A stretch of DNA of 34,964 nucleotides, taken from positions 1-34,964 of the forward strand of contig JAAYPI010000125.1 of the NCBI GenBank assembly GCA_012519885.1, in the 5' to 3' direction. Source of the DNA: Bacteroidales bacterium (GTDB lineage: Bacteria; Bacteroidota; Bacteroidia; Bacteroidales; Paludibacteraceae). Made by a program: the position numbers and the translations under genes. The notes under the pieces are model-generated. The model was not told where the DNA came from. It saw only the letters and a program-made list of their open reading frames with translations, and made no database searches. Below are positions 1-34,964 of this stretch, piece by piece. Numbering within the stretch: the stretch's first letter is position 1; every line of letters starts with the position of its first letter.

Positions 1-381
1 AAATGTTGCAATAATATTTGGATTTCCTCTCTGTAAATCCCAGAAGTAATGCAAATTACCATTTGAAAGAATTATGAATCTACAGTTTTGAGATTGTGCA
101 TATTTTCTGGCTTGTTCCTTTGCAAAGAGTGGGTTTATTTCTTCTTTCTTTGCTTCTAAAACAATGAAAGGAAAACCTTTGTCATCAAGTAAAAGATAGT
201 CAATGAAGCCTTTTTTAGTTTTCTCAAAATCTTCACCGAATTCATCTAATTCTGTTTGAGTTAATTTGGTTTTATTTTCAAGTACAATGTTGGCTTTGCC
301 TTCTTTGGAGTCAAAGAAACGCCATCCCGCTTCTTCAAGCAGTTTATTGATTTTTATTCTTGCTTTAGCTTCTTTTGACAT
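1..381 (-). CDS. hsdR: Type I restriction endonuclease subunit R, N-terminal part (runs off the left edge)
   Basis: Translating the minus strand from ATG at 381-379 gives 127 codons without a stop to the window edge, starting MSKEAKARIKINKLLEEAGW. Residues about 57-80 read GFIDYLLLDDKGFPFIVLEA followed by KKEE. This is the D...(E)xK pattern of the HSDR_N nuclease domain that opens HsdR and related DEAD/DEAH helicase-nucleases. HsdR is the motor and nuclease subunit of type I restriction systems. The helicase domain and the rest of the protein lie outside the window. No hsdM or hsdS is visible: the 750 bp upstream of the start has no gene, so partners must be downstream (left of position 1) or absent. 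No TAnnTTTG promoter is obvious close to the start. The family call is good; HsdR versus a stand-alone DEAD-box restriction helicase cannot be settled from this fragment. Confidence 0.82.
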   Translation of the reverse strand, partial: MSKEAKARIKINKLLEEAGWRFFDSKEGKANIVLENKTKLTQTELDEFGEDFEKTKKGFIDYLLLDDKGFPFIVLEAKKEEINPLFAKEQARKYAQSQNCRFIILSNGNLHYFWDLQRGNPNIIATF

Positions 382-489
382 TACAATTCTGTTCTATTTT
401 AAAATCACAAATTTAGTTTTAAATTCTCAATACCAATTATTCAAATAAGTCGCTGTCTTTCAGTGGTGCGTAAGCAAAATGAAGGCTCT

Positions 490-530
490 TTTGGCTGCGA
501 AGCGGTCGCCCGTGTGTTGGGGCAGCCAAA
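490..530. other. GC-rich hairpin
   Basis: TTTGGCTGC at 490-498 is perfectly complementary to GCAGCCAAA at 522-530: a 9-bp stem with a 23-nt GC-rich loop. It lies inside a GC-rich patch (about 460-560) in an otherwise AT-rich spacer. It has no adjacent T-run, so it is not a classical terminator. Function is unknown. Confidence 0.4.
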
Positions 531-657
531 TGTGCCTGAATGTGCGGTGGGTTTCCATTTTCTTTGTCTTTATGCAGCAAAAAATCTTTTTTCATTCTGT
601 CGACTGTTTTGTCTTTTTACAATGAACGCCAACATCTGTGTATGTACCACGATTTGT

Positions 658-771
658 ATAGGTACCACAGCGTGGTAACTATATTCACTTTATACACCTA
701 TTCATACTTGTTTAAACTGCTGATAATATGCGGTTTATATTTTCCTAATACAAGTATACCGTGGTACCTAT
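658..771. repeat. MITE-like element with 11-bp inverted ends
   Basis: ATAGGTACCAC at 658-668 is the exact reverse complement of GTGGTACCTAT at 761-771, bounding 114 bp. Related fragments GTACCAC (644-650), CGTGGTA (671-677) and CCGTGGTACC (760-769) crowd the same area. No open reading frame is inside and no clear target-site duplication was found. It may be a small non-autonomous element or a relic; only one copy is in the window. Confidence 0.3.
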
Positions 772-825
772 CCATTTGTTAATTTTTTCTATCTACTAGA
801 TTTTTCTTTGATTAAATCTGTTACT

Positions 826-860
826 AAAAAACTTTTGTGTAAAACTACTAAAGTTTTTTT
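826..860 (+). terminator. Terminator-like hairpin with no obvious upstream gene
   Basis: AAAAAACTTT (826-835) pairs with AAAGTTTTTT (850-859) around a 14-nt loop, ending in a run of seven T on the plus strand. No intact plus-strand gene precedes it, so it may be a relic of a lost gene. The stem is nearly all A-T, so the call is weak. Confidence 0.3.
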
Positions 861-886
861 AATTTGCAAAGGGGGAAGGAGAATTT

Positions 887-935
887 ATTATAGTTGATAG
901 TTGATAGTTGATAGTTAAAAGTTAAAAGTTTTTAG
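887..935. repeat. Degenerate 7-bp tandem array (TTGATAG / TTAAAAG)
   Basis: In a fixed 7-bp register the sequence reads ATTATAG, TTGATAG three times (894-914), TTAAAAG twice (915-928) and TTTTTAG (929-935). All units end in AG and start with T or A, so the array seems to have expanded and diverged from one heptamer. Confidence 0.7.
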
Positions 936-980
936 AGGGCACTTGGGCTGTAGGCAATGGCGAGCTAAGGGTAACAGAGG

Positions 981-1036
981 TGTTTAGTGTTTAGTGTTTG
1001 GTGTTTAGTGTTTAGCGTTTAGTGTTTAGCGTTTAG
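981..1036. repeat. 7-bp tandem array, (T/C)GTTTAG x 8
   Basis: Eight consecutive heptamers run from 981 to 1036: TGTTTAG, TGTTTAG, TGTTTGG, TGTTTAG, TGTTTAG, CGTTTAG, TGTTTAG, CGTTTAG. The array sits 45 bp after another heptamer array with a different unit and about 100 bp beyond the 3' end of the SDR gene. Confidence 0.8.
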
Positions 1037-1133
1037 CGTAGTTCGTACGGTAGCAGTGGCTATGGCAAGCTTGTTTAGTTCGAATATGGAAAGCTAGAGC
1101 TTCCTTTTAACTACGACATAGCGAGAGAAGGTT

Positions 1134-1958
1134 TTATTGTCTTAAAAAATTGCTTATCTCCTCTTGTATCCCATCTATCATCTGTTGATAACTATATACA
1201 GGTAAGCCCAATGCATGTAGCGTATCTTGTGTATCAACAAACAAAGGTGTTGTATCCTTTTTATCTTCGGCAAGCACCGTAACACCAAAATCGGACAAGA
1301 TATCTTTGGCTAAGGAGTAGCGTGTACACAGTTGTGGCACGGTAATAGGAATGATATGATTAAATACTATTTGGGAAATACACTGCTCTATTACCTCGCA
1401 CAAATGCCTTAACCATGTGGGCTGAAACTGCCACGAAGTATCGTAAACGGCGGGTGTATGGTGGGTAATATTCTTTAAAAGGCGATTAAAGGGTCGGTCG
1501 TTGGTAGTATTCGGACTAAACCCTACCAGCAACGATGGACGAAGAATGAGAAAACCTGCTTTGGTTTGTTGCACATAGTGTTCTGCTGCTGCCTTGGTTT
1601 TGCCATACACATTATTGCCTTGCGTAGCTGCTAGCGAGGATATGTACACAAGTTTCGCTCCATAAGTATTGGTTAGTTCAACCAATGTTTGTGTTGCTGG
1701 TACATTAATGGCATGGGCTAGTTCTGGATGTTGCTCGCACCAATTGCCATTGGAGTTAGACGCTACATGTACAATAGTATCAGGTGCATGCAATTTTATT
1801 ATTTGCTCCACCTCTTCGGCATGTGTAATATCCAGTTGTATCAATTCTTAGAATAAAGGATACGCATTATACGTGCCTACTACCTCATACTTTTCTCTTA
1901 ATTGGGTATAAATAGCTGCTCCTGCATAACTATTGGCTCCTACTACTAAAATCTTCAT
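1134..1958 (-). pseudogene. NAD(P)-dependent SDR / RmlD-like sugar-nucleotide reductase, interrupted by an in-frame TAA
   Basis: From ATG at 1958-1956 the frame reads MKILVVGANSYAGAAIYTQL, a Rossmann dinucleotide-binding start (GxxSxxG in place of the usual GxxGxxG), then meets TAA at 1850-1848 (codon 37). The same frame continues without shift for 236 more codons, containing VYISS (catalytic Ser region) and YGKTK (the SDR YxxxK pair). Total length would be 274 residues, normal for RmlD-like or NAD-dependent epimerase family members, which reduce or epimerise nucleotide sugars. A shorter product could start at TTG 1844, but it would lack the nucleotide-binding strand and probably be inactive. 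The codon change, rather than an indel, suggests a recent nonsense mutation or a base-call error. It stands alone beyond the his operon terminator; nearby surface-polysaccharide genes are far away. The exact substrate is unknown. Confidence 0.75.
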
Positions 1959-2010
1959 TTCTATGTTTATTACGCATTCATTTTATTACACAGATACAAC
2001 AATTACAAAT

Positions 2011-2034
2011 AAAAAAAGGGAGAAAAACTCCCTT
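2011..2034 (-). terminator. Rho-independent terminator after ftsE
   Basis: AAGGGAG (2016-2022) and CTCCCTT (2028-2034) form a 7-bp stem with a 5-nt loop. On the minus strand it is followed by a run of T (plus-strand A-run 2011-2017). It lies about 25 bp past the ftsE stop and closes the purU-his-ftsE operon. Confidence 0.8.
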
Positions 2035-2058
2035 CATTGTATTGGTGTAAAACAACCA

Positions 2059-2757
2059 TTAATAGTCAAAAATACATTCATCTTTGGTGCCACTACACAA
2101 TTTATTTTGAGAGATAGCCAACACCTTACCAGGGAAAGCATCTATCCAACCCAAATTATGTGTAGCCATAATAATCGTAGTGTTCTCTTCTTTACAAATT
2201 GTATACAGCAATTCCACAAGCTCTGCACCCGTTAGCGGATCGAGGTTTCCAGTAGGCTCATCTGCCAAAATCAATTTGGGTTTGTTGAGCAATGCACGAG
2301 CAATTACAATACGTTGCTGTTCTCCTCCTGATAATTCGTGGGGCATTTTATAGCCTTTGTTACTCATGCCTACCTCTTTTAATACAGCATCAATACGAGC
2401 TTGCATTTCTTCTTTATCTTTCCAGCCAGTAGCTTTCAGCACAAACAGTAAATTTTCGTTTACCGTACGGTCAATCAACAACTGAAAATCTTGGAAAATA
2501 ATACCTAACTGACGACGTAAAAATGGAATTTCTGATTTTGTTATCGTTAATAAATCATAGTCCAACAAACTTGCTTCACCCGTTTCAATAGGCAATTCAG
2601 CATACATAGTTTTCATCAAACTACTTTTTCCTGTACCTACTTTTCCTATCAAGTAATAGAACTCCCCTTCTCCTATTTCAAGGTTTACATCTTTAAGCAC
2701 AACTTGTTCTTTTTGACAAATTTCTACGCCTTTGTAGCGTATGAGTGTATTTCCCAT
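2059..2757 (-). CDS. ftsE: Cell-division ABC transporter ATP-binding protein FtsE
   Basis: A 232-residue ABC ATPase. Visible are Walker A (GKVGTGKSS, about residues 38-46), Q-loop (FQDFQ), the signature LSGGEQQR, Walker B LILADEP and the switch His in MATHN. Length and motifs match FtsE, which with the membrane protein FtsX transmits cell-division signals to peptidoglycan hydrolases at the septum. No ftsX is adjacent; in this phylum ftsE and ftsX are often apart, so FtsX is expected elsewhere. The ATG at 2757 lies 9 bp after the hisIE stop, making it the last gene of the his operon. A lipoprotein-export (LolD-like) ATPase is the main alternative, but the PTGNLDP stretch after Walker B is common to both groups and does not decide. 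Confidence 0.82.
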   Translation of the reverse strand: MGNTLIRYKGVEICQKEQVVLKDVNLEIGEGEFYYLIGKVGTGKSSLMKTMYAELPIETGEASLLDYDLLTITKSEIPFLRRQLGIIFQDFQLLIDRTVNENLLFVLKATGWKDKEEMQARIDAVLKEVGMSNKGYKMPHELSGGEQQRIVIARALLNKPKLILADEPTGNLDPLTGAELVELLYTICKEENTTIIMATHNLGWIDAFPGKVLAISQNKLCSGTKDECIFDY

Positions 2758-2766
2758 AGCAATTTA

Positions 2767-3360
2767 TTATTTATGTCTTTTTTTCAATTCGTTGGCTAAA
2801 TCTTCTATACGATATCCTTTTGATGACAATAACACAATTAAGTGATATATTAAATCCGATGCTTCGTACAAAAATCCTTCATCAGTACCATTGGTAGCCT
2901 CAATCACTGTTTCAACAGCCTCTTCGCCTACTTTCTGAGCCATACGGTTTATTCCTTTTTTAAACAAAGAAGTGGTATATGAACCCTCTGGCATTTCTTG
3001 TTTGCGTTTGTCAATAAAATCTTGTAAAAATTTCAAGAACATAATATCTTCTACATTATTCTCAAAAAAACAGGTATCTGCACCCGTGTGGCATACAGGT
3101 CCTACGGGATTTACTTTTATCAATAGGGTATCATTATCACAATCTTCAGCAATAGATACAACATGCAAAAAATTGCCACTTTCTTCTCCTTTTGTCCACA
3201 GGCGGTTTTTACTACGGCTATAAAAAGTAACCTTTCCCAATTCCTTTGTTTTAGCTAATGATTCTTCGTTCATATAGCCCAACATCAACACTTTATTGGT
3301 AATACTGTCTTGTATAATAGCGGGAATTAAGCCGCCTTGTTTGTTAAAATCTAAACTCAT
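2767..3360 (-). CDS. hisIE: Bifunctional phosphoribosyl-AMP cyclohydrolase / phosphoribosyl-ATP pyrophosphatase
   Basis: HisI domain (about residues 1-105) carries LMLGYMN, the SRSKNRLWTKGE motif and the metal-binding Cys of CHTGADTCF. The HisE domain (about 110-197) carries VGEEAVETVIEA with its acidic metal-binding residues. Together they perform histidine steps 2 and 3: PR-ATP to PR-AMP, then ring opening to ProFAR. I chose ATG at 3360 (MSLDFNKQGGLIPAIIQD), which matches the usual HisI start. The frame is open to an earlier ATG at 3387, but that adds nine unusual residues and overlaps the hisF end by 11 bp. It follows hisF and precedes ftsE by 9 bp. Confidence 0.93.
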   Translation of the reverse strand: MSLDFNKQGGLIPAIIQDSITNKVLMLGYMNEESLAKTKELGKVTFYSRSKNRLWTKGEESGNFLHVVSIAEDCDNDTLLIKVNPVGPVCHTGADTCFFENNVEDIMFLKFLQDFIDKRKQEMPEGSYTTSLFKKGINRMAQKVGEEAVETVIEATNGTDEGFLYEASDLIYHLIVLLSSKGYRIEDLANELKKRHK

Positions 3361-3376
3361 TGTATTAATCGTTTTT

Positions 3377-4129
3377 TTATCGAACACAAATATCGTGTTT
3401 TCTTAAATAATCTTTTAGTTCTGAAATGTTAATTTCTCCAAAATGAAACACACTTGCTGCTAATGCTGCATCTGCTTTCCCATGTAAGAATGCATCTTTG
3501 AAATGGTTTTTACTACCCGCTCCTCCCGACGCAATAATAGGAATTTTTAACATATCCGACAATTGAGCCAAGGCATCATTCGCATAGCCTGTTTTCACCC
3601 CGTCGTGTGTCATACTGGTAAATAAAATTTCGCCAGCTCCTCGTTCTTGTGCTTCTTTTGCCCATGTAAATAAACGTTTATCTGTGCGTATTCGTCCACC
3701 ATTTAGATAGCAAATCCAGTCATCTTCCTCATAATTTGCATCAATCGCTACGACACATACTTGCGAGCCAAAATGTTGAGCAATTTGATTGATTAAATCC
3801 GGATTGCGAATAGCCGATGAATTTATAGACACCTTGTCGGCTCCAGCATTCAAGAGTTTTTCTACGTCAGTTAATTCATTGATACCACCACCTACTGTAA
3901 ACGGAATACTCACATTAGCTGCCACCCTTTTTACCATATCCACAAAGGTTTTTCTTCCCTCATGCGAAGCGGTAATATCCAAATACACTAGCTCATCAGC
4001 TCCTTGTTTACTATAAGATGCACCTAATTCTACAGGATCGCCTGCATCTCTAAAATTCACAAAATTAATACCTTTTACCGTTTTTCCATCTTTTACATCC
4101 AAACAAGGTATAATACGTTTTGCTAACAT
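3377..4129 (-). CDS. hisF: Imidazole glycerol phosphate synthase subunit HisF
   Basis: A 250-residue (beta-alpha)8 barrel starting [20 protein letters not shown], with catalytic Asp11 in the IPCLD motif and the second catalytic Asp in VVAIDANY (about residue 130). Phosphate-binding glycines are seen in FTVGGGI and IIASGGAGS. HisF receives ammonia from HisH and converts PRFAR to imidazole glycerol phosphate plus AICAR. Length is typical (250-256). It starts 15 bp after hisA and is followed by hisIE; hisH lies two genes upstream, so both synthase subunits come from one transcript. Confidence 0.95.
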
Positions 4130-4144
4130 CTCAATTTTTGTTCT

Positions 4145-4867
4145 TTATTGATTATATCGTGCAATTTCTTGCAACGAAATTTTTCCTTCGTAAATGGCTT
4201 TCCCAAAAATAACCGCTGGAATGCCTGCCTCATCTAAGGCATAAATATCTGACATAGCACTTACTCCGCCACTAGCAATTAAAAATAACTCCGGGAATTG
4301 CATGATAATCTCTTTGTATAAATCAACAGACGTGCCTTGTAACATACCATCTTTGGCGATATCGGTACAAATTACTTTATTTATTCCTTTCGTGGTATAT
4401 GACTCCAAAAAAGGAAATAAGTCGTACTCCGTGCTTTCTACCCAACCACTAACCGCTATCTTTTTGTCGTGCACATCTGCACCCAATATAATTTTTTCGT
4501 TACCAAATTTTTGAATCCACGACTCAAACACGGTTGGATTTTTAACAGCAATACTTCCACCAGTTATCATCGAAGCACCATTTTCAAACGCAATATTCAA
4601 ATCCTCGTCTGTTTTTAGTCCACCACCAAAATCTATTACCAAATTGGTATGTGTGGCAATGGTATACAACACCTTATGATTGACAATATGTTGAGCTTTA
4701 GCTCCATCTAAATCTACCAAGTGCAAACGAGTAATACCACTATCTTGAAACATTTTTGCTACTTCGAGTGGATTTTCGTTGTACACCGTTTTCTTGGCAT
4801 AATCACCTTGTGATAAACGAACACATTTACCATCGATAATATCTATTGCTGGAATCAATTGAATCAT
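4145..4867 (-). CDS. hisA: ProFAR isomerase (phosphoribosylformimino-AICAR isomerase)
   Basis: A 240-residue barrel that begins [20 protein letters not shown] with the conserved Asp8 of PAIDI, a second catalytic Asp in LGADVHD (about residue 130), and phosphate-binding FGGGL and IASGGVS loops. It performs the Amadori rearrangement of ProFAR to PRFAR, the HisF/HisH substrate. It begins 7 bp after the hisH stop and ends 15 bp before hisF, ending in TAA. Length is normal for HisA. Confidence 0.95.
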
Positions 4868-4874
4868 ATATATA

Positions 4875-5468
4875 TTACAAGGCTAAAAAGTTTTTCAATA
4901 TTTGCTCACCTACATCGCCACTTTTTTCGGGGTGAAATTGAGTAGCATAAAAATTATTTTTATTCAATGCCGCACTAAAAGGTTGAATATAATCAGTTGT
5001 TGCAATAGTATGTTCGCACATTGGCACATAAAAACTATGCACAAAATACACAAACTGTTCATTCAGTTGCTCCGAAAACAAATTTGATTTTACGTCATAC
5101 AACTGGTTCCATCCCATGTGTGGAATTTTTTGTGTTTGTTGTGTCGGAACAAATAATTTGACAGGCACATCAAAAATACCCAAACAATCGACATTACCCT
5201 CCTCCGAACTTTTACACATCAACTGCATGCCCAAGCAAATGCCCAAAACAGGTTGCGTAAGCGATGTAATCAGTTCGTCCATCTTGCGTTCTTTCAAAAA
5301 ACGCATCGTGGTAGTAGCTTCTCCCACACCCGGAAAAACAACCTTATCAGAAGCTCGTATTACAGCCTCATCAGCAGTTACAACAGGCTCTACGCCTAAG
5401 CGTCGTAAAGCATGCACCACCGAATAGATATTTCCTGCATTGTATTTTATAACGACTACTTTTTGCAT
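4875..5468 (-). CDS. hisH: Imidazole glycerol phosphate synthase glutaminase subunit HisH
   Basis: A class I glutamine amidotransferase of 197 residues starting [20 protein letters not shown]. Nucleophile Cys lies in [10 protein letters not shown], and the His/Glu pair in FHPEKSG near the C-terminus. It hydrolyses glutamine and channels ammonia to HisF. The frame is open further upstream to 5549, but that extension overlaps purU and lacks homology-like sequence. The ATG at 5468 lies one base after the purU TAG stop (5472-5470), which implies translational coupling. It ends in TAA, showing that TAA is a genuine stop in this genome. Confidence 0.95.
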
Positions 5469-5469
5469 A

Positions 5470-6342
5470 CTAACTAAATACGATTGTTTTATTCTTATAC
5501 ACAAGCACTTTGCGTTCCAAATGTTTTTCAACCCCACGCGAAAGTACAATTTTTTCCAAATCTTGTCCTTTATGAATGAGCATTTCTACCGTATCTTTGT
5601 GCGAAATTTTCGCAACTTCTTGTTCAATAATCGGACCAGCATCCAACTCTGAAGTTACATAATGGCTTGTAGCACCAATAATTTTCACTCCACGTTCGTA
5701 TGCGGCATGATAAGGTTTTGCTCCCACAAATGCAGGTAAGAACGAGTGATGTATATTGATAATATTTTGTGGATATTGGGCAATAAACTCAGCCGTAAGC
5801 ACTTGCATATAACGTGCGAGCACTACAAATTCAATTTTATGTTCTTTTAATAGAGCAATTTCTGCCGCTTCTTGTTCTTGTTTTGTTTCTTTCGTTATTG
5901 GAAAATAATAATACGGTATATCAAATTTTGACGCCACATGCTCCATATCTGGATGATTACTTATTATGAATGGTATATCTACATCCCAATCGTTAGCTGC
6001 ATAGCGTGATAATAAATCGAATAAGCAATGCGACATTTTGGAAACAAATATCGCCATGCGTGGCTTATTCGCATTAAAGTATAACCGAAAATTCATGCCA
6101 TATTTTTTGCCAAGCAAGGTATAAAAATACTCCGAAATTTTTTCTTGCGGAATCAAAAAGCTCTCAATCTCCCACTCTACACGCATAAAAAACTCTTTTT
6201 CCACAAAATCAACGTGTTGGTCGAGGTATATAATATTTCCTTTGTTTATATTGATAAACTCCGTAACTGCCGCCAAAATTCCTTGTTTGTCGGGACAGTG
6301 AAGCAATAAAATTGCGGTGTCTTTGGTAGATGATTGTAGCAT
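5470..6342 (-). CDS. purU: Formyltetrahydrofolate deformylase
   Basis: A 290-residue protein with an N-terminal ACT domain (about residues 8-85, beginning LLLHCPDKQGILAAVTEFI) and a C-terminal formyltransferase fold. The latter shows the catalytic region NIHHSFLPAFVGAKPYHAAY and GATSHYVTSELDAGPII with the conserved Asp. PurU hydrolyses 10-formyl-THF to THF and formate; formate can feed PurT in purine synthesis. As the first gene of a histidine operon it links one-carbon and purine metabolism with the pathway that releases AICAR. A TAnnTTTG element lies upstream (6371-6378). The stop is 1 bp before hisH. Confidence 0.94.
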   Translation of the reverse strand: MLQSSTKDTAILLLHCPDKQGILAAVTEFININKGNIIYLDQHVDFVEKEFFMRVEWEIESFLIPQEKISEYFYTLLGKKYGMNFRLYFNANKPRMAIFVSKMSHCLFDLLSRYAANDWDVDIPFIISNHPDMEHVASKFDIPYYYFPITKETKQEQEAAEIALLKEHKIEFVVLARYMQVLTAEFIAQYPQNIINIHHSFLPAFVGAKPYHAAYERGVKIIGATSHYVTSELDAGPIIEQEVAKISHKDTVEMLIHKGQDLEKIVLSRGVEKHLERKVLVYKNKTIVFS

Positions 6343-6370
6343 AAGCGGTACATAAATTCTAAATTCCCCA

Positions 6371-6378
6371 CAAAATTA
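6371..6378 (-). promoter_or_regulatory. Probable -7 promoter element of the purU-his operon
   Basis: On the minus strand TAATTTTG fits the Bacteroidota -7 consensus TAnnTTTG and lies about 28 bp before the purU ATG. A clear TTG at -33 is not visible. Confidence 0.45.
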
Positions 6379-6501
6379 GTGTATTTTTACTGAATTATGG
6401 CAGATTTAAACGAGATATTACAAATATGCAAAAAAAATACAAAAAAAAAAGGAAGTAATCATAATTTTGAGTATATTTACAAACTAAAATTTAGTTAGAA
6501 T

Positions 6502-6969
6502 ATGGAAGTTATCATTTTAAGTAGTTTATTGCTCGCAGGTATTGTTCTCTTGTTAGTTGAACTATTTTTATTACCTGGCACCTCTATAGCAGGCATTGGT
6601 TCTGCGTTAAGTTTTGGAGGAGGTATTTATTACGCTTTTGCCGTTTATGGCGTACCTGTGGGTGTTGCTGTTATCATTATTAGTGTAGTAGTTGCAGCAT
6701 TTGCCATTTATAAATTTATGAAATCCAAAACATTGGATACAATTTCCCTACATACAACGATTGAGGGAAAAAATAATCCATTAGAAGGCATTTCTGTATC
6801 AGTAGGAGATACGGGGGTGGCTGTATCGCGACTAGCCCCTATGGGCAAAGTGAGAATTAACGGCAATACAATAGAAGTAAAAGTGGTATCGGACATGATA
6901 GATACAGGCGAACAAGTAAAAGTAACTGAAATTTCTACGTCGGGCATCGTTGTAGAACGCAATACATAA
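6502..6969 (+). CDS. NfeD family membrane protein (short form)
   Basis: A 155-residue protein: hydrophobic N-terminal half with two to three membrane segments (about residues 3-70, including a glycine-rich hairpin LPGTSIAGIG), then a soluble C-terminal OB-fold domain (about 85-150; VGDTGVAVSRLAPMGKVRING) as in NfeD C-termini. It lacks the ClpP-like protease domain of long NfeD proteins, so it is of the short type that pairs with flotillins. floA follows after 29 bp, the standard arrangement. The pair is thought to organise membrane microdomains and envelope stress responses. It is divergent from purU. Confidence 0.88.
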   Translation: MEVIILSSLLLAGIVLLLVELFLLPGTSIAGIGSALSFGGGIYYAFAVYGVPVGVAVIIISVVVAAFAIYKFMKSKTLDTISLHTTIEGKNNPLEGISVSVGDTGVAVSRLAPMGKVRINGNTIEVKVVSDMIDTGEQVKVTEISTSGIVVERNT

Positions 6970-6998
6970 AAAACTATTAATTTAACAAATAAAAAACT

Positions 6999-7967
6999 AT
7001 GATTGAAAGTGGTATGTTAACCTTTATTTTGATAGCAGTAGGATTTATACTGTTATTAATCTTTTTTTACTACGTTCCGTTTTTGCTATGGGTATCAGCC
7101 AAGGTATCGGGCGTAAATGTATCGTTACTTCAGCTGTTTTTGATGCGTATTCGAAATGTGCCACCTCCAATATTGGTTAGAGCACTCATCGAAGGTCACA
7201 AAGCTGGGTTAGAGATTAAATTAGATGCGTTAGAAGCCCACTATTTAGCAGGTGGACATGTGGAGCGTGTAGTGCATGCATTGGTTTCGGCGTCTAAGGC
7301 GAATATCGATTTGTCATTTCAGATGGCAACGGCTATTGACCTTGCAGGTAGAGATGTATTTGAAGCTGTACAGATGTCAGTTAATCCCAAAGTAATTGAC
7401 ACCCCACCAGTAGCTGCAGTAGCTAAAGATGGTATTCAGTTAATTGCTAAAGCCCGCGTAACGGTACGTGCAAGTATCAAACAATTAGTGGGTGGAGCTG
7501 GCGAAGAAACTATTTTAGCTCGTGTAGGAGAAGGAATTGTATCTTCTATTGGTTCTAACGAATCGCATAAAGCAGTATTAGAAAATCCAGATACGATTTC
7601 AAAACTTGTATTAAAAAAGGGATTAGATGCGGGTACGGCGTTTGAGATTTTATCCATTGATATCGCTGATATTGACATAGGTAAAAACATTGGGGCTCAA
7701 TTGCAAATGGACCAAGCACAAGCAGATAAAAACATTGCACAAGCCAAAGCCGAAGAGCGTAGAGCTATGGCGGTTGCCCTTGAGCAAGAAATGATAGCCA
7801 AAGCACAAGAAGCACGTGCCAAAGTAATTGAAGCAGAGGCAGAAGTGCCAAAAGCTATGGCTCAAGCGTTTATTAGTGGCAACTTGGGTATTATGGATTA
7901 TTATAAAATGAAAAACATCGAAGCTGATACTTCTATGCGCGAAAACATAGCTAAACCAAAGAAATAA
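6999..7967 (+). CDS. floA: Flotillin-like protein FloA (YqfA/UPF0365 family)
   Basis: A 322-residue protein with an N-terminal membrane hairpin (about residues 7-32), a PHB/SPFH-like domain (about 35-220, including [20 protein letters not shown]), and an Ala/Glu-rich C-terminal helix about 225-290 expected to form a coiled coil. This layout and length match FloA, which oligomerises at lipid microdomains with NfeD. It is cotranscribed with the preceding nfeD-type gene. A large hairpin follows at 8000-8056. Nothing is unusual in the sequence. Confidence 0.92.
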
Positions 7968-7999
7968 ACATTCGTACTTATTTCTTTTCTTAGAGTTAC

Positions 8000-8056
8000 A
8001 TACTCACTTGTTTTTGGCACTAGAAGTAAATCAGTGATCGAAAAATGAGTGAGTAT
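8000..8056 (+). other. Nested hairpin between floA and the nucleoside phosphorylase gene
   Basis: ATACTCACT (8000-8008) pairs with AGTGAGTAT (8048-8056). After two mismatches the stem may continue as TTTTT with AAAAA, and an inner CACT (8018-8021) pairs with AGTG (8033-8036). The 3' side is followed by TTGTTT. It may terminate the nfeD-floA transcript or structure the leader of the next gene; the U-run is too weak to choose. Confidence 0.4.
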
Positions 8057-8089
8057 TTGTTTACTATCTAATCAATAAAAGCACCAACT

Positions 8090-8962
8090 ATGAAAAAAAG
8101 ATATGAAAGTTCAGAATTGATTGTAAACGCTGATAAAAGCATCTTCCACTTACATTTGCATCCAGAACAAATTGCTGACAAAATAATTCTCGTAGGAGAT
8201 TTGGGACGTGTAGATGTGATAAGTGGCTATTTTGACACCATAGAAAGCGAAGCACAAAACCGTGAATTTAAAACCGTTACCGGCACCTACAAGGGAAAAC
8301 AAATAACGGTAGTAGCCACAGGAATTGGTACCGACAACATTGATATAGTAGTAAATGAATTAGATGCTTTGGCTAATATCGATTTAGATAAAAGAGAAGA
8401 CAAAGATGCTTTTCGCAAACTTACATTTGTTCGTATTGGTACTTGCGGCGGTCTGCAAAAAAACATACCTGTAGATAGTTTTTTAGTGTCTGAACAATCT
8501 ATTGGCTTTGATGGAGTCCTTAATTATTATGCAAACCGAGATAGTGTATGCGACTTAGATTTTGAACAAGCATTTATTCAGCAAACGGGCTATTCGAGTA
8601 AGCTAACTGCACCCTACTGTATTCATTCCACTCCTTCATTGGTTGACCGTATTGCACAAACAGACATGTTGCGAGGTATAACTATTTCAGCTCCTGGTTT
8701 TTACGGACCACAAGGAAGAGAACTTCGTTTACCATTGGCTTTTCCTGATTTAAACCAACGCATTGAAGATTTTGAGTATAAAGGTAAAAAAATTACCAAT
8801 TACGAAATGGAAAGTTCTGCTATTGCTGGTTTAGCTGCCTTGATGGGACACGAAGCCATGACCGTATGTGTAGTAATTGCCAACAGAATGCTAAAACAAT
8901 TTAGTAAAGATTATCATCCTGCTGTAAAAAAATTGGTAGAATTGGTGTTGGAACGGATATAG
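8090..8962 (+). CDS. Nucleoside phosphorylase, uridine phosphorylase-like
   Basis: A 290-residue member of the PNP/UDP phosphorylase family. Seen are IILVGDLGRVD (phosphate-binding Gly loop, about residue 30), ATGIGTDNIDIVVNEL (about 80-95), VRIGTCGGLQ (about 120-130) and the base/ribose-binding NYEMESSAIAGLAALMGHEA near residue 240. The enzyme cleaves nucleosides with phosphate to a free base and ribose-1-phosphate for salvage. The NYEMES motif is common to uridine phosphorylases, but this divergent Bacteroidota subgroup is not assigned a base preference by sequence alone. It is probably a single-gene unit behind a structured leader. Confidence 0.85.
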   Translation: MKKRYESSELIVNADKSIFHLHLHPEQIADKIILVGDLGRVDVISGYFDTIESEAQNREFKTVTGTYKGKQITVVATGIGTDNIDIVVNELDALANIDLDKREDKDAFRKLTFVRIGTCGGLQKNIPVDSFLVSEQSIGFDGVLNYYANRDSVCDLDFEQAFIQQTGYSSKLTAPYCIHSTPSLVDRIAQTDMLRGITISAPGFYGPQGRELRLPLAFPDLNQRIEDFEYKGKKITNYEMESSAIAGLAALMGHEAMTVCVVIANRMLKQFSKDYHPAVKKLVELVLERI

Positions 8963-9077
8963 AAAATATATATGAGTCGTGTTAGAGTACGTTGAAAGGT
9001 GTACTATATTTTGTTGTAATAGGGTTACACGAAAAACTGACACAATCTATGGCAACATATTATTGTATGTGAGTCAC

Positions 9078-9461
9078 TTATCGCTTTAAAGTAAAATGTC
9101 CTGTAAATTGAGACCCATCTTTTAATGTAATTAAATACCAATAATCTGTAGTTGGCATAGGATCCCCTAAATACATTCCATTCCAAGGGATAAAATCATT
9201 GTTATAGTGAATCAGCAACTTACTAAACCGATCATATATTTCTACTACATAACCATCGTAACACTCTATGTTCTTAATGTTCCAGGCATCTTGTACTCCA
9301 TCATTATTAGGAGAGAAATATTTATCGGGAATCAATTCATCACATTCTGAGGAACCCTCTTTCCAACGTATTGTTGTTACAGCAACACTATCACACCCCA
9401 CGCTGGCGCGGATTTGTAATCCGTGCCGATACAGTTTTGTATGGTTCATCGTTAATTTCAC
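9078..9461 (-). pseudogene. Orphan type IX secretion type B sorting domain (5'-truncated gene)
   Basis: From about residue 23 (CDSVAVTTIRW) to the C-terminus the 127-residue frame matches the gliding-motility-associated C-terminal domain: CDELIPDKYFSPNNDGVQDA, WNIKNIE, VEIYDRFSKLL, WNGMYLGDPMPTTDYWYLI, GHFTLKR. This domain normally ends large cell-surface proteins and directs them through the type IX secretion system. Here there is no signal peptide and no passenger domain. The first ~22 residues come from a REP-like hairpin sequence (9404-9428), so the gene was probably truncated at that point. A TATTTTTG element about 20-30 bp before the ATG could still drive expression. It is a remnant, or less likely a mini-protein. 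Confidence 0.7.
9404..9428. repeat. REP-like palindrome
   Basis: GGCGCGGATT, loop TGT, AATCCGTGCC (9405-9427) folds into a 10-bp stem with one G-T pair. Short GGATTTGTAATCC-type hairpins are dispersed repeats in many Bacteroidota genomes and resemble the REP sequences mobilised by Y1 (RAYT) transposases. It sits exactly where the orphan sorting domain loses homology. No transposase is present in the window. Confidence 0.55.
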
Positions 9462-9648
9462 TGCAACTGCAAAAATACAGATTTAAACTTATTCCTTTGT
9501 TTTTACAGAAAAGATTCTGTATAGTTACCGCAAGATTTTACCCTGTGGTTCTTTTGCAAAGATAAACATTTTTGTAGTATCGTCTTTGTACAATGAATTC
9601 TATTTGTCATAAACATGCCAAGTTAAGTCTTAAAAAAACGATACGATA

Positions 9649-9668
9649 AACGAGAGACGTTTCTCGTT
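9649..9668. other. Short palindromic hairpin downstream of ppdK
   Basis: AACGAGA (9649-9655) pairs with TCTCGTT (9662-9668) around a 6-nt loop. It lies just beyond the ppdK terminator and may be a secondary terminator or a transcript 3'-end stabiliser. Confidence 0.3.
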
Positions 9669-9683
9669 AAAACCCCTAGAAGC

Positions 9684-9721
9684 AAAAAAATAGAGAGCCT
9701 GCTACATTAGCAAGCTCTCTA
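9684..9721 (-). terminator. Rho-independent terminator of ppdK
   Basis: TAGAGAGC (9691-9698) pairs with GCTCTCTA (9714-9721), with an inner TGCTA/TAGCA stem and loop CAT. On the minus strand it is followed by seven T (plus-strand A-run 9684-9690). It lies about 37 bp past the ppdK stop. Confidence 0.88.
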
Positions 9722-9757
9722 CCTTATTTATTCCATTGTTTCAATGTCTTCTGTCAG

Positions 9758-12478
9758 TCAGCGAATAGCCGCTTGAGCAGCAGCCAAACGTGCGATTGGC
9801 ACACGGAATGGAGAACAACTTACGTAGTTCAAACCAGTTCTGTGGCAGAATTCCACTGAAGATGGCTCACCACCATGCTCACCACAAATACCTACTTTAA
9901 GGTTTGGACGAACAGCTCTACCGTTTACAGTAGCCATAGTTATTAATTGTCCTACACCTTTTTGGTCAAGCACTTGGAATGGGTCGTTTTTCAAAATTCC
10001 TTTTTCCAAATAAATTGGTAAGAATTTAGCAACGTCATCACGGCTATAGCCAAATGTCATTTGTGTTAAGTCGTTAGTACCAAATGAGAAGAATTCTGCT
10101 TGTTCAGCAATACGTTGAGCTGTTAACGCTGCACGTGGAATTTCAATCATTGTACCTACTTTATATTCAATAGAATCGCCTCTTTCTTCAAATACTTGTT
10201 TAGCAGTTTGGTCGATAATAGTTTTTTGAGCAGTAAACTCGTGTAAGATACCAGTAAGAGGTACCATAATTTCTGGAATAGCTACAATGCCTTTCTTTTT
10301 CAAGTTAAGAGCAGCCTCGATGATAGCACGAGTTTGTGTTTCAGTAATTTCTGGATATGTGTTACCTAAACGACAACCACGGTGACCTAACATTGGGTTT
10401 GATTCAGAAAGAGCGTGTACACGAGCAGCAATTTCGTCAACATTTAAGCCCATTTCGTGAGCCATTTCCAATTGACCTTTTGGATCGTGAGGAACAAACT
10501 CATGCAAAGGTGGGTCAAGTAAACGAACCGTTACTGGAAGTCCATTCATTGCTTCGAAGATACCTTCAAAGTCTTCTCTTTGTAATGGTAATAATTTTAC
10601 CAAAGCTTTACGGCGACCTGCTTCATCTTCAGCAAGAATCATTTCACGCATTGCTTTAATTTTATCACCTTCGAAGAACATGTGTTCAGTACGAGTAAGA
10701 CCAATACCTTGAGCACCGAAGTTACGAGCTACTTGAGCATCGTGAGGCGTATCAGCATTCGTACGTACTTGTAAACGTGCATATTTGTCAGCTATTTTCA
10801 TTAATTCAGCAAAGTCACCACTTAATTCAGCCGCTTTGGTTTCCACTTTACCAGCATAAAGAACACCAGTAGTACCATTTAATGATAGCCACTCACCTTC
10901 TTTAATGGTAGCTCCACCTACTGTCATTGTACGAGTTTTGTAATCAATAACCAAACCATTAGCAGCAGAGATACAGCATTTACCCATACCACGAGCTACT
11001 ACAGCAGCGTGCGATGTCATACCACCACGAGCAGTAAGAATACCTTCAGCAGCATACATACCTTTAAGGTCTTCTGGAGATGTTTCTACACGGCAAAGGA
11101 TAGTTTTTTTACCTTCAGCAGCCCATGCTTCTGCATCTTCTGCAAAGAATACTACTTGACCAGTAGCAGCACCTGGAGAAGCAGGTAAACCTTGAGATAA
11201 GGCTTTTGCTTGTGCTAATGCTTTTGTATCAAATACTGGATGTAAAAGTTCGTCTAATTTTTCTGGTTCGCAACGCAATAATGCAGTTTTTTCATCAATA
11301 ATACCTTGTTTAAGCATTTCCATAGCTACTCTTACCATAGCAGCACCAGTACGTTTAGCGTTACGTGTTTGAAGCATCCACAATTTACCATCTTGGATAG
11401 TAAATTCGATATCTTGCATATCTGTATAGTGGTCTTCTAATTTTTGTTGAATAGCGTTTAAGTCAGCATAAGCTGAAGGCATTGTTTCTTCTAATGAAGG
11501 GTATTTAGCTAGACGATCAGCTTCACTGATACCTTGCATTTTAGCCCAACGACGAGAACCTTCGATGGTAATTTCTTGTGGTGTACGAATACCCGCTACC
11601 ACGTCTTCACCTTGAGCATTAATTAAATATTCGCCATTGAAAATATCTTCACCTGTACTAGCATCACGAGTAAATGCCACACCTGTAGCAGAATTGTTAC
11701 CCATGTTACCAAATACCATTGCTTGTACGTTAACAGCTGTTCCCCATTCAGCAGGAATTTTATTCATTTTGCGATACAGAATAGCTCTTTCGTTCATCCA
11801 GCTATTGAATACTGCCATAACAGCACCCCAAAGTTGTTCCCATGGAGAAACTGGAAAATCTTTACCTGTAACGTCTTTTACAGCTTTTTTGAATTTAGCA
11901 ACCAATTCTTTTAAATCTTCGGTTGTTAATTGAGTATCTAATTCTACCTTTTTTTCATGTTTCATCTTTTCGATGATTACTTCAAATGGGTCTTCATCTT
12001 GTTTTGATTCTGGTTTCATGCCTAGTACCACGTCGCCATACATTTGTACAAAACGACGGTAAGAATCCCATGCGAAACGTGGATTACCACTTTTTTGAGC
12101 GATAGTTTCAACAGCTTCGTCATTTAACCCTAAGTTCAAAATAGTATCCATCATACCTGGCATAGAAGCTCTAGCTCCAGAACGTACAGATACCAATAAA
12201 GGATTTTTGTTATCGCCAAATTTTGGACCAGCAACAGCATCTTCAATTTGTTTCATTGCTTTTTCAACTTCTGGCTTAATGGTTTTAATAACCTCTTCTT
12301 GACCGATTAAAAAATACTCATTACACACCTCTGTTGTAATTGTCATTCCCGGAGGAACAGGCACACCAATCAGGTTCATATCTGCCAAGTTAGCCCCTTT
12401 CCCACCAAGTAACTCTTTCATAGAGCCGTTACCTTCAGCGGTTTTGTTTCCAAAAAAATAAACTCTTTTCTTGTCCAT
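9758..12478 (-). CDS. ppdK: Pyruvate, phosphate dikinase
   Basis: A 906-residue enzyme with the full three-part layout: N-terminal ATP-grasp domain (VYFFGNKTAEGNGSMKELLG, GGKGAN at the start, VSVRSGARASMPGMMDTILN), the central swivelling domain with the phosphorylated His in GGMTSHAAVVARGMG (about residue 450), and a C-terminal PEP/pyruvate barrel with GIGLTRTEHMFF, FSFGTNDLTQM and GICGEHGG. It interconverts pyruvate + ATP + Pi and PEP + AMP + PPi, and in anaerobes often serves glycolysis or gluconeogenesis. Length is typical. It appears monocistronic, with TATCTTTG 60 bp upstream and a strong terminator downstream. No truncation is seen. Confidence 0.97.
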   Translation of the reverse strand: MDKKRVYFFGNKTAEGNGSMKELLGGKGANLADMNLIGVPVPPGMTITTEVCNEYFLIGQEEVIKTIKPEVEKAMKQIEDAVAGPKFGDNKNPLLVSVRSGARASMPGMMDTILNLGLNDEAVETIAQKSGNPRFAWDSYRRFVQMYGDVVLGMKPESKQDEDPFEVIIEKMKHEKKVELDTQLTTEDLKELVAKFKKAVKDVTGKDFPVSPWEQLWGAVMAVFNSWMNERAILYRKMNKIPAEWGTAVNVQAMVFGNMGNNSATGVAFTRDASTGEDIFNGEYLINAQGEDVVAGIRTPQEITIEGSRRWAKMQGISEADRLAKYPSLEETMPSAYADLNAIQQKLEDHYTDMQDIEFTIQDGKLWMLQTRNAKRTGAAMVRVAMEMLKQGIIDEKTALLRCEPEKLDELLHPVFDTKALAQAKALSQGLPASPGAATGQVVFFAEDAEAWAAEGKKTILCRVETSPEDLKGMYAAEGILTARGGMTSHAAVVARGMGKCCISAANGLVIDYKTRTMTVGGATIKEGEWLSLNGTTGVLYAGKVETKAAELSGDFAELMKIADKYARLQVRTNADTPHDAQVARNFGAQGIGLTRTEHMFFEGDKIKAMREMILAEDEAGRRKALVKLLPLQREDFEGIFEAMNGLPVTVRLLDPPLHEFVPHDPKGQLEMAHEMGLNVDEIAARVHALSESNPMLGHRGCRLGNTYPEITETQTRAIIEAALNLKKKGIVAIPEIMVPLTGILHEFTAQKTIIDQTAKQVFEERGDSIEYKVGTMIEIPRAALTAQRIAEQAEFFSFGTNDLTQMTFGYSRDDVAKFLPIYLEKGILKNDPFQVLDQKGVGQLITMATVNGRAVRPNLKVGICGEHGGEPSSVEFCHRTGLNYVSCSPFRVPIARLAAAQAAIR

Positions 12479-12537
12479 AAAATTAATAAATTAAAAAATT
12501 ATTTTGAATAAACACGTATATTTTATCAAATAGAGTG

Positions 12538-12545
12538 CAAAGATA
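12538..12545 (-). promoter_or_regulatory. Probable -7 promoter element of ppdK
   Basis: TATCTTTG on the minus strand fits TAnnTTTG and lies 60 bp before the ppdK start. No clean TTG is found at -33. Confidence 0.5.
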
Positions 12546-12564
12546 AAATTTTTCTGATTATAAT

Positions 12565-12604
12565 AAAAATTTTAGCGTTTTGTTTAGCAATTATTTAGCT
12601 AAAA
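12565..12604 (-). terminator. Probable terminator of sodB-yggS
   Basis: On the minus strand TTTTAGC (plus 12598-12604) pairs with GCTAAAA (plus 12570-12576) around a 21-nt loop and is followed by TTTTTATT. It lies about 22 bp past the yggS stop. The loop is long and the stem AT-rich. Confidence 0.45.
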
Positions 12605-12625
12605 AGAAGAAATAAAATAAGCAAA

Positions 12626-13297
12626 TTAGTAGACTCTTTCTCCAAAAATACCACTACCAACACGTATCAAGGTAGATCCTTGTTCAATCGCAAGAGGATA
12701 ATCATGTGTCATACCCATAGATATTTCAGAAAAGTACAAACTTGTTTGAAAAAAAGTATTTTTAAGTGTATGAAAACAGTATGTGAGGTATTGAAATTCT
12801 TTTGTTACTTGATTCTGATCTTCTGTATCAGTGGCTAATCCCATCACGCCACAAATACGAATAGCAGTAAAATTGTTTACTGAAATATAGTGCAACATAC
12901 TGGCAGATTCTTCCAATGTCATTCCATATTTCGTTTCTTCTTGAGCAATCCGAATTTGCACTAAACAATCCATTATGCGATGTTGCTGTAAAGCTTGTTT
13001 ATTAATTTCTTGCACTAATTTTAACGAATCTACAGCATGAATAAGACTTACATAAGGAATAATGTACTTAACTTTATTCGTTTGTAAATGTCCAATAAAA
13101 TGCCACTCAATATCTTTGGGTAATAATTGAGCTTTGGGAACCAATTCTTGTGCTTGACTTTCGCCAAAAACACGTTGTCCTACCCGATATGCTTCCATCA
13201 CACTTTCGGCAGGATTAAACTTAGAAACAGCCACCAAACGCACATGATTTGGCAGCTGTTTTCTAAGAAATTCAATATTTTGTGCTATAGTAGACAC
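12626..13297 (-). CDS. YggS/PROSC family pyridoxal-phosphate homeostasis protein
   Basis: A 223-residue TIM-barrel PLP-binding protein. The PLP lysine is in VRLVAVSKF (about residue 26), followed by FGESQAQEL, WHFIGHLQTNK, IHAVDSL, and a C-terminal MGMTHDYPLAIEQGSTLIRVG that holds the phosphate. These are the hallmarks of the YggS family, which buffers intracellular PLP and has no firm enzyme activity. In the MGM(S)xD motif Thr replaces the usual Ser. It starts 14 bp after sodB and is probably cotranscribed with it. Confidence 0.93.
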   Translation of the reverse strand: MSTIAQNIEFLRKQLPNHVRLVAVSKFNPAESVMEAYRVGQRVFGESQAQELVPKAQLLPKDIEWHFIGHLQTNKVKYIIPYVSLIHAVDSLKLVQEINKQALQQHRIMDCLVQIRIAQEETKYGMTLEESASMLHYISVNNFTAIRICGVMGLATDTEDQNQVTKEFQYLTYCFHTLKNTFFQTSLYFSEISMGMTHDYPLAIEQGSTLIRVGSGIFGERVY

Positions 13298-13311
13298 AAG
13301 TATTCGTGTTA

Positions 13312-13887
13312 TTAAAAACGACTTTCAATTACTTTCCAATCAATTACATCCCAAAGAGCAGCTACGTGGTCGGGGCGTCTGTTTTGGAAATCAATGTAAT
13401 AAGCATGCTCCCACACATCAAAAGTAAGTAATGGTTTTTGATTTTTGGTTAATGGTGTACCAGCATTGCTTTCTTTGGTAATTTCTAATGTACCAGCAGC
13501 GTTTACCACTAGCCATGCCCAACCCGAACCAAATACACTAACTGCAGCAGCCGAAAATTCTTTTTTGAAATTATCGAAAGAACCAAAGGCGGCATCAATA
13601 GCAGCAGCTAAAGCTCCTTCTGGTTTTGATTTTGGGCTTGGTGCAAATTGGTCAAAATAAAATTCGTGGTTAAAAATTTGAGCAGCATTGTTGAAAATTG
13701 GACCTTCTGATTCTTTAATAATAGAAATCAAATCCATGTTTTCAAACTTCGTCCCTGTTTTTAGGTTGTTTAGATTATTTACATAAGCTTGTAAGTGTTT
13801 TCCATGATGAAATTCAAAAGTTTTAGGACTTACCACTGGGTTTAATGTAGTAGGGTCATACGGCAATTTTTTTAGTTCAAATGTCAT
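13312..13887 (-). CDS. sodB: Superoxide dismutase (Fe/Mn family, cytoplasmic)
   Basis: A 191-residue SOD beginning MTFELKKLPYDPTTLNPVVS, without a signal peptide. Metal ligands are His27 (FHHGKHLQAYVNN), the His of FNHEFYF, and Asp/His in DVWEHAYY. AAQIFNHEFYF and FGSGWAWL are of the iron or cambialistic type found in anaerobic Bacteroidota. It dismutates superoxide to peroxide and oxygen in the cytoplasm. A second, exported SOD is at 29291-29962. A 12-bp palindrome lies just upstream (see 13909-13927), and yggS follows within 14 bp. Confidence 0.95.
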   Translation of the reverse strand: MTFELKKLPYDPTTLNPVVSPKTFEFHHGKHLQAYVNNLNNLKTGTKFENMDLISIIKESEGPIFNNAAQIFNHEFYFDQFAPSPKSKPEGALAAAIDAAFGSFDNFKKEFSAAAVSVFGSGWAWLVVNAAGTLEITKESNAGTPLTKNQKPLLTFDVWEHAYYIDFQNRRPDHVAALWDVIDWKVIESRF

Positions 13888-13908
13888 AACTGTATGTTTT
13901 TAAAATTG

Positions 13909-13927
13909 TTTAACAAATTTGTTTAAA
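13909..13927 (-). promoter_or_regulatory. Palindrome upstream of sodB, possible operator
   Basis: AACAAATTTGTT (13912-13923) is a perfect 12-bp palindrome, and flanking TT/AA pairs extend it with one mismatch to 13909-13926. It lies 22-40 bp before the sodB start, where a redox or metal regulator would bind. AT-rich palindromes also arise by chance. Confidence 0.3.
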
Positions 13928-13991
13928 TAGATTTTCAAATGTACGTATAAAAAATGAAAAAACAAAACGAAAGCAAGAATTTTATGTTATT

Positions 13992-14282
13992 TTATCTTAG
14001 TACTATATCCGTGATAACCTCCTTACCAACCGTATCATTAAGGGCTTGTAAAAGGCGACTTTTACTCATCATCAATTCATTACGCAATACTGAAGAACTT
14101 AATTTGACATACAATACCTTGTCTTTTATCACCAAATCGCTTGTGTATTTTTTAACAGTTGGTCCCAACACCGTTTCCCAAGATTGCAAAATATCCACCT
14201 CATCAAGTTTGGGTTGCAAATTTTGTTGTTGAAAAATTTGCTTGATAACATCGTCAATTTTCTCGGTATTTTGTCTTCTCAT
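13992..14282 (-). CDS. DUF721 protein, DciA-like
   Basis: A 96-residue protein starting MRRQNTEKIDDVIKQIFQQQ. It has the DUF721 pattern: an N-terminal helix, W-x-x-V-x-G-P (SWETVLGPTVKKYT, about residues 34-47), then VLYVKLSSSVLRNELMMSKS and a C-terminal helix. Family members include DciA, the ancestral loader of the DnaB replicative helicase. It begins 6 bp after recF, and recF-DUF721 is a common pair in many phyla, which supports a replication role. Direct function is inferred. Confidence 0.85.
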   Translation of the reverse strand: MRRQNTEKIDDVIKQIFQQQNLQPKLDEVDILQSWETVLGPTVKKYTSDLVIKDKVLYVKLSSSVLRNELMMSKSRLLQALNDTVGKEVITDIVLR

Positions 14283-14288
14283 GGTAGG

Positions 14289-15380
14289 TTATTCTTTGTT
14301 TATACCGTCTTCATTTACTAAAAAAATGCGATTTTCCTGTGGTAACTGTTGTAAAATACTCACTAAATGTTCCCTATTCGTGTCTGTAATAAAAATTTGA
14401 CCAAAATTATCTCCTGATACCATTTGTATTATTTTACTTACTCTATTTGCATCTAACTTATCAAAAATATCATCTAATAATAATAGGGGATTACAGGCAT
14501 GCACTTGTTTCAAAAATTCAAACTGTGCCAATTTGAGGGCTACTAAAAAGGTTTTGTTTTGACCTTGTGAGCCAACTCTTTTTACCAAATAATCTCCTAA
14601 ATAGAATTCCAGTTCATCTTTATGAATTCCTTTTGTGGTAAAGCCTAAGAGAGTATCTTTGGCTCTGCTTTGTTTAAGTTGAATGGTTAAATCACCATCC
14701 TCAATATGCGACTTGTAGCTTATGCTAACTTGCTCATTTACATTGGCAATAGCTACATAATACTGCTGAAAAACTGGTAAAAATTGGGAAATAAACTGGG
14801 TACGTTGAGCATATATGTAGTCCGCAAAATGTGCCATTTGCATTTCGCACACTTCGTACATAGTTTCTTCTACTGCATTGGATTTAAGCAATGCGTTGCG
14901 TTGTTGCAACACATGATTGTATTTGAGCAAACAATCAAGGTATTTTTTATCGTACTGAGAAAGAACGCCATCAATAAACTTCCGTCTTTCATCACTACCA
15001 CCGTCTATCAACACAGCATCACTTGGCGAAACCAACACCAATGGAATTAATCCGATATGGTCGGATATTCTTTCATAAGCATTTTTATTCCGTTTAAATA
15101 ACTTTTTCTGACCACGTTTCAACCCCACATAAATTTCTTCTTCTTGTTGTTGGTGAATATAATTCCCTTGCAACATTAAAAAGCCTTCATCATGTTTAAC
15201 ATTCTGACTATCAATTGCATTTGTATGACTTTTGCAAAAAGAAAGATAATAAATAGCATCTAACAGATTGGTTTTCCCCATTCCGTTGTTTCCGATAAAG
15301 CAGTTAATACCAGCACAAAAGTCAAGGCTAGCATCTGCAATATTTTTAAAGTTTACTATGGATAATTTGGTAAGAACCAT
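14289..15380 (-). CDS. recF: DNA replication and repair protein RecF
   Basis: A 363-residue SMC-like ATPase. Walker A is GNNGMGKTN (about residues 31-39), a signature-like GSQGQNKTFLVALKLAQ is near 275, and Walker B LLLDDIFDKLD near 305. RecF loads RecA with RecO and RecR at ssDNA gaps. I chose ATG at 15380 (MVLTKLSIVNFKNI), the usual RecF start. The open frame extends to 15443, but those 21 residues are hydrophobic and overlap the promoter element TATTTTTG. It is cotranscribed with the DUF721 gene. Confidence 0.94.
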   Translation of the reverse strand: MVLTKLSIVNFKNIADASLDFCAGINCFIGNNGMGKTNLLDAIYYLSFCKSHTNAIDSQNVKHDEGFLMLQGNYIHQQQEEEIYVGLKRGQKKLFKRNKNAYERISDHIGLIPLVLVSPSDAVLIDGGSDERRKFIDGVLSQYDKKYLDCLLKYNHVLQQRNALLKSNAVEETMYEVCEMQMAHFADYIYAQRTQFISQFLPVFQQYYVAIANVNEQVSISYKSHIEDGDLTIQLKQSRAKDTLLGFTTKGIHKDELEFYLGDYLVKRVGSQGQNKTFLVALKLAQFEFLKQVHACNPLLLLDDIFDKLDANRVSKIIQMVSGDNFGQIFITDTNREHLVSILQQLPQENRIFLVNEDGINKE

Positions 15381-15395
15381 ACTGTAATTTTTATG

Positions 15396-15403
15396 CAAAA
15401 ATA
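15396..15403 (-). promoter_or_regulatory. Probable -7 promoter element of recF
   Basis: TATTTTTG on the minus strand fits TAnnTTTG and lies 15 bp before the chosen recF ATG. This argues against the longer upstream start. Confidence 0.5.
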
Positions 15404-15509
15404 GCAAAAAAGTTTGATTGAATGCGTTAAAAAATAGAATCAATGTTTACGAAGGAAGTGGTATACATATAAAATGATAGAAAAATATGGGAAAGCACTG
15501 TATTTTCAT

Positions 15510-15517
15510 TAACTTTG
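15510..15517 (+). promoter_or_regulatory. Probable -7 promoter element of leuS
   Basis: TAACTTTG fits TAnnTTTG and lies 36 bp before the leuS ATG. The spot 19 bp upstream reads TGG rather than TTG. Confidence 0.5.
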
Positions 15518-15553
15518 TGCCCTAAATAACTGAAAATACTCTCACAAGCTATT

Positions 15554-18310
15554 ATGGAATATACATTTAAAGAAATTGAACAAAAGTGGCAACAGTATTG
15601 GAAAAATAATGCCACATACAAAGTAGAAATTAACGCTACTAAACCAAAATACTATGTATTGGATATGTTTCCGTATCCATCGGGAGCAGGGCTACATGTT
15701 GGGCACCCGCTGGGGTATATTGCATCTGACATATTCAGTAGATTCAAACGCCTAAAAGGATATAACGTATTGCATCCGATGGGTTATGATGCTTATGGAT
15801 TGCCTGCCGAACAATATGCCATACAAACAGGTCAGCATCCTGCCATTACAACCACTAAAAACATTGCTCGCTACCGCGAACAACTAGATAAGATTGGATT
15901 TAGTTACGATTGGAATCGTGAAGTACGCACTTGCGAGCCTGATTATTACAAATGGACACAGTGGGCTTTTGTAAAAATGTTTAATCACTATTACGATACG
16001 CAATTACAACAAGCCAAGCCCATAGAAAGTTTGGTAAAACACTTTGCAACGCAAGGCACAGATTCATTGCAAGCCGCTTGTACAGAAGAACTTAGTTTTA
16101 CAGCCAAAGAATGGAACGAAAAAACTGACGAAGAACAACAACATATTTTGTTGAATTATCGCATTGCCTATTTAGCTGACTTAAAAGTAAACTGGTGTCC
16201 TGCCTTGGGCACTGTGTTAGCCAACGACGAGGTAAGCGAAGGTGTTTCTATTCGTGGTGGTCATCCAGTAGAACAACGCATTATGCGACAATGGAGTTTG
16301 CGTATTTCTGCTTATGCACAACGATTGCTTGATGGGTTGGATACCATTGACTGGTCAGAATCAATCAAAGAAACACAACGCAACTGGATTGGCAGAAGCG
16401 AAGGTGCCGAAATGAAATTTCCTATTAAAGGACAAGATGCTGATTTATTGATTTTTACCACCCGTGCTGACACTACGTATGGGGTAACCTTTATGGTACT
16501 TGCTCCCGAAAGTGAGTATGTACAACAATTAACTACAGCGGAGCAACAACAAGCCGTTGAAACTTATATTGAATCTGTAAAAAAACGTACCGAACGCGAG
16601 CGTATTGCCGACCGAAAAGTATCGGGCGTATTTACGGGTTCGTATGCGATAAATCCATTTAGCCAACAAGAGATACCTATCTACATCAGCGATTACGTAT
16701 TAGCTGGTTATGGTACAGGAGCCATTATGGCAGTGCCTGCACACGATAGTCGCGACTATGCATTTGCCAAACATTTTAATTTACCCATAGTACCTGTTAT
16801 CGAAGGGTGCGATGTGAGTGAAGAAAGTTTTGATGCCAAAGATGGTGTGATGTGCAATTCCGGTTTTATGAATGGAATGACAGTGAAAGCTGCCATTGAA
16901 ACTGCAAAAAAATATGTTAGCGACAACGGTATTGGTCGTGTAAAGGTGAATTTCCGTTTGCGTGATGCTATATTTAGTCGTCAACGTTATTGGGGAGAAC
17001 CATTTCCTGTGTATTACAAAAATGGCTTACCTTATATGCTTGATGAGAGCAAATTGCCTTTGGAATTGCCCGAAATTGACAAATATTTACCCACCGAAAC
17101 GGGCGAACCTCCGCTTGGAAGGGCTAAAGCTTGGCACACAGCCGAAGGTTATCCCTACGAGCTAAATACCATGCCTGGTTTTGCTGGTTCTTCGGCGTAC
17201 TTTTTACGCTACATGGATCCTCGTAATAGCAACGAATTGGTAAGCAAAGAAGCCAATAACTATTGGCAACAAGTAGATTTATATTTGGGTGGTACAGAAC
17301 ACGCTACAGGGCATTTAATTTATAGTCGTTTTTGGAACAAATTTTTATTCGACCTAGGATTAATTTGTAAAGATGAGCCTTTTAAAAAATTAGTCAATCA
17401 AGGCATGATACAAGGACGAAGTAATTTTGTGTATCGCATAAAAGATACCAACACCTTTGTTTCATATCACCTAAAAGACCAATATGAAGTTACCCCAATA
17501 CACGTAGATGTGAATATGGTGAGCAACGACATACTTGATATTGAACGATTTAAAGCATGGAATCCAGAATACAACAAGGCTGAATTTATTCTTGAAGATG
17601 GAAAATATGTGTGCGGTTGGGCAGTAGAAAAAATGTCAAAATCAATGTTTAACGTAGTAAACCCTGATGATATTGTAGAAAAATATGGTGCTGACACCTT
17701 GCGTTTGTACGAAATGTTTTTGGGTCCGTTGGAACAATCCAAACCTTGGGATACCAATGGGATTGACGGTGTTCATCGTTTTTTACGCAAATTATGGTCG
17801 TTGTTTTACAAAGATGGAAACTATATTGTAACGCAAGATACACCAACTACAGAAGAACTAAAAACCTTGCACAAAACGATTAAAAAAATTACCTTTGATA
17901 TAGAGAATTTTTCGTTTAACACCTCTGTGTCGGCATTTATGATTTGTGTAAACGAATTGGCACAACAAAAATGCAGCAAACAAGCTATTTTAGAACCATT
18001 GGTAATTTTAATAGCTCCATTTGCTCCGCACATTGCAGAAGAATTGTATCACGCTTTGGGGCATACAACTACTGTTTGTGATGCTGTTTTTCCAATTTGC
18101 AACGAAAGTTACTTGGTAGAATCAACTATCAATTACCCTATTTCATTTAATGGAAAAGTACGTTTTACCTTGCCCCTAGAGGCTTCTCTATCAAAAGAAG
18201 AAGTTGAAAAAGCAGTCTTGCAAAACGAACAAACACGTAAATTTTTGCAAGACAAGCAACCAAAAAAAATTATTGTGGTACCAGGTAAAATTGTAAATAT
18301 TGTACTATAA
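15554..18310 (+). CDS. leuS: Leucyl-tRNA synthetase
   Basis: A 918-residue class I aminoacyl-tRNA synthetase. The HIGH-type signature is HVGHPLGY (about residues 48-55), followed by [13 protein letters not shown]. The CP1 editing domain includes [19 protein letters not shown] and [18 protein letters not shown], whose conserved Asp removes mischarged tRNA. KMSKS appears at about 695, then the anticodon-binding helical domain and a C-terminal tail ending [14 protein letters not shown]. It charges tRNA-Leu. Length is in the normal range for Bacteroidota. Only 22 bp separate it from the flippase gene. Confidence 0.98.
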
Positions 18311-18332
18311 CGACCGCCTAACCAAAAGCTAA

Positions 18333-19790
18333 ATGAGCAACAGTAGTTTGAAAGATAAAATGATTGGTGCCTTGGCGTGGAGCTCTGTAGATAGAGTTGC
18401 TCAACAAGGCATTCAATTTATTTTTGGTATCATACTTGCCCGCCTTTTGGCTCCTGATGATTTTGGTCTGTTAGGAATGATTATGATATTTGCTACCCTC
18501 TCGTATGTGTTGGTAGAAAGCGGTTTTAGTGCTGCCCTAATTCGCAAAGAAGATGCCAACGAAACCGATTACAATTCGGTTTTTTATGTCAATCTGGCAA
18601 TTTCTGTTGCATTGTTTGTGCTTTTGTTTTTTACTATACCCTATTTTGCTGAATTTTTTAAGCAACCTGCATTGGTTTCTACTGCTCGCATTACATTTAT
18701 CGCGGTCATTTTTAATGCTTTTTACTTGGTTCCATACGTTAAAGTGAATCGAGCAATGGATTTTAAAACTTTGGCTAAAATCAATCTTTTTGCAACCCTT
18801 TGTAGTGGTAGCATTGGTATAACTTTGGCAATATTGGATTATGGCGTATGGGCATTAGTATATCAACAAATTGGCTATCAATTTTTTAGAGGAATTGGGT
18901 TTTATGCTTTGGTTAGATGGATACCCTCTTTCACTTTTTCTTTGGATAGCATCAAACACTTATGGAAATTTAGCATGCACATATTGGGCTCATCATTGCT
19001 GACAATTGGTTTTAATAATTTATACACCTTTTTGTTAAGTCGTTTTTATCCTATCAAACAAGTAGGATATTATACACAAGCAAATAAAATGAGTGAAACA
19101 GCAAATTTTACCTTTCAAGCTATTTTGGCAAGTAGTACGTACAACTTATTTACACAAATACAAGCTGACAAAGAACGATTACTTCGTGTGTACAGACAAC
19201 TGATACAACATATATCGCTTGTGGTAATACCCGTCTCTCTAGTATTAATGATAGTTGCTAAACCTTTGTTTTTTGTACTATTTTCAGAAAAATGGTTACC
19301 TGCCGTGCCTTATTTTCAATTGTTGTGTGTAGCCAATGTTTTTGCTCCCTTGTATTTAGTAAATATGAATGTACTAAATTCATTGGGCGAATCGAAACGC
19401 ACCTTTTATATTGAAATAATCAAGCGACTATTCATTCTTATCTCTATCGTTGTTTGTTTTCAATTTGGCATTCAGGCATTATTAGCAGGATACGCTATAG
19501 CTTGCACCATGGCTTTTGTTTTTTCAACCATTTACATAAAAAAACATTTGCGACACTATTTCTTTCATCAACTAAATGATGTCATAATGCCTATCATGAT
19601 AGGGATTTCTATCGCTCTTATTGCATGGAGTATGAATTCACTTATTAGCAACCTATATCTGTTACTAGTTATTCAACTACTACTTGCTTTGGTTGTGTAC
19701 ATTATTATTTTGCGTTTTTTCTGCAAAGAAAAACTATATGGATTCTACGATTATATAAAACGCCAATCAAAACAACTGACGAAAAAGTGA
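18333..19790 (+). CDS. Polysaccharide flippase, Wzx/WzxC family (MOP superfamily)
   Basis: A 485-residue, very hydrophobic protein with about 12-14 membrane segments. It begins KDKMIGALAWSSVDRVAQQG, FIFGIILARLLAPDDFGLLG, the typical start of WzxC-like lipopolysaccharide exporters, with DFKTLAKINLFATLCSGSIG further on. Such proteins flip lipid-linked oligosaccharides across the inner membrane for O-antigen or capsule assembly. It is 22 bp behind leuS and may be cotranscribed with it. A glycosyltransferase lies convergent downstream. The carried glycan is unknown. Confidence 0.88.
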   Translation: MSNSSLKDKMIGALAWSSVDRVAQQGIQFIFGIILARLLAPDDFGLLGMIMIFATLSYVLVESGFSAALIRKEDANETDYNSVFYVNLAISVALFVLLFFTIPYFAEFFKQPALVSTARITFIAVIFNAFYLVPYVKVNRAMDFKTLAKINLFATLCSGSIGITLAILDYGVWALVYQQIGYQFFRGIGFYALVRWIPSFTFSLDSIKHLWKFSMHILGSSLLTIGFNNLYTFLLSRFYPIKQVGYYTQANKMSETANFTFQAILASSTYNLFTQIQADKERLLRVYRQLIQHISLVVIPVSLVLMIVAKPLFFVLFSEKWLPAVPYFQLLCVANVFAPLYLVNMNVLNSLGESKRTFYIEIIKRLFILISIVVCFQFGIQALLAGYAIACTMAFVFSTIYIKKHLRHYFFHQLNDVIMPIMIGISIALIAWSMNSLISNLYLLLVIQLLLALVVYIIILRFFCKEKLYGFYDYIKRQSKQLTKK

Positions 19791-19830
19791 AAAATGAGGA
19801 GCGTTTATGAAGGTTGAACAGCGTGTGTAA

Positions 19831-20023
19831 TGTTGAGTGTTGAGTGGGTAATGCGTCTTCTTGTGAGATTATTGCACAGAGTGGCACGGAGATTGTATTT
19901 TTTCTTCTCGGTGTATCTTCGTGTTTCCTTCTTGCTCTTCGTGTGAGAAATATTTCACAGAGTAACACAGAGGATTCACAGAGTGGCACGGAGGTTTTAT
20001 TTTTTCTTCTCGGTGTCTTCGTG
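19831..20023. repeat. Intergenic repeat block: CACAGAGTGGCACGGAG copies and TGTTGAG tandem
   Basis: CACAGAGTGGCACGGAG occurs at 19875-19891 and 19977-19993. Each is followed by a T-rich stretch and TTCTTCTCGGTGT...CTTCGTG, so the two direct copies span about 19875-19923 and 19977-20023. A shorter relative, CACAGAGTAACACAGAG, lies at 19956-19972. The block is preceded by TGTTGAG twice (19831-19844). Short repeats of this CTCTGTG/CTCCGTG kind are scattered in many Bacteroidota genomes. No protein-coding signal is present between the flippase and the glycosyltransferase. Confidence 0.65.
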
Positions 20024-20041
20024 TAATAAACAAAAAACCAG

Positions 20042-21319
20042 CTATGAAATAAGAGAAGCCAATCTACCAGTCAATGCTCGTCTAGAGTAGTCCGTGTAAA
20101 GCTTATAACTTGCTTTATCCCATTTTCCATCTATCGCATTCTCTATGGCAAGTTGTATAGCAGCACTGTCCAATGGATGAACTGCTCTTCCAGCTTGGCA
20201 ACTTTGTAGCAGTTGGGTGGCTTCTTCAGTATCAGAAGCTAACATCAAAATAGGCGTTTCGCTTGCCATATACTCAAAGAGTTTGCCAGTAAGGATACCT
20301 GTATTCGAAGACGCATGAGGTAACAAAAGCAGTAATAAATGAGCATTTTTCATATACCGTAGTGCTTCATTATGGGGTACGTAATCAACAAATTCAAGTA
20401 TATCGTCTATTCCCTTTTCGCTCAATTTTTGCCTAATCTCGGGTGCAATTTTACCGACAAAACGTATTGTAAGTTGATACTTATAACTTGCTGACAAATT
20501 AGCGACAGCATCAATCAACCCATCAATACAATACAAACCACTTAACACGCCAATGTAAGAAATCACAAACTTGTCGGCTGCTTTATCAACGGGTAGTTGC
20601 TCAAAATCATCTTCGTCGTAACCATTGGGTATAACATGAAACTTATCGGCGACTGCTGCATGTTGCAAAAACAAATTTTTACAGCCATTGCTTACCGTAA
20701 TCAATTGGTCGGCTTGTTGCAAAACTGCACGTTCGTAATACGCATTCAATTTGTCTGCCAACCATGTAGGATACGTATCTTTGTAATAAAAAATATCTCG
20801 CCATGGGTCGCGTAAATCGGCTATCCATTGTATAGAGGCAAATCTCTTCTTCAACTTCAGCCCAATTAATTGCGTAGAATGAGGCGGACTGGTCGTAATT
20901 ACTGTATCAATTTGCTCTTGCTCAATAAGTTCACAGGCTTTTTTGTAAGCAAATTTATTCCACCCTCTACGCGGGTCGGGCAAGAACAAATTGCCTCGCA
21001 CAAAACGAGAAAGGATAGAGAAAAAAGTGTTCGTATTTTCGTTGGCAAAACCTCCGTATGGAATTTCTTTAGTAGGAGAAACGCGTTTGTACAAGGATAA
21101 TATTTCTCTGGTGGTTGTGCGTTCTACACGAACCAATGAGGGTATATCTTGCAACAAAGTGGCATCAATCTGAGGATAAGAAGCTACTGTAGGGTCAACA
21201 GTAAGGACAATAGGATCATACCCAAATTCAGGCAGGTACTTCACGAACTTTAGCCATCGCTGCACACCCGACCCACCACTTGGCGGGAAATAGTAACTAA
21301 TAATCAACACTTTTTTCAT
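20042..21319 (-). CDS. Glycosyltransferase, GT4-like (GT-B fold)
   Basis: A 425-residue enzyme starting MKKVLIISYYFPPSGGSGVQ, where the GGSGVQR loop binds the acceptor. The linker ADLRDPWRD (about 180) and the C-terminal donor half, with HVIPNGYDEDDF, KFVISYIGVLSG and GKLFEYMASETPILML, show the GT-B fold and the E-x7-E-like region (LFEYMASETP). It probably transfers a sugar from a nucleotide donor in surface-glycan synthesis, consistent with the nearby flippase and nucleotidyltransferase. I chose ATG 21319; the open frame to 21343 adds eight residues and overlaps the promoter element. Confidence 0.88.
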   Translation of the reverse strand: MKKVLIISYYFPPSGGSGVQRWLKFVKYLPEFGYDPIVLTVDPTVASYPQIDATLLQDIPSLVRVERTTTREILSLYKRVSPTKEIPYGGFANENTNTFFSILSRFVRGNLFLPDPRRGWNKFAYKKACELIEQEQIDTVITTSPPHSTQLIGLKLKKRFASIQWIADLRDPWRDIFYYKDTYPTWLADKLNAYYERAVLQQADQLITVSNGCKNLFLQHAAVADKFHVIPNGYDEDDFEQLPVDKAADKFVISYIGVLSGLYCIDGLIDAVANLSASYKYQLTIRFVGKIAPEIRQKLSEKGIDDILEFVDYVPHNEALRYMKNAHLLLLLLPHASSNTGILTGKLFEYMASETPILMLASDTEEATQLLQSCQAGRAVHPLDSAAIQLAIENAIDGKWDKASYKLYTDYSRRALTGRLASLIS

Positions 21320-21327
21320 ATGCCTAG

Positions 21328-21335
21328 CAAATATA
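21328..21335 (-). promoter_or_regulatory. Probable -7 promoter element of the glycosyltransferase gene
   Basis: TATATTTG on the minus strand matches TAnnTTTG and lies only 8 bp before ATG 21319, implying a very short leader. No TTG at -33 is clear. Confidence 0.4.
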
Positions 21336-21422
21336 CTGTGCAAATGTACACATTTACGAGCGATAGTAAATCTAATTGCTAAAAAAATCTGCTTGCTTGT
21401 TAATGATATTAAATAAATAACG

Positions 21423-21430
21423 TATTTTTG
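21423..21430 (+). promoter_or_regulatory. Probable -7 promoter element of the outer-membrane barrel gene
   Basis: TATTTTTG fits TAnnTTTG and lies 23 bp before ATG 21454. A TTG occurs 23 bp upstream, slightly farther than the usual 19-21. Confidence 0.5.
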
Positions 21431-21453
21431 TGTCGCTAATCGTACTGTTATCT

Positions 21454-22170
21454 ATGAAAAAAATCATCGTCATTTGTCTTTCATGTTTTTTTGGCAGCCT
21501 ATTCACTATCCACGCACAACTAGTGAAACAAAAAGTAGGCAGTGATGCTAAACATCAACTTACGTTGTTAGGGGGTATTAATTTCCCAAGTTTTGATATT
21601 CCACATAGCATTGGTCCATCGGTTGGACTTGCTTATTCGTATTATTTTATTCCACAAATTGGCATTAGGGGTATGTTGCACTATCATTATTTTGATGGAG
21701 AAAAAAATATTCCTGCCATCTATTCGCATACTATGGGTGCGTGTGTACAAGGTATTTTTAATTTCTTTTCGTACCAATCGGGCAGACCAGAAGATGCTGG
21801 ATTTTCATTTATTCCCAGTAAAGCGTACCTTGTGGCTGGCGTGGGAGGATTATATCATCAACCTTACATAAACGGAAACTCGCAACACAGCGACCTATCT
21901 TTTAGTATTCCTGTAGGTATTGGTACCCGACATCCAATAGCTCGCAGGTGGGATATTGGCGTAGAATTTGCATGGAATGTTTCCTCATCTGATAGAATCG
22001 ACCAACAAGTAGTAAGTGAATCAACAAATGATTCGTTTGGTAACTTATTTTTAACTGCAACGTACAAATTCCCAAAACACAATTACGGTCCTACACGTGG
22101 CAAACAATTTCAGAACCGCAAAACAAAAAAATGCGACAAACGCAAAGGATGTGCTGTCGCATTCGATTAA
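21454..22170 (+). CDS. Outer-membrane beta-barrel protein
   Basis: A 238-residue protein. MKKIIVICLSCFFGSLFTIH plus AQ is a signal peptide. The mature part has alternating hydrophobic strands (HQLTLLGGINFPSFDI, GPSVGLAYSYYF, GIRGMLHYHYF, FSIPVGIGTRHPIA, WDIGVEFAWNVS, NLFLTATYKF), as in small 8-stranded outer-membrane barrels. After the last strand comes an unusual basic, Cys-containing tail of about 30 residues (KKCDKRKGC) that is not typical of a barrel C-terminus. The DNA coding this tail overlaps a terminator serving the opposite gene. I chose ATG 21454, as the frame upstream to 21430 runs into the promoter. Function is unknown. Confidence 0.75.
   Translation: MKKIIVICLSCFFGSLFTIHAQLVKQKVGSDAKHQLTLLGGINFPSFDIPHSIGPSVGLAYSYYFIPQIGIRGMLHYHYFDGEKNIPAIYSHTMGACVQGIFNFFSYQSGRPEDAGFSFIPSKAYLVAGVGGLYHQPYINGNSQHSDLSFSIPVGIGTRHPIARRWDIGVEFAWNVSSSDRIDQQVVSESTNDSFGNLFLTATYKFPKHNYGPTRGKQFQNRKTKKCDKRKGCAVAFD
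22121..22163 (-). terminator. Terminator of the minus-strand lipoprotein gene, inside the convergent gene
   Basis: On the minus strand AATGCGACA (plus 22155-22163) pairs with TGTCGCATT (plus 22130-22138) around a 16-nt loop and is followed by TTTTTTGTTT. It lies within the last 50 bp of the plus-strand barrel gene. In the plus direction a T-run appears only about 15 bp after the stem (22180s), so it may act weakly both ways. Confidence 0.6.
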
Positions 22171-22183
22171 AGAAATAATTTTT

Positions 22184-22648
22184 TTATTCTACCGTTTCTA
22201 ATGGAGTACGAGATAAAAATACTTTTACCATCAGTTTAATATTCAGCGTAGTATAAGCAGCAAATTCAAATTGTAACTCTTCGTCTGTTAAAAGTAAAAC
22301 TGTTCCTTGATTATCAATCCGACTCAATAAAGCCTTATTTACATTAAACAATTTATCCGCATCAATATTGATAACATCTCCTTCTCTCGACCATGTTCCT
22401 TCTGATTCAGGCGGCGTATTGCATTTAATGAGTGCCTGCATGGTATTATCTGCTTTCAACTCAATCCACGAACCCACATCACATTGTTGAATAGCAAATA
22501 CACTCACATTAGAAATAGTATAATCGTGTATATACCATGTGCCCACAATCTGATCATCTTCTACAACTACAGGCTCCGTTGGTTCTTTGCAAATGCAAGA
22601 AACAAGCAATACAAGGATGAACCCAATAAGATAATTTCTTTTTTTCAT
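22184..22648 (-). CDS. Lipoprotein, lipocalin-like
   Basis: A 154-residue protein starting MKKRNYLIGFILVLLVSC; LLVSC is a lipobox with acylated Cys18 or near. After an acidic linker comes IVGTWYIHDYTI and WIELKADNTMQALIKCNTPP, EGTWSREGDVINI, the W-and-strand pattern of lipocalin-like domains common in Bacteroidota. Probably an outer-membrane or periplasmic lipoprotein of unknown ligand. It follows the nucleotidyltransferase gene by 14 bp and converges with the barrel gene, where its terminator resides. Confidence 0.7.
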   Translation of the reverse strand: MKKRNYLIGFILVLLVSCICKEPTEPVVVEDDQIVGTWYIHDYTISNVSVFAIQQCDVGSWIELKADNTMQALIKCNTPPESEGTWSREGDVINIDADKLFNVNKALLSRIDNQGTVLLLTDEELQFEFAAYTTLNIKLMVKVFLSRTPLETVE

Positions 22649-22662
22649 GTTTTATGGGAGTG

Positions 22663-23571
22663 TTAGCTCCATAGTTTTGTTGGATATACTCCCTTATGAA
22701 TCAATTCATTTAGTTTCATTAATACCGTTGCCTTATCATCAGCATACGTTACTCCAAACCATTTAGACGGTGTATCTAACACTTTTACGGTAGCTATATT
22801 ATTTTTAATAAGGTAATCAACCATACTTGGAATGTAAAATTCAGCTTTTAAACTTTTTTCATTTTCTTTTAAAAATTCTTTGAAATAAGCTTCTGAAAAC
22901 TCAAAATAATCAGGTGTAAATCCCCACATATTCATGGATACAGGCGTATTGGGATCTAATACGACTAGTTCTTGTCCAAGGTCATTCAAATTAACAATTC
23001 TGCCATTTTGTGCTTCAATTTTGGTATGCTCAACTACCGACACCAAATTATTTTGGTTATCTGTTTGACACACACCACGTGATACTGACCCACTTTCGGA
23101 CAAGGTATTTTTAACAGGAAATCCCACCATGCAGTATTGAGCCGATTTTCCTTCCATTTGTTGTAAGGCTTTTCCTAATACTTCAAATGATTCTTTACCA
23201 TAAAAATCATCTCCATTAATAACAGCAAAAGGTTCTTTTACCACATCTTTGCCCATCAAAATAGCATGATTGGTTCCCCATGGTTTTACTCGTTCGGGAT
23301 GAACACTAAAACCTTCAGGCAATTTATCTACTTCTTGAAAAACAACCTCTACAGGAATTTTGTTCTCAAACTTTGAAATAACGATTTTTCTAAAATCAGC
23401 CTCAAAGGCTTTGCGAATAACAAATACCACTTTGCCAAAACCAGCTCTAATGGCATCATAAATAGAATAATCAATAATTGTTTCTCCGCTTGGACCTAAG
23501 CCATCCATTTGCTTTAATCCGCCATATCGGCTCCCCATGCCCGCTGCCATTACATACAATGTAGGTTTCAT
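22663..23571 (-). CDS. Sugar-phosphate nucleotidyltransferase
   Basis: A 302-residue enzyme with the N-terminal MAAGMGSRYGGLKQMDGLGP nucleotide-binding loop, FAVINGDDFYG (metal-binding Asp, about residue 117) and PVSMNMWGFTP. These define the NTP_transferase family that makes NDP-sugars from sugar-1-phosphate and an NTP. This Bacteroidota subgroup is not tied to a single sugar. It lies between a lipoprotein gene and the pseudo-peptidase gene, with its own TACTTTTG element upstream. It may supply surface-glycan synthesis with the nearby glycosyltransferase and flippase. Confidence 0.87.
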   Translation of the reverse strand: MKPTLYVMAAGMGSRYGGLKQMDGLGPSGETIIDYSIYDAIRAGFGKVVFVIRKAFEADFRKIVISKFENKIPVEVVFQEVDKLPEGFSVHPERVKPWGTNHAILMGKDVVKEPFAVINGDDFYGKESFEVLGKALQQMEGKSAQYCMVGFPVKNTLSESGSVSRGVCQTDNQNNLVSVVEHTKIEAQNGRIVNLNDLGQELVVLDPNTPVSMNMWGFTPDYFEFSEAYFKEFLKENEKSLKAEFYIPSMVDYLIKNNIATVKVLDTPSKWFGVTYADDKATVLMKLNELIHKGVYPTKLWS

Positions 23572-23615
23572 CTTGTTTGCTGTGTTAATATATTCTACTA
23601 ATAAAATTTGTTCGA

Positions 23616-23623
23616 CAAAAGTA
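23616..23623 (-). promoter_or_regulatory. Probable -7 promoter element of the nucleotidyltransferase gene
   Basis: TACTTTTG on the minus strand fits TAnnTTTG, 45 bp before the ATG and inside the spacer after the S9-like gene. Confidence 0.5.
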
Positions 23624-23652
23624 GCAAAAAAAGCTTACGTTTTGATTGCTAT

Positions 23653-25692
23653 TTACATGTTTTTATTTAAAAAAGATATAATTCGTTCAAAACTATGCAG
23701 ATATAACGTCTGTGTTACATTATCATAATAGATTGATGGATATAATTGCATATCAAATTGTTGATTTGCCTTGATCAAAGCATCTACTAACAACCAAGTG
23801 TGTTGTATATGCACATCCGTATTATCAACATTGTGCATGAGTAATAATTTTCCACGATAATTAGCCAAAGAGCTTAGCTCTGCTTGTTGGTAAGCCATAA
23901 AATTCTTTTGAGGCAAACCCATCCAACCTTCACTCAAAACTGACAAATAATGAGCATAATCGGTAATTGGATTCAGGGCAATAGCAACTTTTACAGTAGT
24001 ATCTTTTTGCAATAACTCAATAGCTGTATGGGCATATGCACCAACCCCCATCAGGGCAATGCTATTTTTATTAGTAAATGGGTATTGAAAAAGTGTTTCT
24101 AGATACGAATGCCATACTGCTAGATGTTCCTGCTCATTACCAGCATATCTATACATGGTAGGACTAAAAGAACAGACTACATATCCCTGATTTGCAATAT
24201 CTTGTGCATACGAAATATCCCACTGATTAAGGGTTTCTTGTAGTACAACAACAACTGGATAGACCTTTCGTTCATCAAAATCAGAAGGTTTTACCATCCA
24301 CCCCATTGGCAATAGTTCTTTAGTAGGAAACACACGTTTCATCATCTTGTCTGCCATCGCTGCATTATCAAATACACGACCTAGTTTTTTCATTTTAACA
24401 TCATACAATGTATAGTATGGAGGAGTATTCACATTACTATATTGATGTACAAAATGTGAAAACTGTGGTGAAAAATAAGCGGTATGTACGCCTTCTTCAT
24501 CAAACAAGGTTCGTATTTTCCCTTGTAAATTGACAGCAAATATTCCTTTGTTTAACAATCCTTTAGTGAATGATTGATAAAAAAATTGTTTCCCTATTGT
24601 GTCATATCCATACACATCAGTAATAGCCATCTTACCATTTGTAAGTTGACGTATAAGTATACCATTGTTTGCATAATGGTAAAGCTGTGTATATCCTGTT
24701 TTTTCACTTAATAAAGTAAAAGAATTATCGGGTAAAAACTGTAAAAATCGTGCTGCCAAAGGAGAAAAAGCTGGAGAGGCGTTTTCTTGGTTTGCCATTC
24801 TAGCTACACCTGACAATGGATTATAAAAAATTGTTTTTCGTTCATTCTGCTCTCTATTTAAAACGTTAATTGCCATTAATTCTGGATTAGACGACCATGC
24901 TACTGCTGTAATATAATTATCTCCTTCATCAGGTAATTTCATCTCAAGATGCTTACGAAATTGTATGGTATAAACAAATAATCTGGCTTTTGTTATTGGG
25001 AAACCTGGTTTTGAATACCTTTGCTGAAATAACTGAGGATACGTAGTGGTAGTTTCCGTATGAGTGAACAACGGCACATCCGTCTCATCGTATTGAACAA
25101 AGGCTATCATCTTACTATCAGGAGACCATACAATGGAGCTGTTTATCCCAAAACCTTGTTGGTATAACTTATCTGGCAGACCATTTGATAAGGTATTAAT
25201 CAATCCATTTTCTGTAACACGCAATTCGGTTCCAAATTCCAAACGTTTGATATATACATCTCCATTACGTACAAAAGCAATCATTTTTCCATTAGGCGAA
25301 TACAACGGTATTTGTTGTTTTCCATATTCAGAAAGAGGTTCAAGCTTATTGCGTTGCCTATCTACTAAAAAATAATTCAATGGTTCAACAGAAGAGCTAC
25401 GTTCTGTTTTTTCATACACCAACATCGTTGCTTGATCTGGACTAAGAATAAATCCGCCAATAGATGATAATTGAGAACGTCCTTCTATTGAAAACACAAG
25501 CGTTTCAACATCCGTTTTAGCATCCTTACGTACAATACTTTTGCCATCTGCAGACACATACACATAACTACCATCCGAGAAAAAAGAAAAGACAGGTGCC
25601 GATTGCATCAATAATCGCATTTCGGTACTTTTAAAACCAAAAACACAAAGTGAAAACAAAAGAAAAAACAATAAAAAACTAGATTTTTTCAT
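23653..25692 (-). CDS. DPP IV-like S9 family protein without a catalytic triad (probable pseudoenzyme)
   Basis: A 679-residue protein with a signal peptide (MKKSSFLLFFLLFSLCVFGF), a DPP IV-type beta-propeller (SPNGKMIAFVRNGDVYIKRL, about 132-151; NSSIVWSPDSKMIAFVQYDE, about 184-203), and a C-terminal alpha/beta-hydrolase fold (about 450-679). Key residues are replaced. GxSxGG reads GVGAYA (549-554), so Gly551 is at the nucleophile position. The Asp loop reads HNVDNTDVH (620-628), with Asn at the aligned position. The catalytic-His segment after YP (651-652) appears shortened and lacks that His. The double-Glu motif (DWVYEEE in DPP IV) reads DKLYQQG (174-180). Likely an exported pseudo-peptidase with a binding role. 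It follows the MFS gene by 27 bp, so both are probably one transcript. Alignments were by eye. Confidence 0.8.
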   Translation of the reverse strand: MKKSSFLLFFLLFSLCVFGFKSTEMRLLMQSAPVFSFFSDGSYVYVSADGKSIVRKDAKTDVETLVFSIEGRSQLSSIGGFILSPDQATMLVYEKTERSSSVEPLNYFLVDRQRNKLEPLSEYGKQQIPLYSPNGKMIAFVRNGDVYIKRLEFGTELRVTENGLINTLSNGLPDKLYQQGFGINSSIVWSPDSKMIAFVQYDETDVPLFTHTETTTTYPQLFQQRYSKPGFPITKARLFVYTIQFRKHLEMKLPDEGDNYITAVAWSSNPELMAINVLNREQNERKTIFYNPLSGVARMANQENASPAFSPLAARFLQFLPDNSFTLLSEKTGYTQLYHYANNGILIRQLTNGKMAITDVYGYDTIGKQFFYQSFTKGLLNKGIFAVNLQGKIRTLFDEEGVHTAYFSPQFSHFVHQYSNVNTPPYYTLYDVKMKKLGRVFDNAAMADKMMKRVFPTKELLPMGWMVKPSDFDERKVYPVVVVLQETLNQWDISYAQDIANQGYVVCSFSPTMYRYAGNEQEHLAVWHSYLETLFQYPFTNKNSIALMGVGAYAHTAIELLQKDTTVKVAIALNPITDYAHYLSVLSEGWMGLPQKNFMAYQQAELSSLANYRGKLLLMHNVDNTDVHIQHTWLLVDALIKANQQFDMQLYPSIYYDNVTQTLYLHSFERIISFLNKNM

Positions 25693-25719
25693 ACTATATC
25701 TCCATTTAACTATATAACA

Positions 25720-26913
25720 TTAACGCAATTTGTGTTGGTTATAATATGACAATGCATACCACCTAAACCATACTAATCCAACAAGTAAAACGACAGCTGC
25801 CATTAAATAACTATCTCCATAACTTGCCATACTAGCTACATTTCCTCCAAATAATACACCCAATCCAATACCTAAATCCCACATAATAAAATAAGACGAA
25901 TTGGCAGTACCTCGTTGATTGTGCTGTGCCAAATTAATAAAAAGCAACTGAAACGCAGGTCCTATGATGCCGTATGCCACTCCTAGCATAATTGCTGAAA
26001 TATAAAACCCATACACATTTTTTATTACTACCAATAAAACAAGTCCACTTATTGCTAAAACAAGACCTACTAAAATAATACCAGAAAAATAGCCTTTGTC
26101 AAGCAATTTACCCACCGAAAAACGTGAAAACATAATACCCATAGCAAAGAGAACAAAGAATAAACTTGCCCCCATTTTCAGACCCACCTCAGTAATACCA
26201 TATACAGCTACGTATGTTACAATTAATCCATACGAAAAAGCTACCGTTAGTAATGAGAAAGCGATAGGAGTGCCTTTTAATAAGTAAAAGCGATCGAGCG
26301 AAATTGGTTCTTTTTGAGTTTCTATGTGTTCTACACAGCGAAATTTAATAAAAAGCATAATAGCTAACCCTACCATTCCAACAGCAAATGAAAGCAAAAA
26401 TAAGGCATCATAATTGCCATATAATTCATATAAATGCAAAGAGACCATGGGTCCAATAGCCATTGCCAAACTCATTATAGCACCATAATAACCCACACCT
26501 TCACCACGCCTATGTGTAGGCATCATATCAATAGCCATTGTGCTATTGGCAATAGTAAGTAAGCCAAAAACCAATCCATGCAAAGCTCGTACCCACACAA
26601 AACCGCTTAGCGATTGTACCAATACATAGAAAACAAAAATACTGACAAAAGCAGCATACGATACCAGCAATAATTGTCTACGAGCAAAATTATCAACCAT
26701 ATACCCAGCAAACGGTCGTACTACCAATGCTGTAACAGAATATACAAACAAAGCAAACCCAACACTCGCTTTATCTGCCAATAAATCTTCCTCCAAAAAC
26801 ATCGGTAAAATTGGCATTAACAAATAGAAAGCAAAAAACAACAAAAAACTACCTATCAACAATAGAACAAAACTTTTGCTCCATAATGATTCCTCTGGTT
26901 CACACTTTTGCAT
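25720..26913 (-). CDS. MFS transporter
   Basis: A 397-residue major facilitator protein with about 12 membrane segments. It has the conserved loop 2-3 region VVRPFAGYMVDNFARRQLLL (a D-x-x-x-R-[RK] motif A relative), ALHGLVFGLLTIANSTMAID and PTHRRGEGVGYYG. I chose ATG 26913 (MQKCEPEESLWSKSF) because the TTG/TACCTTTG promoter at 26941-26971 lies inside the longer open frame (to 27015). Substrate is unknown; sequence resembles sugar or drug efflux permeases. The S9-like pseudoenzyme gene follows by 27 bp. Confidence 0.88.
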   Translation of the reverse strand: MQKCEPEESLWSKSFVLLLIGSFLLFFAFYLLMPILPMFLEEDLLADKASVGFALFVYSVTALVVRPFAGYMVDNFARRQLLLVSYAAFVSIFVFYVLVQSLSGFVWVRALHGLVFGLLTIANSTMAIDMMPTHRRGEGVGYYGAIMSLAMAIGPMVSLHLYELYGNYDALFLLSFAVGMVGLAIMLFIKFRCVEHIETQKEPISLDRFYLLKGTPIAFSLLTVAFSYGLIVTYVAVYGITEVGLKMGASLFFVLFAMGIMFSRFSVGKLLDKGYFSGIILVGLVLAISGLVLLVVIKNVYGFYISAIMLGVAYGIIGPAFQLLFINLAQHNQRGTANSSYFIMWDLGIGLGVLFGGNVASMASYGDSYLMAAVVLLVGLVWFRWYALSYYNQHKLR

Positions 26914-26940
26914 ATAATGGATTACTAATTGGATAGAGAG

Positions 26941-26971
26941 CAAAGGTATAAAAGAATTAAACATTGCACAA
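26941..26971 (-). promoter_or_regulatory. Promoter of the MFS / S9-like operon
   Basis: On the minus strand TTG (plus 26969-26971), 20 bp spacing, then TACCTTTG (plus 26941-26948): both boxes of the Bacteroidota primary sigma-factor promoter at proper distance, 28 bp before ATG 26913. Confidence 0.55.
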
Positions 26972-27127
26972 CTTGCTCCCCTTTTATTGTATTGTATGTA
27001 AAGAATAATTAACAAAAATCTGCCCTTTTGTCAGTTTTGTAATGCATAAATAAAGTTTATACAGTAAAAACGAATGTTGGCATACGTTTTGTTATAATAT
27101 TGATGTAATATAAAAAAGAATCAGTAA

Positions 27128-29065
<1,938 letters not shown>

Positions 29066-29081
29066 GCTAAACTTTCATCCT

Positions 29082-29120
29082 AAAAAAGCTGTAAATTAAA
29101 ATTTATTTACAGCTTTTTTT
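29082..29120 (+). terminator. Rho-independent terminator of dnaK
   Basis: AAAAAAGCTGTAAAT (29082-29096) pairs with ATTTACAGCTTTTTT (29105-29119): a 15-bp stem with an 8-nt loop and trailing T-run. It lies 16 bp past the dnaK stop and is nearly symmetric. Confidence 0.9.
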
Positions 29121-29240
29121 ATATCTACCACCAAAGAAAATAATGAATTGAACAATCCCACAAGCAGCTTTTTCTCTACGATTAATAAGAAACTCTTCTG
29201 TTTATATTCATTGCATATCACTAAAACTTGTTAACTAAAA

Positions 29241-29270
29241 TTGCAAAAGGGCATTTTGGGTTTATATTTG
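29241..29270 (+). promoter_or_regulatory. Promoter of the exported superoxide dismutase gene
   Basis: TTG (29241-29243), 19 bp, TATATTTG (29263-29270): both boxes of the Bacteroidota consensus TTG-N19-TAnnTTTG. It lies 20 bp before ATG 29291 and rules out the ATG at 29228 as the start. Confidence 0.65.
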
Positions 29271-29290
29271 TAAAATTAAACAATAAAAAT

Positions 29291-29962
29291 ATGAAAAAAA
29301 TACTATTCCTTACGAGTGTACTAGTTGTATGGCAACTATCACTTACAGCTCAAAATTTCTATGAATTTAAAGAACTACCCTATTCGTATAGTGCACTAGA
29401 GCCTTATATCGACTCCACCACCATGGAAACGCATTATGCTAAACACCACAAAGGATACTACAACAACTTTGTAAAAGCGATGCAAGAGGGCAATTTTGAC
29501 AATAAACCTCTCGAACAAGTAATACAAAACATTTCCTCTTACAGTGTATTTATTCGTAACAACGGAGGGGGATATTGGAATCATGAGTTTTTCTGGAATT
29601 GTATGTCGCCAAACAAAACACAAGCCAGCAATGCACTCACAAAAGCCATTACAGACAATTTCGGTTCGTTTGAGAATTTCAAAAAAGAATTCTCTTCGGC
29701 AGCATCTACCGTTTTTGGTTCGGGATGGGCATGGCTTATCGTAACAGATAGCGGCAAACTGAAAATTGTAAAAACCGCTAACCAAGACAATCCTTTGATG
29801 GATGTTGTTGCAGATAAAGGAACACCCATCTTAGCCATTGATGTATGGGAGCACGCCTATTATTTGAAACATAAAAACCTACGTGCAGCGTATGTTGAAA
29901 ATTTCTGGCAAGTTATCAATTGGCAATTTGTATCAGAAAAATATGCGGATGCAGTAAAATAG
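29291..29962 (+). CDS. Exported superoxide dismutase (Fe/Mn family)
   Basis: A 223-residue SOD whose first ~21 residues (MKKILFLTSVLVVWQLSLTA, Q) form a signal peptide without a lipobox. The catalytic fold follows: ETHYAKHHKGYYNNF (first metal His), GGGYWNHEFFWNCMSP (second His), FGSGWAWLIV and DVWEHAYYLKHKNLR (Asp and His ligands). All four metal ligands are kept, so it should be active in the periplasm or outside the cell. Superoxide does not cross membranes, so an exported SOD would meet external radicals. It has its own promoter after the dnaK terminator and shares a bidirectional terminator with the opposing operon. It differs from cytoplasmic sodB at 13312. Confidence 0.92.
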   Translation: MKKILFLTSVLVVWQLSLTAQNFYEFKELPYSYSALEPYIDSTTMETHYAKHHKGYYNNFVKAMQEGNFDNKPLEQVIQNISSYSVFIRNNGGGYWNHEFFWNCMSPNKTQASNALTKAITDNFGSFENFKKEFSSAASTVFGSGWAWLIVTDSGKLKIVKTANQDNPLMDVVADKGTPILAIDVWEHAYYLKHKNLRAAYVENFWQVINWQFVSEKYADAVK

Positions 29963-30029
29963 CACATCTCAGTATAGCCCACACATCTATATAACCGCAA
30001 ATTGATAAACTGAATATTAATTACTCAAT

Positions 30030-30065
30030 AAAAAGAGGATGAATCGCACGATTCACCCTCTTTTT
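30030..30065. terminator. Bidirectional terminator between the exported SOD and the DUF6359 gene
   Basis: AAAAAGAGG (30030-30038) pairs with CCTCTTTTT (30057-30065), continued by TGAATC with GATTCA (30040-30045/30050-30055) after one mismatch, loop GCAC. A-run on the left and T-run on the right let it end transcription from both convergent genes. Confidence 0.88.
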
Positions 30066-30088
30066 GTACTATCTAACAAATAGTTCTA

Positions 30089-31096
30089 TTATTCTTTTAC
30101 AACCAAATTTTTAAACTCCCACGTAGCAGCACCAGCTGTTGTACTTGCATACTTAAAGGCTAAACGCACATTGCTATTGGCAGTATAAGCTGACAAATCA
30201 ATTGCTCCAGAAGATACAAACGTCCAATCACTACCACTTGGCCATGTTGGTATTGTTAGCTGTGTCCAAGTAGCTGTAGAAGGAGCTCCTTCTGTGTAAT
30301 TGGTAGATACCCATAGGGTTTGTTCTGTAAGTTGGTTCGATGTAACATAATTTAAAGCATGTTCAAACGTCAATTTTGGGGCTGTAGCATCTGACAAATC
30401 GATACTTGGCGAAATAACCCATGATTCAGAAGCCTTGTTAGAACCACTTATATAAGCCGAAGCTTTCATGAATTTCATTGCATCCCATTTCCAAACATAA
30501 GTACCTCCTTCTGGTAAAGTTACATCTACAATGGTAAAAGCTCCTTGATTGGTTGCAAACGTTTCGGCTAGATAAGAGCCTGATGTATCTACAGGCTTAA
30601 TACCACCAGTTGCTCCGCCATCAATTTCAAAATAGCTGGTTGATTTCATACCAGGTTTAGTATAATATGTTTCCAAAGATCCATATAGTTTTACTTTCTG
30701 ACCATCCAACGTAGCATTATCTACTAAATTTAAGCCATCTCTTATTGCACCTGTAGGCAATTGCACAGGAAAACATTTAGTAAAGTCTGTTTCGTCCGCA
30801 TTATCGGCAAGTAGTACATTTGTTTTAATGGTATAAGGAGCATCAAATTTCGATTCAGTACTTATGTCCATCCCTTCTCCATCCACAACTCCAACGATAT
30901 AACCCGTTACCCATTTACTAGCACCTTGGTTTGTAGTAGCCTCAGATATATTATATGGAGAACTTTCTGTCCCAGCACCAGTTGTTGGAGTTGGAGTAGG
31001 AGTAGGAGTTGGTTCTACATTCGTACACGATGCACCAAGGAGTGCAACAGCAATAGCTACTCCAAAGACTTTAAAAAATGTTTTTTTTGTTTTCAT
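30089..31096 (-). CDS. Lipoprotein with DUF6359 and choice-of-anchor J-type domains
   Basis: A 335-residue protein: signal peptide with lipobox LLGASC (Cys24), then a PTPTPTPTPTT linker (about 30-40). A DUF6359 OB-like domain (about 42-165: GTESSPYNISEATTNQGASK, WVTGYIVGVVDG, KVKLYGSLETYY) follows, then a C-terminal beta-sandwich of choice-of-anchor J type (about 172-335: ESWVISPSIDLSDATAPKLT, FEHALNY). It is probably anchored at the cell surface. It is the third gene of an operon after the TonB-dependent receptor and the DUF5689 lipoprotein (25 bp after the latter). Similar triplets occur in other Bacteroidota, some with nucleases. Ligand is unknown. The linker is coded by a 6-bp repeat that may vary in length. 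Confidence 0.83.
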   Translation of the reverse strand: MKTKKTFFKVFGVAIAVALLGASCTNVEPTPTPTPTPTTGAGTESSPYNISEATTNQGASKWVTGYIVGVVDGEGMDISTESKFDAPYTIKTNVLLADNADETDFTKCFPVQLPTGAIRDGLNLVDNATLDGQKVKLYGSLETYYTKPGMKSTSYFEIDGGATGGIKPVDTSGSYLAETFATNQGAFTIVDVTLPEGGTYVWKWDAMKFMKASAYISGSNKASESWVISPSIDLSDATAPKLTFEHALNYVTSNQLTEQTLWVSTNYTEGAPSTATWTQLTIPTWPSGSDWTFVSSGAIDLSAYTANSNVRLAFKYASTTAGAATWEFKNLVVKE

Positions 31097-31121
31097 ATCT
31101 ATCCTATTTTTAAATTATTAT

Positions 31122-32036
31122 TTATTCAGGAAAAGTAAACCCAGTTAAATCACTCAACGAACGTATGGTTAATTGATGGTAAATTTTTGTTGGGTCTATG
31201 TTTTCATCTTTGTCATTATACCAACCCACTAAGGCAACAATATCACCCGTACCTGTTGGTAATTTTTTGTTGGCAAAACGTGCATATTCACTTGTAGCAA
31301 TAAAAATAGACCCCGTTCCATCGGTTATTTCCCGAGATTGCGGATAACCAACTCCATTAGTAGGTGGGGCAAAAATCTTTTCGGCATCAGTTATAGTAGC
31401 AGGTTTACCATAATTTGCCCCTTTTCCAGTAAACGTAGCATTTTTAATAATCACTAACTGATGATAAAGCTCTGAACCTGATGCTCTAATCTCGGCAATG
31501 GTCATTTCTTTGGGTACAATGGCTTTAGGGTCAGGCAATCCATATGGCACAAGTTTTTGATCAGCTAATACTTTGGGTAACCTACCTGGCTCTTCACGAG
31601 ATTTCTCTACATTATAATAATACGTACCTATTTGGGGTGATTGTCCATAGGAGCCTATCCACATATCATTAAGAGTTACCGATACTCGTTGACCCACAGG
31701 ATATATTCCACTCATACTGCCTGCGTCTATGGAGATACGGATAGCCTGCGGATTATCGCCTTCTTCTTGCACAACAATGTATTTGTAAATATTCCCTGCA
31801 TTATCATCCGATGTAATAATACCCTCTATCACTACAGGTTCGTTACTTTTGATTTGGTACGCAGAAAAACGGTTAGTTGGACTAGTTAAAAATTCATTTT
31901 TCACTTGAGCAATGGTATACGTAGCTGGTACTCGCTCGTTTAGGACTTGCTCCAAAGGCATATCTGTAAAATTTGGATAACAGGATTGCAATAACCATGC
32001 TAAACCTACAACCAATATACTATGTGTTACTTTCAT
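31122..32036 (-). CDS. DUF5689 lipoprotein
   Basis: A 304-residue lipoprotein starting MKVTHSILVVGLAWLLQSC; Cys19 follows lipobox LLQSC. Residues about 38-250 fit DUF5689: YTIAQVKNEFLTSP, VVIEGIITSDDNAGNIYKYI, VVQEEGDNPQAIRISIDAGS, YPVGQRVSVTL, then two further OB-like repeats ending near IYHQLTIRSLSDLTGF. DUF5689 proteins are surface-anchored and adjacent to TonB-dependent receptors, perhaps as binding partners. Here it is second of three genes, 28 bp after the receptor. Its ligand is unknown. Confidence 0.85.
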   Translation of the reverse strand: MKVTHSILVVGLAWLLQSCYPNFTDMPLEQVLNERVPATYTIAQVKNEFLTSPTNRFSAYQIKSNEPVVIEGIITSDDNAGNIYKYIVVQEEGDNPQAIRISIDAGSMSGIYPVGQRVSVTLNDMWIGSYGQSPQIGTYYYNVEKSREEPGRLPKVLADQKLVPYGLPDPKAIVPKEMTIAEIRASGSELYHQLVIIKNATFTGKGANYGKPATITDAEKIFAPPTNGVGYPQSREITDGTGSIFIATSEYARFANKKLPTGTGDIVALVGWYNDKDENIDPTKIYHQLTIRSLSDLTGFTFPE

Positions 32037-32064
32037 ATGTATCTTATTTTAAAATAATTGTCAA

Positions 32065-34839
32065 TTAAAAACGGTATCCTACATGCACAAAGAAATTAAA
32101 TCCTAAAGCATAATAATATTTATTTGCAAATAAATCTAACTTAGTTTTATCTATAACCCCATCGTCCAAAGGCAAACGTGCTTGTTGGTAACCGCCTGTA
32201 ATCATACTCGTATTATTTAACACATTGTTGGCACTAATATTAAAGTTGACAGCACTTCTGTTTTTTAAATAGAATATTTTACCCAACGAGGCATCTACCA
32301 AAAATCCCGCTGGCAATTTTTCTTGTGTACCAAAAGCGGCTAATTTTTCGTCTGTATCGTATTTTCCCACATTGCTTTCGCGGAATCTATTAGCCGAAAA
32401 GTCTAGGTAATTATCATCATAGTAACTTACAGATACATCAGCAAACCACATTTCTGGATGCACATAACTCAATTTTACACTAGCAGCAGTTTGCGGACCT
32501 GCATTAATTTTTAAGTCTTTTGTTTTTACTATTTCTAGAATATCGCCCTCAACTCCTCCGTCTAAATCACTACCATTTTCTGCACTCATAATTCCTTGAG
32601 AATCATCTTTATAATGGTAATCAGCCAAAGTTCCTGCTAATGATAAAGTTAAGCTATATGGCAACTGAATAGCAACTCCAGCCTCAACACCTCTGTATAC
32701 TTTGTTCACATCATACAAGGAATGGTTTACAAATGTACGATTTTCATCATCGTAATAGCCCATATTTTCGACGGCATCATATACATGTGTTTGAAAAGCA
32801 GATAAACGTCCCCTAAACGTAGGATATACAAATTCGTACGCAAGGTCGTATGATAATACCTTTTCCTGAGTTAAATAAGGAATTAATTCATCTTTTATTC
32901 TAGGCGACACATAGGCATTGTTAACCAATGGAGCTCTATATTCTCCCAACATATTATACGAAATACGATTTCTACCATCAATATGATAGGTCATACCTGC
33001 TTTAACAGAGGGGTCGGTAAAAAACCACAAATCCCCAACTCCATACGAACCAATACCTTGATCTGTAGCTCTACCATTTTCCATAAATCCTTCACGGAAA
33101 AATTGAGTGTACGATAATTGTCCTGCATAATAAAAATCCAAAGAAGAAATTGTCCAATCATTCGCGATAAAAGCTTTCGCATTAAATACATGCATATTGT
33201 AATGGTAGCCAAAAATATCTCCCACTCCAATCACTCTATTGGGATCTCGTAAATCATTTTGAATAATATCTGGATTATCTGCAAAATCTCTTTCAGCAAA
33301 TTGATCTGTATCAATCCAACGTTTGCCACCAAGCAAATCTTCCATCGTTTTGTAATGTTTTCCAACATTATTCTTGGCTTCTATACCAACGGTAAGTTTT
33401 AGAGCTTTTGTAAATTGATTTACGTATGCTGCATTAAATGTTAGTTCTTCTAAATCATTGTGTCTTCTTTCTAATGCGTATTTAGCACTCGATTCTGTGC
33501 CCATTTCTTCATCATAGGTATTTAAAGCATAATTGGCTCTGTATAATTCGTCCCAATTAATTTGAGAAACACTAGGGTTTGTTTTCCACAAAGAGGTAAT
33601 CAAATCTTTGTCTTCTTGTGTTGTCTGAAAACTAGGCAAGTAGCGATAATAATCTGGTCGTGGATCGGGCGCATTGTAAAAGTTGAGAGCTGAATTGCTA
33701 TAAAAGTTATAATGATATCCAAACCCAGCACGTAGTACTTGCTGTGGATCAATCTTCCATTCGTAGCTCACAACAGCAGTAGGGTCAATGGTTTCCACTA
33801 CACGCGAATTACGTTTTTGTCCATCTTGATATCCCCAATACGAATTGTAATAAATACTACCCGCCAAATCATATACTTCTTGTAAAGATGCGGCTTGTTG
33901 TCCTCGTTGCGTAGGTGCCGCAAAAAGTGTGAGTGACAGGCTATGTTTATCAGCAAATTTCTTTTCTAAAGCAGTAAAAAGCCCTGCTGAATTATAAAAC
34001 GAACCTTCGATTATACCTTCATCAGCCCAACGTGCTACACCCGATACAGCCAAGTACAAATCGTTGCCCAAATCACGTGCATGGAGTGCTTGTGCCCGCA
34101 AGGTATAAGAACGATTGCTAAAAGCAACACTGGTGCGTGTACCTAATGCATACTGACTGGCTCTGGTATCAATATTAGTTACACCAGCAATATTTCCATA
34201 CGAATAAGCGGTGGGAGACAATCCTCTATTCACATCCTTATTACGCATCGCATCATTTAACCCTCCAAGCATCGAATAGTTAAACATGCCACGGGGTAAG
34301 GAATTAAAATTAACACCATTGATATACGTATTTTCATAGGTATTGTCATATCCTCGTGTTCTGAAACGCATTGCACTAAAAGTATAATTAGTAGCCGCAG
34401 CATATACATCCCCACGTGCAGATAAAGCAGTACCCCGTGTTGCAGAACCTGTTGTTTCGTCTCCAGTTGCTAGTTCCGAATCCAACGTAATTACATTCGC
34501 TATATCTTGTGCCACCTCACGCACCACACTTTGGTCGTCTCGTACACGAATAATCCCGATATTGGATATTCTGTTTGCAGCAATGGTAATTTGTAATGGT
34601 TTGGCAACATACACAGGATGAACTATTTCAAGCACATCACTCCCTGCTTGCAACTCATTAAAGGTAAACTCTCCTTTTTCGTTCGTTAACACAAATACAT
34701 TATTCTTTTTTAGTACGACTTGCACATCGGCAATACCATCTCCAGTAGTAGTATTGCGTACAACACCTTGAATACCAGTTTGTGCTATTACCAATACACT
34801 ATTGGCAATAAGCAATAATAAGAGTAATTTTTTTTTCAT
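32065..34839 (-). CDS. TonB-dependent receptor with N-terminal carboxypeptidase-like regulatory domain
   Basis: A 924-residue outer-membrane protein. It has a signal peptide (MKKKLLLLLLIANSVLVIAQ), a CarboxypepD_reg-like domain (about 23-95: IQGVVRNTTTGDGIADVQVV, GEFTFNELQAG), a plug with FRTRGYDNTYENTYINGVNF (about 160-180), and a 22-strand barrel to the C-terminus VHVGYRF, ending in the aromatic residue typical of barrels. It imports large ligands with TonB energy. It heads the operon with the two lipoproteins. There is no SusD partner, so it is not a classical Sus-like glycan system. It is complete in the window; the promoter lies at the right edge. Confidence 0.93.
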   Translation of the reverse strand: MKKKLLLLLLIANSVLVIAQTGIQGVVRNTTTGDGIADVQVVLKKNNVFVLTNEKGEFTFNELQAGSDVLEIVHPVYVAKPLQITIAANRISNIGIIRVRDDQSVVREVAQDIANVITLDSELATGDETTGSATRGTALSARGDVYAAATNYTFSAMRFRTRGYDNTYENTYINGVNFNSLPRGMFNYSMLGGLNDAMRNKDVNRGLSPTAYSYGNIAGVTNIDTRASQYALGTRTSVAFSNRSYTLRAQALHARDLGNDLYLAVSGVARWADEGIIEGSFYNSAGLFTALEKKFADKHSLSLTLFAAPTQRGQQAASLQEVYDLAGSIYYNSYWGYQDGQKRNSRVVETIDPTAVVSYEWKIDPQQVLRAGFGYHYNFYSNSALNFYNAPDPRPDYYRYLPSFQTTQEDKDLITSLWKTNPSVSQINWDELYRANYALNTYDEEMGTESSAKYALERRHNDLEELTFNAAYVNQFTKALKLTVGIEAKNNVGKHYKTMEDLLGGKRWIDTDQFAERDFADNPDIIQNDLRDPNRVIGVGDIFGYHYNMHVFNAKAFIANDWTISSLDFYYAGQLSYTQFFREGFMENGRATDQGIGSYGVGDLWFFTDPSVKAGMTYHIDGRNRISYNMLGEYRAPLVNNAYVSPRIKDELIPYLTQEKVLSYDLAYEFVYPTFRGRLSAFQTHVYDAVENMGYYDDENRTFVNHSLYDVNKVYRGVEAGVAIQLPYSLTLSLAGTLADYHYKDDSQGIMSAENGSDLDGGVEGDILEIVKTKDLKINAGPQTAASVKLSYVHPEMWFADVSVSYYDDNYLDFSANRFRESNVGKYDTDEKLAAFGTQEKLPAGFLVDASLGKIFYLKNRSAVNFNISANNVLNNTSMITGGYQQARLPLDDGVIDKTKLDLFANKYYYALGFNFFVHVGYRF

Positions 34840-34936
34840 GAACTAGAATTAAAAATGTAACATTACAATATCAAATAGCATATACCTCAACTAGCTACTA
34901 TTGTATATTTCCTAAAACGATACAATTAGCTAAAGA

Positions 34937-34944
34937 CAAATATA
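34937..34944 (-). promoter_or_regulatory. Probable -7 promoter element of the TonB-receptor operon
   Basis: TATATTTG on the minus strand fits TAnnTTTG, about 97 bp before the receptor ATG, giving a leader of about 90 nt. The -33 region lies at or beyond the window edge. The leader (34840-34936) shows no obvious structure. Confidence 0.45.
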
Positions 34945-34964
34945 AGTAAAATAATAGCACAAAA

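Follow-up and report, generated by a model that had tools for sequence, protein, structure and literature searches.

The DNA analysed here, referred to as the window, is a stretch of 34,964 nucleotides from a gut-type, Paludibacteraceae-like member of the Bacteroidales, and it contains a gene whose product has the outline of a bacterial DPP IV (peptidase family S9B) but appears to lack the residues by which such an enzyme works. The locus therefore raises the question of whether the gene is a peptidase gene in decay or encodes a pseudoenzyme held by selection, as a sequence-only reading of the window had proposed, and what such a protein might do. The gene and the parts of its product were placed as follows.

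23653-25692, minus strand: predicted DPP IV (S9B) pseudoenzyme of 679 aa with an N-terminal signal peptide (ORF, Pfam, PDB matches, model)
25636-25692, minus strand: predicted signal peptide, about residues 1-19 (MKKSSFLLFFLLFSLCVFG), read from the sequence, with a helix at residues 2-17 in the model
24343-25575, minus strand: beta-propeller domain, about residues 40-450 (DPPIV_N match, model)
25156-25161, minus strand: former double-Glu motif, now Gln178-Gln179 (alignment)
23656-24327, minus strand: alpha/beta-hydrolase domain, about residues 456-679 (Peptidase_S9 match, model)
24223-24261, minus strand: site of the deleted YSGP loop, where residues 478-490 flank a 6-residue deletion and the oxyanion Tyr is lost (alignment)
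24031-24048, minus strand: dead nucleophile elbow GVGAYA, with Gly551 at the Ser position (alignment)
23809-23835, minus strand: dead acid loop HNVDNTDVH, with Asn624 at the Asp position (alignment)
23719-23751, minus strand: shortened catalytic-His segment, with Tyr656 at the His position (alignment)

The reading frame starts with ATG and is open throughout its 679 codons, whereas about 50 stops would be expected among the same number of random codons of the same base composition. Pfam searches of the protein returned DPPIV_N over residues 85-425 (1.2e-71) and Peptidase_S9 over residues 532-654 (7.3e-10), and the closest solved relatives by sequence were the DPP4 proteins of P. gingivalis and B. 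thetaiotaomicron (E ~8e-84). Modelling with AlphaFold2 on the protein together with 55 relatives gave a confident structure, with a mean pLDDT of 86.5 and a pTM of 0.87, which matched P. gingivalis DPP4 (5olj) with a Z of 37.8 over 661 residues; bacterial DPP4 was the closest solved relative by structure as well. With 5olj and with B. thetaiotaomicron BT_4193 (btDPP4, 7y4f) the protein shares the full-length fold, the domain order and a predicted export signal, in keeping with the earlier claim that signal peptide, propeller and hydrolase fold are all present at full length in an open frame. Assignment to an S9 paralogue such as PTP-A or DPP5 was considered and rejected, since the matches to bacterial DPP IV were far stronger.

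The protein was then aligned to 152 live relatives, 151 of which were readable at the triad positions. Ser, Asp, and His were present in all 151, and at the corresponding positions the window protein carries S551->G, D624->N, and H656->Y, together with E178->Q and E179->Q. The substitutions called from the letters alone thus withstood a proper alignment: the nucleophile elbow does read GVGAYA rather than GxSxGG, Asn624 does occupy the Asp position of HNVDNTDVH, QQ at residues 178-179 does replace the double Glu, and the shortening of the catalytic-His segment is real, appearing as a gap in the PDB alignment. The loss extends further, as the Trp and both Gly of the live elbow (GWSYGG) are also gone, and the 6-residue deletion, near residues 483-484, takes out the whole YSGP loop including the oxyanion Tyr, which we equate with human Tyr547. 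No intact Ser-Asp-His triad was found elsewhere in the protein in these alignments, a possibility that the sequence-only reading had itself raised. The two Glu of the double-Glu motif, which lies on the helix of blade 4, hold the substrate N-terminus, and the roles of the catalytic residues are taken from the same source (PMC5807507). The protein thus has the fold of an active S9B peptidase, but the triad, the double Glu, and the oxyanion-Tyr loop of bacterial DPP IV are all missing. Lacking the triad, it should on its sequence not be classed among active S9B peptidases, and it cannot be expected to hydrolyse peptides. Of the positions conserved in the live relatives, 28 of 38 persist in its propeller versus 21 of 48 in its hydrolase domain; by this alignment the active centre is eroding inside a shell that is kept.

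Examination of related genomes, largely metagenome-assembled, indicated that the losses are not peculiar to one organism. We compared the window genome (G000; 2.28 Mb, completeness 99.16%) with the only other genome of its genus, G002, the two being termed g1 here, and with 16 genomes of a neighbouring genus, g7. An S9 search of G000 returned the window protein as its sole match, with no other S9 family protein. The genes flanking it are the following.

22663-23571, minus strand: GalU-like sugar-phosphate nucleotidyltransferase, downstream on the same strand (Pfam, NCBIfam, synteny)
25720-27015, minus strand: MFS transporter, upstream on the same strand, which adjoins the dead gene in G002 too (Pfam, synteny)
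27158-29065, plus strand: dnaK, a divergent neighbour found beside the dead gene also in G002 and in most g7 genomes (Pfam, synteny)

The copy in G002 (L070) is 54% identical to the window protein and reads QK, Gly, Asn, and Phe at the double-Glu, Ser, Asp, and His positions, and full-length dead copies were found in 14 of the 16 g7 genomes. Of the remaining two, G114 (83% complete) has a fragment beside a conserved neighbour and G130 (81% complete) has none. Across the 18 dead copies compared at the catalytic positions, neither Ser nor His is kept in any and the double Glu is broken in every one, while the Asp of the acid loop survives in some g7 copies that are without Ser and His. The g1 and g7 copies form one clade in two trees (SH-aLRT 97% and 100%). 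Their loci share a gene order, with the GalU-like nucleotidyltransferase directly downstream and dnaK divergent upstream, and with the MFS gene in between in g1; the nucleotidyltransferase was found in 133 of 150 sampled genomes of the family, but g1 and g7 alone have it next to a DPP IV homologue. An artefact of sequencing or assembly in a single metagenome-assembled genome was ruled out, as both the losses and the gene order recur in 16 genomes.

In the g7 members an insertion in the propeller is gone, at a cost of about 35-40 residues, and in two of these members another ~50 residues are missing. In some g7 genomes two divergent dead copies are present (L039 in G095, L040 and L041 in G148, L222 in G608), one beside dnaK and/or the nucleotidyltransferase and the other elsewhere, which indicates that the pseudoenzyme gene was itself duplicated and kept. 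One dead copy (L048 in G022) comes from a third genus, g22. It is a protein of 538 aa on a long branch that is missing about 100 propeller residues and has no neighbours in common with the g1 and g7 loci; it is possibly an independent loss, and a single origin of all dead copies including L048 received a tree support of 76. A single-protein search of genome contigs returned no relative, and the hits of a profile search were for the most part live enzymes, with a single dead copy among them, L135, a g7 copy whose record reads 'Paludibacteraceae bacterium RGIG410', from dairy-cattle colon. When a profile of the dead clade was run against a sample of 295 genomes of the order, the distinct top-scoring sequences that were read, from outside the family, were all live. 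The live DPP IV loci of the family share no neighbours with the dead gene by synteny, and with the tree root arbitrary, the dead gene may be directly orthologous to the live DPP IV of the family or may descend from an old paralogue.

Two further observations concern the surroundings of the gene. The dnaK of the window is interrupted by an in-frame TAA at 27863-27865 on the plus strand (...IIDWLA*EFTREEG...), giving two ORFs with no frameshift. This split gene is the only full-length dnaK of G000, and the dnaK of another genome, G081, is intact; the TAA is probably a base error in the assembly. The window also has two genes for Fe/Mn superoxide dismutase less than 17 kb apart on opposite strands, at 13312-13887 (minus) and 29228-29962 (plus).

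The dN/dS was 0.10-0.12 in pairs of dead copies with dS below 1, as compared to 0.03-0.12 in live pairs. In live pairs the hydrolase domain was more constrained than the propeller, an advantage lost in most dead pairs. The sequence-only reading had suggested looking for a clade with the same lost residues and a dN/dS below 1, and g1 and g7 supply one, at about 0.1 in the pairs with unsaturated dS; nor is the variant missing from all relatives, given G002 and the 14 g7 genomes. Recent decay is argued against by the same losses in these genomes, the single clade, the shared neighbour, and the dN/dS of ~0.1. It is near certain from these comparisons that two related Bacteroidales genera share a clade of DPP IV pseudoenzymes passed on by vertical descent, and we hold with high confidence that the window protein is itself a pseudoenzyme under selection, as had been proposed, on the combined strength of the multi-genome clade, the dN/dS, the gene order, and the full-length fold.

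In kind the protein, with its DPP IV fold, its lost Ser and a frame held by purifying selection, resembles animal DPP6 (DPPX) and DPP10. These inactive relatives of DPP IV have likewise kept the fold without the nucleophile, and they have a non-catalytic role as auxiliary subunits that modulate Kv4 channels (PMC9409431). The model of the window protein matched DPP6 (1xfd) with a Z of 32.9. However, it scored 111-115 bits against DPP6 and DPP10 versus 285 bits against bacterial DPP IV, which places its kinship with the bacterial proteins; its loss is also wider, taking in triad, anchors, and loop, and no Kv4 channel is involved. We infer that the loss arose separately from that of DPP6 and DPP10. 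A 2014 survey described the triad as highly conserved among prolyl oligopeptidases of bacteria (PMC4522959), and our literature search, which lay mostly outside subscription journals, turned up no account of a clade of S9B pseudoenzymes in bacteria.

A second exopeptidase of the same organisms shows a parallel loss. Peptidases of family S46 (DPP7/DPP11 type) have a chymotrypsin-like fold unrelated to that of S9. The S46 protein of G000 (L238, L276; C32:4149-6182) matches positions 1-697 of the 698 in the Peptidase_S46 profile and aligns end to end with PgDPP11 (292 bits to 4xzy). It is thus a full-length homologue, but a dead one: of the PgDPP11 triad, His85 is replaced by Tyr (NHHCG->NYTAI), Asp227 by Asn (GDF->ANF), and Ser655 is lost (GNSGSP->DKMGAP). 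The Asn218-Trp219 pair, which anchors the substrate N-terminus in S46 (PMC6753110), is lost as well (DNW->DKH). A search for S46 proteins gave low-scoring copies precisely in g1 and g7, at 484 bits or less versus 620-835 bits for full-length copies of other genera; among the low-scoring copies that were read, Ser is missing in 16 of 16 and His in all 15 readable at the N-terminus, and some g7 members retain the acid Asp without Ser and His. The dead S46 copies form one clade with 100% support and adjoin pdxB and usually truA, the neighbourhood in G000 being pdxB, a response-regulator gene, and truA. Their dN/dS was 0.09-0.16, at a dS that is largely saturated. The 29 best-scoring S46 genes from other families, found with the dead profile in the 295-genome sample of the order, were all live.

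In the live S46 genes that were read from the family's other genera the triad is intact; one paralogue, L293 (G638), has lost the catalytic His alone (NYH) and retains GNSGSP. A live S46 gene, L289 (G148:C74), is carried by a 3.6 kb contig in one of the g7 genomes and is possibly contamination or a transfer. S46 genes are absent from most other genera of the family, and a lineage not needing the enzyme could thus have lost the gene altogether. Divergent from the g1 pseudo-S46 gene is a small gene (L276:6333-7022) with a 47%-identical homologue beside a live S46 gene in another family (L297, ~4548-5150) and partial matches near several other live S46 genes, which hints weakly that the dead gene may sit at an inherited S46 locus. 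The divergence of the two dead proteins beyond species distance gave a partial r of 0.45 (permutation p 0.04; 10 genomes, one control gene), a co-variation of rate that is suggestive only. The parallel loss in DPP IV and S46 is in effect one evolutionary episode, so that no probability can be attached to the coincidence of the two.

Since two unrelated exopeptidases are dead yet full-length and constrained, the simplest reading is that digestion became dispensable in this lineage and a non-catalytic task did not. The best explanation overall, to which we would give a probability of about 0.5, is that both pseudoenzymes are kept as non-catalytic proteins of the cell envelope. The lineage would have given up periplasmic dipeptide release and kept both proteins for a non-catalytic job, the likeliest being to support the envelope as scaffolds or partner-binding proteins, in the periplasm or at the outer membrane. 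The window protein would be exported by its predicted signal peptide, fold into a propeller and hydrolase shell, and bind a partner through the better-conserved propeller, leaving the active-site cleft free to erode. The analogy is with BT_4193, the DPP4 of B. thetaiotaomicron, for which papers citing the original study report a non-catalytic role in envelope integrity and in becoming established within communities (PMC12071298) and a part in envelope integrity and community fitness (PMC11221189); the same kind of catalysis-independent role is what we propose here. By this analogy a scaffold role in the envelope is plausible, at slightly less than even odds. The continuing change within the dead clade, seen in the propeller shortening of g7, weakens the case for a single conserved binding surface, and none of the gene neighbours of the dead DPP IV points to the envelope.

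The sequence-only reading had entertained a peptide-binding role, by which peptides would be captured, uncut, in the old substrate site. The preserved fold and, in the model, the preserved cleft are consistent with it, and an Arg may remain near the position of the substrate-binding Arg125 (Arg98, in one of two alignments). However, with both Glu and the Tyr loop gone the peptide site itself is dismantled, most of the conserved positions of the hydrolase domain are lost, and the S46 companion has lost its Asn-Trp pair too; with the anchors of the substrate N-terminus missing from both proteins, peptide binding or sensing is improbable. Dead enzymes often act as decoys or regulators, and the shell might bind protease inhibitors such as host serpins, or form inactive dimers with a live peptidase. 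That reading is scarcely as probable: a search of g1 and g7 genomes with the Peptidase_S9 profile showed no live S9 peptidase of the propeller type, only short hydrolase-like ORFs besides the dead copies, so that no live S9 partner is at hand in the genome, and the propeller region deleted in g7 is what we take to be the dimer arm. Contacts between host serpins and S9 proteases of Bacteroides have been predicted (PMC12071298), but serpins react at the active site, and here that site is dismantled.

Slow decay, with both peptidases dispensable and their frames merely unbroken so far, could draw on the internal shortening of several members, on L048 with its ~100 missing residues, and on the constraint of the hydrolase domain relative to the propeller, which is relaxed against that in live pairs. 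It is very unlikely nevertheless, as a dN/dS of ~0.1 largely refutes it, the frame is open and full-length in 16 genomes of two genera, and small genomes have kept S46 and DPP IV alike where most related genera lost S46 outright. Least probable of all is a new catalytic chemistry through other residues of the cleft. A full fold kept under selection would accommodate it, but no replacement Ser or Cys conserved across the dead clade was seen in the hydrolase domain by alignment, and the residues invariant there are mostly structural, the others being His620 and Thr632, both common in live relatives.

Returning to the proposed envelope role, a joint function of the two pseudoenzymes is possible and weakly hinted at by the sequence comparisons. 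That they would form one non-catalytic envelope module, as a complex or in a shared pathway, with a function older than digestion and separable from it, is a stronger claim that we consider unlikely, though less so than peptide binding. If it were true, the lineage discarded catalysis in both proteins and could not discard the proteins themselves.

Work on bacterial DPP4 treats it as an enzyme of the gut that breaks down host hormones, and similarity of sequence is taken as grounds for counting homologues as activity; under such counting the dead clade would be miscounted as DPP4 activity. With catalysis erased twice, in two unrelated dipeptidyl peptidases, and the proteins themselves retained, this natural lineage would amount to a ready-made separation-of-function experiment, in which the conserved and eroded parts point to the non-catalytic surface, and by which the mechanism of the envelope role of BT_4193 would become testable.
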